64,000 bases of DNA, taken from the NCBI GenBank assembly GCA_040388375.1, contig JAZKBU010000006.1, forward strand, positions 124,001 through 188,000, written 5' to 3'. Origin of the DNA: Bacteroidota bacterium (GTDB taxonomy: Bacteria; Bacteroidota; Bacteroidia; UKL13-3). Numbering within the stretch: position 1 is the first letter of the stretch; each line of letters starts with the position of its first letter. This document shows, piece by piece, positions 1 through 64,000 of this stretch. The notes beneath the pieces were generated by a model. The model was not told the origin of the DNA. It did no database searches and saw only the letters and a list, made by a program, of their open reading frames with translations. The position numbers and the translations under genes were made by a program.

Positions 1-2143
1 TACAAACAGAGTCGGATGGAAAAAAACTAACACTTAAAACAGGTTTTTTATAAACCGTAATATATATATTTTCTGATTTCCGGCAACCATTGGTATCAAC
101 ACCTACAACTGTATAAGTACCAGAACTGGAAGGATTAAAAGGTACTCCGTTGGTATTGCCCGTTACCCATATATAAGCATTGGCACCTGATGCAGTCAGT
201 GTTAAAGGAGTAAGCGCACAAACGGCCATGGCTGATGCTGTTATAGTAATAACAGGCAGCGGCTTCACCTTTATTCTTACGCTATCTTTACTTGAACAAC
301 CGTTGGTATAAGAGCCTGTTACAATATAAGTGGTATCAAAAGTGGGTGATGCAATCACATTTGCCCCATTGGTAGAATTCAATCCAAATGCAGGACTCCA
401 CACATAAGTATCAGCACCTTTTGCTTTCAATAATGTACTTGATCCTTTGCATATAGTCTCTAATTCAGTGCTATCCTTTACAACAGGTGTTCTCTTTAAA
501 CGAACACTTACTACATCTGTATCAGTACAACCATAAGTATCAGTGCCTGTAACTTTATATGCTTTATAAACTGATTTAAAAACCTTGAATATGTTATTGT
601 TTATATTGGTAATTAATAATTCCTTGATGCCATCATTATCCAGATCACCTGAAGTTAATTCGAACGATCCGGTACCTATGGGATATGTTAAGGTATCTAA
701 AAATGAGTTAGCATTGATCACATTTTTCAGCCCTGCATTCCTGTGTATTTTAATGAGTCCTACATCGCTCGATACGGCTATATCATTTTTTTCATCACCA
801 TCTATATCTTCCACTAATAAGGAGCTGGGATATGCATTGGTATTAAAATCGACTTTAGCTTGTAGGGAACTTGTAGTAAGAGTGCCTGTGGTATGTATAT
901 TTTTAAATACTGAAATGGTATTAACAAAAAGATTAGTAATTACTACATCTTTTTTATTGTCCCTGTCAATATCAGCTACCGCTATATTATAAGGGTAGTT
1001 GCCTGTAACAAAATCAACTTTGCTGGCGAAAGAACTGCTGTTAATGGCACCTGAAGTGCTATTGTTTTGCAGAATAGAAATGGTATTGCTGGTGGAATTG
1101 GTTACTATAATATCCTCTTTGCCATCATCGTTCATATCAGTCATAGCAATATCAAAAGGTAAAGCTCCCACAGCAAAATCAACCCTGGTAGAAAAACTAC
1201 TGCTTATAATACCTCCTACACCTGTATTACGCAAAACAGAAACAGTATTGCCTCCCTGGTTAACAGTAATAATATCCTTTCTCCCATCGCCATCTACATC
1301 GCGGATTACTAAATTCAGCGGATTAGTTCCTGTTGCAAAATCAACCTTTGTGGCAAATGAAGCTGTATTAATTGCACCGGCTAAACCCATATTCCTGAAA
1401 ACAGAAACGGTGTTACCCAAATAATTTAATACCACTATGTCATTCTTGGTATCACCATCCATATCTGCTATTTCTATTCCCTGCGGGCCATTGCCTGTTG
1501 TAAAATTAACTTTGGCTTCTAAAAAGCTATCTACAATAGGCACTAAAGTTGATCCATATTTATTGCGGAATACTGATATGGTATTAGTGCTGTAACTACC
1601 CACTATTACATCTCTTTTACCATCGCCATCTAAATCGCCACTGGTTATGCTTTGCGGATTATTTAAAGTAAAAAAATGGCTTTGAAAAGCCATTAAATCA
1701 TCATTATCTGTTAATGGTGCAGGAAAAGAAACTCCATTTATTACACCATTATTCCACGTATAAGCATTCGCTCCTGTACCTGTTAAAGTTATAGGTGATT
1801 TAGCACAAACGTAATCACCGGGACTAATTACCCCCCGCACATTTGGTTTCGGTCTTAAAAAAACATTTTTTACATATGTAGTTCCATTGCCGGATATATC
1901 TAAAGGTTTAACGGTTACAGCTCCTGAAGTAGTTCCAAATATTACATAAATAGAATCTGTATTTTGTCCGTAGCTAATAAAGGTGCCCGCTGGCACTGTC
2001 CATAAATAAGAAACCGTTCCAGGTACAGGAGTCATTTTATAAGCAGCAGCATAACCTATACAAACAGAATCGCTACCAGCAATCTGAGCTTTCATTTGCA
2101 AGCTAATCAGTATAAAAAAACATATCAATATCCTGCTTTTCAT
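1..2143 (-). CDS. Secreted FG-GAP/VCBS repeat and Ig-like (PKD-type) protein, 3' part beyond window
   Basis: The frame is open from an ATG at 2143 to the window edge (714 codons seen); the C-terminus is missing. A signal peptide ending in KAQ (residues 1-20) is followed by a Cys-containing Ig-like domain, then seven repeats of about 50 residues between roughly 165 and 520, each with a calcium-loop pattern such as DLDGDGKRD or DMDGDTKND followed by NT(I/V)SVFRN. At least two more Ig-like domains follow (GANAYIW, DTNGC). Such proteins are exported through the type IX system in Bacteroidota and act at the cell surface; the sorting tail would lie outside the window. The repeat block seems inserted inside one Ig domain (see findings). 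The substrate or adhesion target is unknown. The plus-strand reading frames across it are shadows. Confidence 0.9.
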   Translation of the reverse strand, partial: MKSRILICFFILISLQMKAQIAGSDSVCIGYAAAYKMTPVPGTVSYLWTVPAGTFISYGQNTDSIYVIFGTTSGAVTVKPLDISGNGTTYVKNVFLRPKPNVRGVISPGDYVCAKSPITLTGTGANAYTWNNGVINGVSFPAPLTDNDDLMAFQSHFFTLNNPQSITSGDLDGDGKRDVIVGSYSTNTISVFRNKYGSTLVPIVDSFLEAKVNFTTGNGPQGIEIADMDGDTKNDIVVLNYLGNTVSVFRNMGLAGAINTASFATKVDFATGTNPLNLVIRDVDGDGRKDIITVNQGGNTVSVLRNTGVGGIISSSFSTRVDFAVGALPFDIAMTDMNDDGKEDIIVTNSTSNTISILQNNSTSGAINSSSFASKVDFVTGNYPYNIAVADIDRDNKKDVVITNLFVNTISVFKNIHTTGTLTTSSLQAKVDFNTNAYPSSLLVEDIDGDEKNDIAVSSDVGLIKIHRNAGLKNVINANSFLDTLTYPIGTGSFELTSGDLDNDGIKELLITNINNNIFKVFKSVYKAYKVTGTDTYGCTDTDVVSVRLKRTPVVKDSTELETICKGSSTLLKAKGADTYVWSPAFGLNSTNGANVIASPTFDTTYIVTGSYTNGCSSKDSVRIKVKPLPVITITASAMAVCALTPLTLTASGANAYIWVTGNTNGVPFNPSSSGTYTVVGVDTNGCRKSENIYITVYKKPVLSVSFFPSDSVC

Positions 2144-2280
2144 TTTTAATAAATTAAATGATGAACAAATGGCCACAAAGTAATACAAGCACTTTAACGA
2201 AGTAAGCCAATTATAATAATAGAAAAAATAGTAAAATTGTTAATAATTTATAAATTAATGGCGGTAAACACCCTTGCTTG

Positions 2281-2311
2281 TTTGCATACTCAGGGCAAAT
2301 AAGTTTATTTG
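2281..2311 (+). promoter_or_regulatory. Bacteroidota-type promoter for the methyltransferase gene
   Basis: TTTG (2281-2284), 19 bases, then TTTATTTG (2304-2311). This is the family consensus TTTG-N19-TAnnTTTG with one mismatch. Expected transcript start is near 2318, leaving a leader of about 45 bases before the ATG at 2362. Confidence 0.55.
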
Positions 2312-2361
2312 CCTGTAATAAAATATAAGGCTACGAAAGCCTGCTTTAACAACAAAACTAA

Positions 2362-3165
2362 ATGACAACAGAAATAGATTACTTAAGTATTAATAAAGAA
2401 TCGTGGAATAACAGAACGGATGCACACGTAGCTTCTGACTTTTACGATGTACCGGGTTTTATAAAAGGCAATACCTCGCTCTGCGATATAGAACTAAAAT
2501 TGTTAGGCGACATAAAAGGCAAAAGCATTTTGCACCTCCAATGCCATTTTGGACAAGACACCATTTCATTACAGCGATTGGGAGCACAAGCAACGGGCGT
2601 TGACTTATCAGACAAAGCCATTGCAAGTGCCATTGATTTAGCTAAAAAAACAAATACCGATGCTCGTTTTATTTGTTCTGATATTTATGATTTACCCAAC
2701 CATTTAAATGAAAAATTTGATATTGTATTTACCAGCTATGGAACCATAGGTTGGTTACCTGACCTTACCAAATGGGCTCAGGTAGTATCAAAGTATTTAA
2801 AGCCAAATGGGCAATTTGTGTTTGCTGAATTTCATCCGGTAGTTTGGATGTTTGATGACTATTTTAAAGAAATTGGCTACAATTATTTTAATACAGGCGC
2901 CATTGTAGAAACTGAAAGCGGAACTTATGCCGACCGCAATGCCGATATAAAACAAGAGTACGTAATGTGGAACCATGGCATGAGTGAAGTGTTAAATAGT
3001 TTAATTCAAAACGGATTGGAGATAAATTCATTTGATGAGTTTGACTACTCGCCATACAATTGTTTTAAAGAAACCGTTGAAGTAGGCCCAAAACAATTCC
3101 GTATTAAACATTTGGGTAATAAAATACCAATGGTGTATGCATTGGTAGCCACTAAAAAACAGTAA
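2362..3165 (+). CDS. Class I SAM-dependent methyltransferase
   Basis: 267 residues. A Rossmann-type SAM site is clear: motif I around residues 55-75 (LHLQCHFGQDTISLQRLGA, with VDLSDKAI as the acidic strand-2 loop), then CSDIYDLP and FDIVFTSYGTIGWLPD for motifs II/III. The N-terminus (YLSINKESWNNRT) is typical of the small-molecule methyltransferases often annotated UbiE-like or Methyltransf_25. The acceptor substrate cannot be read from sequence. It is monocistronic, between two secreted-protein genes on the other strand, with its own promoter at 2281-2311. The fold assignment is secure; any specific role would be a guess. Confidence 0.9.
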   Translation: MTTEIDYLSINKESWNNRTDAHVASDFYDVPGFIKGNTSLCDIELKLLGDIKGKSILHLQCHFGQDTISLQRLGAQATGVDLSDKAIASAIDLAKKTNTDARFICSDIYDLPNHLNEKFDIVFTSYGTIGWLPDLTKWAQVVSKYLKPNGQFVFAEFHPVVWMFDDYFKEIGYNYFNTGAIVETESGTYADRNADIKQEYVMWNHGMSEVLNSLIQNGLEINSFDEFDYSPYNCFKETVEVGPKQFRIKHLGNKIPMVYALVATKKQ

Positions 3166-3180
3166 TCGTTTAAAATAAAA

Positions 3181-3211
3181 CACCCAACTATTTACGAAAA
3201 ACAGTTAGGTG
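3181..3211. terminator. Weak hairpin between convergent genes
   Basis: CACCCAACT (3181-3189) can pair with AGTTAGGTG (3203-3211) with one mismatch. It lies between the ends of the methyltransferase gene and the convergent T9SS gene. There is no strong T-run, so termination is only a possibility. Confidence 0.3.
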
Positions 3212-3242
3212 TAATGAGGATAGTCTTATTCTTAAATTAAAA

Positions 3243-4256
3243 CTAGTTTTTTATAAACTTCTTGCTACTGGTACCAATAGCAGTAGTAAGCTTAACGAAG
3301 TAAAATCCGCTTGTTAAATGGCTTACTGCAATACCTGCACTGGTTTCATTTCCTTCAGTCAATAACTTTCCGGCAATATTGTAAACAGCATACGATAAAA
3401 CCGGCTGTGCTGATTGAATATATAAAACATCGGTAACGGGCATAGGATATATATTAAAGCTATTACCATCCAATTCCTTTGTTCCTGTTTGCGGATTTCT
3501 GTTTACCCAAGTTATAAAGTTATGTAATCCTTTCATTGGGTTACTGTCTTTACTAAACAAGCAAGTACTGTTTATACTGGTACCGGCAATGGTATTATCC
3601 CAAGTGTGCGTTGCATCTGTCATGCGGGTAGCAAAATCAGTATTACTGGCTCCTTTTATGCCTACCGATAAATTATTACTTACATTAGCGTTTAATCCCA
3701 TGTAGCCATAAGTAATTTGTACACGGTCATCTTCAAAAGCAAACAATTGCATTTGAATCGTCATGGTATCAGCACCATCAACATCGTTCAATGCATCAAA
3801 ACGCGAAGTATTTTTCCACTCAATAATAAAGTTATCAATGCGCCCAATAAAATACTGAGGACCCGAGCGAATAGTAGTTGCAGGGCCAGAAATACGTGGA
3901 TGCAAATCAATACCAAAAGCACATACTACACCCTTAACACCGGCAGGTAAAACAGCAGTCATGGGATTTGTAATACCAAACAACTCACTTGGTTGTGCAG
4001 GGCCAAACCATATAAAACCATTTTCCGAAATACCCACTGAGTCATAAAAAGCACCATTAAATTTAAAGTTGTAACCAATTTTCACTTTAGCCGGCAATAC
4101 CATATCATCGGCAATGGTGTGTGTAGTTACATTGGTATCGTTAGGATCTAATTCAAATAGCTGTCCACCCTCTCTTATAAATTGGTACTGACTAATTTGC
4201 GCCATGCCTGCAAAGGCAAAAAATAAGGGCAATATGCTTGTAATAATACGTTTCAT
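3243..4256 (-). CDS. Secreted protein with type IX secretion C-terminal sorting domain
   Basis: 337 residues with a signal peptide (MKRIITSILPLFFAFAGMAQ). The last 75 residues form a type A T9SS sorting domain: FNIYPMPVTDVLYIQS, then VYNIAGKL, then GFYFVKLTT and a basic end KKFIKN. The middle (residues 30-250) is beta-rich, with elements such as IGYNFKFNGAFYDSVGIS that are common in Bacteroidota surface proteins with no assigned enzyme activity. It is therefore predicted to cross the outer membrane by T9SS and be released or anchored on the surface. No catalytic motif was found. A TTTATTTG box lies on the minus strand just upstream. Confidence 0.85.
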   Translation of the reverse strand: MKRIITSILPLFFAFAGMAQISQYQFIREGGQLFELDPNDTNVTTHTIADDMVLPAKVKIGYNFKFNGAFYDSVGISENGFIWFGPAQPSELFGITNPMTAVLPAGVKGVVCAFGIDLHPRISGPATTIRSGPQYFIGRIDNFIIEWKNTSRFDALNDVDGADTMTIQMQLFAFEDDRVQITYGYMGLNANVSNNLSVGIKGASNTDFATRMTDATHTWDNTIAGTSINSTCLFSKDSNPMKGLHNFITWVNRNPQTGTKELDGNSFNIYPMPVTDVLYIQSAQPVLSYAVYNIAGKLLTEGNETSAGIAVSHLTSGFYFVKLTTAIGTSSKKFIKN

Positions 4257-4279
4257 GTTATGTATAAAATTTAGGGGTG

Positions 4280-4287
4280 CAAATAAA
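4280..4287 (-). promoter_or_regulatory. -7-like box for the T9SS protein gene
   Basis: On the minus strand this reads TTTATTTG, the same one-mismatch variant of TAnnTTTG found before the two neighbouring plus-strand genes. It ends 23 bases before the ATG at 4256. No convincing TTTG partner sits 19 bases further upstream. Confidence 0.35.
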
Positions 4288-4440
4288 CAACATCAACTAT
4301 TTAATTTATGTAAAGAATTAATCCAACCCGTGTTTGTTTGTAATGAACGCCATAAATAAATGTTTAAACCATTTTACACATCACACTTTTTGTTCTTGTT
4401 AGCCTGTTGAATTTTAAAACTTACAGGTATTCAAAACTTA

Positions 4441-4471
4441 TTTGCAAACTACCCGTAAATGAATTTATTTG
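4441..4471 (+). promoter_or_regulatory. Bacteroidota-type promoter for the HEAT-repeat gene
   Basis: TTTG (4441-4444), 19 bases, TTTATTTG (4464-4471). An ATG at 4459 lies inside the spacer and so upstream of the predicted transcript start (about 4478); this argues for the ATG at 4492 as the real start of the following gene. Confidence 0.55.
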
Positions 4472-4491
4472 CTTGTAGTAAATATCAAAAT

Positions 4492-5466
4492 ATGACAATA
4501 GACCCTTACTTGGCTGACTTAATAGATAGAATGACTGACCGTTCGGACAGCATAATAGATATGCCTGATGGGACAAAGCAATCAAACTCACATGCAAAAT
4601 TTTACAATGCATATATAGAAGCAAAAGCATTAAACAATACTGCCTATTTTGAACAGCTAAAACATTTTATTGAAAAAACAAAAAAGGAAGATTTAAAACA
4701 AAAAGCTTATGCGATTTTAATATCCATCTATGCAAACACCGGGGAAGAAAGCATTATAAACTATGTACTCGACAGGCTTGCTGTGGAGCAAAAAGAATGG
4801 ACACTTCATACTATTTTATTCGAAATTGAGCACATGAAGAATCCATTGCCAAGCCATATATTTATTGATAATATTCTACATTTAACAACCAATAAAAAAC
4901 ATATAGTCCGCGATAATGCTATAACCTGCTTAAAAAACACAAACAATACCAAAGCGGAAGAAAAGTTAATTGAAATAATCAGCCATGCCACCGACCCATT
5001 TCAGTTAACTTATGCTAACGGTACATTAGCAAAAATAGGAACCCAAAAATCAATACCCTATTTACAAAAACTAACAAACCATAAGCAACAAAATGTAGCA
5101 GCAAGTGCATTGGGTGCTATTTTAAAGCTGTCTGACAGTTCTTATTTGCCTTTATTTATTGAACACCTTGAAAATGGAAAACTAAAATACTTAGGATTGG
5201 AAGGAGTTATTAGATATGGCGATAAAGATGTTGTTCCCATAATTGAAAAACGAGTAAAAGAACTTGTATCTAAAAAGAGAGCAATGCAGCTATATTTATC
5301 AAAAGACGAAACTGAACTAACCTTTGCAATGCGTTTTCTGACAAACTACGTAGCAGAATTTAACAGTATAAAAAACCTGTATCAGTTACTCATTACAAAA
5401 AAGGCGGCCCTGCTTTGGAACAATGAAATACAATGGTTGAACGACAATAAAAAGAGTTTTGAATAA
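4492..5466 (+). CDS. HEAT-repeat protein of unknown function
   Basis: 324 residues from the ATG at 4492, preferred over an in-frame ATG at 4459 because a promoter box ends at 4471. The sequence is alpha-helical with repeated pairs of helices, for example HIVRDNAITCLKNTNNTKAE, FQLTYANGTLAKIGTQKSIP and QNVAASALGAILKLSDSSYL, the pattern of HEAT/PBS-lyase type repeats that serve as protein-binding scaffolds. No signal peptide or membrane segment, so it is cytoplasmic. It is followed after 15 bases by the DUF4180 gene, so the two are probably co-transcribed. The partner is unknown. Confidence 0.75.
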   Translation: MTIDPYLADLIDRMTDRSDSIIDMPDGTKQSNSHAKFYNAYIEAKALNNTAYFEQLKHFIEKTKKEDLKQKAYAILISIYANTGEESIINYVLDRLAVEQKEWTLHTILFEIEHMKNPLPSHIFIDNILHLTTNKKHIVRDNAITCLKNTNNTKAEEKLIEIISHATDPFQLTYANGTLAKIGTQKSIPYLQKLTNHKQQNVAASALGAILKLSDSSYLPLFIEHLENGKLKYLGLEGVIRYGDKDVVPIIEKRVKELVSKKRAMQLYLSKDETELTFAMRFLTNYVAEFNSIKNLYQLLITKKAALLWNNEIQWLNDNKKSFE

Positions 5467-5481
5467 AAACATTAACACCAA

Positions 5482-5841
5482 ATGAAAATTGAAACACACC
5501 ATATAAAAAATACAAAAATTGCCGAAGTTATTTCTACTGATACCATTATAAAAAGGGCTGAGGATGGATTGGATTTATTAGGTAATTTATACTATCAGGA
5601 CTTTGATAAAATAATTATACATCAACACAATATTACTCCTGATTTTTTTGATTTAAAGACTGGCATAGCAGGCGATATACTGCAAAAGTTTTCAAACTAC
5701 AGAGTACGTTTGGCTATAGTTGGTAATTTTACCCACTATACTAGCAAAAGCATAAATGACTTTATATTTGAGAGCAACAAAGCAGGGCAAATTAGTTTTG
5801 TAAATTCAACCGAAGAGGCCATCAATAAACTTTCAAGTTAA
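5482..5841 (+). CDS. DUF4180 domain protein
   Basis: 119 residues spanning the whole DUF4180 family: an N-terminal strand pair (IAEVIST), the central FDKIIIHQHNITPDFFDLKT, the GIAGDILQKFSNYRVRLAIV core and a C-terminal SINDFIFESNKAG. The family has an alpha/beta fold resembling STAS-like proteins, but no biochemical role is established as far as I know. It lies 15 bases after the HEAT gene and 74 before the DinB-like gene in a same-strand run of small cytoplasmic genes, a context that suggests a stress or accessory role without proving one. Confidence 0.8.
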   Translation: MKIETHHIKNTKIAEVISTDTIIKRAEDGLDLLGNLYYQDFDKIIIHQHNITPDFFDLKTGIAGDILQKFSNYRVRLAIVGNFTHYTSKSINDFIFESNKAGQISFVNSTEEAINKLSS

Positions 5842-5915
5842 GCTTACAACAATACATTTCCCTTGAGTAATTTTCCCATCAATGTAAAACACTGGCAAAG
5901 CAAAATACAAAGTAT

Positions 5916-6389
5916 ATGAATTTAACTAAACAAATAGCAAAGCATGTAAGAGATGTTCATTTTGGAGGCAACTGGACTACCTCCAACCTGAAAGATAATT
6001 TAGCCGGTGTTACATGGCAACAAGCCACTACGCAAGTATATTCATTCAATACCATTGCAACGCTTGTTTTCCATATAAACTATTATGTAAGTGCCGTACT
6101 AAAAGTATTACAAGGCGAACCACTACAAGCACACGATAAATTTAGTTTTGATTGTCCACCTATTCAATCACAGGCAGACTGGGAACAATTACAGCAAAAA
6201 GTGTGGACAGATGCAGAAACCTTTGCTAACTTAATAGAGCAGCTACCTGAAAACAAGTTACTCGATTTTTTTTCAGACGAAAAATATGGAAACTACTTTA
6301 GAAATTTACATGGCATTATTGAGCATACCCATTACCACCTTGGGCAAATTGCCTTAATCAAAAAAATAGTATTACATAACAATAACTAA
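5916..6389 (+). CDS. DinB-like / DUF1572-type four-helix protein
   Basis: 157 residues, all-helical. Metal-site histidines typical of the DinB/YfiT superfamily are visible: one in TLVFHINYYV (residue about 52) and two in the C-terminal EHTHYHLGQIALIKK helix. The N-terminal HVRDVHFGGNWT is characteristic of the subgroup that Bacteroidota genomes carry in many copies. Members of this superfamily include metal-dependent thiol transferases (bacillithiol or mycothiol type), but the substrate of this one is unknown. The next gene starts 3 bases after the stop, so they are in one operon. Confidence 0.8.
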   Translation: MNLTKQIAKHVRDVHFGGNWTTSNLKDNLAGVTWQQATTQVYSFNTIATLVFHINYYVSAVLKVLQGEPLQAHDKFSFDCPPIQSQADWEQLQQKVWTDAETFANLIEQLPENKLLDFFSDEKYGNYFRNLHGIIEHTHYHLGQIALIKKIVLHNNN

Positions 6390-6392
6390 ACC

Positions 6393-6869
6393 ATGCTAAT
6401 CAGACAATATACTCCTGCCGACAGACTCCAATGCATAGACATATTCAATAGCAATTGTCCAACCTATTTAGACCCGAGTGAAATAAATGGATTAGAGAAT
6501 TGGCTCAATGGCTTAGATAAAGGAGAAATAGTATATAAAAATTCCGCTGCTGATTTCTTTTATGTAGTAGAACATAACAATACCGTAATAGCCTGCGGTG
6601 GATTTTATATTGTTAAAGACAAACAACAAGCCAACATGACCTGGGGTATGGTTAACAACTTATGCCATAAACAAGGTTATGGCAAACAATTGTTTCAATA
6701 CCGTGTAATACAAATAAAAAAACTATTCCCTACACATAGTATTGTACTAGACACCTCTCAACATACCTATCCTTTCTTTGAGCGATTCGGTTTCACTGTA
6801 ACCAATATAATACCCAATGCTTACGGCCCCGGGCTAGACAGATACGACATGATTAATACCGGACAATAA
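6393..6869 (+). CDS. GNAT family N-acetyltransferase
   Basis: 158 residues. The fold starts with IRQYTPADRLQCIDIF and has the acetyl-CoA pyrophosphate loop at MTWGMVNNLCHKQGYGKQLF (motif A, Q-x-x-G-x-G/A type), followed by the C-terminal FFERFGFTV strand-loop. This supports transfer of an acetyl group to an amine of a small molecule or protein. The acceptor is not predictable. It directly follows the DinB-like gene (3 bases) and precedes a VOC protein by 37 bases. Confidence 0.88.
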   Translation: MLIRQYTPADRLQCIDIFNSNCPTYLDPSEINGLENWLNGLDKGEIVYKNSAADFFYVVEHNNTVIACGGFYIVKDKQQANMTWGMVNNLCHKQGYGKQLFQYRVIQIKKLFPTHSIVLDTSQHTYPFFERFGFTVTNIIPNAYGPGLDRYDMINTGQ

Positions 6870-6906
6870 CTTAAGAAAATTTACATTTACAACGAATAAA
6901 ACCATT

Positions 6907-7263
6907 ATGCTGACAGCAATAAACCCTAAATTACCGATGCGCGATAAAGCCACCACAAAAGACTTTTACCTGAATAAATTAGGGTTTAAAGAACTGGGAA
7001 GTGCTGATTTTGACGGCTACTTAATGGTAGCTAAAGACAATATAGAAATTCACTTTTTTGAGTTTAAAGCACTTGACCCAAAAGAAAATTACGGGCAGGT
7101 TTATGTAAGAACAAACAGCATTGACAGTTTGTACCAAGAGATGTTAGACAACAAAGTGGAGATACATCCCAACGGACATTTGCAAACCAAACACTGGCAA
7201 CAAAAAGAATTCTCCATACTTGACCCGGACAACAATTTACTGACCTTCGGGCAAAGTTTATGA
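6907..7263 (+). CDS. VOC superfamily protein, bleomycin-resistance-like
   Basis: 118 residues, a single glyoxalase/bleomycin-resistance/dioxygenase module: PKLPMRDKATTKDFYLNKLG, DGYLMVAKDNIEIHFFEF and the C-terminal EFSILDPDNNLLTFGQ. The ending matches the BRP type that binds glycopeptide antibiotics as a dimer, but many bacterial VOC proteins of this size have other, unknown ligands, and resistance should not be inferred. It sits in the run of small genes between 4.5 and 7.8 kb. Confidence 0.82.
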   Translation: MLTAINPKLPMRDKATTKDFYLNKLGFKELGSADFDGYLMVAKDNIEIHFFEFKALDPKENYGQVYVRTNSIDSLYQEMLDNKVEIHPNGHLQTKHWQQKEFSILDPDNNLLTFGQSL

Positions 7264-7305
7264 ACCGATATTAAATGACAAAAGAAAATTAATAATCTTA
7301 CAAAA

Positions 7306-7767
7306 ATGACTTCAGAAATTATTACTACAACACCAGACTGCGAAATTGTAAGCACTAGAATTGTTAACGCACCAAGAGAACTTGTATATAAAGCATGGAC
7401 AGACCCAAACCATTTAAAAAACTGGTGGGGGCCTAAAGGCTTTACCAATACGTTTAACGAGTTTGACTTAAGACCGGGTGGAAAATGGAGTTTTATTATG
7501 CATGGACCCGACAAAGGAAATTATGCCAATGAATGTGAATTTATAAAGATAGAAAAGCCTGCACTTATTGCCTGGAAACGATTTTCCAAACCATTATTTC
7601 AAGTACTGGCAACATTTGAAGAAGTAGCAGACAACAAAACAAAAATTGTTTTTAAAATGCTTTTTGATTCAGCAGACGAATGCAACAAACTAAAAAAATT
7701 TGTACCCGAAAAAAATGAAGAAAACTTCGACAAGCTGGAAGATGAATTAATAAAAATGACCTTATAG
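7306..7767 (+). CDS. SRPBCC / AHSA1-like domain protein
   Basis: 153 residues. The START-like ligand-binding fold is recognisable from IVNAPRELVYKAWTDPNHLK, WWGPKGFTN, FDLRPGGKWSFIMHGPDG-like region, and the C-terminal helix NFDKLEDELIKM. This is the Aha1/CalC-related group that is abundant in Bacteroidota and often paired with ArsR-type regulators or VOC genes; here the VOC gene lies 42 bases upstream. It probably binds a hydrophobic ligand in a deep cavity; the ligand is unknown. An imperfect palindrome begins at its stop codon. Confidence 0.85.
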   Translation: MTSEIITTTPDCEIVSTRIVNAPRELVYKAWTDPNHLKNWWGPKGFTNTFNEFDLRPGGKWSFIMHGPDKGNYANECEFIKIEKPALIAWKRFSKPLFQVLATFEEVADNKTKIVFKMLFDSADECNKLKKFVPEKNEENFDKLEDELIKMTL

Positions 7768-7794
7768 TAGAGCCGTTGCACACAACGACCCTAC
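7767..7794. repeat. Imperfect copy of the GTTGCATGCAAC palindromic repeat
   Basis: GTAGAGCCGTTGCA (7767-7780) faces CACAACGACCCTAC (7781-7794), pairing at most positions. The core resembles the perfect copies at 12954-12987 and 17997-18028 with mutations. It overlaps the stop codon of the SRPBCC gene. Confidence 0.5.
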
Positions 7795-7834
7795 CAGTTT
7801 GAAACAATAGCCTAAAAAATTTGATGTAAATAAA

Positions 7835-7842
7835 TAGTTTTG
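7835..7842 (+). promoter_or_regulatory. -7 box before pbpC
   Basis: TAGTTTTG fits TAnnTTTG exactly and ends 10 bases before the TTG start codon at 7853, predicting an extremely short leader. No TTTG at the standard distance upstream. Confidence 0.4.
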
Positions 7843-7852
7843 TGATTTACAA

Positions 7853-10219
7853 TTGCGCTTCCTAAAAAAACATATATACAAACTCCTGTTGCTACTGCTG
7901 GCAGTATGGTTTTATTTGTTACTACCCAAGCCCTTATTTAAAGTACCATATAGCCTTGTATTGTTCGATGAACAAAACAACCTGTTACAAGCCCAGATAG
8001 CACGTGATGGTCAGTGGCGGTTTCCGCAAGCCGACTCCACTCCTTTTAAATTTAAACAATGCCTTATCCAATATGAGGATAAAAGATTCAACTACCACTT
8101 TGGTATAGATGTATTAGCATTGGGTAGAGCCATTCAGCTCAATACAAGCAAAGGTAAAACAGTAAGCGGAGCCAGTACCATTACCATGCAGGTAGCGCGT
8201 ATGAGCAACCACGGTAAACGCACCATATGGAATAAAATATATGAGTTGCTATTAGCCATTCGCATTGAATGTAGTTTCTCCAAAAATGAAATCATTAACC
8301 TATATGCATCACATGCACCATTTGGTGGCAATGTGGTAGGTTTAGAAGCTGCCAGTTGGCGTTATTACCAACGTCCTGCCCATTTACTCAGTTGGGCAGA
8401 AACCGTAAACCTAACCATATTACCCAATGCACCATCTATTATTCATCCATCAAAAAACAGGGATTGGCTACTCAAAAAACGCAACCAATTATTAGATAAA
8501 CTTTTACTGGCGCATATTATAGATGCAGAAACCAATCGCTTATCAAAACTAGAACCCATACCCGATAAGCCCGGCAACTTGCCACAAAATGCACCACACC
8601 TTATACAGAATATTCAAAAGCAACTCAAAAAAGCCAAAGAACCTAACAGCGTTGTTAAAACCAGTATCAATACCTATTGGCAACAACAGGTAAACCAAAT
8701 ACTATTTGCCCACCACAAAGCTTTAAGTGCTAATGGTATTCAAAATGCATGTGCCATGGTAGTGCATGTGCCCACAGGTACCATTAAAGCTTATATTGGT
8801 AATATATACAAACCACGCGAAAATACATTTGACAACTATGTAGATATTATACAAGCAAGCAGAAGTCCGGGTAGTATTTTAAAACCTTTACTATACGAAG
8901 CCATGTTAGAAGATGGCATTATATTACCCAAAACATTAATAAACGATATACCTACCCAAATAGCAGGTTATTCACCACAAAATTTCGATTTGGGTTACAG
9001 TGGTGCAGTACCCGCTAATTTAGCTTTATCGCGCTCCTTAAACGTACCTGCTATACGTATGTTAAATGCTTACAAGTACCAACGTTTTTACGAGCGTTTA
9101 AAAATGTTAGGCATTACAACCCTTACCAAACCATCGCCATATTATGGCTTAGCACTTATATTGGGTGGCTCGGAAAACACCATGTTTGAGTTAGTTTCCG
9201 TTTACGCTAACATGGCAAGGCTATTAAACAATTACCATAGTCAGGCTGGTCATTATAACAATGCACATTGGTTTAATGCAGGTTATACTTACCAGGCCAT
9301 TAGCCAAACCCCATTTATGCAGCTACCTACTTTTGGAAAAATGAATGCGGCATGTGTATACCAGACTTTCGAGGCTATGGACGAAGCCATGCGCCCCGGT
9401 GATGAAGCCCTGTGGCAACAATTTGAAAGCAGCAGAAAAATAGCTTGGAAAACAGGCACCAGCTTTGGTTTCAGAGATGCCTGGAGCATAGGCATAACAC
9501 CCGAATACGTAGTAGCCGTATGGGCAGGCAATGCCGATGGACAAGGCCGTGCCGGTTTAATTGGCGTACAGGCAGCAGCACCCATTATGTTTGATATATT
9601 TAAAATACTACCACGTACTACTTGGTTTGAGCCTCCGTTTGACGAAATGAAACAAAGCCTGATATGCCACCAAAGCGGCTATAAAGCCAATCCTTACTGC
9701 ACACAAACAGATACCCAATACATAGCCAAACAAGGCGAAAGAACAGCAGTTTGCCCTTTTCATGAATTAATACATATTGATAAAAAAAGTAAACTGCGTG
9801 TAAACAGCAATTGCGAAAGTGTAAGTAATATGGAACATATACCTTGGTTTATTTTACCACCTTCCATTGAGTATTATTACCGTGCCAGTCACCCCAATTA
9901 CAACACTTTGCCACCTTACAGAAACGATTGTAGCGATGGTAGCAATAAACAGGTTATGGAATTAATCTATCCTAAAAAATCGAACAAAATATTTATTCCT
10001 ATAGAGCTAGATGGAACAACCGGCAAAGCCATTTTTGAAATTGCCCATAAATATACCGATGCTAAAATATACTGGTATATTGACGAAGCCTTTATGGGCA
10101 CTACAGAAAAATTTCACGAATTGGCTGTTAAATCAAAACCGGGCAAACACAGCTTAACCGCAACGGATAACAAAGGAAACAGTATTGCTATTAATTTTGA
10201 AATAATAAACAGGGAGTAA
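7853..10219 (+). CDS. pbpC: Penicillin-binding protein 1C, bifunctional peptidoglycan synthase
   Basis: 788 residues from a TTG start (no upstream in-frame ATG). An N-terminal membrane anchor (residues 8-24) precedes a GT51 glycosyltransferase domain with YEDKRFNYHFGID (catalytic Glu75) and SGASTITMQVARM (105-117). The transpeptidase domain has the serine motif SILK (341-344), SLN (395-397) and KTG (533-535). The C-terminal 100 residues form the BiPBP_C domain that marks the 1C class. It polymerises lipid II and may cross-link peptidoglycan in the periplasm. It is usually adjacent to an alpha-2-macroglobulin gene (yfhM type) in other bacteria, which is not the case here. All key residues are present. 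Confidence 0.94.
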   Translation: MRFLKKHIYKLLLLLLAVWFYLLLPKPLFKVPYSLVLFDEQNNLLQAQIARDGQWRFPQADSTPFKFKQCLIQYEDKRFNYHFGIDVLALGRAIQLNTSKGKTVSGASTITMQVARMSNHGKRTIWNKIYELLLAIRIECSFSKNEIINLYASHAPFGGNVVGLEAASWRYYQRPAHLLSWAETVNLTILPNAPSIIHPSKNRDWLLKKRNQLLDKLLLAHIIDAETNRLSKLEPIPDKPGNLPQNAPHLIQNIQKQLKKAKEPNSVVKTSINTYWQQQVNQILFAHHKALSANGIQNACAMVVHVPTGTIKAYIGNIYKPRENTFDNYVDIIQASRSPGSILKPLLYEAMLEDGIILPKTLINDIPTQIAGYSPQNFDLGYSGAVPANLALSRSLNVPAIRMLNAYKYQRFYERLKMLGITTLTKPSPYYGLALILGGSENTMFELVSVYANMARLLNNYHSQAGHYNNAHWFNAGYTYQAISQTPFMQLPTFGKMNAACVYQTFEAMDEAMRPGDEALWQQFESSRKIAWKTGTSFGFRDAWSIGITPEYVVAVWAGNADGQGRAGLIGVQAAAPIMFDIFKILPRTTWFEPPFDEMKQSLICHQSGYKANPYCTQTDTQYIAKQGERTAVCPFHELIHIDKKSKLRVNSNCESVSNMEHIPWFILPPSIEYYYRASHPNYNTLPPYRNDCSDGSNKQVMELIYPKKSNKIFIPIELDGTTGKAIFEIAHKYTDAKIYWYIDEAFMGTTEKFHELAVKSKPGKHSLTATDNKGNSIAINFEIINRE

Positions 10220-10223
10220 ATAA

Positions 10224-10709
10224 CTAAAGGGCAATGCTTTTTTCTTCCACAATAGCTTGCAGCAAATTTTTAGTACAATCTTTCAATAGTTTATGTACCT
10301 CTTCAAAATCTTTGGTAGTGCCGTAATACGGATCAGGAATAATTTCTTCCGTTATGTTTTTCGAATCGTAATGGCGCATCATTAATACCTTGGCTGTACC
10401 TTGTAATGGTTTTAACATAATTATATTCTGGTAATTTGTTTTATCCATAGCCACTATATAATCAAAGCTAAAAAAATCGTTGGCAACAAATTGTCTGGCC
10501 TTATGGCTAAGTGAAAGACTATCTTGTCTAACAGCCATTTCCCTGGTTCTTTTATCGGCTAACTCGCCTAAATGATAAGCTGCAGTACCGGCAGAATCTA
10601 TTGTAAAAAAATCTTTTAAGCCTTGTTCGTTCACATGCATTTTAAACAGACCTTCCGCTAGTGGCGACCTGCATATATTACCCAAACAAACAAAAAGCAC
10701 CGAAATCAT
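10224..10709 (-). CDS. Low-molecular-weight protein tyrosine phosphatase
   Basis: 161 residues. The P-loop CLGNICRS (Cys8 nucleophile, Arg14) is at the N-terminus and the general-acid aspartate is in IPDPYYG (Asp126). It dephosphorylates phosphotyrosine; in bacteria members act on tyrosine kinases of capsule/exopolysaccharide assembly or on phospho-arginine. No kinase gene is near. It is convergent with pbpC with only 4 bases between the stop codons. The ATG at 10709 is 5 bases from a CATATTTG box, so the message may be nearly leaderless. Confidence 0.92.
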   Translation of the reverse strand: MISVLFVCLGNICRSPLAEGLFKMHVNEQGLKDFFTIDSAGTAAYHLGELADKRTREMAVRQDSLSLSHKARQFVANDFFSFDYIVAMDKTNYQNIIMLKPLQGTAKVLMMRHYDSKNITEEIIPDPYYGTTKDFEEVHKLLKDCTKNLLQAIVEEKSIAL

Positions 10710-10714
10710 TGTTG

Positions 10715-10722
10715 CAAATATG
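10715..10722 (-). promoter_or_regulatory. -7-like box before the LMW-PTP gene
   Basis: Reads CATATTTG on the minus strand, one mismatch from TAnnTTTG. It ends 5 bases before the ATG at 10709. Confidence 0.35.
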
Positions 10723-10784
10723 ATTGATTAATTGAAATAAACTATTGCTTATACGTGTACACTATTAACAATTTATTCAATACT

Positions 10785-11495
10785 TTATAAAGTGGTATCA
10801 GCTTTCACATGATTTCCTTCCATTGTAAAAAATGCTGTAGGCAAAGTTTGACGTTGTGTAATGTAAGCAGCATACGTATCGCTATAGGCTGTTCTGTGTT
10901 GCATAATACTGTTGTAAGTTCCGCTTAAACCTATCATCATTTCACAAGCTTCTCTTACCGCAAAATTGCCACTTTCGTGTGCGGTTATATAATCGGCCAA
11001 TTGGTTATTTATTACATAGTTTTTAAACAAAGGATTGGCCTTTCTGTTAATTAACACACGCACACCACAAACCTCGGCCATACTCAAATCCAACACATCG
11101 TCAAACATATAACATACCTCCTCAGGTTTTATGTCATGCTGCTGGCAAAAATGTTGCAAGGCTATTATTTTATTAGGCACTTTGTAATACGAGGCATCAA
11201 AATGTTCTCGCTGGCAAAAGTAAAAAGCCATTTCGTTTTTCTCTCCCGATATAATTGCTGTTTTAGGTAACACATCGTTTAACAAATAATGGTTAAACCG
11301 AATCAGATTAGTTCCCATACTATCGGCTTCGTTAAAATTAGAGCTTTTGTTTTCATTCTTAACGGCATTGTTAAACACACCATCCCAGTCAAAAATAAAA
11401 GCTTTAATGGTTTTTAACTTATCAGCCAACTGAGAAGCTGGTGTACAAAAAGTACCGCCAATATTAGAAAAAACCAATGCTACATCGCTAATCAT
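10785..11495 (-). CDS. HAD-superfamily phosphatase, KdsC-like
   Basis: 236 residues. HAD motif I is FIFDWDGVF (Asp36, Asp38), motif II TAIISGEKNEM, the Lys and motif III/IV region is MFDDVLDLSMAEVCGVRVLI, followed by NFAVREACEMMIGL. The order and the A/G-V-REAC ending match the KdsC/YrbI (3-deoxy-octulosonate 8-phosphate phosphatase, class C0) group. Differences from KdsC: about 30 extra N-terminal and 35 extra C-terminal residues, and a divergent cap region, so the substrate may not be KDO-8-P. It is not next to kdsA, kdsB or kdsD. Upstream, 11496-11766 contains no gene. Confidence 0.8.
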   Translation of the reverse strand: MISDVALVFSNIGGTFCTPASQLADKLKTIKAFIFDWDGVFNNAVKNENKSSNFNEADSMGTNLIRFNHYLLNDVLPKTAIISGEKNEMAFYFCQREHFDASYYKVPNKIIALQHFCQQHDIKPEEVCYMFDDVLDLSMAEVCGVRVLINRKANPLFKNYVINNQLADYITAHESGNFAVREACEMMIGLSGTYNSIMQHRTAYSDTYAAYITQRQTLPTAFFTMEGNHVKADTTL

Positions 11496-11731
11496 ACTTG
11501 CTATTTATTATTAATTATAATTTGCAATTATATTATAATTTACTTTCATTATTGGCACTAAATATTACCTGGCAATAGCCTATCGTTAAGCAATTATTAA
11601 CACCAAAAAATTCAACTGTCTATTTTCTCTAGTCCAGCTAAGTTACTGTATTATCAATAGCTAACAGCAATGCAAGTATAAATAAAAACACTTCCATTGG
11701 CTTATCCACCATACACTGCGCTAAGCTCCAT

Positions 11732-11761
11732 TTTGGCCATAAAATGTCGCACTTATATTCG
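11732..11761 (+). promoter_or_regulatory. Promoter for the Fic-like regulator
   Basis: TTTG (11732-11735), 18 bases, TATATTCG (11754-11761). One mismatch to the -7 consensus and a spacer one base short. The ATG follows 5 bases later, implying a leaderless or nearly leaderless transcript. Confidence 0.45.
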
Positions 11762-11766
11762 TATCA

Positions 11767-12945
11767 ATGATACTGATTAACAAATACGAGCCTGCTATTA
11801 GCATTGATGAAGCCTTTGTACAATGCCTGCATCAATATGAAGAATTGAAAAAGATTTTCAATTTTATTGATTTGCCAGAAAGTATTGTAGAAACAGAACA
11901 AATAAACAGTTCTATTCTTCGTAACTACTATGCCAATGCTATTGACCATAATTTGTTAGAAGTAAAAACAGTTAAATATATAGTTAACAAAAATGTGCGC
12001 CCAAGTGGCTCAGCCGAAGGTGCCGTTTACCAATACTTTAAAGCTGAACAGTTTTTACAGGCACATATAGCCGAACCTTTATCATTATCGTTAATTTACC
12101 AATTACACAAAGTATTGGTTACCGATTTGTACAACCAAACGCCAGAAGTAAGCTTATTCAACAACAACTCATTTAAGCAACCGGAAAAACTACATCAGGA
12201 AACCGAAATGGAGTTAGACAGTTTGTTTGAGTTTTTAAATAACGACAGTGAATTCCATCCTATTATTCAAAGTTGGATATTACATTTTAAAGTATTGGCA
12301 TTACCGCTATTCAGTGAAGCCAAAAACAAATTTGCATCGTTGTTACAAAACTTCTGGTTACGTAAACATAACATGGACTTAAACGGTATGTTAAGTTTAG
12401 AGCACGAGTTGTACATTCAAAAAAATGAATACCAATCGTACTTCCATGAAAACAAAAAAACGGATGCTCCTGTTAACAACGACCAACATTTAAACGACAA
12501 AATAACTTTTGGACTGGAACTACACGCTAACCAATTAACACGCTTATACCAATTATTACAATCGTATTTCCGCAAGCAAATTGATTACGATAAGTTAACA
12601 CCTCGTCAGAAAAACATTATGAACTTTGTTTTTCAACGTGGTTATAAGTTAAAAGAAATTGACGACTCTATTTTAAACAAACGCCAGAAGTTAATCATGT
12701 ACATTATACAACACCGCGGTTTTGTAAGCACCAAAGAATTGGTAAGTGAGTTTGAGTGTAACCGCAAAACCATTCAGCGTGATTTTGTGCATTTATTGGA
12801 ATTAAACCTCGTAAAAGTAATTGGTCAAGGTAGCGCCTTAAAATATTCGCTTAATCTGGACGAACACAAACATGAGCCTATTAACGAATACCAAGCGGTT
12901 TACCTTAAAAACAGTGACGAGCAGGTTATATTAGGCGAAGTGTAG
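11767..12945 (+). CDS. Fic-fold protein with degenerate active site and C-terminal winged-helix DNA-binding domain
   Basis: 392 residues. Residues 45-225 follow the Fic fold: an SAEGAVYQYFKAEQFL region, LSLIYQLHKVLV, and SWILHFKVLALPLFSEAKNK (169-188) where the active enzyme would have HPFxDGNGR. Leu179 aligns with the catalytic His and the GNGR loop is gone, so AMP transfer is not expected. Residues 300-362 are a DeoR-like winged helix (FVSTKELVSEFECNRKTIQR). This suggests a transcription factor that uses a dead Fic domain as sensor or dimeriser. Own promoter at 11732-11761; terminator at 13006-13042 downstream. The regulated genes are unknown; its own promoter or the flanking genes are the first guess. 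Confidence 0.8.
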   Translation: MILINKYEPAISIDEAFVQCLHQYEELKKIFNFIDLPESIVETEQINSSILRNYYANAIDHNLLEVKTVKYIVNKNVRPSGSAEGAVYQYFKAEQFLQAHIAEPLSLSLIYQLHKVLVTDLYNQTPEVSLFNNNSFKQPEKLHQETEMELDSLFEFLNNDSEFHPIIQSWILHFKVLALPLFSEAKNKFASLLQNFWLRKHNMDLNGMLSLEHELYIQKNEYQSYFHENKKTDAPVNNDQHLNDKITFGLELHANQLTRLYQLLQSYFRKQIDYDKLTPRQKNIMNFVFQRGYKLKEIDDSILNKRQKLIMYIIQHRGFVSTKELVSEFECNRKTIQRDFVHLLELNLVKVIGQGSALKYSLNLDEHKHEPINEYQAVYLKNSDEQVILGEV

Positions 12946-12953
12946 ATTCAATT

Positions 12954-12987
12954 CATGTAGAGATGTTGCATGCAACGTCTTTACATG
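12954..12987. repeat. 34-bp palindromic repeat, GTTGCATGCAAC family
   Basis: Two 17-base halves meet at 12970/12971 around the core GTTGCATGCAAC; the outer arms (CATGTAGAGAT and GTCTTTACATG) pair with a few mismatches. A near-identical perfect copy is at 17997-18028 and a decayed copy at 7767-7794. All three lie at gene ends outside coding sequence. Confidence 0.7.
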
Positions 12988-13005
12988 ATGAAAACCCTAT
13001 AAAAC

Positions 13006-13042
13006 AAAAAAAGGAACTTAAATAACTCAAGTTCCTTTTTTT
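13006..13042. terminator. Bidirectional intrinsic terminator
   Basis: Perfect 14-bp stem (13006-13019 with 13029-13042; core AAGGAACTT) with an A-run on one side and a T-run on the other, between the convergent Fic-like and DUF2795 genes. It can stop transcription from both sides. Confidence 0.85.
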
Positions 13043-13048
13043 ATAATC

Positions 13049-13270
13049 TTACAACTCATCTTCATTGTAAAAATAATCTTCATTTGTTGGGTAATCAGGC
13101 CAAATCTCCTCTATACCTTCAAATGGCTCTCCATCGTCTTCTATTTCTTGTAAGTTTTCAATTACTTCAAGTGGAGCACCACTTCTAATTCCATAATCAA
13201 TTAACTCATCTTTTGTTGCAGGCCAAGGTGCATCATCTAAATAAGAAGCAAGTTCAAGTGTCCAATACAT
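13049..13270 (-). CDS. DUF2795 domain protein
   Basis: 73 residues, very acidic. The N-terminal ELASYLDDAPWPATKDELIDYGIRSGAP-type helix-turn pattern (here cut to YWTLELASYLDDAPWPATK and following) is the DUF2795 module, and the C-terminal half (LQEIEDDGEPFEGIEEIWPD, then YFYNEDEL) is the acidic tail usual in Bacteroidota versions. The family is small, widespread and of unknown function; some annotations suggest nucleic-acid related roles. It is monocistronic, with a good promoter at 13298-13328 and a strong terminator just after the stop. Confidence 0.85.
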   Translation of the reverse strand: MYWTLELASYLDDAPWPATKDELIDYGIRSGAPLEVIENLQEIEDDGEPFEGIEEIWPDYPTNEDYFYNEDEL

Positions 13271-13297
13271 AATATTATAAGGTTTTTAAATTTAACG

Positions 13298-13328
13298 CGA
13301 AAATATATTTTATTCGCACTTAAGCAAC
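13298..13328 (-). promoter_or_regulatory. Promoter for the DUF2795 gene
   Basis: On the minus strand GTTG (13328-13325), 19 bases, TATTTTCG (13305-13298). The -7 box is the TTCG variant seen also before sucC. Predicted leader is about 22 bases. Confidence 0.5.
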
Positions 13329-13420
13329 CACAAAATATTTACTTAAAAAAAAATTATTATTGATTTAAACCTTTTGGTAAATAATACATCAGACTGGCAT
13401 AAATTAAATAAAATCATTTT

Positions 13421-14224
13421 ATGAAACGCAAACTATTAATCGCCATTATGGCCTTAGGTTCAGTAAGTTTAGTTCTTTCTTCGTGTAAAAAAGACAAAGA
13501 AAATGACTTTGATACTGAAAGTACCGTTGACAATAGTAATTCTGAAAGCAGTTTTGACCAGGTTTTTAAACAAGTGGATGAAGCTGCCAGCAGCAAAGCT
13601 TTAGGAAAAACAGGCCCGACCGTTACTATTGACTCCAGCAGTTCACCAAAAGTAATGACCATTGATTATGGAACGGGTACTATTTGCAACGATTTAAAAG
13701 TGCGCAGTGGTAAAATAATTGTTACCTACACCGGCAGATACAGGGAAACAGGAACAGTTATACATGTGACGTTTGAGAATTTTGTGCAAAATGGTAAACG
13801 TATCAACAATGCATCAACCAAAACCATTACCAATAATGGCCGCAATGGACAAGGTAATTTAAGTTGGACTATACAGGTAAATGCTTCTATTTTACTGGAA
13901 ACAGGCCAAACCATTACTTGGAATTCAACCCGCAGCCGTACCTGGATAGCAGGCGAAAGCACTCCTGCTGATTGGACCGATGATAAATATGAAATTACCG
14001 GTAGCACAACAGGTACAAACCGCAGAGGTGTAAACTACACTTGTAATATTACCTCACCTTTATTAATTGATTTAAGCTGTAACCTACGCAGAATAACCAA
14101 AGGTATAGTTGAACTGACTCCTGAAGGTAAAAATGCACGTACCATTGATTTTGGAAATGGTGAGTGCGATAACGAAGCTACCTGCAATGTTAATGGCAGA
14201 AGCTTTAAAATAGGTAAATTTTAA
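13421..14224 (+). CDS. Lipoprotein of unknown function
   Basis: 267 residues with a lipoprotein signal (VSLVLSSCKKDKEN; lipidated Cys about residue 22). Residues 60-250 are beta-rich and Thr/Asn-rich with several Cys (TICNDLKV, VNYTCNIT, LIDLSCNLR, GECDNEATCNVNGRSFKIGKF), a pattern seen in uncharacterised surface lipoproteins of this phylum. No enzyme motif. It is followed by two hairpin terminators. No homologue of known function is recognised. Confidence 0.75.
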   Translation: MKRKLLIAIMALGSVSLVLSSCKKDKENDFDTESTVDNSNSESSFDQVFKQVDEAASSKALGKTGPTVTIDSSSSPKVMTIDYGTGTICNDLKVRSGKIIVTYTGRYRETGTVIHVTFENFVQNGKRINNASTKTITNNGRNGQGNLSWTIQVNASILLETGQTITWNSTRSRTWIAGESTPADWTDDKYEITGSTTGTNRRGVNYTCNITSPLLIDLSCNLRRITKGIVELTPEGKNARTIDFGNGECDNEATCNVNGRSFKIGKF

Positions 14225-14258
14225 AATATATTTCATAAGTATATTGGTTAAACACCCA

Positions 14259-14286
14259 AAGCCGCAAATTTTTCAATTTGCGGCTT
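14259..14286 (+). terminator. Hairpin after the lipoprotein gene
   Basis: Perfect 12-bp stem AAGCCGCAAATT (14259-14270) with loop TTTC and AATTTGCGGCTT (14275-14286). It lies 35 bases after the stop at 14224. T-rich sequence follows but is interrupted. Confidence 0.7.
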
Positions 14287-14308
14287 ATCTATTTTTATAC
14301 TTTATACT

Positions 14309-14348
14309 AAAAAAGCCGGTATCCTCTTTCGAGCATATCGGCTTTTTT
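14309..14348. terminator. Bidirectional intrinsic terminator
   Basis: Stem AAAAAAGCCGGTAT (14309-14322) pairs with ATATCGGCTTTTTT (14335-14348), one wobble. A-run and T-run on opposite sides serve both the plus-strand lipoprotein gene and the minus-strand TonB cassette that ends at 14367. Confidence 0.8.
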
Positions 14349-14366
14349 GTTAGCTATGATTAATGT

Positions 14367-14984
14367 TTACTTTAACTTAACAGGAAAGTTAATATCAATA
14401 TCACTCTCTGCCGATTTAGCCGTTGTTTTAGGCACACCATCATAATGGCTCAATACCATATTTAAGGACCCTAGCAAAGGCGTTGTATACGAAGCATTGC
14501 TGGTGGTATTTAAATGAAACTCCAAACCAACCGGTAATGCAGGTGTATTGTTGTCAAAATCCAATATCTCCGTTTCAAACTTATCATCCAGGTTACTGCT
14601 GGCCGTGTAAAAAAACTGGTGCATATTTTTCTCGTCTTCAATGGCATAAGAAACCGTATCAACAGGTATTTTTGTTTTATCTAAAATAAGGACATGGCAA
14701 TGGTATTCAATACCCGTATCCAAAGCCAAAGTATCAATAACGGGATTTAAGCCTCCGTCACCATCCAAATCTTCCCACTTATAGCTAAAATGGTATTGGG
14801 TATTATTAGGATCATCGTGGTTATAACCATTAATAATGATAGTAGTTAATACTTCCTGCGGATTGGTAGCAACAGGTTGTTTGGGGTCATCTTTTTTACA
14901 CGAGGAAATGACTAATATGGTAAATACTGTTAGCATAGCTAAAGTACTTAATTGTTTTGTGATGAAATTATTGTTTGTGTTCAT
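14367..14984 (-). CDS. Lipoprotein downstream of a TonB receptor, with EF-hand-like loop
   Basis: 205 residues; lipoprotein signal with VISSC (Cys about 29). The centre has two beta-rich segments and an acidic loop KWEDLDGDGGLNP that resembles a calcium or metal loop, followed by EYHCHVLILD. It is the third gene of a minus-strand cassette: small His/Cys-rich protein, TonB receptor, this lipoprotein (59 bases after the receptor). In Bacteroidota such lipoproteins behind receptors often capture the ligand at the surface. No sequence similarity to SusD is visible. The ligand may be a metal, judged from the first gene of the cassette; this is inference. Confidence 0.75.
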   Translation of the reverse strand: MNTNNNFITKQLSTLAMLTVFTILVISSCKKDDPKQPVATNPQEVLTTIIINGYNHDDPNNTQYHFSYKWEDLDGDGGLNPVIDTLALDTGIEYHCHVLILDKTKIPVDTVSYAIEDEKNMHQFFYTASSNLDDKFETEILDFDNNTPALPVGLEFHLNTTSNASYTTPLLGSLNMVLSHYDGVPKTTAKSAESDIDINFPVKLK

Positions 14985-15043
14985 GATTTTTTGATTAAAT
15001 GTTTTTACTGTTATTTTTTTATTGTTTATCTTATCGTCTGTTA

Positions 15044-17377
15044 TTACTTCCCAAACGGAATAGTTAATTTTAAACTAATATTTCTGCCCGGGTCTAATGC
15101 GTAATAACGATACCTGCTTAAATAATCGCGGTAGGAGGTATTAAATATGTTTTGTACACCAATACTCCAACGAATATTTGCTTTGGCTATATTACTCCCA
15201 CCAAAAGCCATATCAAATAATTGATAAGCTGCCGGAGGATTTGTAAAATCTATACCCAAAGGAACTCTTATCTGCTCAAATACATATTGATAATTGACTT
15301 GAAAAAAAGCATTTTTTATTTTTTTAAGCGATGATATTTGCCACGTTAAACTACTTTGTATTTTATTAGCCGGCATAAATATTAAGGGCACATTTTTGCT
15401 TATATCATTGGCATATAAAAAAGTATAGGCAGTAGTTACATCTATGTTTTTATGCAATTGATAGCTTATATTGGTTTCAAAGCCTTGCAGCAAAGCATTT
15501 GTTTGCATATAATTAAACACAGGAAATACACCCCTGAAACTGGTATTAAAAGTGTTGCTCGGCAGGCGGTATATAAAGTTATTGATTACATTATTGTAAA
15601 GGCTTATATCAAACGCTAATTTGTTTTTAGCATACTTAAGCGTTAACTCACTATTATAACTTTGTTCCATTTGTAAACCGGCATTACCTTGCTCATAAGT
15701 AGCTACTGCTGCATGCAAACCTTGTGCGTACAATTCATTAATACTTGGAGGTCGCCAGGCAGTACTAAAACTACCCGTTATTTTCCATTGCGTATTAAAG
15801 AGGTAAGCTACACCCGCAGAACCCGATGCGTTATGGTAATAAAGCGTATTGTTTAACACCACATTGTTTACATTGATATAGCGTGTTAAGTCCATCCAAT
15901 CATACCGAATACCCGCCTCTGCCTGCCAGTGTTTTTTATTCCATTTTTCTATAATAAATAAGCCATAATTATTACTTATAAAATTAGGAATAAAAAACTG
16001 TTTGCCCGTAGCGTAGTTACCTTGGTTGGTATAACTTAAACCCAACAAACCTTTAACACCAAAATACTTTTTGTGTTCGTATTTCACATTTACTTGGTTT
16101 GTTGTTAATGTTAAATCGTAAACAGGTTTATCTTTTAAATCGCTGTTGGCATTTAAAAAACTCAATACATCAAATTCCTGTCGGTTATTTACTTGTTGGC
16201 TTATGTCTACACTTAACTTACTTACATTTTTAAACTGATAAAACCATTTTACTGCATTTATTATATGCGTAACATCTTGCCTTGGGCGTCCGATCTGATA
16301 CGTAAAATCTTTAATTACGCTGGGCCTTCCACTAGCAATGGTATTCTCCAAATCAGTTCTGTTGTGTAAATGTGCAGCACGTAATATACCCAGGCTCGAT
16401 TGAAAATAACTAAACGTATACTCAATGCTGCTATGTTTAAACCGGTATTGCGCAGCCATATTTACATCAAACTCCGTAAAAGCCGTATTGCTTAAAATAT
16501 ATTCAGGTGTTTTCGCATCGCCAGCCTTGCGGTAACTGCTTTGTAAACGCCAGCTTAAATTTTGCTTTTTTAGATGATTACCTTCTACAAATAAACTATT
16601 AGCCACTTGCCAGTTATTACTAAACGCATTTAAAGTATAAGCACCGGCTATTCCATTTTGCTGTTTAAAATCTTTAGCCGAAACTTTAATAACACCACCA
16701 ATGGCTTCCGGCCCATACTGCAAACCACTGGCTCCTTTTATTACTTCTATTTTATTAATGGCAAACGGATCAATTTCAGGTCCGTGGTCGGCACCCCAAT
16801 TTTGTCCTTCTTGTTTAACACCATTATTTAAAGTAACCAATCTGTTGCTATGTAAACCTCTTATAACAGGTTTGACAATACTTGGCCCACTGCTTAACAA
16901 AGTAATACCCGGTGTATTTTTCAGCATTTCACCCATTGTTTGTCCGCGTAAAATATCCAGTTTTTTAGCATCTATAAGCAAATGGTTTTGTAAATTATAA
17001 TCGCTTAATGCTAAATTTTTATCCGTATTAATCACTACTTCATGCAAATGGTTTTCTTCAGATGCCAGTTCAATTTTCAATAAATCGGTAACAGGTACTT
17101 TAACTTTTACCGTAACAGGATGGTAACCTATATAAGCAATGGATAGCTGGTACTTGACTCCTGTTAAATTGGTAAACTCAAAAAAACCTTTGGCATCAGT
17201 ATAAGTTTTTAACTGGCTGGGCAATAAAGTAACCACAGCGCTTACCAAGGCCTTTTTAGAAACACTGTCCGTAATAATTCCTTGTATGTTATAGGAGGCT
17301 TTTTGCTGTGCATAGTTATGGCCTGTAAAAGCCACAAACAATAAACACCCCACAAAAAGTGCTTTTAATTGTGTCAA
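15044..17377 (-). CDS. TonB-dependent outer membrane receptor
   Basis: 777 residues from a TTG start; signal peptide ending NYAQQ. Residues 30-105 are a carboxypeptidase-like regulatory domain (GIITDSVSKKAL, TDAKGFFEFTNL), then the plug (GEMLKNTPGITLLSSG, VIRGLHSNRLVTLNNGV, GASGLQYGPEAIGGVIKVS), then a 22-strand barrel ending in KLTIPFGK with aromatic strand ends. It lacks the SusC size (about 1000) and has no SusD partner. It probably imports a metal complex or other small ligand; the His/Cys-rich gene upstream points to metal. The plug box DHGPEIDPFAINKIEVIKG is well conserved. Confidence 0.92.
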   Translation of the reverse strand: MTQLKALFVGCLLFVAFTGHNYAQQKASYNIQGIITDSVSKKALVSAVVTLLPSQLKTYTDAKGFFEFTNLTGVKYQLSIAYIGYHPVTVKVKVPVTDLLKIELASEENHLHEVVINTDKNLALSDYNLQNHLLIDAKKLDILRGQTMGEMLKNTPGITLLSSGPSIVKPVIRGLHSNRLVTLNNGVKQEGQNWGADHGPEIDPFAINKIEVIKGASGLQYGPEAIGGVIKVSAKDFKQQNGIAGAYTLNAFSNNWQVANSLFVEGNHLKKQNLSWRLQSSYRKAGDAKTPEYILSNTAFTEFDVNMAAQYRFKHSSIEYTFSYFQSSLGILRAAHLHNRTDLENTIASGRPSVIKDFTYQIGRPRQDVTHIINAVKWFYQFKNVSKLSVDISQQVNNRQEFDVLSFLNANSDLKDKPVYDLTLTTNQVNVKYEHKKYFGVKGLLGLSYTNQGNYATGKQFFIPNFISNNYGLFIIEKWNKKHWQAEAGIRYDWMDLTRYINVNNVVLNNTLYYHNASGSAGVAYLFNTQWKITGSFSTAWRPPSINELYAQGLHAAVATYEQGNAGLQMEQSYNSELTLKYAKNKLAFDISLYNNVINNFIYRLPSNTFNTSFRGVFPVFNYMQTNALLQGFETNISYQLHKNIDVTTAYTFLYANDISKNVPLIFMPANKIQSSLTWQISSLKKIKNAFFQVNYQYVFEQIRVPLGIDFTNPPAAYQLFDMAFGGSNIAKANIRWSIGVQNIFNTSYRDYLSRYRYYALDPGRNISLKLTIPFGK

Positions 17378-17512
17378 AATAAAAAAATAAAATGTTTTTT
17401 AGATAAGTGTGCTTTACGCACAAAATGAATTCAATTATTTCTACAGACACTGCATTACATGGACTGATTCGTCAAGTCGAAACAATCATGCTGCTTTATC
17501 TCAAAATAATTT

Positions 17513-17908
17513 TTAACTAAAAAAGCTTTGGGGTGGTCCTTTGTTATTGAGCAGTAAAACAAACTGAATTTGTTTATTGATGATGATTTGCTCAAAATAA
17601 TGTGCTTTAAAAAACTCCATAAAGCTACAAGGGCTTGAAGCTAAACTTATATTTTTTATAAAATGATATTTGCTTACAAAACACTTCTCTCCGCTTTCGT
17701 CCACGTGTTGTTCATGGTCACATTGCTTTAAAGAGCTGTCCTGGCAATAATTTTCATCTAACTTACAATGGTGGTCTTCTGTATTTTTTGAAGCACTGGC
17801 CACATGATGCACTATTTCCATGTGTTCGTGAAACGCATGAAAAGGAATGAGTGTAGCTATAAAAATAGCTGCAAGCACTAAATGGCAATATGTTTGAATT
17901 GTTTTCAA
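17513..17908 (-). CDS. Small His/Cys-rich exported protein, probable metal-linked leader gene
   Basis: 131 residues from a TTG start, which follows a TAATTTTG box by 13 bases. An N-terminal hydrophobic segment (HLVLAAIFIATLIPFHAF) is followed by a stretch with HEHMEIVHH, EDHHCKLDENYCQ, LKQCDHEQHVDE and CFVSKYH, then a C-terminal hydrophobic part. The dense His, Cys, Asp, Glu composition suggests metal binding in the periplasm. Such genes often precede metal-regulated TonB receptors in this phylum, as here (135 bases upstream of the receptor). Metal identity (zinc, copper, iron) is not decidable. Confidence 0.7.
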   Translation of the reverse strand: MKTIQTYCHLVLAAIFIATLIPFHAFHEHMEIVHHVASASKNTEDHHCKLDENYCQDSSLKQCDHEQHVDESGEKCFVSKYHFIKNISLASSPCSFMEFFKAHYFEQIIINKQIQFVLLLNNKGPPQSFFS

Positions 17909-17921
17909 AAAAACCGAAATG

Positions 17922-17929
17922 CAAAATTA
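17922..17929 (-). promoter_or_regulatory. -7 box of the TonB cassette
   Basis: TAATTTTG on the minus strand, a perfect TAnnTTTG, 13 bases before the TTG start at 17908. No clear -33 element at the usual spacing, which would fit activator or repressor control. Confidence 0.4.
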
Positions 17930-17959
17930 ACTTTTGCAAACGTAAAAACTAACCGTTTA

Positions 17960-17994
17960 AAAAAAGGCGAACTAAAATTTAGTTCGCCTTTTTT
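17960..17994. terminator. Intrinsic terminator of pyrG
   Basis: A perfect 17-bp inverted repeat centred on 17977 (core GGCGAACTAAA / TTTAGTTCGCC) with A- and T-runs. It lies 51 bases beyond the pyrG stop (pyrG runs on the minus strand to 18046) and before the TonB cassette. Confidence 0.85.
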
Positions 17995-17996
17995 AT

Positions 17997-18028
17997 TTGT
18001 AAAGACGTTGCATGCAACGTCTTTACAA
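17997..18028. repeat. 32-bp perfect palindromic repeat, GTTGCATGCAAC family
   Basis: TTGTAAAGACGTTGCA (17997-18012) is the exact reverse complement of 18013-18028. It matches 12954-12987 over the core and most of the arms. It sits between the pyrG stop codon and the pyrG terminator. Confidence 0.75.
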
Positions 18029-18045
18029 GATCTCTACCAGATGGG

Positions 18046-19659
18046 TTAATTACCTAAACTCTTTGTTAAAGCCGCTTTTATAAAGCGTACAAACAAAGGA
18101 TGCGGGTTTAACACCGTACTTTTATATTCAGGATGAAACTGTACTGCCACAAAATAAGGGTGCGATTTTATTTCAACAATCTCAGCCAGTTTGGTTTCCG
18201 GGTTTATACCTGTTATACTTAATCCTTTTTTCTCAAAGTCCTTTTGAAACTTATTGTTAAACTCATAACGGTGGCGGTGACGCTCTGTTATTTTACTTTT
18301 TTCATAAGCCTTATATGCCTTACTATCTTTGGCAATTTCACAAGCATAAGAGCCTAAACGCATAGTGCCACCTTTAGCCGTAATATTTTTTTGGTCAGCC
18401 ATCATATCTATTACCGCATGTTTGGTATGTGCATCCATTTCAGTACTATGTGCATCTTTCCAACCAATTACATTGCGTGCAAACTCAATAACGGCCATTT
18501 GCATACCCAAACAAATACCAAAAAATGGAATATTGTTTTCACGTACATATTTTATAGCGGTAATTTTTCCTTCTATTCCCCTATCGCCAAAACCCGGAGC
18601 TACTAAAACACCATCCAATTCACCTAATTTCTGCGCTACATTTTCGTCCGAAATTAATTCACTGTGAATATACTGAACCCTTATTCTGCACTCATTGGCA
18701 GCACCGGCATGAATAAATGCTTCTATAATTGATTTGTAAGCATCAGGCAATTCAACATATTTCCCCACTAAACCAATTTGCAATTCGTTTTTAGGGTTTT
18801 TATGGCGGGTTAAAAACTGTTTCCAGCTATCCAAATCAGGGTCGATTTTAGACGACAACTTCAACCTGTTTAAAGTAATTTTATCCAACTTTTCCTTTAA
18901 CATCATTAAAGGCACATCGTAAATAGTTGGTACATCCAATGCTTCAATTACCGCATCGGGCGATACATTACAGAACAAAGCTAACTTACGTTTTTGTTCT
19001 TTGCTGATTGAATGTTCTGTTCTGCAAACCAATATATCAGCTTGCAAACCACTTTCTAACAATAATTTTACCGAATGTTGGGTCGGTTTGGTTTTAAGCT
19101 CTTTGGTCGAACTTAAATAAGGCAATAAAGTTAAATGGATAATTAAACAATCTTCGTCCTTCAATTCCCAATGTAACTGACGAACTGCTTCTATATATGG
19201 CAATGATTCAATATCGCCAACCGTTCCACCAATTTCAGTTATTACAATTTCGTACTCACCCGTTTCGCCTAATAATTTTATTCTGCGTTTTATTTCATCT
19301 GTAATATGCGGAACTACCTGCACTGTTTTACCTAAAAAAGCACCTTGGCGCTCCTGGTTAATAACATGCTGGTAAATTTTTCCGGTAGTTACATTATTAG
19401 CCTGCGAGGTAGGAACATTTAAAAAACGTTCGTAATGGCCTAAATCCAAATCTGTTTCGGCACCATCATCAGTAACATAACATTCGCCATGCTCATAAGG
19501 GTTTAAAGTACCCGGATCAACATTAATGTATGGATCTAACTTTTGAATGGTAACAGAATAGCCGCGTGCCTGAAGTAATTTAGCTAATGAAGCAGCAATA
19601 ATTCCTTTGCCTAATGATGACGTTACACCGCCTGTAACAAAAATGTATTTGGTTTGCAT
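18046..19659 (-). CDS. pyrG: CTP synthase
   Basis: 537 residues from the ATG at 19659 (KYIFVTGGVTSSLGKG at the N-terminus; an upstream in-frame start would add 13 non-conserved residues). The synthetase domain has the P-loop GGVTSSLGKG, DPYINVDPGTLNPYEHGE and QVVPHITDEIK; the glutaminase half has FFGICLGMQ (catalytic Cys) and FHPEYKS (His/Glu). It amidates UTP to CTP with glutamine and ATP in the cytoplasm. Full-length with every signature. Monocistronic, with a promoter at 19748-19780 and a terminator at 17960-17994; a palindromic repeat lies in its 3' UTR. Confidence 0.98.
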   Translation of the reverse strand: MQTKYIFVTGGVTSSLGKGIIAASLAKLLQARGYSVTIQKLDPYINVDPGTLNPYEHGECYVTDDGAETDLDLGHYERFLNVPTSQANNVTTGKIYQHVINQERQGAFLGKTVQVVPHITDEIKRRIKLLGETGEYEIVITEIGGTVGDIESLPYIEAVRQLHWELKDEDCLIIHLTLLPYLSSTKELKTKPTQHSVKLLLESGLQADILVCRTEHSISKEQKRKLALFCNVSPDAVIEALDVPTIYDVPLMMLKEKLDKITLNRLKLSSKIDPDLDSWKQFLTRHKNPKNELQIGLVGKYVELPDAYKSIIEAFIHAGAANECRIRVQYIHSELISDENVAQKLGELDGVLVAPGFGDRGIEGKITAIKYVRENNIPFFGICLGMQMAVIEFARNVIGWKDAHSTEMDAHTKHAVIDMMADQKNITAKGGTMRLGSYACEIAKDSKAYKAYEKSKITERHRHRYEFNNKFQKDFEKKGLSITGINPETKLAEIVEIKSHPYFVAVQFHPEYKSTVLNPHPLFVRFIKAALTKSLGN

Positions 19660-19747
19660 AATTTTTTGTGAATAAAACACAGCTAATGCCTTTACCAAAA
19701 ACCAATTAAGTATTTTTCCGTAAGCAACAAAGTGTATTTACGGGTCA

Positions 19748-19780
19748 CAAATATAAGTTAATGTGGTTGACAAATTACAA
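19748..19780 (-). promoter_or_regulatory. Promoter for pyrG
   Basis: Minus strand: TTG (19780-19778), 22 bases, TATATTTG (19755-19748), an exact -7 consensus. The leader would be about 85 bases, unusually long for this window, leaving room for control by pyrimidine level. Confidence 0.45.
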
Positions 19781-19850
19781 GTCGTTTTCCATATTTTTTA
19801 AACATCCTACTTAAGTCCTTTTGTTTAGGTGTTTAAAAAATTCTTTTCGG

Positions 19851-20621
19851 CTAATTTACCAATTGATCTGCCGCTTTTACGTGCCAGTTATTTTCGTCCT
19901 GTATGTAGGTAATAATCCTGCTTTGTTTCAAAGCCACACCAGCAGGCACTCTTATATAAGCTGTCCCTTTAGCCCCTTTTACTTTTTCCGTTTTAAAAAC
20001 CCTTACTATATTATGGTGGTGCAGTAATTTACCTGCATTTTCTCCTGCAGTTACTTTTGTATAAATATCGTTTTCGGCAATGGCAAAATTAATAAGCAAA
20101 CTATCCGTTTTTCCTAAAATTTCGTACTCAATGGTAATTGAATCGGCATGAGTTTGGTAAGCGTTGGTGGTAATATAATGGGTACTTGGAATTTTTAAAT
20201 TTTGTTTTATAAATCCGCTTATATTCTTTTTATCAGAACCCGGCACAGTAAACAATCCATTTAAAAAACTTTGTGGCGTGTACATAGCCTGCCCTTTCAT
20301 TAAACTCAAATAAGTAGCCTGGCGTTTGGTATTTAAACTATCGCTGTATTTATCAACCCAGCCGCTTTTATCCCACACATCCACATGAAAATCCAATATA
20401 TAAACCGGTTGAAAAGCACTGTCAACCACATGGCGTAATTCACCTAAAAACTTATCAGCCTCAGGGCAGCTACTACAGCCTTCCGAGCTAAAATTTTCAA
20501 TTACTACAGATGGTCTGTAAACCCTGCTTGAATCTTTTTTCAATAACTGCGCATAGGCATTATTGAAAAAGAAAACACACAAACAAAAAGCTACTAATAA
20601 TTTTATATTTACTATTTTCAT
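19851..20621 (-). CDS. DUF1223 thioredoxin-like exported protein
   Basis: 256 residues. Signal peptide (LLVAFCLCVFFFNNAYAQ) followed by the DUF1223 fold: VVIENFSSEGCSSCPEADKF with a CxxC motif, ILDFHVDVWDKSGWVDKYSD, and MYTPQSFLNGLF. The family has a thioredoxin-type fold and is periplasmic; a redox function is plausible from the CSSC motif but not demonstrated. The C-terminal domain (about 150-250) is beta-rich (AGENAGKLLHHHNIVRVFKT). Divergent from the aminotransferase gene. A TAATTTTG box lies 26 bases before its ATG (20648-20655, minus strand). Confidence 0.85.
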   Translation of the reverse strand: MKIVNIKLLVAFCLCVFFFNNAYAQLLKKDSSRVYRPSVVIENFSSEGCSSCPEADKFLGELRHVVDSAFQPVYILDFHVDVWDKSGWVDKYSDSLNTKRQATYLSLMKGQAMYTPQSFLNGLFTVPGSDKKNISGFIKQNLKIPSTHYITTNAYQTHADSITIEYEILGKTDSLLINFAIAENDIYTKVTAGENAGKLLHHHNIVRVFKTEKVKGAKGTAYIRVPAGVALKQSRIITYIQDENNWHVKAADQLVN

Positions 20622-20853
20622 GAATTGGGTTACACTAAAAATTTTGCCAAAATTATATTATTAACATTTAAAAATTTATCAAAATTGCTTCCGTTATCGT
20701 CATATTTATTTCTACTCCCGTTAAAACAAATCTATCTACCGTTAAAATATTTTTTTTGATGGCAAATAAAGCAAGTCCCCTGTCAACTAAAAACTTATTA
20801 ACAATAACAGTCATTGTTTTGCCTTATCAAACCAATATTTGCATATTGCAAGC

Positions 20854-22008
20854 ATGCAATTCAGTGGGTCTATAAAAACTAAATTACCTAAGGTTAACAC
20901 CAGTATTTTTGCTGTAATGACAGCTTTGGCTAATGAGCATGGTGCCATTAATTTAGCACAAGGCTTTCCGGATTTTTCTGTATCGCCTAAATTAATTGAA
21001 CTGGTAAATAAATACATGCAACAAGGCATGAATCAATATGCACCTATGCCTGGCCTATTGAGTTTACGCGAAAAAATAGCACAAAAAACATTTGATTTAT
21101 ACTCAGCCCAATATGACCCCAATACAGAAATAACCATTGTACCCGGGGCTACACACGGCATTTATGCAGTAATGAGTGCTGTTATAAGAGAGGGTGATGA
21201 AGTAATAATAATTGAACCTTGTTACGACAGTTATGTACCCGCTATTGAATTAAATGGTGGCAGAGCGGTGTACGTTGAGCTCAAATTACCTGAATTTAAA
21301 GTTGACTGGAACGAAGTAAAAAAACTGGTTAACTATAAAACCAAAATGATTATTATAAATACACCACACAACCCAAGTGGCAGTATTTTAAGTTCGCAAG
21401 ACTTATTGAAACTGGAAAAAATAGTACGTGGCACTGATGTAATAGTTTGCAGCGATGAAGTGTATGAGCATATTATTTTTGATAAAGTAGAACACCAGAG
21501 TGTGGCCAGGTTTCCGGCTTTGGCCGAGCGGAGTTTTATCATTTCATCGTTTGGAAAAACATACCACACTACCGGTTGGAAAATGGGCTATATATTGGCT
21601 CCGGCTAACCTGACAACTGAGTTACGCAAAGTGCACCAGTTTATGGCTTTTAGCACCAATACACCCATACAGTATGCCATGGCTGAGTTTATGGACGACA
21701 CCAGTGCTTACAAAGAGTTGAATGAATTTTATCAGGAGAAAAGAGATTATTTCAGAAAACTACTCAAAGGCTCCAACTTTAAGCTAATGCCTTGTCAGGG
21801 AAGTTATTTTCAACTGTTAAACTACGCTAAAATAACCCAAGAAAAAGATACTGAGTTTGCAACCCGCTTAACCAAAGAAAATAAAATTGCAAGTATTCCG
21901 GTATCCGTTTTCTACCAAAAACATACCGACAATAATTTACTCCGCTTTTGTTTTGCCAAACAAAACGAAACATTGGAGAAAGCAGCAGAAAAACTAGTTA
22001 AAATATAA
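20854..22008 (+). CDS. Methionine/glutamine-type aminotransferase (YbdL-like)
   Basis: 384 residues from the ATG at 20854; an upstream TTG at 20839 overlaps a -7-like box (AATATTTG, 20834-20841) and is unlikely. Fold-type I PLP enzyme: INLAQGFPDF, TIVPGATHGIYA, NTPHNPSGS, CSDEVYEHI and SSFGKTYHTTGWKMGY with Lys235 as the Schiff base. This matches the YbdL/kynurenine aminotransferase III group, which uses methionine, glutamine or aromatic amino acids with 2-oxo acids. The omega-amidase gene follows after 6 bases; the pair converts the oxo acid amide product, so glutamine transamination linked to methionine salvage is the likely role. Confidence 0.88.
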   Translation: MQFSGSIKTKLPKVNTSIFAVMTALANEHGAINLAQGFPDFSVSPKLIELVNKYMQQGMNQYAPMPGLLSLREKIAQKTFDLYSAQYDPNTEITIVPGATHGIYAVMSAVIREGDEVIIIEPCYDSYVPAIELNGGRAVYVELKLPEFKVDWNEVKKLVNYKTKMIIINTPHNPSGSILSSQDLLKLEKIVRGTDVIVCSDEVYEHIIFDKVEHQSVARFPALAERSFIISSFGKTYHTTGWKMGYILAPANLTTELRKVHQFMAFSTNTPIQYAMAEFMDDTSAYKELNEFYQEKRDYFRKLLKGSNFKLMPCQGSYFQLLNYAKITQEKDTEFATRLTKENKIASIPVSVFYQKHTDNNLLRFCFAKQNETLEKAAEKLVKI

Positions 22009-22014
22009 ATAGCT

Positions 22015-22812
22015 ATGCAAAACGAGGAAACCGATAAACTCTCCATAACCTTAATACAAAGTAATTTGTTTTGGGAAAATAAACGTGGCAACCTCAATCA
22101 ATTTGCAAACCGAATTTCGAACCTAACTACCAAAATAGATATTATTGTTTTGCCCGAAATGTTTTCGACCAGTTTTACGATGAATGCCGAAAAACTAAGC
22201 GAACCAATGGATGGCATTACCGTTACCTGGATGAAAGAGGTAGCTAATTTTACAGGGGCAGCCGTTTGTGGCAGTGTAATTATTAAAGAAGGCACTGCTG
22301 TTTACAACCGCTTTATATGGATAGAACCGGGTGGCTACATTACCTTTTACGACAAAGCCCATTTGTTTAGAATGGGTGAAGAAAATAAACATTATGATGC
22401 AGGCAAAACCCGCACCATTATTAACTATAAAGGTTGGAAAATAGCACCCTTTGTTTGTTACGATTTGCGTTTTCCTGTTTGGCTGAAAAGAACCACTTCA
22501 TTTGATTACGATTTAATGATAGTAGTAGCAAGCTGGCCCGAAAAAAGAAGTGCCCACTGGCAAGTGCTATCACAAGCACGTGCCATTGAAAACCAATGTT
22601 ATGTAGCAGCACTAAATAGAGTTGGCGAAGATGGAAATCAGGTAACCTTCGATGGTAAATCAGCTTTGTACAACCCGCAGGGGAAAATAATTAACCAGCT
22701 TACTTCAGACGAATTTGAAGAAACATACACCATTCATTTACCTGAGTTAAAAACATATAGAAAAGCCTTCCCTGTGTGGCTTGATGACGATGACTTTGAA
22801 ATAAAAAAATAA
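22015..22812 (+). CDS. Omega-amidase, nitrilase superfamily (YafV-like)
   Basis: 265 residues with the nitrilase triad Glu48 (VLPEMFSTSF), Lys114 (FYDKAHLFRM) and Cys148 (PFVCYDLRFPVW). This is the branch of omega-amidases that hydrolyses 2-oxoglutaramate and 2-oxosuccinamate. It starts 6 bases after the aminotransferase stop, so the two form an operon: transamination of glutamine gives 2-oxoglutaramate, which this enzyme pulls to 2-oxoglutarate. Cytoplasmic, no signal. The ending WLDDDDFE is acidic and variable. Confidence 0.9.
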   Translation: MQNEETDKLSITLIQSNLFWENKRGNLNQFANRISNLTTKIDIIVLPEMFSTSFTMNAEKLSEPMDGITVTWMKEVANFTGAAVCGSVIIKEGTAVYNRFIWIEPGGYITFYDKAHLFRMGEENKHYDAGKTRTIINYKGWKIAPFVCYDLRFPVWLKRTTSFDYDLMIVVASWPEKRSAHWQVLSQARAIENQCYVAALNRVGEDGNQVTFDGKSALYNPQGKIINQLTSDEFEETYTIHLPELKTYRKAFPVWLDDDDFEIKK

Positions 22813-22876
22813 TACACGCAACTATTTATTTTTAATTACATCAAACAAAAACTAACAAACTTTATTATATATAAAC

Positions 22877-23986
22877 ATGAACAGACTTCTTATTCTATTT
22901 ATTTGCTTCACTTTTTCTTCTCATTTAAGCTTTGCACAAAAAAACAAATCAACTAAAAAAGAAACCGTAGTTGAAAAGGCAAATTTTCAAATGGACGAAA
23001 TCGAATTTGACTTTGGTGTGGTAAATGAAAACGGAGGATTGCTTATTCACGAATTTTCTATTAAAAACACAGGTAATGTTCCGCTACTTATAAAAAACAT
23101 TGATCCTGAGTGTGGTTGTACCAAAACCGAATACTCAGACAAACCAATACCTGTTGGCTCAGTTGGTTATATAAAAGCCGTGTTTAACCCGATAGGCAGA
23201 CCCGGTATGTTTAGAAAAGCCATTACCATATTTACCAATACCGAAAAAGAAAAATCGCAAATATTTTTAAAAGGCAATGTAGCTCCTGCCAAATATGAGT
23301 TTAACTCAACCTACACTTACCAGTATGGTTTTTTAGCGGTTAATAACAACACGTTTAACTTTAACGTTTTAAATACCAAATCAGACAGTACTTACTTAAG
23401 AATGTACAACCTGAGCAATAAAAAAATAACCATCAACAAAATAATGACTCCTAACAATATTGAAATTACAGGCCCTTATTACGAAATAAGACCTAATACC
23501 GATATTGAATTATTGATTAAATACAGGCCTAAAAGCCCCGATGATTTTGGAGACTTTAGTCAGGAAGTAAAACTAATGACCAATGACGATTCATTGCCGA
23601 TAAAACTCATTTATATTAATTCAACTGTTAAAGAAGACTTCTCCTACTTAGGCCCTAAAGACTTGAAAAAAGCACCTAAGTTTACCATTGATAAGTTAGC
23701 CCATAACTTTGGCGATATTGGCCATAAGGACAATATGAATACCGAGTTTACCATAACCAACAAAGGCAAACAGGATTTAATTATCAGAAAAATTAAACGC
23801 TCATGCAATTGTGTAAGTGCCGATATGGAAACAATGGTGATTAAACCTAAACAAAAGGTGAAATTAAAAGTGGGTTACACTTCATTTAACACAGTAGGTA
23901 TTGATTACCGACAAATTAAATTAATTACCAATGATCCTAAAAATCCGGAAATTGTTTTAAATATTATTGCCAATATTGTGCGATAA
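22877..23986 (+). CDS. DUF1573 domain protein, exported
   Basis: 369 residues. Signal peptide (LLILFICFTFSSHLSFAQ). Two DUF1573-type Ig-like modules, each with a Cys pair: FDFGVVNENGGLLIHEFSIKN ... DPECGCTKTEYSD, and again HNFGDIGHKDNMNTEFTITN ... KRSCNCVSADMET. DUF1573 resembles an abnormal-spindle/ASPM-SPD2-Hydin type beta sandwich. The role is unknown; such proteins are common and exported in this phylum. Between the two lies a third beta-sandwich (residues 150-250) without Cys. It is 64 bases after the amidase and 51 before htrA. Confidence 0.85.
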   Translation: MNRLLILFICFTFSSHLSFAQKNKSTKKETVVEKANFQMDEIEFDFGVVNENGGLLIHEFSIKNTGNVPLLIKNIDPECGCTKTEYSDKPIPVGSVGYIKAVFNPIGRPGMFRKAITIFTNTEKEKSQIFLKGNVAPAKYEFNSTYTYQYGFLAVNNNTFNFNVLNTKSDSTYLRMYNLSNKKITINKIMTPNNIEITGPYYEIRPNTDIELLIKYRPKSPDDFGDFSQEVKLMTNDDSLPIKLIYINSTVKEDFSYLGPKDLKKAPKFTIDKLAHNFGDIGHKDNMNTEFTITNKGKQDLIIRKIKRSCNCVSADMETMVIKPKQKVKLKVGYTSFNTVGIDYRQIKLITNDPKNPEIVLNIIANIVR

Positions 23987-24006
23987 TTTTAAACTTTTTA
24001 AATTTG
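23976..24006 (+). promoter_or_regulatory. Promoter for the HtrA protease gene
   Basis: TTG (23976-23978), 20 bases, TAAATTTG (23999-24006), an exact -7 box. It overlaps the end of the DUF1573 gene. Predicted leader about 25 bases. Confidence 0.5.
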
Positions 24007-24037
24007 CATTCTCGTTAATTAAACTTTTTTATTGAAA

Positions 24038-25483
24038 ATGATGATGAATAGAATAGCTATTATTTTAGTAAGTTTTATCAGCGGACTTGCCGGTTCCTAT
24101 GTGTTTTACAAAACAATTGTTCCTGTAGTACTAGTTCAGGATTTTAGTAACAACAAAACAGAAGCCGAAGTTTCAGCCATCAGTTACAAAGGCAGCAGTT
24201 TAAACAATACTGATTTTGTAAAAGCTTCGGCTCTGTCAACACCAAGCGTAGTGTTTATTAAAACATTAAGCAACCAACGCAATTATGTTGATCCTTCATT
24301 TGACTTTTTTAACAATTTCGACTTTTTTGGAAGACGCGGTCCTGTAGCCAGCTCGGGCAGTGGTGTAATAGTAAGCACTGATGGTTATATAGTAACCAAT
24401 TACCATGTAATAAAAGATGCCACCACCATTGAAGTTATTTTAAACAACAACAAACAATCATACCCGGCCAAGTTAATTGGCAGCGATCCATCAACAGACA
24501 TAGCCGTACTGAAAATTGAAGGCAAAAATTTACCCCACATTGTATTTGGCAACAGCGATGATGTAGCCATAGGCGAATGGGTTTTAGCTGTTGGTAATCC
24601 ATTCAATTTAACATCGACCGTTACAGCCGGTATAGTAAGTGCAAAAGGCCGTAACATCAATATAGTAAACAACCAGTTTCCTATAGAATCATTTATACAA
24701 ACCGATGCAGCTATTAACCCCGGTAACAGTGGTGGTGCTTTGGTTGATTTAGAAGGCCGCTTAATTGGTATTAACACCGCTATTTCAAGCCAAACAGGAA
24801 GTTATATTGGTTACGGATTTGCCATTCCGGCCAACATCGTTTCAAAAATTTTCCAGGATTTAGTTAAGTTTAAAGAAGTGCAAAGAGGTTACACCGGTAT
24901 GGACATTGTCGATATAGATAGTCGCTTGGCACAAAAATTAAATATAAGCAATAACTTAGGTGTATATGTAAATTCAGTATTAGCCGAAGGACCTGCTGAT
25001 AAATCAGGCATTAGAACTGGTGATGTGATTGTTAAAATAAACGGTAAGGATATTGACAGCAAAGCCATATTTGATGAATACATTGCTTATATGCGCCCGG
25101 GTGATAAAGCCAAATTCACCTTGCTAAGAAATGGCAAAGAAGTAGAATCGAGCATTGAACTATTAAACAGAGAAGGCACTACCGTTATTATGCGCAAAGG
25201 AACTGTTAGTTCAGAGTTATTGGGTGCCGACTTCCAGGCTTTACCTAAACTGGAAAGAGACAAATTGGGTATTAAAAACGGTATTCGCATTAGCAATATA
25301 CGCAACGGAAAAATTGCCAATATCGGCTTAAACGAAGGCTTTATATTAATTGCCTTAAACAAAAGAGAATACGAACGTCCGGAAGATTTAATTAAAGATT
25401 TTGAACAGGTAAGAGGGCAAGTGGTAATGGAAGGTATTATGCCAAATGGTGGCCGTATGGTGTTTAGTACTTACGTGTACTAG
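24038..25483 (+). CDS. DegP/HtrA-type periplasmic serine protease
   Basis: 481 residues; the start could be any of three consecutive ATG codons at 24038-24046. An N-terminal hydrophobic anchor/signal (IAIILVSFISGLAGSYVF) is followed by the trypsin-like domain with catalytic His (TNYHVIKD), Asp (STDIAVLKI) and Ser (NPGNSGGALVD), then two PDZ domains (about 285-375, GVYVNSVLAEGPADKSGI; and 395-475). It degrades or refolds misfolded envelope proteins. The glycine-rich activation loop FFGRRGPVASSGSGV is present. Not followed by an operon partner; the flippase gene 55 bases downstream has its own -7 box. Confidence 0.95.
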   Translation: MMMNRIAIILVSFISGLAGSYVFYKTIVPVVLVQDFSNNKTEAEVSAISYKGSSLNNTDFVKASALSTPSVVFIKTLSNQRNYVDPSFDFFNNFDFFGRRGPVASSGSGVIVSTDGYIVTNYHVIKDATTIEVILNNNKQSYPAKLIGSDPSTDIAVLKIEGKNLPHIVFGNSDDVAIGEWVLAVGNPFNLTSTVTAGIVSAKGRNINIVNNQFPIESFIQTDAAINPGNSGGALVDLEGRLIGINTAISSQTGSYIGYGFAIPANIVSKIFQDLVKFKEVQRGYTGMDIVDIDSRLAQKLNISNNLGVYVNSVLAEGPADKSGIRTGDVIVKINGKDIDSKAIFDEYIAYMRPGDKAKFTLLRNGKEVESSIELLNREGTTVIMRKGTVSSELLGADFQALPKLERDKLGIKNGIRISNIRNGKIANIGLNEGFILIALNKREYERPEDLIKDFEQVRGQVVMEGIMPNGGRMVFSTYVY

Positions 25484-25522
25484 CATTTACGCTTTTGCAA
25501 TATGCCAATAGCTATAATAAAC

Positions 25523-25530
25523 TATATTTG
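25523..25530 (+). promoter_or_regulatory. -7 box before the flippase gene
   Basis: TATATTTG, an exact TAnnTTTG, ending 8 bases before the ATG at 25539, which predicts an almost leaderless message. A TTTG at 25494-25497 is 25 bases upstream, longer than standard. Confidence 0.45.
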
Positions 25531-25538
25531 CCCTTTGC

Positions 25539-26978
25539 ATGAGAAAAACTTTTATTACCAACCTAATATTAATGTTGGGTGTAAACCTGCTTATAAAACC
25601 CTTTTGGATATTAGGTATTGATAGAGTTGTACAAAACAAATTAGGTTTTGATGTTTATGGGCAATACTATATTTTATTCAATTTTGCCTTACTACTATCC
25701 GTTTTACTCGATTTTGGCATAGCCAGTTATACCACTTCCAGCCTTGCCCGTAACCTCAATCTGCTCGAAAAACAGTTTCCTGCTTTACTAACGGTAAAAA
25801 TTATTTTTTCAGGTATTTACTTATTGGCCACCTTAATACTGGCTATTGTTTTAAACTTTGACAGCAGTATTTGGTATTTGGTTTTTATGCTTGCTATTAA
25901 CCAGATACTATCGTTTTTTCATATCTATTTCCGAAGCACCATAAGCGGTTTACAACTATTTAAAACCGACTCGCTATTTTCAGTAGTTGATAAGTTTTTA
26001 ATGATTGTGCTCTGCGTTATTTTAATTTGGGGTAATGTATTTGAGCTTACCATACTTAATTTTATATATGCGCAAACATTGGCTTATTTCCTAAGCGCCC
26101 TCGCTTCGTTTTTATTTGTACGCACCAAATTAACACATATTCAATTATCGTTTGATAAAGCAACCCTTTGGCAGGTTTACAAGCAAACAGCCCCTTATGC
26201 TTTGCTGGCACTGATAATGACTTTATACACCCGTACCGACAATATTTTAATTGGAAAATTATTACCCGATGGCGATTACCACGATGGTATTTATGCTTTA
26301 GGCTATCGCTTATTGGAAGCCGCTAATATGTTTGCCGCTTTGGTATCTATGCTATTGTTGCCCATTTTCTCCAAAATGATTGCCGAAAAACAAAAGCTAA
26401 TGCCCATTATTGAATTGGCGTTAGGCTTAATGGTAGCTCCGGGTTTAATATTTGGTGTAGCCTGTTTTAGTTTTCAAAGCGAAATAATGCTTTTGCTTTC
26501 GCCCAATGCTACTAATTATGCTATCAGTGTTTTTGGTTATGTAATCCTTTGTTTTATACCACTCACTTTTATGTATATTTTTGGCACCTTATTAACAGCC
26601 AATACATCCCTTAAAACATTAAATATATTAGCCGCTATAGCTTTTGCTATTAATTTTATTCTAAACCTCATACTTATTCCTAAGTACCAGGCTTTAGGCG
26701 CAGCCTATGCAGCTATTATTACTCAAGGTTTTATTGGTTTAACCAATACCATTTATGCTTATAAAATATTAAAACTACCTTATAACTTAATGCTGTATTT
26801 TAAGTTACTGATTTTATTAGTTTTAGTAATACTTGCCGCCACTATTTGCAAAACATATACTATTGCGTTAATTCCCTCGTTAATAGTGCTTGGATTTGTT
26901 GGTTTTTTAACAATTTTTGTTTTTAAACTGTTGGATATAAAGCAGCTAAACGTTTTATTAAAGAGCAAATTCAATTAA
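25539..26978 (+). CDS. Oligosaccharide flippase, Wzx/MATE-like (MVF superfamily)
   Basis: 479 residues with about 14 membrane helices. The N-terminal FITNLILMLGVNLLIKPFWI and the pattern of paired helices, plus the C-terminal polysaccharide-synthesis module (FIPKYQALGAAYAAIITQGF-like), identify a polysaccharide flippase. It moves undecaprenyl-linked glycans across the inner membrane. Downstream are a Wzz-like gene and an O-antigen-ligase-like gene, a coherent export module. The first two genes are on the same strand and the genes are about 50 and 3 bases apart. Confidence 0.88.
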   Translation: MRKTFITNLILMLGVNLLIKPFWILGIDRVVQNKLGFDVYGQYYILFNFALLLSVLLDFGIASYTTSSLARNLNLLEKQFPALLTVKIIFSGIYLLATLILAIVLNFDSSIWYLVFMLAINQILSFFHIYFRSTISGLQLFKTDSLFSVVDKFLMIVLCVILIWGNVFELTILNFIYAQTLAYFLSALASFLFVRTKLTHIQLSFDKATLWQVYKQTAPYALLALIMTLYTRTDNILIGKLLPDGDYHDGIYALGYRLLEAANMFAALVSMLLLPIFSKMIAEKQKLMPIIELALGLMVAPGLIFGVACFSFQSEIMLLLSPNATNYAISVFGYVILCFIPLTFMYIFGTLLTANTSLKTLNILAAIAFAINFILNLILIPKYQALGAAYAAIITQGFIGLTNTIYAYKILKLPYNLMLYFKLLILLVLVILAATICKTYTIALIPSLIVLGFVGFLTIFVFKLLDIKQLNVLLKSKFN

Positions 26979-26980
26979 AA

Positions 26981-27011
26981 TTTCGCACCTAAACATATTT
27001 TTATATTTTTG
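26981..27011 (+). promoter_or_regulatory. Promoter for the chain-length determinant gene
   Basis: TTTC (26981-26984), 19 bases, TATTTTTG (27004-27011). The -33 element has one mismatch and the -7 box is exact. Predicted leader about 15 bases before the ATG at 27031. Confidence 0.45.
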
Positions 27012-27030
27012 GCCTATTCATAATTAAACA

Positions 27031-28035
27031 ATGACGCAAGAAAAAAGAACGTACTATTTTGAACTAGTTGATGTAGTAAAATTCCTGATTAAGTATAAAA
27101 AACCACTTAGTATTATATCAATTGGTGCAGCTATTGTTGCTATTATATTTTCAAGCCCTTGGTTTATTAAACCTTTGTATAAATCAACCGCGGTATTTTA
27201 TCCTTCTACCAATAACTCTATTTCCTCAGCATTACTTTCAGATACCAGGGTAAAATCAAAAGATCCGTTGGAATTTGGAGAACAAGCCACCGCACAGCAG
27301 TTTATTCAAATGCTTGAAAGCGATAATTTAAAAAACAGGGTAATTAGTAATTTTAAATTACGCGAGCATTATAAAATAAGCGAAAGCGATGGCGAAAAAA
27401 ATTACAAAATGGGTAATTTGTACAAAAAAAATATAAGTGTCCGTAAAACCCCCTATGCCTCTATTGAAGTAAGCGTATTAGACGAAGTGCCTGAAAAAGC
27501 AGCAGAAATAGCCAATGGTATTATAGTTTTATTAGATAGCGTAAAAACAGATATACAAAGAAGAGTAGCCTTACAGGCACTGGCCATTGTGGAGCAACAA
27601 TACAAAAACAAAGAGGCCGAAGTAAACCAGATTAAACAAACCATGCGCGACTTAGGTGCTAAAGGTGTTTATAGTTTTGAAGAGCAATCAAAAGCCTTAA
27701 CAGAATTAGCAGGAAAAGGTGGCAACCAGGACTATATTAAAAAACAACAAGCCAGTTTAGCGCAATATGGTAGCGAAGCTCTTTCATCACAAGAAACATT
27801 GGTGCTTGAGTTAGAAAAGCTGAGTGATTTACGCAAAAAACTAGAACAGGCAAATGTAGATGTAAATGCTACCTTGAGTAATGTATTTGTATTACAACAA
27901 GCAACAGCGGCTGAGAAAAAAGCGTATCCTGTTAGATGGTTAATTGTAGCCATATCAATAATGGGTTCTTTTATTATGGGCTGTATCGTGTTATTGTTTA
28001 CCGAAAAAATTCGCCAAATAAATATTAACGCATAA
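27031..28035 (+). CDS. Wzz-family chain-length determinant protein
   Basis: 334 residues with two membrane helices (residues 26-46, ISIGAAIVAIIFSSPWF, and 303-325, WLIVAISIMGSFIMGCIVLL) flanking a periplasmic domain with long coiled-coil helices (VALQALAIVEQQYKNKEAEV, ALTELAGK). This is the polysaccharide co-polymerase arrangement; there is no C-terminal BY-kinase domain. It sets glycan chain length with Wzy/ligase partners. The O-antigen-ligase-like gene starts 2 bases after its stop, a tight operon link. Confidence 0.88.
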   Translation: MTQEKRTYYFELVDVVKFLIKYKKPLSIISIGAAIVAIIFSSPWFIKPLYKSTAVFYPSTNNSISSALLSDTRVKSKDPLEFGEQATAQQFIQMLESDNLKNRVISNFKLREHYKISESDGEKNYKMGNLYKKNISVRKTPYASIEVSVLDEVPEKAAEIANGIIVLLDSVKTDIQRRVALQALAIVEQQYKNKEAEVNQIKQTMRDLGAKGVYSFEEQSKALTELAGKGGNQDYIKKQQASLAQYGSEALSSQETLVLELEKLSDLRKKLEQANVDVNATLSNVFVLQQATAAEKKAYPVRWLIVAISIMGSFIMGCIVLLFTEKIRQININA

Positions 28036-28037
28036 TT

Positions 28038-29498
28038 TTGGAGTTAAAGCAAAATCAAACTTGGTTTTATGGTATTGGCATTGCATATATTATTTTAAAT
28101 GCAATAGCTTTATCGTTTGGCTTTGAGTGGTTAGCTGTTTTACCAGTAGTGGCACTTATTTTATTAGCTGCTATTTTCCGTTCCGATTTATTAATATTAT
28201 TCCTTTCCTTTATTATTCCCCTGTCAATTGAATTTGACAGTATTGGCGGTGGCTTAGGTATTAGCTTACCTGACGAGCCTTTACTTATGCTGTTAACGAG
28301 TACCGTTATTTTTAAATACATTATTGATGGCAACTACGATTACAGGATTTTTAAACAACCCATCACCATTGCCATATTTATCAATACTGCCTGGCTCTTG
28401 TTTGACTGTGCTTTTAGCGACCATGTATGGGTATCTATTAAATTTGTTATAGCCCGTATCTGGTACATTACTACTTTTTACTTTCTGGCCGTAGTATTGT
28501 TTAAAAACATAAAAAACATCCATGCTTTTATCTGGCTGCATATAGCAGGTTTGTTCATCGTTATTGTTTACACCTTTGTACAACACAGCCAATACGATTT
28601 TGCACAAATAGTTTCCTTTACCATTATGCAACCCTTTTATGTGGGTCATGGTGTGTATGCAGCGGCTATAGCCTTTTTTATACCTTATTTGTTTTTAAAC
28701 CTGTTGTATGCTTATCGGTTAAAAATATCACCTTGGTTACTCAGCGTAACAGGTGTTATGTTGATGGCCTTTATACTGGGTGTTATATTTAGCTATACAC
28801 GTGCGGCTTGGTTAAGCCTTGCTGCTGGTTTTGGCTTACTTTGCCTTATATGGATAAAAATTAAATTCCGTTTTTTATTAGCTGCTTTTATAGCTGTTTT
28901 ATTAGTGGTATATATAAACAGCGATGAAATTATTTATCGCTTATCCGATAACAAACAAAACAGTGCCGAAGGCTTTGACAGGCATTTAGAATCGGTTAGT
29001 AATATCAATAACGATGTATCAAATTTAGAACGTGTAAACAGGTATGTGGCCGCACTCAATATGAATAAAGAACGCCCTTGGTTAGGCTTTGGACCCGGTA
29101 CTTTTTCATTTGCATACGGAGTATACCAGGAACCTGAATTTGAGACAGAAATTACTACTTATTTTGGCGATGTGGGCGCTTCGCACAACGAGTATCTAGG
29201 ACCTTTGGCAGAGAGTGGCTGGCCGGGCTTATTAACTTTTTTATTTATTATTTATTTGGTGTATAGTGTTGGTTATAAAATTATTTTCAAAACCAATAAT
29301 ATCGAAGTGAAAATTATTGCCATATCAACCTTAGTAGGTTTATTTACTTACTTAATACATGGCCTTTTAAACAGCTATAGCGAAACTGATAAAATAGCGA
29401 TTATTCTATGGGGCAGTTTTGCTATTATTACTGCATTAAATCAATACCACTTTCAGTCGTCAGACGAAGTAGATAACTCCCCTTCCCTAAGCAATTAA
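28038..29498 (+). CDS. O-antigen ligase / polymerase family membrane protein
   Basis: 486 residues from a TTG start two bases after the wzz-like stop. About 11-12 membrane helices, with the large periplasmic loop between helices 9 and 10 holding RPWLGFGPGTFSFAYGVYQE and ASHNEYLGPLAESGWPGLL, the Wzy_C signature region. Such proteins ligate or polymerise O-antigen or secreted polysaccharide in the periplasm; ligase versus polymerase cannot be told apart from sequence. Together with the flippase and chain-length protein it forms a polysaccharide export set. No glycosyltransferase is nearby. Confidence 0.88.
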   Translation: MELKQNQTWFYGIGIAYIILNAIALSFGFEWLAVLPVVALILLAAIFRSDLLILFLSFIIPLSIEFDSIGGGLGISLPDEPLLMLLTSTVIFKYIIDGNYDYRIFKQPITIAIFINTAWLLFDCAFSDHVWVSIKFVIARIWYITTFYFLAVVLFKNIKNIHAFIWLHIAGLFIVIVYTFVQHSQYDFAQIVSFTIMQPFYVGHGVYAAAIAFFIPYLFLNLLYAYRLKISPWLLSVTGVMLMAFILGVIFSYTRAAWLSLAAGFGLLCLIWIKIKFRFLLAAFIAVLLVVYINSDEIIYRLSDNKQNSAEGFDRHLESVSNINNDVSNLERVNRYVAALNMNKERPWLGFGPGTFSFAYGVYQEPEFETEITTYFGDVGASHNEYLGPLAESGWPGLLTFLFIIYLVYSVGYKIIFKTNNIEVKIIAISTLVGLFTYLIHGLLNSYSETDKIAIILWGSFAIITALNQYHFQSSDEVDNSPSLSN

Positions 29499-29547
29499 AT
29501 TACTTTTCATAAAAAATAGTTCTGACTATCAGTCAATTGTATTTTTA

Positions 29548-29584
29548 TTTATAAATTAGTTTATAATATAAACTAATTTATAAA
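29548..29584 (+). promoter_or_regulatory. Perfect 37-bp palindrome upstream of a T9SS/regulator operon
   Basis: TTTATAAATTAGTTTATA (29548-29565) is the exact reverse complement of 29567-29584, with A29566 as the centre. It ends 33 bases before the ATG at 29618 and touches an AATATTTG -7-like box (29583-29590). The size and position fit an operator for a dimeric or tetrameric repressor; the operon contains a winged-helix regulator. The stem has no GC-rich base or T-run, so a terminator is less likely. Confidence 0.6.
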
Positions 29585-29617
29585 TATTTGCTCCATCAAA
29601 TTAAAAATACAAACAAT

Positions 29618-30511
29618 ATGAAACACTTATTTATTTTACTAATCAGTTCATTTGCTTTTGGCAGCGCTGTAGCCCAACAAGTAGAACCTTTACCAAACGG
29701 AAATTTTGAACAATGGGATTCTATTGACGGTTATGCAAATCCCCGTAATTGGTACACACTTAACGAATTAATTGTTTTCGGTTTCCAGGCCACTACCGAA
29801 ATGACTACAGATGCACACAGTGGTAGTTATGCAGCAAAACTGGAATCAAAAGATGGTCAGTCTGCCGACTTATCAGGTGTAATTTGCACCGGCCCTATTT
29901 TAAACGCAAGCGGACAGCCTGATTTTTCGCACATGAAAATTGCTTTTAACAAACGTCCTTCGGCACTTCGTTTCTTTTACAAAACCACATTCAATCTTCC
30001 TGACACTGCAGTATTGGGTTACTTTTTAACCAAGTGGAATGCTACTACTCAACAAACTGATACCATAGGAATGGCGCAGGCCGAATTATTCGGAACCTTT
30101 AGCACCTACCAACAAGCAGTAATCAATTTTGAATATTTTTCCAATGCAACACCGGATTCTGCTTTTTTCATTGCTTCATCAAGCATAGATGGATTTAACC
30201 CAACCGTTGGTTCTACGCTTTACTTAGACGATATGGATTTGTTGTATTATGCTGCAGGAGTGAATGAAACGACTGCAAACTTAAACCGCTTAACCGTTTG
30301 GCCTAACCCAACCAACGCTACTATTCATGTAAGTGCTGGTGAAAAAATACTAAACGTTAGCATTTTTGATATGGAGGGTAAGTTAGTTTACGAGGCTAAG
30401 CATAACGATACACAATACCAGGCTGATTTAAGCAACTTAAAAGAAGGCTTGTATATTTTACAAACCGAACATGCATCAAGCATTAACCGTACAAAAATTT
30501 TAGTTAAGTAA
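29618..30511 (+). CDS. Secreted protein with type IX secretion C-terminal sorting domain
   Basis: 297 residues from the ATG at 29618; the signal peptide (HLFILLISSFAFGSAVAQQ) starts there, so an in-frame TTG at 29588 is unlikely. The first 200 residues resemble carbohydrate-binding or PCMD-like folds of Bacteroidota (LPNGNFEQWDSIDGYANPRN, SGSYAAKLESK, LYLDDMDLLYY). The end is a type A T9SS tail (TVWPNPTNATIHVS, FDMEGKLVYE, GLYILQTEH, KILVK). It is the first gene of an operon with a membrane protein 7 bases downstream and a winged-helix regulator after that. Confidence 0.85.
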   Translation: MKHLFILLISSFAFGSAVAQQVEPLPNGNFEQWDSIDGYANPRNWYTLNELIVFGFQATTEMTTDAHSGSYAAKLESKDGQSADLSGVICTGPILNASGQPDFSHMKIAFNKRPSALRFFYKTTFNLPDTAVLGYFLTKWNATTQQTDTIGMAQAELFGTFSTYQQAVINFEYFSNATPDSAFFIASSSIDGFNPTVGSTLYLDDMDLLYYAAGVNETTANLNRLTVWPNPTNATIHVSAGEKILNVSIFDMEGKLVYEAKHNDTQYQADLSNLKEGLYILQTEHASSINRTKILVK

Positions 30512-30518
30512 TAGTGCC

Positions 30519-31106
30519 ATGAAAGAGAAAGAAGCTATTTTGTTAATTGAGGAAATGATTAGCAAAACAAAAGAAGATATACGCGACAATGGATTTCTCT
30601 ATTATTTCTGGGGTTGGTTGGTATTTATAGCTGCCCTCCTTAATTATACTATTCTCCACTTTGATTTGTTTGAGTTTCATGGTTTACCCTGGATGGTATT
30701 AATGCCATTGGGTGGTATAGTAACAGCTATTATTTCAAGGAAAAATGCCAAACTAAGAGTGAAGGTTAAAACTTATGTATCTCAGAGTATGTCAGTTTCG
30801 GTTACTGCTTATGCTATATCGCTATTTATTGTTTGTTTTGCCATGCCGGCAGGTGAACAATGGAAAGCCTTTTACCCAACCATTATGCTCATTTATGCTA
30901 TCTGGCTTTACATATCGGGTGGTTTATTAAAATTTAAACCTCTAATGTGGGGAGCAGCTTTAAACTGGTCATTGGCTTTAACAGGCTATTTATGGGCCAG
31001 TACCGAAGTACATTTATTACTAATAGCACTCGGTGTATTGGGTGGTTTTATTATTCCCGGCTACTTATTAAAAATGAAAGCAAACAATAGTGTTCAAACA
31101 GCTTGA
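30519..31106 (+). CDS. Polytopic membrane protein of unknown function
   Basis: 195 residues; an N-terminal amphipathic helix (EKEAILLIEEMISKTKEDI) is followed by five hydrophobic segments, at about 27-45, 53-68, 89-108, 115-135 and 150-175. This layout (short cytosolic helix, then five membrane helices, gene next to a small winged-helix regulator) recurs in uncharacterised Bacteroidota regulator pairs and suggests a sensor or accessory protein. It overlaps the next gene by 17 bases, evidence of translational coupling. Function unknown. Confidence 0.75.
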   Translation: MKEKEAILLIEEMISKTKEDIRDNGFLYYFWGWLVFIAALLNYTILHFDLFEFHGLPWMVLMPLGGIVTAIISRKNAKLRVKVKTYVSQSMSVSVTAYAISLFIVCFAMPAGEQWKAFYPTIMLIYAIWLYISGGLLKFKPLMWGAALNWSLALTGYLWASTEVHLLLIALGVLGGFIIPGYLLKMKANNSVQTA

Positions 31107-31371
31107 TCCCATATTACACTCGCAACTTCGCTTGGCTATTATGTCGTTATTAATGACCGTAGAAGAAGCTGAATTTAATTACCTGAAGGAGAAAACAGAT
31201 GCTTCTTCAGGTAATTTGAGTGTGCAAATAGATAAACTAAAAAAAGCCGAATACATTACGGTAAACAAAACTTTTAGAGACAACTACCCGCTTACCATTT
31301 GCAAAAAAACCGATAAAGGGGCTAAAGCTTTTGCCAAGTATGTAGAAAACCTAAAAAGTTATTTAAATTGA
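31090..31371 (+). CDS. Winged-helix transcriptional regulator (MarR/ArsR-like)
   Basis: 93 residues from a GTG start that lies inside the preceding gene (17-base overlap). The fold is a single winged helix: LHSQLRLAIMSLLMTVEEAEF, LKEKTDASSGNLSVQIDKLKKAEYI as the recognition helix, and FRDNYPLTICKKTDKGAKAF as the wing. It matches the small 'transcriptional regulator' family (winged helix DNA-binding domain) placed next to a membrane protein. It probably represses its own operon; the 37-bp palindrome at 29548-29584 is the obvious operator candidate. Confidence 0.88.
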   Translation: MFKQLDPILHSQLRLAIMSLLMTVEEAEFNYLKEKTDASSGNLSVQIDKLKKAEYITVNKTFRDNYPLTICKKTDKGAKAFAKYVENLKSYLN

Positions 31372-31406
31372 TTGCTTCACTAGGCTGCATCATAAGCCTG
31401 TAAACG

Positions 31407-31440
31407 GGAATGATTATACAGGGCCATTCCTTCTTTTTTC
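31407..31440 (+). terminator. Possible terminator after the regulator operon
   Basis: GGAATG (31407-31412) pairs with CATTCC (31425-31430), followed by TTCTTTTTT. A second small hairpin (AGGCT/AGCCT, 31382-31398) precedes it. The stem is short, so confidence is limited. Confidence 0.45.
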
Positions 31441-31524
31441 AGAACATCTAATTATCAGCCCATTCACCTGTTTATTGGCTTCCAAAAGCAAACAAATTAT
31501 ATAACATATATCTATAAATTTTTA

Positions 31525-31555
31525 ATTGCTAAATTGGTGTAAACTGCTATTTTCG
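31525..31555 (+). promoter_or_regulatory. Promoter for sucC
   Basis: ATTG (31525-31528), 19 bases, TATTTTCG (31548-31555). The -7 box is the TTCG variant also found before the DUF2795 gene. Predicted leader about 28 bases. Confidence 0.5.
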
Positions 31556-31587
31556 TGCGCACTTTAAAAGAATTATAATTTTACAAA

Positions 31588-32808
31588 ATGAATATACATG
31601 AATATCAAGCCAAACAAATTTTAAAATCGTTTGGCGTTGCTGTGCAAGAAGGCATAGTTGCAGAAAATGCTGATGAAGCCCATGCTGCAGCGTTAAAATT
31701 AAAAGACCAGTTTGGTAGTGATTTTGTTGTGGTAAAAGCACAAATTCATGCCGGTGGCCGTGGTAAAGGTAGCATTATAGGAAAAGAGCAACGCGGTGTT
31801 GCTGTTGCTAAAAATGCTGATAAAGCCAAAGAAATTACAAGCAACTTAATTGGAGGTACTTTAGTTACTATTCAAACAGGCCCTAAAGGTAAATTAGTAA
31901 GCAAAGTTTTAGTAGCGCAAGATGTATATTATCCGGGTCCTAACGAGCCTAAAGAATATTATATGAGTGTAATGCTTGACAGAGGTCAAAGCAAAAACAT
32001 TATTGTTTACAGTACTGAAGGTGGAATGGATATTGAGCACGTAGCTGAACATACTCCACACTTAATTCATAAAGAAACTATTGACCCTAAAGTAGGTTTA
32101 CAAGCTTTCCAGGCTCGTAAAATTGCTTTTAACTTAGGTTGCGAAGGTGAAGCTTTTAAACAAATGGTAAAATTTGTTACTGCTTTATACAAAGCTTATG
32201 TAAATTCAGATGCAGCTATGTTTGAAATCAATCCTGTTTTAAAAACCAGCGATGATAAAATTATAGCGGTAGATGGTAAAGTTGATATTGACGATAACGC
32301 TTTATACCGTCATGCTGATTACGCAGCTATGCGTGATACGGCTGAAGAAGATCCAACAGAAGTAGAAGCTAAAGAATTTAACTTAAACTATGTAAAATTA
32401 GACGGCAACGTAGGTTGTATGGTTAATGGTGCAGGTTTAGCTATGGCTACTATGGATATTATTAAATTAAGCGGTGGCGAGCCTGCTAACTTCCTTGATG
32501 TTGGAGGTAGCGCTAATGCTAAAACAGTAGAAGCCGGTTTCCGTATTATTTTAAAAGACCCGAACGTAAAAGCTATCTTAATTAATATTTTTGGTGGTAT
32601 TGTTCGTTGCGACAGAGTTGCACAAGGTGTTGTTGATGCTTACCAGTCAATTGGTAATATTCCGGTACCTATTATAGTACGTTTACAAGGAACAAATGCG
32701 GAAGCAGCTAAAAAATTAATTGACGAAAGCGGATTAAAAGTTTACTCTGCTATCGTATTAAAAGAAGCAGCTGATTTAGTTCAGAAAGCAGTAGCAGGAA
32801 CTATTTAA
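31588..32808 (+). CDS. sucC: Succinyl-CoA ligase (ADP-forming) beta subunit
   Basis: 406 residues. ATP-grasp domain at the N-terminus (MNIHEYQAKQILKSFGVAV; VVKAQIHAGGRGKG) and the CoA-ligase domain with GGIVRCDRVAQGVVDAY. It forms the heterotetramer with SucD, making succinate and ATP from succinyl-CoA in the TCA cycle. sucD is not next to it in this window, as is common in this phylum. Full-length, good start (ATG preceded by a promoter at 31525-31555) and a strong terminator at 32829-32863. Confidence 0.97.
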   Translation: MNIHEYQAKQILKSFGVAVQEGIVAENADEAHAAALKLKDQFGSDFVVVKAQIHAGGRGKGSIIGKEQRGVAVAKNADKAKEITSNLIGGTLVTIQTGPKGKLVSKVLVAQDVYYPGPNEPKEYYMSVMLDRGQSKNIIVYSTEGGMDIEHVAEHTPHLIHKETIDPKVGLQAFQARKIAFNLGCEGEAFKQMVKFVTALYKAYVNSDAAMFEINPVLKTSDDKIIAVDGKVDIDDNALYRHADYAAMRDTAEEDPTEVEAKEFNLNYVKLDGNVGCMVNGAGLAMATMDIIKLSGGEPANFLDVGGSANAKTVEAGFRIILKDPNVKAILINIFGGIVRCDRVAQGVVDAYQSIGNIPVPIIVRLQGTNAEAAKKLIDESGLKVYSAIVLKEAADLVQKAVAGTI

Positions 32809-32828
32809 TACAGCTTAATTATATTTTT

Positions 32829-32863
32829 AAAAAGACCGGACTTGTAATGAGTCCGGTCTTTTT
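32829..32863 (+). terminator. Intrinsic terminator of sucC
   Basis: AAAAAGACCGGAC (32829-32841) pairs perfectly with GTCCGGTCTTTTT (32851-32863), followed by TT. It lies 20 bases after the sucC stop. Confidence 0.9.
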
Positions 32864-32904
32864 ATTTATACAGTTTAAGATTACTTTTACCCTCACGTTT
32901 TGAA

Positions 32905-33612
32905 ATGGCTTCAGCAATGAAAAAAATAGCATTAATAGTAGCAGGTGGTAGCGGAACCCGTATGGGAGCAGATGTGCCTAAACAATTTTTACTGATAGGT
33001 AATAAGCCTGTTTTAATGCATACGATGGAAGCCTTTCATACAGCAAAGGTTGATGAAATATTGATTGTTTTACCCAGCAGTGAATTTGATAGCTGGCAAA
33101 ACTTATGTAAACAATACAATTTTAAAATTCCGCACCAGGTAATAGCCGGTGGCGATGCCCGTTTTTATTCGGTACGCAACGGGCTTGACCAAATAGATAA
33201 TAACAGCTTAGTAGCCATACATGATGGGGTAAGGCCCTTTATTACAACCGCTATTATTGAAAACAGTTTTAGTACCGCACAGGCAAAAGGCAATGCAGTA
33301 GTCAGTGTGCCTTTAAAGGACTCTATACGCAGGGTTGATTTATTAAGCAACAGAAGTGCAAACAGAAACAATTACTACTTAATACAAACGCCACAAACTT
33401 TCCAAAGCAAGCTTATTAAAGAAGCTTATGCAAAGGCTGAACATATTAATTTTACTGACGATGCGGGTGTATTGGAAGAAAACGGGCATGCTATCCATTT
33501 AATACATGGTGATTATAAAAATATAAAAATAACTACGCCTGAAGATTTGATTATAGCGGAAGCTTTTTTGAAGCAGACTTCGACTCCGCCTGACACAACA
33601 TCCATTCATTAA
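32905..33612 (+). CDS. ispD: 2-C-methyl-D-erythritol 4-phosphate cytidylyltransferase
   Basis: 235 residues from ATG 32905 (ATG 32917 also possible). CTP-binding loop LIVAGGSGTRMGADVPKQFL, HDGVRPF and a C-terminal KITTPEDLIIAEAFL. It makes CDP-ME in the MEP isoprenoid pathway. The family normally ends about at LIIAEAFLK; the last 11 residues (QTSTPPDTTSIH-type tail) and the stop are read from an inverted-repeat element (33580-33628; see findings). It is probably active, since the catalytic core is complete. Confidence 0.93.
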   Translation: MASAMKKIALIVAGGSGTRMGADVPKQFLLIGNKPVLMHTMEAFHTAKVDEILIVLPSSEFDSWQNLCKQYNFKIPHQVIAGGDARFYSVRNGLDQIDNNSLVAIHDGVRPFITTAIIENSFSTAQAKGNAVVSVPLKDSIRRVDLLSNRSANRNNYYLIQTPQTFQSKLIKEAYAKAEHINFTDDAGVLEENGHAIHLIHGDYKNIKITTPEDLIIAEAFLKQTSTPPDTTSIH

Positions 33613-33628
33613 GCTCAGTCAAAGTCGA
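33580..33628. repeat. Inverted-repeat element overlapping the end of ispD
   Basis: TCGACTCCGCCTGA (33580-33593) faces TCAGTCAAAGTCGA (33615-33628), pairing in 11 of 14 positions. A related motif TCGACTACGCTCGA is at 55179-55192. Similar CTTCGACTACGCTCAG-type dispersed repeats are common in this phylum. Confidence 0.6.
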
Positions 33629-33684
33629 GCTAAAACTTAGTTTTGAAACTTGCTGTAAGTGCCTTTACTTTGCCGGCTACTATT

Positions 33685-35064
33685 ATGGCAAAAGAAAAAC
33701 CAGGCATTCCTAAAGGTACCCGCGATTTTGGACCTCAGGAGGTTGCTAAAAGAAAATATATATTAAACACCATTGAGCAGGTTTTTATAAAATACGGCTT
33801 TATGCCTATTGAAACACCTACCATGGAAAACCTAAGTACCTTAACCGGTAAATATGGCGATGAAGGTGATAAGCTTTTATTTAAAGTATTAAACTCAGGT
33901 GAATATTTAGACAAAGTAACGCCTGAAATACTTGCTACCAACAACACACAATTAGCCACTAAACTTATTTCGGAAAAAGGTTTGCGTTATGATTTAACTG
34001 TTCCTTTTGCCCGTTACGTGGTAATGCACCAAAACGAAATTACTTTCCCTTTTAAACGCTACCAAATGCAGCCTGTATGGCGTGCAGACAAGCCACAAAA
34101 AGGCCGCTACCGCGAGTTTTGGCAGTGCGATGCAGATGTGGTAGGCAGCGATAGCTTATTGAATGAGCTGGATTTAATTCAAATATACCATGAGGCTTTT
34201 TCGCAATTACATATTCCTTATGAGTTGCGTTTTAACAACAGGAAAATATTAGCAGGTATAGCTGAAGTAGTAAAAGGTATTGAGCATTTAAATACCATTG
34301 CTGTAGCTATTGATAAGCTGGATAAAATAGGAACGGAAGGGGTAAGCAAAGAATTAAATACACTTGGCTTTACGGAAAGCGAAATCAATACTTTGTTTGA
34401 TATTATTGCCATTAAAGGCAGCAATACTGAAATGCTTGCTACACTTAGTGGTAAATTACAGGCATCAACCGAAGGTTTAAAAGGCATTGAAGAATTGTTA
34501 TTTATACTTAACCTGAACCAGTCAACCAATCAAGATATAAACCTGAAACTTGACTTTAGTTTAGCACGTGGCCTCTCCTACTACACGGGTTGTATTTTTG
34601 AAGTAGCTGCAACTGAAGGCTCTTTAAAAAGTAGCATTGGCGGTGGCGGACGTTATGATAACTTAACGGGTATATTTGGTTTAAATGGCGTTTCGGGTGT
34701 AGGTATATCGTTTGGCTTGGATAGAATATATGATGTAATAGAGGAGTTGAATAAATTCCCTGTTGCGTTGAACCAATCAAGCACCAAAGTATTGGTTTGC
34801 TGCTTTGAGGAAAACGATTTACCACAAGCATTACAAACTTTAAAACAACTACGCGAAGCAAACATTGCTGCGGAGATATATGCTGATAAAGTAAACCCTA
34901 AAAAGCCATTGGAAAAGCCTATTAAATATGCTACAGGTAAAAAAATTCCTTATGCACTTTTATACAATTCGGATGGCAGCTTAACTTTAAAAAATCTAGT
35001 GGCAGGTACGCAGGAAAATGTATTGCTTAATGCTGCCATTAATCAAATTAGCCAATCTGTTTAA
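33685..35064 (+). CDS. hisS: Histidine-tRNA ligase
   Basis: 459 residues from ATG 33685 (KEKPGIPKGTRDFGPQEV); the in-frame TTG at 33643 adds a hydrophobic, non-conserved stretch and is unlikely. Class II motifs are clear: motif 2 RYQMQPVWRADKPQKGRYREFWQCD (in part), the HisA-type LARGLSYYTGCIFEV and motif 3 SFGLDRIYDVIE. It charges tRNA-His in the cytoplasm. It is 72 bases from ispD. No sign of damage. Confidence 0.97.
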   Translation: MAKEKPGIPKGTRDFGPQEVAKRKYILNTIEQVFIKYGFMPIETPTMENLSTLTGKYGDEGDKLLFKVLNSGEYLDKVTPEILATNNTQLATKLISEKGLRYDLTVPFARYVVMHQNEITFPFKRYQMQPVWRADKPQKGRYREFWQCDADVVGSDSLLNELDLIQIYHEAFSQLHIPYELRFNNRKILAGIAEVVKGIEHLNTIAVAIDKLDKIGTEGVSKELNTLGFTESEINTLFDIIAIKGSNTEMLATLSGKLQASTEGLKGIEELLFILNLNQSTNQDINLKLDFSLARGLSYYTGCIFEVAATEGSLKSSIGGGGRYDNLTGIFGLNGVSGVGISFGLDRIYDVIEELNKFPVALNQSSTKVLVCCFEENDLPQALQTLKQLREANIAAEIYADKVNPKKPLEKPIKYATGKKIPYALLYNSDGSLTLKNLVAGTQENVLLNAAINQISQSV

Positions 35065-35088
35065 CTCCATATATTTATTATTTGTTTC

Positions 35089-36345
35089 ATGAATAAAATA
35101 CTTGTAAGCCTCGCGCTTATTATGCTTTTAATGTCGTGTACTAAAGAAGAAAGTACATTATCCATTAAATTAAATAGTGTGGTACTTACCGAACTCGGTG
35201 ATTCAGCCACGCTCAGCTGGACCGTAGCTAATAGCTCTTCAAAAATTGAGTATTTCCGTTTATCAGGTAATTTTGACGGGGGCGAGAGTATGGATTTTTA
35301 TAACAATAACAACCACATTACTATTAAGATTCCAACCGTTCCCTTGTTAACTTTTCAGGTAACTGCTTTTTCAAGTAAAGACATTGATTTGGCTAAAAGT
35401 AATATTATTACTATCACCAAACCCGGCATTAAACTACTTAATATGGATGTCAAAGATGGCCTATACGATAACTTGAATAATAATATTGTACTTGTTGACC
35501 CTATAGGTAAAATTGCCTTATACAGTTTAAATACCAATAGCATTGTAAACATGGTTACTTCTAATTCTAAATTAGGTTATTGCGATTTAATAGTAAATCA
35601 GGATACCGCAAAACTGATAGTACCCAGAAACGATGGTTGGGTATTTATATACAACGCTAAAAACCTTGAATTGATTGACCAGGTTCAAATACATAATGCT
35701 CCTTTAACAAGTGTTATTAGTCAAAGTGATTTATTTTTTTCTTCAAGCTCAACAGGTTCTACTTTTTTTCAGGTATACAATAGAAAAACAAAAACAACTG
35801 TTCATGCTGATGTAAATTCTCAAAAAGAATATCGAATGAAAGTAATACCTGAATCACTCCCGGCCATTTTACAAACCAATCAAAACAACAAGTTATGTAT
35901 TAAACGATTTTCTGATTTAGGTAACATAACAGATACAAAAGAATACAAAGGCTCTCCATTAAACGCCAGTACAACGGATATATTAGAGATGTCGCCTGCA
36001 ACCAAAAAAATTGCTACTTCAAACAGGGGAATTATTTTAAACACCAATTTAGGCTATTTAGCCACCTTAAAGACAGATAGTGCTACGTGGTTTACTGCCT
36101 TTGCTTTCGATAGTGATAAAAAAGAAATTATTGGAGCTACTACACTAAAAAATATCCAGTTTTATGCGGAGGCTAATTATCAAAAAACCAAAACGATTAA
36201 AACCGAAGGATACCCAGTTAAAATACTTAAAGTACCCGGAAAAGTAGTATGTATAAGCTCTATACTCAAACCAGTTGAGTCGGTTGAACCAGGTCAAGAA
36301 GGAAATGTTAAGCCCAATAGTTTTGTAGAAATATTTGAAAATTAA
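35089..36345 (+). CDS. Lipoprotein with beta-propeller-like repeats, paralogue 1
   Basis: 418 residues; lipoprotein signal with MLLMSCTKEE (Cys about 18). After an N-terminal beta-sandwich (LSWTVANSSSK), residues 130-410 hold YncE-type repeats (LIVPRNDGWVFIYNAKNLELIDQVQI, LTSVISQSDLFFSSS). It is paralogous to the next gene, with which it overlaps by one base, so a tandem duplication. Such propellers display or bind at the surface; no enzyme residues are seen. Function unknown. Confidence 0.8.
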   Translation: MNKILVSLALIMLLMSCTKEESTLSIKLNSVVLTELGDSATLSWTVANSSSKIEYFRLSGNFDGGESMDFYNNNNHITIKIPTVPLLTFQVTAFSSKDIDLAKSNIITITKPGIKLLNMDVKDGLYDNLNNNIVLVDPIGKIALYSLNTNSIVNMVTSNSKLGYCDLIVNQDTAKLIVPRNDGWVFIYNAKNLELIDQVQIHNAPLTSVISQSDLFFSSSSTGSTFFQVYNRKTKTTVHADVNSQKEYRMKVIPESLPAILQTNQNNKLCIKRFSDLGNITDTKEYKGSPLNASTTDILEMSPATKKIATSNRGIILNTNLGYLATLKTDSATWFTAFAFDSDKKEIIGATTLKNIQFYAEANYQKTKTIKTEGYPVKILKVPGKVVCISSILKPVESVEPGQEGNVKPNSFVEIFEN

Positions 36346-37628
36346 TGAAAAAAATACTAATAATTTTTTTAGCGTTTATTGCTTGTACTGCTGCTTGTAA
36401 AAAAGAAGAAACAAGTACTGATAGCAGCACAGATTTTAAAGATGCCATTATACTCAATGAACCTAAAATATATGGAGATTCTGTTGTGGTATTAACATGG
36501 TCTATAAAAGACCGAAGTAAATTTAAATCCATAGTAATTATAAGAAATGACAACATCAATAATGCTCCTCCTTCTTTTATAGGTGTTAGCTTAGATTCCT
36601 CACAATATATTGACACCCTTATTCCTTACTGTCCTCGATTTGACTATAATATCAGGGGCTACATCAAAGGGACTAATTCGCAATTCTATTTTAGCAATTC
36701 GTACTATTTTTTCGATAATGAAATAAGTAAGTTTGAAATAAAACCAACCAATATACTGCACGATAAAGAAAATAAGTTTATTTATTTCTTTGAATCGAAT
36801 GGCAATATCAGCTTATACGATATTGCTAAAAAGGCAATAATCAAAACGGTAACAATAGGTAATGGAAACGGTAATTGCGATTTTGGGTACTATAATGGTG
36901 TACAAGAACTTTATATACCAGATGACAATGGTTGGTTATATGTATACGATGCGCAAAACCTCACTGAAATTACTAAATTCAATGTGGGTAATAGTTTAAC
37001 AAGCGTGGTTGAAAACAACAATATTCTTTTTATTTCAAACACCTTGGGTTTTGACAATTCTTTGATTGCTTTTGACAGAGCTACCGGAAAAAATATATCA
37101 ACGCAGGTAACGGATAAAATTGTTTGTTTAAAAAAAGTAAGCAATACTCAAACCAATTTATGGGCGTTGTGTGAAAGCAGTTGGAATAATTTCAGCTATT
37201 TTCAATACAATAATCAAAACAATCCCATTAATTCACCTAATCAGCTTAGCTTAACTTTCCCCGCAGATATTTTTACTTTCCCTTTTGAGTCATCTCCCCA
37301 AGGTAATTATATGCTTTTTTCGTCAGGCGGGAATATTATAACACAGGATTATATCATAAAATATAATTTACCCAAAGGCAATTATAAATTCAGTTCTTTT
37401 ACTATTGATAAAGAAAATAATAGAATATTGGGCACCACCAGTAGTAAAACAATAGAGGTATATGATGCGACTACTTTTAAATTTATTAAATCTATTCGCA
37501 CCAAAACATATCCTATGCATGTAGTTATACAAAACAACCGCTTAATATGCGTTGGTAGTTTAGTAAACCTGACTCAAGACAACTATTCGAATACAGATAA
37601 AATTACTGTTGAGGAGTTAAAGTACTAG
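36345..37628 (+). CDS. Lipoprotein with beta-propeller-like repeats, paralogue 2
   Basis: 427 residues; signal with ACTAACKKEE (Cys about 19). Same architecture as the previous gene, with the shared stretch LYIPDDNGWLYVYDAQNLTEITKFNVG corresponding to LIVPRNDGWVFIYNAKNLELI there (shown here only in part). The ATG overlaps the TAA of the first gene by one base, which gives translational coupling. The paralogues differ strongly outside the propeller core, so the duplication is old. Confidence 0.8.
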   Translation: MKKILIIFLAFIACTAACKKEETSTDSSTDFKDAIILNEPKIYGDSVVVLTWSIKDRSKFKSIVIIRNDNINNAPPSFIGVSLDSSQYIDTLIPYCPRFDYNIRGYIKGTNSQFYFSNSYYFFDNEISKFEIKPTNILHDKENKFIYFFESNGNISLYDIAKKAIIKTVTIGNGNGNCDFGYYNGVQELYIPDDNGWLYVYDAQNLTEITKFNVGNSLTSVVENNNILFISNTLGFDNSLIAFDRATGKNISTQVTDKIVCLKKVSNTQTNLWALCESSWNNFSYFQYNNQNNPINSPNQLSLTFPADIFTFPFESSPQGNYMLFSSGGNIITQDYIIKYNLPKGNYKFSSFTIDKENNRILGTTSSKTIEVYDATTFKFIKSIRTKTYPMHVVIQNNRLICVGSLVNLTQDNYSNTDKITVEELKY

Positions 37629-37636
37629 GTACTTAA

Positions 37637-38386
37637 TTATTTCAGTGGAATTTTTATTTCTGTTTGTCCTTCGGCATAACTGGTTATTTCGTAAGGATTG
37701 AACATAAAAACCAAGGTATCTTTTAACAGGCCAAAGTTGCCGTTTAAGCTGAATTTATTTTTTTCAAACCAATAACCCTGGTCATTAATTTCGGTAGCGG
37801 TATCAATGCTTTTTTGTTTATAAAATAATTGCTGTGCCAGGCTGTTTAGTTTAACAGTATCAGGGTACAATTCAGCCAGGCGCACTTGCTTTCCGTTTTC
37901 CCTGTTAAACACATAATACAAGGTGCTGTAATTACCATGTGCCCCACCCATATAATCGTAGTTTTCGTTTTTCAGCGTTAAGTACTTTTCATTATGGAAA
38001 GCTACATGCAGCTTTAAATCATACTGGTAAGTTAATGGAAAATCGGCCTGGTTAAACTCTTCAAAATCGCGTAAATAACTTTGATAAAAACTATCGGCTT
38101 CGGCTTTTACCATTTGTTGCAGGCTTTCGCTATTACTGCTTTTTCTGAAAAAATGTTGTGCAATAAAAGCATTCACAGAATCAACTAAAACGGGATTGCC
38201 TCCTGCTAAAATGGGAATGCTTGTAGTAAATGAACAGCTGCGTGAGCTGTCGTTGGCAATAGGTAATTTGGTTTCAGTAAAAGTATAATTACTGTAAGTA
38301 AAAGGCTTTGGTTCCTGTTGACTGCAGGCAGCAACAAAAACCAAAGCTATAATGGCTAAAACTATATTACAGTTTAGCTTCGCCAT
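37637..38386 (-). CDS. DUF4163/DUF3298 lipoprotein
   Basis: 249 residues from the ATG at 38386, which gives a normal signal (CNIVLAIIALVFVAACSQ, lipid Cys about 22); a start at 38407 would enlarge the overlap with dapA. The DUF4163 N-terminal part (INDFA-like, KLPIANDSSRSCSFTTSIP) and the C-terminal DUF3298 part (YDYMGGAHGNYSTLYYVFNRENGKQVRL) match the RsiV-like fold. The family includes anti-sigma-factor-type proteins and lysozyme inhibitors; the role here is open. Overlaps dapA by 20 bases. Confidence 0.82.
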   Translation of the reverse strand: MAKLNCNIVLAIIALVFVAACSQQEPKPFTYSNYTFTETKLPIANDSSRSCSFTTSIPILAGGNPVLVDSVNAFIAQHFFRKSSNSESLQQMVKAEADSFYQSYLRDFEEFNQADFPLTYQYDLKLHVAFHNEKYLTLKNENYDYMGGAHGNYSTLYYVFNRENGKQVRLAELYPDTVKLNSLAQQLFYKQKSIDTATEINDQGYWFEKNKFSLNGNFGLLKDTLVFMFNPYEITSYAEGQTEIKIPLK

Positions 38387-39239
38387 ACACTTTTTGAATA
38401 GTAGCATATGCCTGGTTATTGACAGTAGTTAATGGTAGGCGCACTATATTTTTGCAAATACCCATTAAGCTTAACAATGCTTTTATACCACCCGGGTTTC
38501 CATCTAAATAAATAGATTTCATGCTGCTGTATAACTCATAGTGTAAGGTGCGGGCTGTTACAATATCGTTGTTCAATGCGGCACGCACCATGTTTGAAAA
38601 TTGTTTTGGATACGCTTGCCCTATTACGGAGATAACTCCGTTCATACCCATAGCTATAAACGGAACGGTTAAATTATCATCGCCACTCAATACTTCAAAG
38701 CCTTTAGGTGCCTGGTGTATTAAATCCATAAATTGTTCAGCATTGCCACTGGCTTCCTTTACGGCTATAAATTTATTGCTGGCATTGGCTAAACGCAAAG
38801 TTGTTTCTGCGTTCATATTGCTGCCCGTGCGGGCAGGTACATTGTAAATAATAATTGGTTTGGCACTGACATTGGCCACCGCCATAAAATGTTGGTATAT
38901 ACCTTCCTGGCTTGGTTTGTTATAATACGGACTTACTGATAATACGGCATCGTAACCAGTAAAATCAAAAGCTTTTATATACTCCGTTAATTCGGCTGTA
39001 TTGTTACCTCCTAAACCGGCTACACACTGCACCCTGCCCTTTACCTGCTGTTGAATAAAAGCATATACTGCCTTTTTTTCATCGTTACTCAGCGTAGCTG
39101 TTTCGCCTGTGGTTCCAAGCGCTACAACATACTCAACACCTCCGGCTATAACGTGTTCTATTAGGTTTGATAAAGCATCAAAGTCAATAGATAAATCATC
39201 GTTAAACGGAGTTACAAGGGCTAATCCGGTTCCTTTCAT
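38367..39239 (-). CDS. dapA: 4-hydroxy-tetrahydrodipicolinate synthase
   Basis: 290 residues. Aldolase TIM barrel with GTTGETATL (Thr43/44), IIYNVPARTG (Tyr132) and FIAVKEASGN (Schiff-base Lys161). It condenses pyruvate with aspartate semialdehyde in lysine and meso-diaminopimelate synthesis, thus also cell wall supply. Complete. The following lipoprotein gene overlaps its end by 20 bases, suggesting a shared transcript. Confidence 0.96.
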   Translation of the reverse strand: MKGTGLALVTPFNDDLSIDFDALSNLIEHVIAGGVEYVVALGTTGETATLSNDEKKAVYAFIQQQVKGRVQCVAGLGGNNTAELTEYIKAFDFTGYDAVLSVSPYYNKPSQEGIYQHFMAVANVSAKPIIIYNVPARTGSNMNAETTLRLANASNKFIAVKEASGNAEQFMDLIHQAPKGFEVLSGDDNLTVPFIAMGMNGVISVIGQAYPKQFSNMVRAALNNDIVTARTLHYELYSSMKSIYLDGNPGGIKALLSLMGICKNIVRLPLTTVNNQAYATIQKVYGEAKL

Positions 39240-39265
39240 TTTTGTTGGTTTTGTTAGGTATTATT

Positions 39266-40039
39266 TTATTTGCGAGCTATTAAAAATATATCCCAGGTTG
39301 TATCTAAACTATCGGTAGTTAAATAAAAATCTTTGGTGCTTATTTTCAACGTATCGTTATTGGTTTCTTTTAAGTTTTTGCGCATTAAGCTGGTTAAAAA
39401 ATTATAGGGTGCTACCAACCAGTTTGACGGTAACATTTTATGCAAGCCCAATGGGTCAAGCATTAGTATTTTTTTAACCCATTTTGAATTGTCGGCATAG
39501 TATTTATTTACCACATCGTTGCCCTGCAATCCTTTTAACTCTATGTTTTCAAATACGCTGCCAGCTTCTTGTTTCATTTCATCGAAAGTGTACTCATGTA
39601 CGTGAAACGGGTTGCGGGCAATACTCATTTTTATATTGGGGGTAGTGCATAAAAATATACCTCCCGGTTTCAATACGCGTTTTACATCGGCCATAAAGGC
39701 TTTGCGTTGTTCTATATGCTCAATAAACTGAAAGGCCGTAACCACATCCACACTTTCGTCAGCCAAAGGTATAGGTGGCACTTTGCCCGATTTAAAAGTT
39801 AAATTGGTTTTGGCTGCATGTTTTTTCCTGGCTTCTTCAATAGTTACTTCGCTGTAATCAACACCTACAGTGGTAGCGGTAAAATCGGCTAAATGTTGGG
39901 TTCCGTAACCATCAGCACAACCTATATCGGCTGTGTTTTTACCTTTTACAAAGGCTTCGGCAAACTCGTACGCAAAAAAACATCTTTGAACCGTTACGTT
40001 ATTACTATCTTCAAAACTAGGTCTTTCTCTGTCAAACAT
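39266..40039 (-). CDS. Class I SAM-dependent methyltransferase
   Basis: 257 residues from the ATG at 40039, supported by a TACTTTCG box 25 bases upstream; an open frame further upstream lies before that box. Motif I is NTADIGCADGYGTQHL, with GVDYSEVTIEEARKK, the SGKVPPIPLADESVDVVTAFQFIEHI region and FMADVKRVLKPGGIFLCTTPN. This is the Methyltransf_11 group. The C-terminal 60 residues (LPSNWLVAPYNFLTSLMRKN) may bind substrate or membrane. Acceptor unknown; dapA follows 26 bases downstream on the same strand. Confidence 0.9.
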   Translation of the reverse strand: MFDRERPSFEDSNNVTVQRCFFAYEFAEAFVKGKNTADIGCADGYGTQHLADFTATTVGVDYSEVTIEEARKKHAAKTNLTFKSGKVPPIPLADESVDVVTAFQFIEHIEQRKAFMADVKRVLKPGGIFLCTTPNIKMSIARNPFHVHEYTFDEMKQEAGSVFENIELKGLQGNDVVNKYYADNSKWVKKILMLDPLGLHKMLPSNWLVAPYNFLTSLMRKNLKETNNDTLKISTKDFYLTTDSLDTTWDIFLIARK

Positions 40040-40064
40040 TAAAAAAATGGAATTAAATGAAGGG

Positions 40065-40072
40065 CGAAAGTA
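40065..40072 (-). promoter_or_regulatory. -7 box TACTTTCG for the methyltransferase gene
   Basis: Minus-strand TACTTTCG, ending 25 bases before the ATG at 40039. The same octamer occurs before pckA (40237-40244) and the MATE gene (54228-54235). Confidence 0.4.
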
Positions 40073-40236
40073 ATTAATTTTTACAGAAAAAAAATGACTG
40101 CGGGGGCTTTTAACTCGGTAAAAATTTACGCTGCAAAGGGGCTGCAAAAGCCTTATTTTAAGCGTCATTTTTTTTGATTTTAATCATTGACACCAAAATA
40201 TAGATAAAATGTGCTTTTAAAAGTGAAATAAAAAAA

Positions 40237-40244
40237 TACTTTCG
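40237..40244 (+). promoter_or_regulatory. -7 box TACTTTCG for pckA
   Basis: TACTTTCG, one mismatch to TAnnTTTG; TTTT (40215-40218) lies 18 bases upstream as a poor -33. The predicted leader is about 25 bases. Confidence 0.4.
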
Positions 40245-40275
40245 CAGGATATTTATTAATCATAAGAACCTGAAT

Positions 40276-41871
40276 ATGACAAACATTTCTATCGTTGATA
40301 GGATTTTGAAAAGTGCTTCAAAAGCACACCAAAACCTTACCCCTGCTGAATTAGTTAGCCACGCTGTAATAAATGGCGAAGGTGTATTAACTGATACTGG
40401 CGCGTTAATGGCTGATACTGGCGAATTTACCGGACGTTCTCCTAAAGACAAATTTTGTGTGGTTGATAGCAAAACAGAAAACACTGTTTGGTGGGGCGAT
40501 GTAAACAATCGTTTTGAGAGCGACAAATTTGAAAAATTAATGAACAAGGTAATTGCTCATTACGCAGGTAAAAAAGTTTACATGCGCCATGCTTATGCAT
40601 GTGCTGACCCTCGTTACAGACTAAACGTAACGGTGGTAAATGAAACTGCTTACCATAATTTATTTTGCAATAACTTATTTTTACGTCCTGAGGCTAGCGA
40701 ATTACCTAATTTTGAAACAGAGTGGTTAATTTTAAATGCCCCTAGTTTTAAAGCGGTAGCTGCTGAAGACGGAACCCGTCAACATAACTTCTCTATCATT
40801 GATTTTTCGAGAAAAATTATTTTAGTAGGTGGTAGCGGTTATACCGGTGAAATGAAAAAAGGTATTTTCACGGTATTGAATTATGTATTGCCACAAGAAC
40901 GCAATACTTTATCAATGCACTGCTCGGCTAATATTGGTAAAAAAGGCGATACTGCTGTATTCTTCGGTTTATCAGGCACAGGTAAAACTACTTTGAGCGC
41001 TGACCCTGAACGTAAGTTAATCGGTGACGATGAGCACGGTTGGGCTGAAGATTCGGTATTTAACTTTGAAGGTGGTTGCTACGCTAAATGCGTTGATTTA
41101 ACCAAAGAAAAAGAGCCACAAATTTTTGATGCGATCCGTTTTGGTTCATTGGTGGAGAATACCCGTTTTATTCCGGGCACTTCAACTGTTGACTATACTA
41201 ACATTTCGGTAACTGAAAATACACGTGCTGCTTACCCAATTGATTTAATTGATAATATAGCGGTACCTTCAGTAGGTAAAACACCTGAAAATATTTTCTT
41301 TTTAACGGCTGATGCTTTTGGTGTATTACCTCCAATTTCTAAATTAAACGTAGGTCAAGCTATGTATAGCTTTATTAGTGGTTATACGGCTAAAGTGGCC
41401 GGAACTGAAGCCGGAGTTACTGAGCCATCGGCTACTTTCTCTGCTTGTTTTGGTAAAGCATTTTTACCATTGCACCCGGGTAAATACGCTGAGTTATTAG
41501 GTAAAAAATTAAAAGAAAATCCTAACGTAAACGTATGGTTAATTAACACAGGCTGGAGCGGTGGCGCTTATGGTACTGGTTCACGTATGAAATTATCGTA
41601 CACCCGTGCTATGATTACAGCCGCTTTAAATGGCGACTTAAACAACGTAACATTTGAGCAACACCCTGTATTTGGTTACCAAATGCCAACAGCTTGTCCT
41701 AATGTACCTGTTGAAATATTAAACCCACGTAATACTTGGGCTGATAAAGATGGTTACGATGCACAAGCGAATAAATTAGCTGGCATGTTTGTTAAAAACT
41801 TTGAGCAATATGCAAGCGGTGTAAGCGAAGAAATATTAGCAGCAGCTCCAAAAGTATCTGCACATTCATAA
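40276..41871 (+). CDS. pckA: Phosphoenolpyruvate carboxykinase (ATP)
   Basis: 531 residues. The kinase P-loop FGLSGTGKTTLSADP and the catalytic IGDDEHGWAEDSVFNFEGG identify the ATP-using PckA type; RSPKDKF is in the N-terminal domain. It converts oxaloacetate and ATP to PEP and CO2 in gluconeogenesis. Full-length, strong terminator downstream (41915-41945). Next to it begins the accessory island with HNH and RAYT genes. Confidence 0.97.
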   Translation: MTNISIVDRILKSASKAHQNLTPAELVSHAVINGEGVLTDTGALMADTGEFTGRSPKDKFCVVDSKTENTVWWGDVNNRFESDKFEKLMNKVIAHYAGKKVYMRHAYACADPRYRLNVTVVNETAYHNLFCNNLFLRPEASELPNFETEWLILNAPSFKAVAAEDGTRQHNFSIIDFSRKIILVGGSGYTGEMKKGIFTVLNYVLPQERNTLSMHCSANIGKKGDTAVFFGLSGTGKTTLSADPERKLIGDDEHGWAEDSVFNFEGGCYAKCVDLTKEKEPQIFDAIRFGSLVENTRFIPGTSTVDYTNISVTENTRAAYPIDLIDNIAVPSVGKTPENIFFLTADAFGVLPPISKLNVGQAMYSFISGYTAKVAGTEAGVTEPSATFSACFGKAFLPLHPGKYAELLGKKLKENPNVNVWLINTGWSGGAYGTGSRMKLSYTRAMITAALNGDLNNVTFEQHPVFGYQMPTACPNVPVEILNPRNTWADKDGYDAQANKLAGMFVKNFEQYASGVSEEILAAAPKVSAHS

Positions 41872-41883
41872 TTAAATAAAAGA

Positions 41884-41900
41884 TTGGTGGAGGACACCAA
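41884..41900. repeat. Small inverted repeat TTGGTG/CACCAA
   Basis: TTGGTG (41884-41889), loop GAGGA, CACCAA (41895-41900). It resembles the dispersed TGTTGG..CCAACA hairpins at 41995-42014 and 44023-44042. Confidence 0.45.
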
Positions 41901-41914
41901 CCTTGAACATAAAG

Positions 41915-41945
41915 AAAAAGCGACTCGAAAGGGTCGCTTTTTTTT
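41915..41945 (+). terminator. Intrinsic terminator of pckA
   Basis: AGCGACTC (41919-41926) pairs with GGGTCGCT (41931-41938) around a GAAA tetraloop, with an A-run before and seven T after. Confidence 0.92.
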
Positions 41946-42029
41946 GTTTGGGTTGATGCAGCTATTGCAGGCGTCAATCTTCAGATGCTGTAGATGTTGG
42001 CAAGGACTCCAACGTGAGCTAAAAGATTA

Positions 42030-42839
42030 TTATAACTTTTTTCTACTACCCAACTGGTGATATGTTAGATACTCTTTATTGGGATAATGTTTTTCATCAT
42101 CAGGAAGTTTAATTTTTTTTCTATGCAATTTCAAAGTATTTAATTTATCATAATTAGAATGTAGACCTGTTTTTTCATTCGGGTCAAAATAAGAAATAGT
42201 ATAATCTTGATTAACCGTAATTATTCCACTATCAAATAGTTTATGGTGATTTGAACAAAGTAACAAGCCATTCCTAATATCTAATCTTTGATTTAAATTT
42301 GATTTAGAATACGGAATAATGTGAGAAGAATCTAAAGCCTCTTCAAAACTTAAACCACAAAAAGAGCAGGAATAATCATAAACTTTTAAAAGTGCCAGTC
42401 TAAACATCTTTTGAGCCATACCTCTTACTTTCACTCTTGTGTAAACTTCAGATGATTTTTCTGGAAAATTAATCAATTGTTTAACTATTCTATGTTCTCT
42501 ATATCCAAGCTCCGCATATTCAAATGGATTACTTGATTCATCCCATTTATATTCTAAAACATCAGATTTCTCTAAGTTGTAATCACTAACATCAGAATTA
42601 AGAAACTTCTCACTTGGTAAGCGTGTACTCTTGATTACAACTAAGATTGTCAAAGGAGGAAGATTGTTTTTTTTACAATAATCCTGAATAAGGTCCAATA
42701 CAAATCTAATGGCTCTAGGATGTGTACCTATCTCCTCTGCAAGAGACCCATAGGTAATATTTATCTTCTTAATAGCACATTCCACAAGGACATCCCACGC
42801 ATAAAAAGCTCTCTCTTCTTGATTAACTCTCAATTTCAT
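42030..42839 (-). CDS. HNH endonuclease with alkyltransferase-like N-terminal domain
   Basis: 269 residues. C-terminal HNH module: YSCSFCG (Cys158, Cys161), DSSHIIPYSKS (His173), DIRNGLLLCSNHHKLFD (Asn190, Cys195, His198/199), the zinc and ββα nuclease pattern. N-terminal residues 25-75 (NITYGSLAEEIGTHPRAIRF ... PPLTILVVIKSTRLPSE) resemble the winged DNA-binding half of O6-alkylguanine transferase-like proteins, with no PCHRV active Cys. A DNA-cutting or restriction-type role is likely; the target is unknown. It neighbours a RAYT in a probable island and has no methyltransferase partner. Confidence 0.75.
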   Translation of the reverse strand: MKLRVNQEERAFYAWDVLVECAIKKINITYGSLAEEIGTHPRAIRFVLDLIQDYCKKNNLPPLTILVVIKSTRLPSEKFLNSDVSDYNLEKSDVLEYKWDESSNPFEYAELGYREHRIVKQLINFPEKSSEVYTRVKVRGMAQKMFRLALLKVYDYSCSFCGLSFEEALDSSHIIPYSKSNLNQRLDIRNGLLLCSNHHKLFDSGIITVNQDYTISYFDPNEKTGLHSNYDKLNTLKLHRKKIKLPDDEKHYPNKEYLTYHQLGSRKKL

Positions 42840-42877
42840 AATATCAATTTATAGGTAATATCTTTCCCCGCTGGTTT

Positions 42878-42890
42878 GGATTTGTAATCC
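42878..42890. repeat. REP-type hairpin GGATT-TGT-AATCC
   Basis: Lies at the 3' side of the RAYT gene. The surrounding CGCTGGTTTGGATTTGTAAT matches the copies at 43560-43610. The same hairpin flanks both ends of the RAYT gene, as in REPtrons. Confidence 0.6.
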
Positions 42891-42896
42891 GCTTTT

Positions 42897-43442
42897 TTAC
42901 CATGCTAATAATGTATTAAGTAGTCCTTTTCCTCCGGCATAATTAATGGCTGAACTAAATTTATACTGCTCTGCATATTCAACTATTTCTGCTTTAACAG
43001 GATTGTTATGGATATAATCAATCTTTTGTTTTAAAAACTCAAAGCTATAGATTGGTTTGGCTTCATTTCCGTCTTGCCAAAATGTATAGTTTTTTATCTT
43101 TTTATCATTTCTACCTGCATATTCAAACCTATTCAACATCCATTCTTTTCTACTTTCATTTTCTACTAATATGGCTGCTGTAATTTTTTTGCTTGTGTAT
43201 TTTTTAAAATCACGCATAGTGTCAGATAAATGAAAACCAGGTTTGGACGCAGCCACTAAATGTATATGGTTTGACATGATAACCCAAGCATATAATTCTA
43301 AACCTTTTTCATTCATACAATACCTTAACGAATCTATTATTATATAGCGATAAATTGGGCGTGTAAAAACATCAACCCAATCAACAACTGTTGAAGTTAA
43401 GAAATACATTCCATCTTTGTCGGTTATGGTTTTTAAAGGCAT
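42897..43442 (-). CDS. REP-associated tyrosine transposase (RAYT, IS200-like Y1)
   Basis: 181 residues. HUH motif in WVIMSNHIHLVA (His59-Ile-His61) and a C-terminal helix with the candidate nucleophile Tyr143 (YIHNNPVKAEIV). This is the single-strand nuclease family that handles REP hairpins; members are chromosomal, mostly immobile, and act with REP repeats on DNA structure. REP-type hairpins lie on both sides (42878 and 43503-43712). The RAYT is complete and could act on them in trans. Confidence 0.88.
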   Translation of the reverse strand: MPLKTITDKDGMYFLTSTVVDWVDVFTRPIYRYIIIDSLRYCMNEKGLELYAWVIMSNHIHLVAASKPGFHLSDTMRDFKKYTSKKITAAILVENESRKEWMLNRFEYAGRNDKKIKNYTFWQDGNEAKPIYSFEFLKQKIDYIHNNPVKAEIVEYAEQYKFSSAINYAGGKGLLNTLLAW

Positions 43443-43502
43443 ATAACAAATGTATTAATTGATATTGATTTTTTTCGCATTACAAATGCTCATAGTAATT
43501 AA

Positions 43503-43523
43503 GTGCGGTTTGCAAAACCGCAC
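43503..43523. repeat. REP hairpin GTGCGGTT-TGCAA-AACCGCAC, copy 1
   Basis: Perfect 8-bp stem with a 5-base loop. Copy 2 (43692-43712) has the same stem and loop and about 70 bases of matching upstream sequence, 189 bases away. Confidence 0.7.
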
Positions 43524-43565
43524 CAGCTGTCTGAATAGTATTTGGTTTGGATGTTTACTCGCTGG

Positions 43566-43610
43566 TTTGGATTTGCAATCCAAATCATACATTATAAGGA
43601 TTTGTAATCC
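43566..43610. repeat. Paired REP hairpins TTTGGATT-AATCCAAA and GGATT-AATCC
   Basis: TTTGGATT (43566-43573) with AATCCAAA (43577-43584), then GGATT (43598-43602) with AATCC (43606-43610). The second equals the hairpin at 42878-42890, on the other side of the RAYT gene. Confidence 0.65.
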
Positions 43611-43691
43611 GCTTTTCACCACCGTGTTCATTAGGCAGATGTATTCATTGGTATTGATATTTTCCGCATTACAAATGCTTATAATAATTAG

Positions 43692-43712
43692 GTGCGGTTT
43701 GCAAAACCGCAC
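43692..43712. repeat. REP hairpin GTGCGGTT-TGCAA-AACCGCAC, copy 2
   Basis: Identical stem and loop to 43503-43523, within a direct repeat whose upstream part (CGCATTACAAATGCT) is also shared. Confidence 0.7.
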
Positions 43713-43754
43713 TGGCTGCCAATATTTATCCTCTAAAGACAATATTTATAAAGT

Positions 43755-43789
43755 GGGAAAGTCTGCTCCGCAGCGGAGCAGACTTTCCC
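43755..43789. repeat. Perfect GC-rich palindrome, 16-bp stem
   Basis: GGGAAAGTCTGCTCCG (43755-43770), loop CAG, then the exact reverse complement (43774-43789). A run of related sequence (CTCCGCA...GGGAGCA) continues to 43904. Confidence 0.7.
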
Positions 43790-43844
43790 GCACGCAGTTT
43801 TTGTTCCTCCGCAAGGGAGCAAGCTTTCCCGATGGCGCAAAAGG

Positions 43845-43904
43845 TTGCTCCGCAGGGGAGCAGGCTTCTGCGCACAATTTTTTATCCCCTCCCCTGCGGA
43901 GCAA
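43845..43904. repeat. Long inverted repeat TTGCTCCGCAGGGGAG
   Basis: TTGCTCCGCAGGGGAG (43845-43860) is the exact reverse complement of 43889-43904, with a 28-base loop. It shares the CTCCGC core with the palindrome at 43755. Confidence 0.65.
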
Positions 43905-43983
43905 GATTTATATCCTTCATTTTTAGTTCCTGCAAAGTGTAGCAGCCTTTCTTACGTTTTATTTTATTGGTTTTTAGCCTTTG

Positions 43984-44042
43984 CAGGCGTCCTCGCCTGT
44001 AATAATGTTCGATACTTCTAAATGTTGGTGGGAACGCCAACA
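43984..44042. repeat. Dispersed hairpins CAGGCG/CGCCTG and TGTTGGTG/CGCCAACA
   Basis: CAGGCG (43984-43989) pairs with CGCCTG (43994-43999); TGTTGGTG (44023-44030) pairs with CGCCAACA (44035-44042) with one wobble. Matches the left copy at 41965-42014. Confidence 0.6.
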
Positions 44043-44147
44043 TTGGCAGAACATAGACTAAGAGGTTACCGTGGGCAGCAAGCTTATACAATCTCCATTA
44101 TTTATCTTTTATTTGTCGCCTGCTTCATTATATGGCAACAAAAATAC

Positions 44148-45305
44148 ATGGCAATAAAACCAAGCATCACTTATACTTATTTACTGGCTGTTTTATTTTG
44201 GTGTTTATGCTTGCCTGGTAACGCACAACAACGCACTTATTTATTTGTAGGCACGTACACCAATGCTGTACCCAATAAAGGCCTTTTTGTATATGATTTT
44301 AATAACCAAACCGGTGAGTTAAAAAAGCTAAGTCATGTACAAAACATTACCAATCCATCCTTTATTACTATTGCTCCTAACGGACAGTATTTATATGCTT
44401 GTACGGATACTAAAATGCCGAATGCGGGTAGTGTTTCTGCTTTTAAAATAGACAGCGTAAAGGGCCGGTTAACGTTTATTAATAAACAAGCCAGTGGTGG
44501 CGAAAATCCTGTTTATGTTAGCGTACATAAAAACAACAAATATGTTGTGAATGCCAATTATACCGAAGGCAATGTTTCGGTTTTTACATGTAATGAAAAT
44601 GGCAGCTTAAATCCATATACGCAACTTATTCAATTTACCGATAGCAGCATAAACCGAGAAAGACAAGACAAAGCGCATATACATGCGGCTGTTTTCTCTC
44701 CACAAAACGACTATGTATTTTTACCTGATTTGGGTGCGGATAAAATACGTGTATTTAAATTTGATACTTTACAAAAGCAACCGCTTATAGCCATGCCCGA
44801 CTATACCGTGCAAGCTACTTTAGGAAGCGGACCACGGCATTTCACCTTTCATCCAACAAAACCCCTTGCATATTGTATTGAAGAGCTTGGCGGTACTGTT
44901 ACTGCTTATAATTACCAAAACGGAAAGCTGGATACGATACAAAGAATACGTTCGTACCGTAAACTACAAACATCATACGGCAGTGCTGATATTCATATTT
45001 CGCCCGATGGTTTGTTTTTATATGCTTCCAATCGTTGGGACGATGAAAATACCATTGCCATTTTTTCTATTAATCAACAAAACGGAAAGCTAACATTAGT
45101 GGGCCATCAAAAAACGTATGGCGACCATCCAAGAAACTTTACCATAGACCCAACAGGTAATTTTTTATTGGTGGCTAATCAGGTAACAAATAATATTATT
45201 GTATTTAAACGCAACTCAAAAACAGGCTTATTAACCAAAACACGTTACAGTGCTCAGGTAACACTTCCATCGTGTTTGCAAATGAGAACGTATAACAAAA
45301 ACTAA
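44148..45305 (+). CDS. Secreted lactonase-family beta-propeller (6-phosphogluconolactonase/carboxymuconate cyclase-like)
   Basis: 385 residues from the ATG at 44148; the long upstream extension of the frame (44022) lies in the repeat region and lacks a signal. A signal peptide (LLAVLFWCLCLPGNAQ) is followed by a seven-bladed propeller with Lactonase-family blades: YLFVGTYTNAVPNKGLFVYDF, HIHAAVFSPQNDYVFLPDLG, GPRHFTFHPTKPLAYCIEEL, ADIHISPDGLFLYASNRWDD and GDHPRNFTIDPTGNFLLVANQ. It may hydrolyse sugar lactones in the periplasm. The rhomboid gene follows 9 bases later. Confidence 0.88.
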   Translation: MAIKPSITYTYLLAVLFWCLCLPGNAQQRTYLFVGTYTNAVPNKGLFVYDFNNQTGELKKLSHVQNITNPSFITIAPNGQYLYACTDTKMPNAGSVSAFKIDSVKGRLTFINKQASGGENPVYVSVHKNNKYVVNANYTEGNVSVFTCNENGSLNPYTQLIQFTDSSINRERQDKAHIHAAVFSPQNDYVFLPDLGADKIRVFKFDTLQKQPLIAMPDYTVQATLGSGPRHFTFHPTKPLAYCIEELGGTVTAYNYQNGKLDTIQRIRSYRKLQTSYGSADIHISPDGLFLYASNRWDDENTIAIFSINQQNGKLTLVGHQKTYGDHPRNFTIDPTGNFLLVANQVTNNIIVFKRNSKTGLLTKTRYSAQVTLPSCLQMRTYNKN

Positions 45306-45314
45306 TACTTACAC

Positions 45315-46796
45315 ATGGCAATAGGACTTACACCCAGACATACGGAAACAATTGTTTTAACCGATTTAACCGAACAGCAATTTTTAATAATAGCTATTGA
45401 AACGGCTCAGCAATTAAACTGGGAGTTTTCCTATATAAGTCACAGCGGTTTTATAGCTTATACAAACAACGATCCGCTTATGTGGTTAGCAGAAGTTAGG
45501 GTAAAAATTAAAAATGGTTTGGTTTACATCACCAGTTCGTCAATGGGTACTGAGTTAGTAGATTGGGGTAAAAACAAAAAAATTATACTCGAGTTTATGG
45601 CTGCGTTTGATAGGCTTAAATCTACTTTCAACAGTGATGAAACGGCAGCAAAATACGAGGCAATGCAGGCAAGCTTTGTTCCGCCAGAACAAGATATTTT
45701 AAGCTTACCTGCTTCGAGCGATGTAAGTGCACTTCAAGAGCTGTTATATCTTTTTAAACCTACCAAAGACTTTTTCTTTACGCCTATTATCATTGATATA
45801 AATATTCTTATTTTTATACTGATGGCTTTTAGCGGAGTCAATATTATGTTGCCCGACAATGAAAGCTTGTTAAACTGGGGAGCTAATTTTAAGCCATTAA
45901 CTTTAGAAGGGCAATGGTGGCGCTTATTAACGGCCTGCTTTTTACACATAGGTATTATTCACCTGCTGCTGAATGTATATGCTTTGTTATATATTGGTGC
46001 TTTGCTGGAACCTATATTGGGTAAGGTTAAGTTTATTACTGCTTACTTATTAGCAGGTATTGCAGCAAGCATTACCAGCCTATGGTGGCACGACCTGACT
46101 ATTAGTGCAGGTGCATCAGGAGCTATATTTGGTATGTACGGTATTTTTTTAGCATTGCTGAGCACTAATTTAGTGGAGCCGGGCAAACGCAAAGCCTTAT
46201 TGGCAAGTATTGTTTTTTTTGTAGGCTATAACTTATTAAACGGACTTAAAGATGGTATTGACAATGCGGCTCATATTGGAGGATTGGTAAGTGGCCTGTT
46301 AATAGGCTTTGCTTTTTTACCCAGCTTAAAAAGACCTGATAATACCAGATTATCTTATGCAACAATTGCTTTAGTAAGTGTAGTTATGCTTATTTCATCA
46401 TTTAGTGTGTATAAAACCATACCTAATGATTTTGGTAAATATGATACGCAAATGGCAGCATTTGGCGTCATGGAAGAAAAGGCTTTATCGGTATTTCATT
46501 TACCACCAAACACACCTAACGATAGTGTTTTATTCGCAATAAAAGACAATGGTATTGATAACTGGAAAAAAATGATTACGCTGCTTGATGGTTTTAAAGA
46601 TTTAGACTTACCACTTAAAGTTAGAAGCCGAAACAGGCTGTTAAGAGAGTATTGCGAATTAAGACTCCAAAGTTATGAATTGTATTATAGAGCCCATGCA
46701 GAAAACACAGGAGCATACAAATACCAAATAGCCGAGTTTGATACTCAAATTGAAAATAAAATAAAGGAATTGAATGGCGAAGCACCCAAAAAGTAA
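45315..46796 (+). CDS. Rhomboid family intramembrane serine protease
   Basis: 493 residues. A cytosolic N-terminal region (1-150) precedes six helices with HIGIIHLLLNVYAL, the catalytic GASG (Ser268) and the second catalytic residue His320 in DNAAHIGGLVSG. It cleaves transmembrane substrates in the inner membrane. The C-terminal region (about 360-493) is extra, helical, and unusual in length. It is 9 bases after the lactonase gene, a possible operon, but a shared role is not clear. Confidence 0.93.
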   Translation: MAIGLTPRHTETIVLTDLTEQQFLIIAIETAQQLNWEFSYISHSGFIAYTNNDPLMWLAEVRVKIKNGLVYITSSSMGTELVDWGKNKKIILEFMAAFDRLKSTFNSDETAAKYEAMQASFVPPEQDILSLPASSDVSALQELLYLFKPTKDFFFTPIIIDINILIFILMAFSGVNIMLPDNESLLNWGANFKPLTLEGQWWRLLTACFLHIGIIHLLLNVYALLYIGALLEPILGKVKFITAYLLAGIAASITSLWWHDLTISAGASGAIFGMYGIFLALLSTNLVEPGKRKALLASIVFFVGYNLLNGLKDGIDNAAHIGGLVSGLLIGFAFLPSLKRPDNTRLSYATIALVSVVMLISSFSVYKTIPNDFGKYDTQMAAFGVMEEKALSVFHLPPNTPNDSVLFAIKDNGIDNWKKMITLLDGFKDLDLPLKVRSRNRLLREYCELRLQSYELYYRAHAENTGAYKYQIAEFDTQIENKIKELNGEAPKK

Positions 46797-46932
46797 AAGG
46801 GTTTAAACAAATTTAATATAGTTAAAAAACTATCCATTTGCATTGCTGTAAGCTTGTTATAAATTTAACTTTTCAATGCCAAAGGTTTCTTTATATTTAT
46901 TGCCTTATTTAATAAAAACCAATAGCCCCAAA

Positions 46933-47385
46933 ATGAAAAACGTATTTAACCCAAACGATAGCGCAGAACTAATCAGTCGTATTGAAAAACTAAACGCAAA
47001 CACCAAAGCAAACTGGGGTAAAATGTCAGTGGCTCAAATGTTGGCTCATTGCAATGTAACTTACGAGCTTGTTTACGACAACAAACACCCAACGCCCAAT
47101 GCTTTTAAAAAGTTTATTTTAAAAGCATTTATAAAAAATTTAGTGGTGAGCGAAAAGCCTTATAAAAAAAGCAGCCCTACAGCAACTGAGTTTGTAATAA
47201 AAGACGAGAAAAATTTTGAGGAAGAAAAAAGCCGCTTAACCAATCACATAAAGAAAACACAAGAGTTGGGCGAAGCTTATTTCGACAATAAAGAATCACA
47301 CTCATTTGGCCCGTTAACCAAAACGGAATGGAATAATATGTTTTACAAACATCTTGATCATCACTTAACTCAGTTTGGTGTATAA
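46933..47385 (+). CDS. DUF1569 domain protein (DinB-like)
   Basis: 150 residues from the ATG at 46933 (NVFNPNDSAELISRIEKLN); the further upstream ATG at 46876 adds a poorly conserved stretch. Signature SVAQMLAHCNVTYELVYD with the metal-site His, and the C-terminal GPLTKTEWNNMFYKHLDHHL. The family is small, cytosolic and related to DinB four-helix proteins. Function unknown. Convergent with the DUF1801 gene (15 bases apart). Confidence 0.85.
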   Translation: MKNVFNPNDSAELISRIEKLNANTKANWGKMSVAQMLAHCNVTYELVYDNKHPTPNAFKKFILKAFIKNLVVSEKPYKKSSPTATEFVIKDEKNFEEEKSRLTNHIKKTQELGEAYFDNKESHSFGPLTKTEWNNMFYKHLDHHLTQFGV

Positions 47386-47399
47386 TTACGTTATAAAAC

Positions 47400-47771
47400 T
47401 TAAGGGGTTTTTGTTTTAACTATACCTGTTTTATACAACTGTATAGCCTGCTGTAAAATAGTTTCAATGTCTTCAATGGGTAAATCATTGTTGGGGTCAA
47501 ACATCATTATTTTCATACGGGCCCGCTTTTCTATAATCAGCTTTGGATGGGTAATGTGCTTACCCTCTACTATGCCCAAATAAGGTTGCAGGTGTTTTTT
47601 ATGTACCCATAAATAACAGAACATTTTACCTTTGTAAGTAAAAACAGGCATACCATATTTCCAGGTAGCCACCACATTTTCATCCTGTGCCAGTATAATA
47701 TTTTTCAGCGCCAATAAGCATTGACTTATTGGCGCTGTTTGTTGTAAATAAAATTGCTCTTGTGGGTTCAT
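47400..47771 (-). CDS. DUF1801 domain protein
   Basis: 123 residues, matching DUF1801 (YdhG-like) over the length: LQQTAPISQCLLALKNIIL, ENVVATWKYGMPVFTYKGKMFC and MKIMMFDPNNDLP. The family resembles a small-molecule-binding alpha/beta fold and is of unknown function. It is last of a minus-strand operon (WYL regulator, GyrI-like, this gene; the GyrI stop is 2 bases away). A perfect 13-bp inverted repeat lies within its early codons (47706-47737). Confidence 0.85.
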   Translation of the reverse strand: MNPQEQFYLQQTAPISQCLLALKNIILAQDENVVATWKYGMPVFTYKGKMFCYLWVHKKHLQPYLGIVEGKHITHPKLIIEKRARMKIMMFDPNNDLPIEDIETILQQAIQLYKTGIVKTKTP

Positions 47772-47773
47772 GT

Positions 47774-48223
47774 TTATTGTACACCTACAAATATATCAAT
47801 TGTTGCGTTGGCAGGGTCTTGTGCTTTTTCGCCATATATTTCAAAGTCGGCTATAAAAGTTCTTGGTAAATCAGCATCCCAAATTTTCAACCATTCAGTA
47901 TACACTATGCCTTCCATTATGTTTCCCTGCACGGTATGTACAGCATATTGTGCTGTTTCAATTGTTTTACCTACCATACCCGTTGGCACATTAGTTAAGT
48001 CTGCTACTTTACACCCTATAATGGTTGTATAGGGTTTGGTATGGTCTTTTTCATACTCAGTGTACATGCAATAAATATCATCGCTTATTCTGTTGGGTAT
48101 TTTTGCTAAAATACCTTCTGCCATAAATGTATTCCATAACGCAGGAATATCCTTGCTTGATTGCCCGTTTTCGTTGGTAGTTCTCACTGCTATACCAATA
48201 ATGTTAAAAGTGTCTATTTGCAT
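47774..48223 (-). CDS. GyrI-like / AraC effector-binding domain protein
   Basis: 149 residues with the GyrI-like small-molecule-binding fold: FNIIGIAVRTTNENGQSSKDI, CMYTEYEKDHTKPYTTIIGCKV, and AVHTVQGNIMEGIVYTEWLKIW. Such domains bind hydrophobic effectors or inhibit enzymes. It stands alone here (no HTH) and is placed between a WYL regulator (upstream) and DUF1801, with 2-54 base spacing, so the three genes form one operon. Confidence 0.85.
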   Translation of the reverse strand: MQIDTFNIIGIAVRTTNENGQSSKDIPALWNTFMAEGILAKIPNRISDDIYCMYTEYEKDHTKPYTTIIGCKVADLTNVPTGMVGKTIETAQYAVHTVQGNIMEGIVYTEWLKIWDADLPRTFIADFEIYGEKAQDPANATIDIFVGVQ

Positions 48224-48277
48224 ATTTTGTTGTTTAAATTCAAGGCAAACATAGCTATGCGTTTTGACAGCCTTATG

Positions 48278-48991
48278 TCAAGGGTGTAAAGATTTTTCTA
48301 AACAAATTTTAAAATACTCCTGTATGCTGATGGTATGTGGCTCAAATTTTTCTTCCAAAACCTGTAAGCGTTTTATTCTATCTAATCTAAAAACCCTGAA
48401 ATCGTTGCGTAAACGACACCAGGCTATTAACAACCAGTTTTCTTGGGTGCTATATAAAGCAAAAGGCTCAATGGTTCGTGTACTTATTTCTTCTTTCTCC
48501 AGTGTGTTGTATTCAATATGTGTAAGCATATAATTGGTTAAAGCCAGTTGCAGCGTAGCTAAATAATTGCTGGTTCTATCGTGGTTTAAATTATGCCTGA
48601 ACACTACTCTGTTAGCCAATAAATCAGCTTTGTCTTTGGTATTGTATTTCAATACTGCTTTTATTTTGCTAATGGCCTCGGTGTATTCACGGATAAACGA
48701 AGCATCTTTATTGGTTAATACCAATTGCTCAGCGGTTATTAAAGCATTGGCTTCACTTTCCGTAAACATAACAGGTGGTAATCTATATCCTTCCAATAAT
48801 GAAAAGCCTTTGCCCTCCTCCGTTACAATAGGTACACCTGCTTGTTCCAATGCTTTTATATCGCGGTATATAGTGCGTGTACTTACCCCAAATTTACGTG
48901 CTAAATCATTCGCTGTTACCATACGTTTAGCCTGCAACTGAATAAGTATGGCAGTGAGTCGGGAAAGTCTTTTAGTATCTTTATGCTCCAT
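48278..48991 (-). CDS. YafY-family regulator: HTH_11 plus WYL domain
   Basis: 237 residues from the ATG at 48991. An N-terminal winged helix (VTANDLARKFGVSTRTIYRDI) binds DNA, and the WYL domain (about 140-225) has LYSTQENWLLIAWCRLRNDF and RVFRLDRIKRLQVL, which commonly sense a ligand or nucleic acid. It is the first gene of the operon with GyrI-like and DUF1801 genes and likely autoregulates it. WYL regulators of this type also appear in defence or DNA-damage loci, but nothing here proves that link. Confidence 0.92.
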   Translation of the reverse strand: MEHKDTKRLSRLTAILIQLQAKRMVTANDLARKFGVSTRTIYRDIKALEQAGVPIVTEEGKGFSLLEGYRLPPVMFTESEANALITAEQLVLTNKDASFIREYTEAISKIKAVLKYNTKDKADLLANRVVFRHNLNHDRTSNYLATLQLALTNYMLTHIEYNTLEKEEISTRTIEPFALYSTQENWLLIAWCRLRNDFRVFRLDRIKRLQVLEEKFEPHTISIQEYFKICLEKSLHP

Positions 48992-49129
48992 GTTTAGTTT
49001 TAAAACAAATAATTGACCTTGCATAAATATAACAAACAATTAATAGTAAGCATACAGCCACAAAAAAAACACAAAAGTCAAATTACAAAACAGCAAAACC
49101 GCTTAAGAAAAATTAAAATTTTACGGGGC

Positions 49130-49137
49130 TAAATTTG
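49130..49137 (+). promoter_or_regulatory. -7 box before the zinc-ribbon gene
   Basis: TAAATTTG, an exact TAnnTTTG, with predicted start near 49144 and the ATG at 49195. No -33 element is clear. Confidence 0.35.
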
Positions 49138-49194
49138 GAAACAGTACAATTTTTAAGTTAGTTGCAGTTGAAACATTACTCAAACCATTTATAT

Positions 49195-49803
49195 ATGATT
49201 ATTTACGGAACCAAAACAACCCCAGTTGCTACCGAAAACATTGCAGACAGTTGCACCAATTGCCAAACAGCAAACAGCATACTGATGCGTGTATTACAAA
49301 AATACGTTCATATTTTTTTTATACCATTTATTCCCGTTGGTAAAACAGGTGCAACCGTTTGCGCTCATTGCAAACATGCCTTAACAAAAGAAGAATTTAG
49401 CGGTTCGTTAAACAGCCGTTACGACACTTTAAAAAGCACAGCAAAAACACCTATATGGACTTTTTCAGGACTGGCATTGTTGGCTATATTAGTAGTAGTA
49501 CTTATTGTTTCCGACAAACAGAAAAAAGAAAAAGTAGCTGCATTGATTCAAACACCACAAAGTGGCGATGTGTATGAAATAAAAAATGATGCTAAACAAT
49601 ACACCTTGTATAAAATACAAAGAATAAGTGGCGATACTTCATTCATTTTAATGAATCAGTACGAAACCAATAAACTATCAGGATTGAAAGACTTAAAAGA
49701 AAAAGGTGATGCAGGCTATAGTGAAGATGAAATACCAATGACAAAAGCTGATTTTCAGAAAATGATGGACGATGGTGAGATTTTAGACGTGGAAAGAAAA
49801 TAG
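49195..49803 (+). CDS. Zinc-ribbon membrane protein
   Basis: 202 residues from the ATG at 49195 (MIIYGTKTTPVA). A zinc ribbon is formed by CTNC (about 18-21) and CAHC (about 55-58), with HIFFIPFIPVGK between. One membrane helix at about 85-105 (IWTFSGLALLAILVVVLIVS) is followed by a cytosolic or periplasmic beta-rich tail. This resembles the zinc-ribbon family of phage-like membrane proteins with unknown role. A terminator follows at 49835. Confidence 0.75.
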   Translation: MIIYGTKTTPVATENIADSCTNCQTANSILMRVLQKYVHIFFIPFIPVGKTGATVCAHCKHALTKEEFSGSLNSRYDTLKSTAKTPIWTFSGLALLAILVVVLIVSDKQKKEKVAALIQTPQSGDVYEIKNDAKQYTLYKIQRISGDTSFILMNQYETNKLSGLKDLKEKGDAGYSEDEIPMTKADFQKMMDDGEILDVERK

Positions 49804-49834
49804 ACTTATCATTAAATTAATTTACATATTCAAC

Positions 49835-49868
49835 AAAGGCTAATGGTAAATCATTGGCCTTTGTTTTT
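49835..49868 (+). terminator. Intrinsic terminator after the zinc-ribbon gene
   Basis: AAAGGCTAATG (49835-49845) pairs with CATTGGCCTTT (49852-49862), one wobble, followed by GTTTTTG. Confidence 0.75.
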
Positions 49869-49930
49869 GTATCATTTGGTCAATAAAATAGAATAATAAG
49901 CTTTAACTTAGCAACCAACAATTAACCCAA

Positions 49931-50839
49931 GTGGAGCATCACCATTCACATACAGACCATACCACCCCATTAAAAAATGTAAATACTGCGTTTATAGTTG
50001 GCATTGTATTAAACTTTTTATTTGTAATAATAGAAGCGGCTTTTGGTTTATTTACCCATTCTCTTTCTTTACTTTCCGATGCCGGACATAACTTAGCCGA
50101 TGTAGGTACTTTGGCTTTATCTCTTTTGGCATTCCGCCTACTAAAAGTAAAAGCCAATAAACATTATACTTACGGTTACAGAAAAACATCCATACTGGTG
50201 GCTCTTTTCAATGCTGTTATTCTATTGGTTTCCATAGGTGCTATTATATATGAGGCAGCACATCGTTTTTTAAACCCTGAACCGCTATCAGGCACCACCA
50301 TTGCCATTGTTGCCGGTGTTGGTATTGTTATTAATAGCTTAACCGCTTTGTTGTTTATGCGCGATAAGGACAAAGACCTGAATATAAAAAGTGCCTACTT
50401 ACACTTAATGAGCGATGCTGTGGTTTCATTGGGTATTGTAGTTGGTGGCATTGTAATAGTATATACCAACTGGTTTTGGATTGATAGTGTATTAAGCATT
50501 GTTATTGCATTGGTTATTCTTTTTTCAACCTGGCAACTACTGAAAGATAGTTTACGTTTATCGCTTGACGGGGTTCCTGAAAATATTAGTGTGGACGATA
50601 TAAAAACAACGGCACTCAACATTACAGGTATTAAAGATTTACACCATATTCATGTATGGGCTATCAGCACTACGGAGAATGCCTTAACGGCTCATTTGGT
50701 TTTGCAACAAAGCATTACAACGGAACAAGAGCAACACATAAAAAAAGAATTGAAGCATATACTTGAACATAAAAATATTCAGCATATTACGCTGGAAACG
50801 GAAAGAGAAAATGAATTATGTAAAACCGTTACCTGTTAA
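49931..50839 (+). CDS. Cation diffusion facilitator (Zn/Co/Cd efflux)
   Basis: 302 residues from a GTG start, with a His-rich N-terminus (MEHHHSHTDH). Six membrane helices; the metal site in helix 2 is SLLSDAGHNLADV and in helix 5 YLHLMSDAVVSLGIV. The C-terminal cytosolic metal domain includes DLHHIHVWAISTTENALTAHL. It exports Zn or related divalent ions by proton antiport. The acyltransferase gene starts right at the stop (ATG follows the TAA). Confidence 0.92.
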   Translation: MEHHHSHTDHTTPLKNVNTAFIVGIVLNFLFVIIEAAFGLFTHSLSLLSDAGHNLADVGTLALSLLAFRLLKVKANKHYTYGYRKTSILVALFNAVILLVSIGAIIYEAAHRFLNPEPLSGTTIAIVAGVGIVINSLTALLFMRDKDKDLNIKSAYLHLMSDAVVSLGIVVGGIVIVYTNWFWIDSVLSIVIALVILFSTWQLLKDSLRLSLDGVPENISVDDIKTTALNITGIKDLHHIHVWAISTTENALTAHLVLQQSITTEQEQHIKKELKHILEHKNIQHITLETERENELCKTVTC

Positions 50840-51958
50840 ATGAGCATAACAAATAATAACAACATACCTCAAAAATTTTATGGCCTTGATCACTTGCGTG
50901 CTTTAGCCATCATCTTTGTTTTTTTATTCCATTATTTTATTCTCAGTCATGGGCAACCTACTTGGTTACCACCTGTAGCATCGTTCGGTTGGACAGGTGT
51001 TGATTTGTTTTTTGTATTAAGTGGTTTCCTTATCTCCTCACAACTTTTTGCAAGCATTAAGGAAGAGCAACTCATTTCGTTTAAAACATTTTTTTTGAAA
51101 CGCTTCTTCCGGATTATCCCTGCCTTTTTAGTAACGCTTACTATCTATTTTTGCTTTCCATTTTTCCGCGAAAAAGAAGCCTTGCCTCCGCTTTGGAAAT
51201 TTTTAACATTCACACAAAACATAGGTCTTAACATAAAAGATTTTGGCACCTTTTCGCATGCCTGGTCGCTTTGCGTGGAAGAACATTTTTATTTATTACT
51301 ACCCATTACCCTTTTGCTTTTGCAATATTTAAAATGGCCTAAGCACGCTTACTGGTTATTGATTGTTTTATTCGTGTCGGGTTTTGTTATCAGAATATAT
51401 TGTTTCAATCAATTATATACGCCTGTAATGGAAACCGAAAATGCATGGATATATTGGTACCAATATATTTATTACCCAACATACAGCCGTTTAGACGGGC
51501 TTTTAGTAGGTGTTGCTGTAGCTGCCATCTACCAGTTTTTACCAACTGTTTGGAGTAAACTATCAAAATATGGCAACCTGTTTATTGTTTCCAGTTTATT
51601 GGTGTTTGCTGCTGCTTACTTTTTATGTGCAGATGCACTATCGTACAATGCTTCTGTTTTTGGCTTTCCATTGGTTGCCATTGGCTATGGATTCATCGTA
51701 ATTGGAGCTATCAGTCCAACAAGTTTTTTATACAAATGGAATTCGAAAATAACTACTTATATAGCCTCTGTTTCCTATGCTGTTTATTTAACACATAAAG
51801 GTATTGTACATATGACACATCACTTATTCGCTGACTTTAACATTTCCAGCAACTGGATGCTTTTAATTTGTATAGTAACCTGTGTAATGGGAGCATCTTT
51901 ACTTCATTTACTGGTTGAAAAACCAATACTACAATGGCGTAAAAGAATGATTAAATAA
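50840..51958 (+). CDS. Acyltransferase family 3 membrane protein
   Basis: 372 residues with about ten membrane helices. Signature LDHLRALAIIFVFLFHYF (the His of the acyl transfer site) and FGWTGVDLFFVLSGFLIS at the N-terminus. Such proteins O-acetylate surface glycans or LPS parts. The ATG is directly next to the CDF stop, indicating coexpression, although a joint function is not obvious. Confidence 0.92.
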   Translation: MSITNNNNIPQKFYGLDHLRALAIIFVFLFHYFILSHGQPTWLPPVASFGWTGVDLFFVLSGFLISSQLFASIKEEQLISFKTFFLKRFFRIIPAFLVTLTIYFCFPFFREKEALPPLWKFLTFTQNIGLNIKDFGTFSHAWSLCVEEHFYLLLPITLLLLQYLKWPKHAYWLLIVLFVSGFVIRIYCFNQLYTPVMETENAWIYWYQYIYYPTYSRLDGLLVGVAVAAIYQFLPTVWSKLSKYGNLFIVSSLLVFAAAYFLCADALSYNASVFGFPLVAIGYGFIVIGAISPTSFLYKWNSKITTYIASVSYAVYLTHKGIVHMTHHLFADFNISSNWMLLICIVTCVMGASLLHLLVEKPILQWRKRMIK

Positions 51959-51961
51959 ACT

Positions 51962-52858
51962 TTACATAACTTCTGTTACTTTCTTTTTTAAACTGGCTAA
52001 GTACACGCCCGCAAAAACAACAAACATAAATACAAGCTTTTCTATATTCAATTCATCGGTAGCAAATACTATAGCAATTAATGTAGCGCAAACGGGTTGT
52101 AAGTATATGTATGAGCCTACCAAACTACTGCTTGCATGGCGCAAGGCATAAGCATTTAACACATAAGTAAAAAAGGTAGAGCCTACCGTAATAAAAACCA
52201 CAAAGCCTGTTATTTTAGGTGTAAAAGAACTCCACTCTATTTGCATAAAATCGCCAATACCAAATGGCAAAACCAATAAGGTACCAAACAAAAACCCGTA
52301 TAAAGTAACGGTAAGCGGATGGTATTTATGAATAAGCTGTTTGGCATACACCAAATAAAAAGCATATATAATGGCATTGGCAGCCACCATTAAATCGCCT
52401 AACGCACGGGTTGAGCTAAACTCAAACTTGGTACCCCCTACCAACATAATAGCGCCTATGCTGGCCAGTAAAACACCCAATGCTTTGGTTAGCGTAATTT
52501 TTTCTTTGTACCAAAACCAAGAAATAAGCACCACAAAAATAGGTGTGTTCATCATTAATACAGAACCATTAATAGGTGTAGTAATGGCAAGTCCTTTAAA
52601 AAACAATAACATATTAGCGGCCACACCAAATACAGCACATACGACCATTTTCAATAAATCGCTTTTGTCTTTAATTTTTTCTTTAATAGCAATGCGGTGG
52701 AACACCAAAATTAATACACTGGCTACCAAAACACGCAACAATATAAAACCAAAAGGTTTAATGTATAAAGGCATTACTTGTTTGGCTATACTAAAAGTAG
52801 CACCATAAATAATGGTTACTATCCAAAGGGCTAAGTGTACTTTTACTTTCTGGCTCAT
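51962..52858 (-). CDS. DMT superfamily transporter (EamA)
   Basis: 298 residues from the ATG at 52858 (SQKVKVHLALWIVTIIYGATF). Ten helices in two EamA repeats (FILLRVLVASVLILVFHRI; YIYLQPVCATLIAIVFATDE). It likely exports an amino acid or metabolite. It starts 10 bases after the MATE stop, so both are in one operon, convergent with the acyltransferase gene (4 bases). Confidence 0.88.
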   Translation of the reverse strand: MSQKVKVHLALWIVTIIYGATFSIAKQVMPLYIKPFGFILLRVLVASVLILVFHRIAIKEKIKDKSDLLKMVVCAVFGVAANMLLFFKGLAITTPINGSVLMMNTPIFVVLISWFWYKEKITLTKALGVLLASIGAIMLVGGTKFEFSSTRALGDLMVAANAIIYAFYLVYAKQLIHKYHPLTVTLYGFLFGTLLVLPFGIGDFMQIEWSSFTPKITGFVVFITVGSTFFTYVLNAYALRHASSSLVGSYIYLQPVCATLIAIVFATDELNIEKLVFMFVVFAGVYLASLKKKVTEVM

Positions 52859-52867
52859 TGCTTTCAA

Positions 52868-54208
52868 TTATAACTTTAACGATTTTACTTCACGTACAAA
52901 ACGGATGCACAGGAATATGGCTGAAAAGGTTAAACCTATACTTAAGCCATACCAAATACCATATAAACCTAAGTTTAACGGAAACGTAAAATAGTAACCC
53001 AAAGGAATACCTATAACCCAATAAGCTATAATGGTAATAACGGTTGGTACTTTTGTATCAGCTAAACCACGCAAAGCACCTAAGCTTACTGCTTGTACCC
53101 CATCACTTAACTGAAACATGGCTGCTATATAAAGCAAACCTGCTGTAATGGTTTGTACTTCATGTTCGTTTACCGTTAGCTCTACTATAAACTGGTTAAA
53201 CAGGGTAAAAATAATGGCACAAAAACCCATGAATATTGCTCCTAAAAAAATACCCGCTTTACCGGCAAACAACATATCCGTTTTATTTTTTCTTCCATAG
53301 GCATCGCCAACGGATATGCCTGTTGCTGCTGAAAAACCTGTTGCCACCATATAGGTTAGCGAAGCTAAATTAATAGCTATGGTATGAGCAGCTTGTTCGT
53401 CTTTGCCAATCCAGCCAATAATAATAGCCGCAGTAGCAAAAGCACCTACTTCAAAAAAGTATTGAAATCCGCTAGGCAAGCCTACTTTTAAAATAGCTAC
53501 AAACTGGTTTTTTACAGCCGTTGTTGTTTTAAGCAAATAGGGTTTGTATTGCTTATGAAACAACACATACAATAGCATACTCACAAACATTAAACTACGG
53601 GCAACAATAGTGGCATAACCGGCACCTTTTAAACCCAATGCAGCAAAACCCCAATTACCATAAATAAAAATATAGTTTAATAAAATATTCAATGACAAAG
53701 CCACTATTGTTATAACTGCCGAAGGCGCGGTAATGGATAAACCATCGCTAAATTGTTTAACTGATAAATAAAGTAATAATGGCAAAGTACTATAGTTAAG
53801 CAATTGCAAAAACTCCTGCGCCAAAGGAATAACATTGCTTTGCTGTTTAAACCAATGTAAATTGAAACTTAAGACAGCATTAACCGTAAAAATAAATACG
53901 GATAAACACAAGGCCACTAACATGGATGCCTTAAAATAATTAACACATTCAGGAATATTGCCTTCGGCCTTGGCTTTCGCTATTAAAGGCGATACAGCAG
54001 TTAAAGTACCCATACCTAAAATAGTAATTAAAAAATAAATAGCATTGGCCAAACCAGCTGCTGCTAAATTGGTCGCATCTATCCTGCCAATCATAATAGT
54101 ATCGGCTACACCCATTAATACTATACCCACCTGGCCAATAATAATGGGCCAGCTTAAATGTAAAATATTTTTAAAATAGGGTCTGTATATGGTTAATAAT
54201 TTCTGCAC
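52868..54208 (-). CDS. MATE family efflux transporter
   Basis: 446 residues from the GTG at 54208 (QKLLTIYRPYFKNILHLSWP), chosen because a TACTTTCG promoter box lies at 54228-54235 and the upstream frame would begin before it. Twelve helices with MatE repeats (PIIIGQVGIVLMGVADTIMIG; LRGLADTKVPTVITIIAYWV). It is a Na+- or H+-coupled exporter of cationic drugs or metabolites. Stop codon is 10 bases before the DMT start, one operon. Confidence 0.92.
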   Translation of the reverse strand: MQKLLTIYRPYFKNILHLSWPIIIGQVGIVLMGVADTIMIGRIDATNLAAAGLANAIYFLITILGMGTLTAVSPLIAKAKAEGNIPECVNYFKASMLVALCLSVFIFTVNAVLSFNLHWFKQQSNVIPLAQEFLQLLNYSTLPLLLYLSVKQFSDGLSITAPSAVITIVALSLNILLNYIFIYGNWGFAALGLKGAGYATIVARSLMFVSMLLYVLFHKQYKPYLLKTTTAVKNQFVAILKVGLPSGFQYFFEVGAFATAAIIIGWIGKDEQAAHTIAINLASLTYMVATGFSAATGISVGDAYGRKNKTDMLFAGKAGIFLGAIFMGFCAIIFTLFNQFIVELTVNEHEVQTITAGLLYIAAMFQLSDGVQAVSLGALRGLADTKVPTVITIIAYWVIGIPLGYYFTFPLNLGLYGIWYGLSIGLTFSAIFLCIRFVREVKSLKL

Positions 54209-54227
54209 GCTTAAAAAAATTGAGCCG

Positions 54228-54235
54228 CGAAAGTA
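54228..54235 (-). promoter_or_regulatory. -7 box TACTTTCG for the MATE-DMT operon
   Basis: Minus-strand TACTTTCG ends 19 bases before GTG 54208. The same octamer precedes pckA and the methyltransferase gene. Confidence 0.4.
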
Positions 54236-54390
54236 GTGCTTTTGAAAATACTTGTTGCCAGAAAATAGCTGTTTAAACAATTATGACATTAAATAGCACA
54301 GGCTTCTTTATTGTTCATCAGGCTACTAAAAATTAGCTTAATAGGTAATATAAATTATATCCATTTTATTTTTATAAAAAACAATTCGCC

Positions 54391-54398
54391 TACATTTG
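54391..54398 (+). promoter_or_regulatory. -7 box for the peroxiredoxin gene
   Basis: TACATTTG, an exact TAnnTTTG, 41 bases before the ATG at 54440. No -33 element at the normal distance, which could fit an activator such as OxyR, but no OxyR site is evident. Confidence 0.4.
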
Positions 54399-54439
54399 CA
54401 GTTCTATTATTTATAAACAACTCAAAAAACAAATAAATT

Positions 54440-55084
54440 ATGACAATGTTAGTAGGCCGTAAGGCTCCTTTATTTAGCGCTGATGCCGTAGTAAACGGTG
54501 GCGATTTTGAAGAAAACTTTTCTCTAGAGCAATACATCGGTAAAAAACATGTTTTGTTTTATTTTTACCCGCTTGATTTTACTTTTGTTTGCCCTACCGA
54601 AATTATTGCTTTTCAAGAAAGAATAGCTGATTTTGAATCGCGTAACGTACAAGTAATTGGTTGCAGTATCGACAGTAAATTTAGCCATTGGGCATGGTTA
54701 AATACACCACAAAACGATGGCGGTATTCAAGGTGTTAAGTACCCTTTGGTAGCTGATATTAACAAAACTATTGCCAGCAATTTTGGCGTATTGGCAGGTT
54801 CGTACGGTTACAACGAAAACGAAGACTTAATTTGGATAGGTAACTTAGGTGAAGCAGCTGTTGCTTACCGCGGTCTTTTCTTAATTGACAAAGATGGTAT
54901 TGTACGCCATCAGGTAGTTAACGATATGCCTTTGGGTCGTAATATTGATGAAGCTTTACGTATGATTGATGCTTTACAGTTTTATGAAGAAAAAGGCGAA
55001 GTTTGTCCTGCTAACTGGGAAAAAGGTAAAGACGGTATGAACGCAACTGCTGAAGGTGTAGCTGATTATTTAAGCAAACACTAA
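54440..55084 (+). CDS. Peroxiredoxin, AhpC/Prx1-type (2-Cys)
   Basis: 214 residues. Peroxidatic Cys in YPLDFTFVCPTEI (about 51) and resolving Cys in EVCPANW near the C-terminus. The N-terminal LVGRKAPLFSADAVVNG and the extended C-terminus place it in the typical 2-Cys (AhpC) group. It reduces peroxides in the cytoplasm with thioredoxin or AhpF. A terminator is at 55101-55134. No ahpF beside it. Confidence 0.95.
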   Translation: MTMLVGRKAPLFSADAVVNGGDFEENFSLEQYIGKKHVLFYFYPLDFTFVCPTEIIAFQERIADFESRNVQVIGCSIDSKFSHWAWLNTPQNDGGIQGVKYPLVADINKTIASNFGVLAGSYGYNENEDLIWIGNLGEAAVAYRGLFLIDKDGIVRHQVVNDMPLGRNIDEALRMIDALQFYEEKGEVCPANWEKGKDGMNATAEGVADYLSKH

Positions 55085-55100
55085 TCGGTTTCCATATTTA

Positions 55101-55134
55101 AAAAAAGCTGCACAAATATTTGTGCAGCTTTTTT
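55101..55134 (+). terminator. Intrinsic terminator of the peroxiredoxin gene
   Basis: AAAAAAGCTGCACAAA (55101-55116) pairs with TTTGTGCAGCTTTTTT (55119-55134) around TA. Confidence 0.92.
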
Positions 55135-55137
55135 AAT

Positions 55138-55215
55138 GCTCGCGCTCGCGTGCCGCGAGTGTGTATTTAAATTTATTCTCGACTACGCTCGAATTGACCC
55201 GTGAGGTGAGGTAAT
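55138..55215. repeat. GC-rich dispersed repeat with small hairpins
   Basis: CTCGCG-TGC-CGCGAG (55145-55159) and TCGACTACGCTCGA (55179-55192). The second is similar to the ispD-tail element at 33580. It lies between the peroxiredoxin terminator and the end of lptD. Confidence 0.5.
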
Positions 55216-55237
55216 CAAACAATGTTAGCTTAGTCTG

Positions 55238-57955
55238 TTAATACGTTCTGCTATCAATATAATCTTTACGCTTAGGAAACTTTAACTCCTGTAATACGGT
55301 TGATTTTGGATTGATTTGAAAGTTAAAGAATGAGAAGCCACCCGGTGCAATAGGACTCCAACTAAATGTAAATACCCAGCAATGCAAATCGCGTTTTAAA
55401 TCAATAAACAAATTAGATACTTTTTTATTGACAAAATCGTAACCTGAAGTATAACCAACGCTCCAACCTTTGGTTAAGGTTACATTACCGCTAAAGCCTA
55501 AAGTTTGAATATAATCGGTTTTGGTTAAATCGGTATAGCTATTGGCTAAATACTGGATAGAGTAATTTAAATTTAAACTCCAAGGCAGTTCATAGTTTTC
55601 GTAACCCCAACGCTCATTCTCTTTTTTACGTTTTTCTTTTACATTTCTTTTGCCTTGAAATGTTTGTGGCGAGAAGCCATAACCTAAATTTAAATTGGCT
55701 TGGGTAATTTTACCTAAACTTCCATCGTTGTTAAAATAATACTGATTAACCCTTTGTATTCTTTGCAAAGTACCTTGTTGCACCACTATATTCTGGTATG
55801 GGTCTAGGGTAGCATAAGTATTTACGGTTAGTGTTTTAAAAAGTGTGGTTCTTGCCGCTATACTAATGGTCGACAAATTCAGGGAATCGGCAAAAACATT
55901 ATACGCACCACCAAAGCTTAAACTCTCTAACAGTTTAATTTTGGTTTCTTTCATGGCTGTATCTTTCCCCGTTCTTATCTTCATTTCCAAATTATTGTTT
56001 AAGCCAAAAGTTATATTACCAATTTTGCCCTGATTAGGCTGTCCACCGTAACTTCTTTCAAAAATAGAATACTTAGCCGTTTTACCCGTGCTATCAATTT
56101 GTACTGTTCTATAAAAGCCAAACATATTATCGCTAAAATCTGGCGTAAAACTAAAACCAAGACTTGGATCAACTACGTGGCGAATAGCAGCTATTTTACC
56201 CTTTTTAAAGGTTAACATTCCGTACCATTTGGTACTTAACGATGCTCCGGTATTAAAACTAAACCAACGTCCAAATTCACTTACCAATCTATTTTCAACG
56301 GTATTGTTTACAAACTCTTTTCTAATGGTTGTTGGAGCCCATGTTTCGCTGTAATTGGCATTTACACTCAATACATAAAACTTAAATAACTTAAAAGAGG
56401 TATTGATAGGAATAGCATGGGTAATACCATATCTAAAAGCAGTATCGGTAAACTGTTTAAACTCTGATTGGGTACGGCTTTTAAACAAAACCGTATCGGT
56501 GGTAGTAAAGCTATTGGTAAATGTTCCGGTATAGCTCATGTTTATTTTTTCGTACCAAAATTCAGCCTCCGGCTTCGACTTTGGTTTTAGCGGATTAAAA
56601 GCAGCCGCAGTAAATGTTACATTCGGAAAACTAGCAGCAATGGTTCGTGTTTGTAAATTCTGGTCTATACGCGCATTGGTCGACAAATTGAATCGTCCGT
56701 TTTTAAAACCTTTGCTATAAGCTATACTCGACTGCGAAGTAGAGTTAAAGTTTTGAGTACGGTTAAAACTATTTTGCGCATAAAAATTAGAACTCACAAA
56801 ATTTACATTGGCAGAGAATGTAGTATATGGCCTTGCTCTTTGGTCCATGGCATGATTCCAACCAATGGAATAAGTGCTTTGTTCGTAATAAGTAGCATCG
56901 TCAGGGTTACCGTATTTATTATTACCAAACTGTATGTTTACAAAACCATTGTATCTGTAACGGTTATTGTAATTACTTTTGGTATTAACAAGCCAACTAA
57001 AATTGGTAAAAATATCGCCCAATAAAGTCAAGTCTAATTTTTCGCCTAAACCAAAATAATACCCCCCTTGGCGTAAATTAGGACCGCGTTGTGCATCAAT
57101 ACCGTATTGCGGAATAATTACGCCCGACTGCTGACCACGTTTTAATGGAAAAATACCAAAAGGTAAAATCAATGGTGTTCTTACCCCTTCTATTACAAAA
57201 TTAGCCGGGCCTGTAATTAATTTTTTGCCCGGAATAACTTTTATTTTACTGGAAGCTATATAAAAATGCGGATGCTCTGCATCGCAAGTGGTATAGTAAG
57301 CACCATCAATATAAAAATTATTTTCAGCATCGCGTTTTACATTAGTACCGCGTACATAACCTTCGCCTTCTTTGGTTTTAAACTCTTTTAAATACCCTTT
57401 TTTGGTTACATAGTTATAAGTAATCTGAACAGCCTTGTAATCGGAAGCACCTTGCTTAAACTGTGGTGTACCCACTAAATTACCCAAACTGTCTAAACGT
57501 CCTAAACTTGATATGGTATTTTTATTTAAATCAATGGTAATATGTTCTGACTGGTTACTTAAATCCTGATAAAACACTTTGGCATCGCCATACAAATCAA
57601 GCTGTTTTACAAATTCATTGTATACAATAGAATCCTGGGCTGAATACTTCACTTTCGATTTAATGGCAGAACCTGTTCTGGGTAAGTAACTACTGGAATC
57701 AATAAAAGAAGAATCCTTTTTGGCGAAACCACTTTTGGCTTTTGTGCTGTCTGATTTTATAGAATCTATTGGGCTAATGTTTATTTTAGCATTATTTAAA
57801 CTGTCTAAGTTAAGCAGTATAGGTGTACCTTGCTGAGCAAATAAAATAGCCTTACCTATTACTAAAAATAGTACCAGCAAAAAAGGTTTAATCCTTACTA
57901 GGTTGGCAAATGATGAGCTACTTGTATATGCGCAGTATGAAAATTGAAAATTCAT
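55238..57955 (-). CDS. lptD: LPS-assembly protein LptD, outer membrane
   Basis: 905 residues from the ATG at 57955; signal-like segment KPFLLVLFLVIGKAILFAQQ. The periplasmic OstA-like jellyroll (about 90-250: VYQDLSNQSEHITIDLNKNT, YVRGTNVKRDAENNFYIDGAYYTTC) is followed by a large beta-barrel (PFGIFPLKRGQQSGVIIPQYG to FNFQINPKSTVLQ). It inserts LPS into the outer membrane with LptE. Its start overlaps the divergent amidase gene, so both promoters lie within coding sequence. Confidence 0.9.
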   Translation of the reverse strand: MNFQFSYCAYTSSSSFANLVRIKPFLLVLFLVIGKAILFAQQGTPILLNLDSLNNAKINISPIDSIKSDSTKAKSGFAKKDSSFIDSSSYLPRTGSAIKSKVKYSAQDSIVYNEFVKQLDLYGDAKVFYQDLSNQSEHITIDLNKNTISSLGRLDSLGNLVGTPQFKQGASDYKAVQITYNYVTKKGYLKEFKTKEGEGYVRGTNVKRDAENNFYIDGAYYTTCDAEHPHFYIASSKIKVIPGKKLITGPANFVIEGVRTPLILPFGIFPLKRGQQSGVIIPQYGIDAQRGPNLRQGGYYFGLGEKLDLTLLGDIFTNFSWLVNTKSNYNNRYRYNGFVNIQFGNNKYGNPDDATYYEQSTYSIGWNHAMDQRARPYTTFSANVNFVSSNFYAQNSFNRTQNFNSTSQSSIAYSKGFKNGRFNLSTNARIDQNLQTRTIAASFPNVTFTAAAFNPLKPKSKPEAEFWYEKINMSYTGTFTNSFTTTDTVLFKSRTQSEFKQFTDTAFRYGITHAIPINTSFKLFKFYVLSVNANYSETWAPTTIRKEFVNNTVENRLVSEFGRWFSFNTGASLSTKWYGMLTFKKGKIAAIRHVVDPSLGFSFTPDFSDNMFGFYRTVQIDSTGKTAKYSIFERSYGGQPNQGKIGNITFGLNNNLEMKIRTGKDTAMKETKIKLLESLSFGGAYNVFADSLNLSTISIAARTTLFKTLTVNTYATLDPYQNIVVQQGTLQRIQRVNQYYFNNDGSLGKITQANLNLGYGFSPQTFQGKRNVKEKRKKENERWGYENYELPWSLNLNYSIQYLANSYTDLTKTDYIQTLGFSGNVTLTKGWSVGYTSGYDFVNKKVSNLFIDLKRDLHCWVFTFSWSPIAPGGFSFFNFQINPKSTVLQELKFPKRKDYIDSRTY

Positions 57956-58785
57956 TATTAAAGGTTGCAAAACTAATTAAACTTGGCAAATTCGCTAAGT
58001 TTGAAAATTTCGTGCCACTATTTTTATTGTTGATATCTATAGCAGCCGCATTTCCAGCGCTTAATAAAAAACAAGTAAAAACCATTGTAATTGATGCCGG
58101 GCATGGCGGACATGACCCTGGTTGCCAATATGGGGGAGCCAGAGAAAAAGATGTAACCCTCAAAATTGCCCTTGAAATAGGTAAAAAAATAAGTGAAGAA
58201 CTTTCCGATGTAAAAGTTATATACACCCGCCAAACCGATAAGTTTGTGGAGCTTTGGGAGCGTGCTAATATTGCCAATCGCAACCAAGCCGACTTGTTTA
58301 TTTCTATTCATTGCAATGCCAATAAAAACATAAAGGTCAGTGGCACTGAAACTTTCGCTATGGGTTTACACAAAGCCAACGACAATTTGGAAATTTCGAA
58401 ACGCGAAAATGAAGTAATATTGTTGGAAAGCGATTACGAAGAAAAATATGAAGGTTTTGACCCAAACTCCCCTGAAACGCATATTATTTTATCGTTACAC
58501 CAAAATGCATACCTTGATAAAAGTATTGACTTGGCTTCACGTATTGAAAAAAACTTTTTGAAAAACAATGTAAATACCAGCAGGGGTGTTAAACAAGCCG
58601 GTTTTGTGGTACTTTGGAAAACAAAAATGCCAAGTATTTTAATTGAAACCGGATTTTTATCAAACAAAAACGACAGGCAATTGCTAACAAGTAAGGAAGG
58701 CGTTGAGAAAATAGCTACTAACATTACTCTGTCAGTAAGCGAGTTTAAGCAATACGTTGAGAATTTGCATTCAACTAACAAATAG
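57937..58785 (+). CDS. N-acetylmuramoyl-L-alanine amidase (AmiC-type)
   Basis: 282 residues from the ATG at 57937; the far-upstream ATG at 57910 would increase overlap with lptD. A membrane/signal segment (FVPLFLLLISIAAAFPA) precedes the Amidase_3 domain: VIDAGHGGHDPGCQYG with GGAREKDVT, SIHCNANK and SILIETGFLSNKND with the zinc ligands and catalytic Glu. It cleaves the amide between MurNAc and the stem peptide, in the periplasm, for cell separation. Followed 68 bases later by an mlaD-type gene. Confidence 0.94.
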   Translation: MKIENSLLKVAKLIKLGKFAKFENFVPLFLLLISIAAAFPALNKKQVKTIVIDAGHGGHDPGCQYGGAREKDVTLKIALEIGKKISEELSDVKVIYTRQTDKFVELWERANIANRNQADLFISIHCNANKNIKVSGTETFAMGLHKANDNLEISKRENEVILLESDYEEKYEGFDPNSPETHIILSLHQNAYLDKSIDLASRIEKNFLKNNVNTSRGVKQAGFVVLWKTKMPSILIETGFLSNKNDRQLLTSKEGVEKIATNITLSVSEFKQYVENLHSTNK

Positions 58786-58795
58786 GAATAAATAC

Positions 58796-58828
58796 TTGCT
58801 ATTTCTTTCTATAAAAACAATACTTTTG
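58796..58828 (+). promoter_or_regulatory. Promoter for the MlaD-type gene
   Basis: TTG (58796-58798), 22 bases, TACTTTTG (58821-58828), an exact -7 consensus. The GTG start at 58854 follows 25 bases later. Confidence 0.5.
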
Positions 58829-58853
58829 CCCATATTTTTATAATAACGTTTTC

Positions 58854-59876
58854 GTGAAATTAAGTAAAGAAGCTAAAGTTGGGTTATTTGTGGCCATTGC
58901 CATTACCTTTTTATACCTAGGATATAATTTTTTAAGAGGAAAAAAACTTTTCTCATCATACAGCACTTATTATGCAGTTTATAACAACGTAGAAGGTATT
59001 GTTACCTCTACCGCTGTGTTTGTAAACGGTTTTAAAGTTGGGCAGGTAGAAGAAATAAGCATGCCTGATATGCTAAAAACTGATAGTATAGTAGTGAAGC
59101 TTTTTATACAAAGCCGCATACAAATTAAAGCTAACTCTACCGCACTTATTACCAAATCTGGCTTATTTGACGGTAATGTAATTAGCATTAGCTTTGATGA
59201 AAAGCCTGCCGATATTTTAAAAGACGGTTCTTTTATTTTTGGTGCCCGCGAAGAAGATTTGTTTACTTCTATTAACAACATGGTTGCGCCCATTAAAACC
59301 AAAAGTGAGCATGTACTGGTTACATTGGATAAGGTATTGAATTCGCTACAACAGGTATTTAACGAAAAAGGAACACAAAACTTAACCAATAGTGTGGTTG
59401 ATTTAAGCGGTGCTTTGCGTGCTTTGCGTATAACATCGGAACAACTGAGTGCCATTGTAAGTGAAAACGGAAATAACTTAACCAAAACGTTAAATAACGT
59501 TCACACCATTTCAAATACTTTTGCTAAAAACAATGATGAAATAAACAGAACGATTAAAAACTTTGGTAAACTAAGTGATTCATTAGCCAACTCTGATATT
59601 AAGAAAACCCTTGATAATCTGGCTATAGTAACAGAACAACTGGCTACTATAACACAAAAAATGAACAAAGGCGAAGGTACTTTAGGTAAGTTAGTAAACG
59701 ATAAAGAACTTTATGACAACTTAAATAAAAGCACCAAAGAGCTGAATTTGTTGTTAAAGGATATGCAACGTTATCCAGGTCGTTATGTAAACGTTTCTGT
59801 ATTCGGAGGTCCTGCAAAAGAATCGGATAAAAAACGTGAAAAGGATATAAAAGAAGGTAAGTACAAACCTGAATAA
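58854..59876 (+). CDS. MlaD-family (MCE domain) lipid transport protein
   Basis: 340 residues from a GTG start. An N-terminal helix (VGLFVAIAITFLYLGYNF) anchors the protein, followed by the MCE domain (FSSYSTYYAVYNNVEGIVTS; VFVNGFKVGQVEEI; ALITKSGLFDGNVISISF) and a long helical tail (about 160-320). It is the substrate-binding part of an ABC phospholipid or lipid transporter between the membranes. Conserved neighbour of the amidase and lptD in this phylum. Confidence 0.92.
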   Translation: MKLSKEAKVGLFVAIAITFLYLGYNFLRGKKLFSSYSTYYAVYNNVEGIVTSTAVFVNGFKVGQVEEISMPDMLKTDSIVVKLFIQSRIQIKANSTALITKSGLFDGNVISISFDEKPADILKDGSFIFGAREEDLFTSINNMVAPIKTKSEHVLVTLDKVLNSLQQVFNEKGTQNLTNSVVDLSGALRALRITSEQLSAIVSENGNNLTKTLNNVHTISNTFAKNNDEINRTIKNFGKLSDSLANSDIKKTLDNLAIVTEQLATITQKMNKGEGTLGKLVNDKELYDNLNKSTKELNLLLKDMQRYPGRYVNVSVFGGPAKESDKKREKDIKEGKYKPE

Positions 59877-60088
59877 AAAGTAAAACATACTTTCTTCTCT
59901 TTATACATTAGTTTCAGGAAACTCCTTGATAAAGTTATTGCTATGCTTGTATACTAGTTTAAGACAACATGAGTTATAATTGAAAAACCTTTTATTTTTG
60001 GGTTTTGTATTTCAGTGGTTTTAGTCAAGCCCAAAAGCAATTTCGTTTACAAGCAAATATCTAACTAACTATAGTCAGAAAACTCTTT

Positions 60089-60119
60089 ATGCGGAGAATA
60101 AACAAACTATTCACCGCAT
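60089..60119. repeat. Inverted repeat with the GCGGAGAATAA box
   Basis: ATGCGGAGAATA (60089-60100) and TATTCACCGCAT (60108-60119) are complementary except one position, 7 bases apart. Candidate operator. Confidence 0.6.
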
Positions 60120-60218
60120 TTTTTGCAGGAAATAAATTCAATTATATTTTTCTTTCATTTCACAAATACCATCTACTAGTCCTTATTTTCAGGCATTTAT
60201 TTGAAAAATAATTTTGCA

Positions 60219-60265
60219 ATGCGGAGAATAAGTAGTACAATTGCCGCATAATTTGCGGAGAATAA
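60219..60265 (+). promoter_or_regulatory. Two GCGGAGAATAA boxes abutting the Fic start
   Basis: GCGGAGAATAA at 60221-60231 and 60255-60265, the second touching the ATG at 60266; TTGCCGCAT (60241-60249) between them is a partial inverse box. They may be operator sites for the Fic protein itself, which ends in an HTH. Confidence 0.5.
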
Positions 60266-61381
60266 ATGCGCTATATACATCAAAATACCACTTGGCCTAA
60301 CTTTACCTGGAGCCAGGAAGAGTTGCAGTTTTTACTGGGAACAGTAAGAAACTTACAGGGGAAGCTAATGGGTAAAATGGAGTCGATAGGGTTTAATTTA
60401 AAGAGCGAAGCATTGCTGCAAACACTTTCTTTGGATGTTATAAAATCGAGCGAGATAGAAGGCGAAATATTAAATGCTGAACAGGTACGCTCATCAATAG
60501 CACGTAAACTGAGAATGGATATATCAGGCTTGGTTCCTTCGGATAGACATACGGATGGAATGGTAGATATGATGCTTGATGCCACTCAAAATTTTTCAGA
60601 AACACTTACTAAAAAACGTTTGTTTGCCTGGCATGCAGCACTCTTTCCTTTGGGTAAAAGCAGCATGTATGAAATAACGGTAGCGAAATGGCGCAATGAT
60701 TCAACTGGACCTATGCAAGTAGTATCCGGTGCTATGGGAAAAGAAAGGGTACATTTTGAAGCTCCTGATTCTGCTCTTTTAGAAAAGGAAATGAGCCGTT
60801 TTATAACTTGGTTTAACAAAGAAAAAAAATTAGACCCTGTAATAAAAGCAGCAGTAGCCCATTTATGGTTTATAACTATCCATCCGTTTGACGATGGCAA
60901 TGGACGTGTAGCACGCGCTTTAACGCATATGCTTTTGGCCAGGTCTGATAATAGCTCTCAACGGTTTTACAGTATGTCGGCACAAATACGCATAGAACGT
61001 AAAATGTATTATGATATATTGGAGAAAACACAGAAAGGTAATTTAGATATAACCAATTGGTTGCAGTGGTTTTTAAAATGTATGCTCAATGCACTTAACA
61101 ATACGGATAGTGCTTTTAATAAAATAATACTAAAAGCCAAGTTCTGGAAAAAGTATGAAACCACTAATTTTAACGACAGGCAAAAGCTATTAATCAATAA
61201 ATTACTGGATGGTTTTGACGGAAAATTAAGTTCATCAAAATGGGCTAAAATAGCCAAATGCTCTGCTGATACTGCTTTAAGGGATATACAGGATTTAATA
61301 AACAAAGGGGTATTGAAAAAAGATGGAGCAGGTGGTAGAAGTACTAATTACGAATTAAACGCTGACAACTTCACGGATTAA
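60266..61381 (+). CDS. Fic family protein with DUF4172 and C-terminal HTH
   Basis: 371 residues. N-terminal DUF4172 (IHQNTTWPNFTWSQEELQFL, 4-80) holds the inhibitory motif SSEIEGE (61-67, S-x-x-x-E-G), and the Fic core has the active site HPFDDGNGR (206-214). It should transfer AMP from ATP to a protein hydroxyl when inhibition is relieved. The C-terminus (about 300-365, SSSKWAKIAKCSADTALRDI) is a winged helix. No antitoxin gene adjoins it because the inhibitor is built in. Three GCGGAGAATAA boxes precede the start. Target unknown. Confidence 0.93.
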   Translation: MRYIHQNTTWPNFTWSQEELQFLLGTVRNLQGKLMGKMESIGFNLKSEALLQTLSLDVIKSSEIEGEILNAEQVRSSIARKLRMDISGLVPSDRHTDGMVDMMLDATQNFSETLTKKRLFAWHAALFPLGKSSMYEITVAKWRNDSTGPMQVVSGAMGKERVHFEAPDSALLEKEMSRFITWFNKEKKLDPVIKAAVAHLWFITIHPFDDGNGRVARALTHMLLARSDNSSQRFYSMSAQIRIERKMYYDILEKTQKGNLDITNWLQWFLKCMLNALNNTDSAFNKIILKAKFWKKYETTNFNDRQKLLINKLLDGFDGKLSSSKWAKIAKCSADTALRDIQDLINKGVLKKDGAGGRSTNYELNADNFTD

Positions 61382-61389
61382 GTGAAAGT

Positions 61390-61911
61390 CTATTTTAACT
61401 TACTCAAGGCTTTTAAAATTTTGCCTCCCCTGCTTTTATAAGCAGGTAATGCGCCTTCCATATACATTTCAATGCAGTCGTATAACTCGTTGGCTAAATC
61501 GGGTTCTTTTAGGGTAATATTATACAATACGGTCATGGCAAAAACCCTTATGGCTATGGCTTCTTTAGGGTTATTCAACAATTGAAAACAATGTACTAAA
61601 GTAATGCCTTGTAGCTTTTGGGGTATACTAGTAAACTGTAATAAACGGACTATGTTTCTTTTTATACCATCATGTACTGGCTTGCCTAATAATGGAATTA
61701 ATTGCTTTAAATGGGGCTGAATAAGTGCATCAATATATTGATTGTTTATACTAGGCAATACCCAGGCAGCTCTATTAGCAATGTCTTTCTCATTCCCTAA
61801 AATAATATCTATTAACGCTGCAAAACGTTCGGCATCATTGTCAATCCAATTGGCAACAGCCATGCTTACTTTTTTGCTATGTTCTTTTTGCAGCGTTTCA
61901 AGAATATTCAT
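61390..61911 (-). CDS. HEAT-like helical protein of unknown function
   Basis: 173 residues. Repeated helical pairs (DIANRAAWVLPSINNQYIDA, IKRNIVRLLQFTSIPQKLQG, AIAIRVFAMTVLYNITLKEP) fit a small HEAT-repeat scaffold. No signal or catalytic motif. It follows mutS by 8 bases on the same strand, so it is likely cotranscribed with it, although no role in mismatch repair is known. Confidence 0.75.
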   Translation of the reverse strand: MNILETLQKEHSKKVSMAVANWIDNDAERFAALIDIILGNEKDIANRAAWVLPSINNQYIDALIQPHLKQLIPLLGKPVHDGIKRNIVRLLQFTSIPQKLQGITLVHCFQLLNNPKEAIAIRVFAMTVLYNITLKEPDLANELYDCIEMYMEGALPAYKSRGGKILKALSKLK

Positions 61912-61919
61912 ACCAAAAC

Positions 61920-64000
61920 TTATTTAACCATTTGTTTCAGCTCACTTAATTTCATTAATGCCTCTATGGGTGTTAATGTATTCAAATCTAAATTAACCAG
62001 GTTGTCTTTTATTTTTTCCAGCTCCGGGTTTTCAACCTGAAACATGCTTAACTGTATGGTTGGCGATTTTATTTTAACACTAGCTGTACTTCCTATTCCT
62101 TCTAATCTGTCTTGCTCTAATTGTTGCAAAATTTCAGCCGCCCTGTTGGTTACTAATTGAGGTATGCCAGCCATTTTTGCTACGTGTATACCAAAACTAT
62201 GTTCGCTTCCACCCAATGCCAACTTGCGTAAAAAAATAACTTTCTTGTCTGTTTCTTTTACGGCTATATGGTAATTTTTTATGCCATTGTCATCTTGCTC
62301 TAATTGGTTTAACTCGTGGTAATGGGTTGCAAAAAGTGTCTTGGGTTTATAAGGATGTTTGTTTAAATATTCGGCTATAGCCCAGGCTATGGAAACACCA
62401 TCATAAGTGGCAGTACCTCTGCCTATTTCATCTAATAATATTAAACTGTTTTTTGAAATATTATTTAATATGCTGGCAGTTTCGGTCATCTCCACCATAA
62501 AGGTACTTTCGCCAACACTTAAGTTATCGCTTGCACCTACACGGGTAAATATTTTATCAATTAAACCAATGGTTGCACTGCTGGCCGCTACAAAACAACC
62601 CATTTGTGCCATGAGTACTCCCAAAGCAGTTTGACGTAACACGGCTGATTTACCACTCATATTAGGTCCTGTTAAAATAATCATTTGTTGCTTTTGATTA
62701 TCTAACGAAAGGTTATTGGCTATATAAGCTTCGCCTACGGGTAATTGTTTTTCGATAACGGGATGGCGTAAATTTACTAAGTTTAATTCGTTGCTATTGT
62801 TAAGTTGCGGCCTGCAATAATTGTTTGCTTCGGCTAACTCTGCAAAGGCAAATAAGCAATCTATTTTAGCCAATACGATAGCGTTTTGTTGTATTGGTAA
62901 AACGTAATCCTGCAAGGCTGAAATCAAATCGTTATAAAGTCTTTCTTCTATAACGGCTATCTTATCTTCAGCACCTAATATTTTTTCTTCGTATTGTTTT
63001 AACTCTTCTGTTATATAACGCTCGGCATTGGTTAGTGTTTGTTTTCTAATCCAAGTTTCAGGTACTTTATCTTTGTGTACATTGGTTACTTCCATGTAAT
63101 AACCAAACACATTGTTAAACGATATTTTTAAGCTTGTAATACCTGTAGCTTGTTGTTCGCGCGTTTGCATTTGCAACAAATAATCTTTGCCACCAAAGGC
63201 TATAGCGCGTAAGTCGTCTAACTCCTGATTTACGCCTGCATTAATTACATTGCCTTTATTGGCAGCAAGGGGTGCTTCTGCATGGAGCTCTGTATCTAAT
63301 TTATCAATAGCCCATTTGCAATGGTTTATTTGCTCGGCTAATTTTTGTAATAACTTATTGTTTTGCTGTAAGAATAGCTTTTGTAGTGGCTCTAATTGTT
63401 TCAACGAACGGTTGAGTTGTTGCAATTCACGCGGACCAATTCTACGCATAGCCAATTTAGAAACCATACGTTCTAAATCGCCTATTTGTTTTAAAATATC
63501 TATTACCTGAACACGAAAGCTTTTTTGTTGTTTGGCAAAATCTACAATATCTAAACGTTCGTTTATTTGTGCTATATCTTTTAAAGGTAAAACCATCCAG
63601 CGTTTTAGTAAACGTGCTCCCATGGGCGTGACGGTTCTATCCAATATTTGTATCAATGGCACACCATTGTCGTTAGTGCTTTGGACCAACTCTAAATTAC
63701 GAATGGTAAATCTATCCAGCCATACATATTTATCTTCATCTATACGGCTTATGCTTTGTAAATGGCTTATTTGTTCGTGATGTGTTTCAGCTAAATAATG
63801 CAAACAAACGCCCGCTGCAGTAATAGCTATTGGCATTTCCTGTATACCAAAGCCTTTTAAGTTTTGCGTATTGAAATGATTCAATAGTTTTTCGTAGCTA
63901 TACTGGTATTGAAAAATCCATTCGTCTAGTTGATAACTGTAATGCTTTTCACCAAACTTTTGTTTAAAAAACGGAAACTGCTTTTTGGAGATTAATATTT
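61920..64000 (-). CDS. mutS: DNA mismatch repair ATPase MutS, 5' part beyond window
   Basis: The frame stays open to the window edge (about 693 codons seen); the start and the mismatch-binding N-terminal domain lie outside. Seen are the connector, core (domain III/IV clamp) and the ATPase: LTGPNMSGKSAVLRQTALG (P-loop), STFMVEMTETASIL, LLDEIGRGTATYDG (Walker B) and TLFATHYHELNQLE. It recognises mismatches as a dimer and signals to MutL. The first in-frame TTG inside (63884) is not the true start, since family sequence continues upstream of it (LDEWIFQYQYSYEKLLN). Confidence 0.96.
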   Translation of the reverse strand, partial: ILISKKQFPFFKQKFGEKHYSYQLDEWIFQYQYSYEKLLNHFNTQNLKGFGIQEMPIAITAAGVCLHYLAETHHEQISHLQSISRIDEDKYVWLDRFTIRNLELVQSTNDNGVPLIQILDRTVTPMGARLLKRWMVLPLKDIAQINERLDIVDFAKQQKSFRVQVIDILKQIGDLERMVSKLAMRRIGPRELQQLNRSLKQLEPLQKLFLQQNNKLLQKLAEQINHCKWAIDKLDTELHAEAPLAANKGNVINAGVNQELDDLRAIAFGGKDYLLQMQTREQQATGITSLKISFNNVFGYYMEVTNVHKDKVPETWIRKQTLTNAERYITEELKQYEEKILGAEDKIAVIEERLYNDLISALQDYVLPIQQNAIVLAKIDCLFAFAELAEANNYCRPQLNNSNELNLVNLRHPVIEKQLPVGEAYIANNLSLDNQKQQMIILTGPNMSGKSAVLRQTALGVLMAQMGCFVAASSATIGLIDKIFTRVGASDNLSVGESTFMVEMTETASILNNISKNSLILLDEIGRGTATYDGVSIAWAIAEYLNKHPYKPKTLFATHYHELNQLEQDDNGIKNYHIAVKETDKKVIFLRKLALGGSEHSFGIHVAKMAGIPQLVTNRAAEILQQLEQDRLEGIGSTASVKIKSPTIQLSMFQVENPELEKIKDNLVNLDLNTLTPIEALMKLSELKQMVK

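What the first reader, a model, noticed from the sequence alone, without database searches (positions are those of the whole stretch)
60089..61381. Fic gene with three iterated boxes GCGGAGAATAA
The 11-bp box occurs three times (60091, 60221, 60255), once in an inverted repeat with TTCACCGCA and once directly before the ATG. The protein has a C-terminal winged helix, so autoregulation through this box is likely. A Fic enzyme that reads its own gene could link its activity state to its level.
Basis: partly seen in the sequence, partly recalled or inferred. Interest (0 to 1): 0.6.

Follow-up and report, generated by a model that had tools for sequence, protein, structure and literature searches.

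The report
Self-operators of a DNA-reading Fic enzyme
A bacterial gene for a Fic (AMP-transferring) enzyme carries repeated DNA boxes across its promoter and start codon; the same layout sits before most relatives of this gene in two groups of bacteria, and the box letters change together with the part of the enzyme that should read them, so the enzyme very probably switches off its own gene.

Summary
The three GCGGAGAATAA boxes are real; TGCGGAGAATAA occurs only three times in the 3.97-Mb genome, all here. They belong to six half-sites in two triads (-> 18 bp <- 16 bp ->). The proximal triad lies on the promoter: its left arm between -33 and -7, its right arm over -7, its third box just before the ATG. 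The gene encodes a class II DUF4172-Fic-wHTH protein like Coxiella CbFic2 (8CIL).

Of 210 promoters of Fic relatives (Bacteroidota; viral/MGE contigs), 191 hold the triad against 1 of 210 shuffles; ten Fic genes outside this family do not. Box letters vary by lineage. With relatedness controlled, the best-correlated protein column for each variable box position lies in the wHTH recognition helix (335, 338, 338, 334). Some paralogues in one genome use different boxes matching their own helix.

Best reading: negative autoregulation by Fic through an evolving recognition code. Binding itself was not tested. A link between activity state and level is plausible from CbFic2 biochemistry (PMC10628234) but untested. 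Fic autorepression is known for CccR (PMC9755527); the family-wide operator and code appear new in the papers searched.

The parts
60266..61381 (+). fic gene, 371 aa: DUF4172 (aa 3-84) + Fic + C-terminal wHTH
   Evidence: Pfam PF13776 E=9e-32 and PF02661 E=1e-16; 8CIL E=8e-96; AF2 model pLDDT 90
60090..60100 (+). box A, left arm of distal palindrome (TGCGGAGAATA)
60108..60118 (-). box A', right arm (TATTCACCGCA)
60124..60134 (+). box B, degenerate (TGCAGGAAATA), in register (16 bp after A')
   Evidence: lattice positions of relatives
60220..60230 (+). box C, left arm of proximal palindrome, between -33 and -7
60238..60248 (-). box C', degenerate right arm (CAATTGCCGCA), overlaps the -7 element
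60254..60264 (+). box D, immediately before the ATG (in many relatives the start codon lies inside this box)
60212..60216 (+). putative -33 element TTTTG, 19 nt before the -7 element
   Evidence: sequence; Bacteroidota promoter pattern TTTG-N19-TAnnTTTG from general knowledge
60236..60243 (+). putative -7 element TACAATTG (TAnnTTTG with one mismatch)
   Evidence: sequence; consensus of relatives
60446..60463 (+). codons of the class II inhibitory helix motif SSEIEG (aa 61-66)
   Evidence: translation; E65 and G66 conserved
60881..60916 (+). codons of the Fic motif HPFDDGNGRVAR (aa 206-217)
   Evidence: translation; conserved
61175..61357 (+). wHTH domain (aa 304-364): helices 304-314, 323-330, 334-346 and wing strands 350-352, 362-364
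   Evidence: 8CIL match of the C-terminal part alone E=4.6e-6
61265..61303 (+). recognition helix (aa 334-346) with residues A334, D335, L338, Q342 that covary with the box

Best explanation
The gene encodes a class II DUF4172-Fic-wHTH enzyme that represses its own promoter. Through its C-terminal winged helix the protein, as a dimer or higher assembly, binds 11-bp half-sites (here TGCGGAGAATA) arranged in two triads (-> 18 bp <- 16 bp ->). The proximal triad covers the stretch between -33 and -7, the -7 element and the start-codon region, so its occupation shuts RNA polymerase out. The distal triad would add cooperativity. Box positions 3-6 are read by recognition-helix residues 334, 335 and 338, and operator and helix evolve together, so that diverged paralogues keep private operators. 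Shown here: the operator layout, its conservation and specificity to this family, and the covariation. Inferred: physical binding, the sign of regulation (repression) and the assembly. [quoted passage not shown]
For: Exact boxes unique to this promoter in the genome. Box matches in 230 bp upstream of 140 relatives: 600, against 46 downstream and 29 in shuffles. Triad in 191 of 210 promoters against 1 of 210 shuffles, absent before ten Fic genes outside the family. Same geometry in viral/MGE contigs embedded in TTG...TAAT-type promoters. Relatedness-controlled covariation: best of 325 protein columns is D335 for box position 3 (r 0.72), L338 for positions 4 and 5 (r 0.52, 0.57), A334 for position 6 (r 0.24), all in the recognition helix (helix). 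Leave-one-out prediction of box letters 3-5 with only relatives at least 35% different: 93% from helix residues 334/335/338, 78% from equally many nearest relatives. Paralogues in one genome or one locus with different boxes, AAC against GGT or GGA: G244, G277, tandem pair in L077. Precedent for autorepression: CccR (PMC9755527).
Against: No binding or expression data. The AA/GG difference changes only about 2-3 times on the tree, so much of the raw correlation rests on one deep split; the distance-controlled test reduces but does not remove this. As a group, recognition-helix columns are not significantly higher ranked for box positions 3-6 together (MWU p 0.17); they are for position 6 (p 0.003). 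Some non-helix columns (L89, L266, V27) also rank high. Within the GG class alone, or without K334 proteins, helix columns are near the top but not first. In the window, boxes B and C' are degenerate. Triads without fic exist in a few genomes.
Confidence: 0.85

Rival explanations
1. A separate, conserved trans-acting regulator binds the boxes, and the Fic wHTH is for something else (for example nonspecific DNA contact or substrate choice).
For: Direct binding by Fic is not shown here; CbFic2 binds random DNA with nanomolar affinity (PMC10628234).
Against: Box letters track Fic recognition-helix residues; paralogues in one cell have different boxes; the triad stays with fic in many unrelated genomes and contigs.
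Confidence: 0.06
2. Fic binds the boxes but activates its own promoter.
For: The distal triad lies upstream of the promoter, where activators often bind.
Against: The proximal triad overlaps -33/-7 or -35/-10 and the start codon, which fits occlusion; CccR is a repressor (PMC9755527).
Confidence: 0.05
3. The boxes are a recombination or mobility site of a fic-carrying element rather than an operator.
For: The 11-7-11 palindrome resembles recombinase core sites (general knowledge); triads also occur after the fic stop codon in four loci (L012, L040, L129, L080) and alone in a few genomes (G425, G228, G100, G274, G438).
Against: Fixed position relative to promoter and start codon with two different promoter types; letters track the Fic wHTH; two palindromes without intact fic sit beside decayed fic C-terminal fragments, so they look like scars.
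Confidence: 0.04

Closest known systems
CbFic2 (CBU_0822, Coxiella burnetii; PDB 8CIL; PMC10628234)
   Same: DUF4172-Fic-wHTH domain order, class II inhibitory helix; E=8e-96 over residues 3-365; Z 41.4, 42% identity over 348 residues. DNA binding through the wHTH.
   Different: Studied with random DNA; the paper leaves open whether a specific sequence such as a promoter is recognised. Its recognition helix (SRTTAYRELH) resembles that of L301/L302, whose operator is TGAAGCGATTA, so its natural operator is predicted to be of that type. Its gene was not fetched here.
CccR (Yersinia pseudotuberculosis; PMC9755527)
   Same: Class II Fic with C-terminal HTH that represses its own promoter by binding inverted repeats (footprint, EMSA and lacZ in the paper).
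   Different: Operator is a single pair of 10-bp repeats (AGATAATCAT) 26 bp apart; here the half-sites are 11 bp, 7 and 5 bp apart, in triads. The paper reports 29% identity of CccR to SoFic; it was not compared with this protein here.
SoFic / Sofic anti-phage defence (PADLOC SoFic; PMC12249575)
   Same: Class II Fic with C-terminal domain; PADLOC SoFic profile matches at E=3.7e-43.
   Different: NCBIfam SoFic equivalog scores 60.7 against a cut-off of 550. No operator found in the passages read; regulation reported through a small antitoxin AS1.

Membership tests
DUF4172-Fic-wHTH family (CbFic2-like) | N-terminal DUF4172 domain | tested here: met
   PF13776 109.6 bits, cut-off 25
[quoted passage not shown]
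   HPFDDGNGRVAR aa 206-217, conserved in 41 sequences
DUF4172-Fic-wHTH family (CbFic2-like) | C-terminal wHTH | tested here: met
   AF2 model and 8CIL match of the C-terminal part
Class II Fic | inhibitory motif (S/T)xxxE(G/N) N-terminal to the Fic motif | tested here: met
   SSEIEG aa 61-66
Autorepressing Fic-HTH (CccR-like) | inverted repeats in own promoter | tested here: met
Autorepressing Fic-HTH (CccR-like) | protein binds own promoter and represses it | not testable with these tools
   no binding or reporter assay; indirect support from covariation
SoFic equivalog (NCBIfam NF046030) | score above the curated cut-off | tested here: not met
   60.7 bits against 550

The most novel reading that the evidence does not exclude
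The operator is the allosteric switch of the enzyme: cognate box DNA dimerises the Fic protein, turning it from AMPylation to deAMPylation while it represses its gene, so one event sets both enzyme level and enzyme direction, and each lineage carries its own evolvable operator code.
Probability: 0.35. Interest if true: 0.8.

Novelty: new variant of a known kind. Interest (0 to 1): 0.6.

Why it matters
The CbFic2 study left open whether this family reads a specific DNA sequence; the operators described here are a concrete candidate. They give cognate DNA for structure and activity assays, a readable protein-DNA code with several natural variants, and a test of whether a Fic enzyme's activity is set by its own operator. 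Relatives of the gene are also found on 427 plasmid records, so this control unit may travel with a probable toxin or defence gene.

Tried and rejected
Integration-site reading: the neighbourhood of the upstream MlaD-like gene in same-genus genomes gave no clean empty site. The two near-boxes at C3:412865/413304 of the own genome lie inside a histidine kinase gene, so a second target there was rejected. A first palindrome scan used a spacing one base off and found no fic promoter; it serves as a control only (corrected). Standalone wHTH repressors beside boxes in G139 and G204 turned out to be broken fic remnants. Phage records hold no relative at E 1e-20. Binary independent-pair tests had too few changes to be informative.

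Full report
Observation. The 11-mer is exact at the three stated places. The 12-mer TGCGGAGAATAA occurs three times in the 3.97-Mb genome, all in this promoter. Reading the sequence with the lattice found in relatives shows six half-sites: A 60090(+), A' 60108(-), B 60124(+, degenerate), C 60220(+), C' 60238(-, degenerate), D 60254(+). Spacings are 18 and 16 bp within each triad. In relatives the two triads are most often 54 bp apart (A to C); here they are 130 bp apart, and the upstream sequence of the near relative L040 looks similarly stretched.

Promoter. TTTTG (60212-60216), 19 nt, TACAATTG (60236-60243) fits the Bacteroidota promoter pattern (general knowledge). Box C lies between the two elements, C' overlaps the second, D ends directly before the ATG. 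The consensus of 121 relatives shows the same, and in many the start codon is inside box D. In 56 viral/MGE contig promoters the same triad sits in a TTG...TAAT context typical of sigma-70 promoters; that these are mostly proteobacterial is inferred from promoter type and relatives on proteobacterial plasmids, not tested.

Protein. DUF4172 plus Fic, C-terminal wHTH, closest solved structure CbFic2 8CIL. The inhibitory motif SSEIEG and Fic motif HPFDDGNGRVAR are intact, so the enzyme should be catalytically competent and self-inhibited.

Conservation. In 140 distinct relatives there are 600 box matches in 230 bp upstream, 46 downstream and 29 in shuffled upstream sequence. A triad score finds 191 of 210 promoters at 16 or more against 1 of 210 single-letter shuffles. 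The 210 were gathered by protein similarity and include at least one gene outside the family (L031). Ten Fic genes outside the family score 11.5-14. About 9% of 395 Bacteroidota genomes carry a close relative (36 of 395) and 427 plasmid records carry one, so the gene is patchy and probably mobile.

Code. Box positions 3-6 vary: CGGA, CGGT, CGGC, CAAC, and in far relatives AAGC, AGCC. With protein distance controlled in bins, the top column of 325 is D335 for position 3, L338 for 4 and 5, A334 for 6 (with L338 second and Q342 fifth). The recognition helix in the model is 334-346. K or R at 334 goes with AAC-type boxes; L101 and L110 keep I/V338 and N342 of that class but have S334 and mostly GGC boxes. 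Limits: few independent changes of AA/GG on the tree; helix columns as a group reach significance only for position 6 (p 0.003, and p 0.012 within the GG class); residues 334, 338 and 342 were first noticed in an overlapping data set. Leave-one-out prediction of positions 3-5 using only relatives at least 35% different is right for 93% of arms from residues 334/335/338 and 78% from equally many nearest relatives (n=119).

Private operators. G244 and G277 each hold an AAC-type and a GG-type gene with matching helices. In L077 two fic genes lie in tandem, the first with K334 and AAC boxes, the second with A334 and GGA boxes. Other paralogue pairs (G003, G009, G015, G267) differ less or not at all. 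A single shared trans-acting regulator would not readily explain the AAC/GG pairs.

Mechanism. Most likely negative autoregulation by occlusion. Repression is inferred from site position and from CccR (PMC9755527). CbFic2 work (PMC10628234) reports DNA-stimulated activity and DNA-induced dimerisation and proposes a switch to deAMPylation, all with random DNA. If that holds for cognate boxes, operator binding would set both level and direction of the enzyme. This is not shown here.

Loose ends. Box palindromes or triads without an adjacent intact fic occur in five of 395 genomes and beside decayed fic fragments in two more; scars of lost genes are the simplest account. Four loci carry a triad or half-triad just after the fic stop.

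Noticed in passing
G425:C52:108177-108221 (L199), G228:C24:78173-78217 (L201), G100:C46:137501-137545 (L202), G274:C46:2240-2284 (L208), G438:C11:115428 (L211): Triads of the same lattice without an adjacent intact fic gene, some just after stop codons or between convergent genes; scars of lost fic, or something else.
   Followed up: partly
L012, L040, L129, L080, within about 80 bp after the fic stop codon: A triad or half-triad downstream of fic as well as upstream.
   Followed up: partly
upstream of fic in L041, L049, L061, L073, L077, L103, L105, L107, L108, L115, L116, L117: GTTA(C/G)CnGCAAG-like motifs that look like the end of an integron attC site, suggesting that some fic genes are integron cassettes with their own promoter; L108 shows a second such motif downstream.
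   Followed up: partly
L304-L306, L312, L314, L315, L316, L319 upstream of fic: Far relatives with other boxes in a similar layout (TGAGCCGAATA, TGAGTCGAATA, TGAGCGATAG).
   Followed up: partly
window 58854-63884: The fic gene sits between an MlaD-like gene and a HEAT-like gene plus mutS; same-genus genomes have other genes after the MlaD-like gene.
   Followed up: partly
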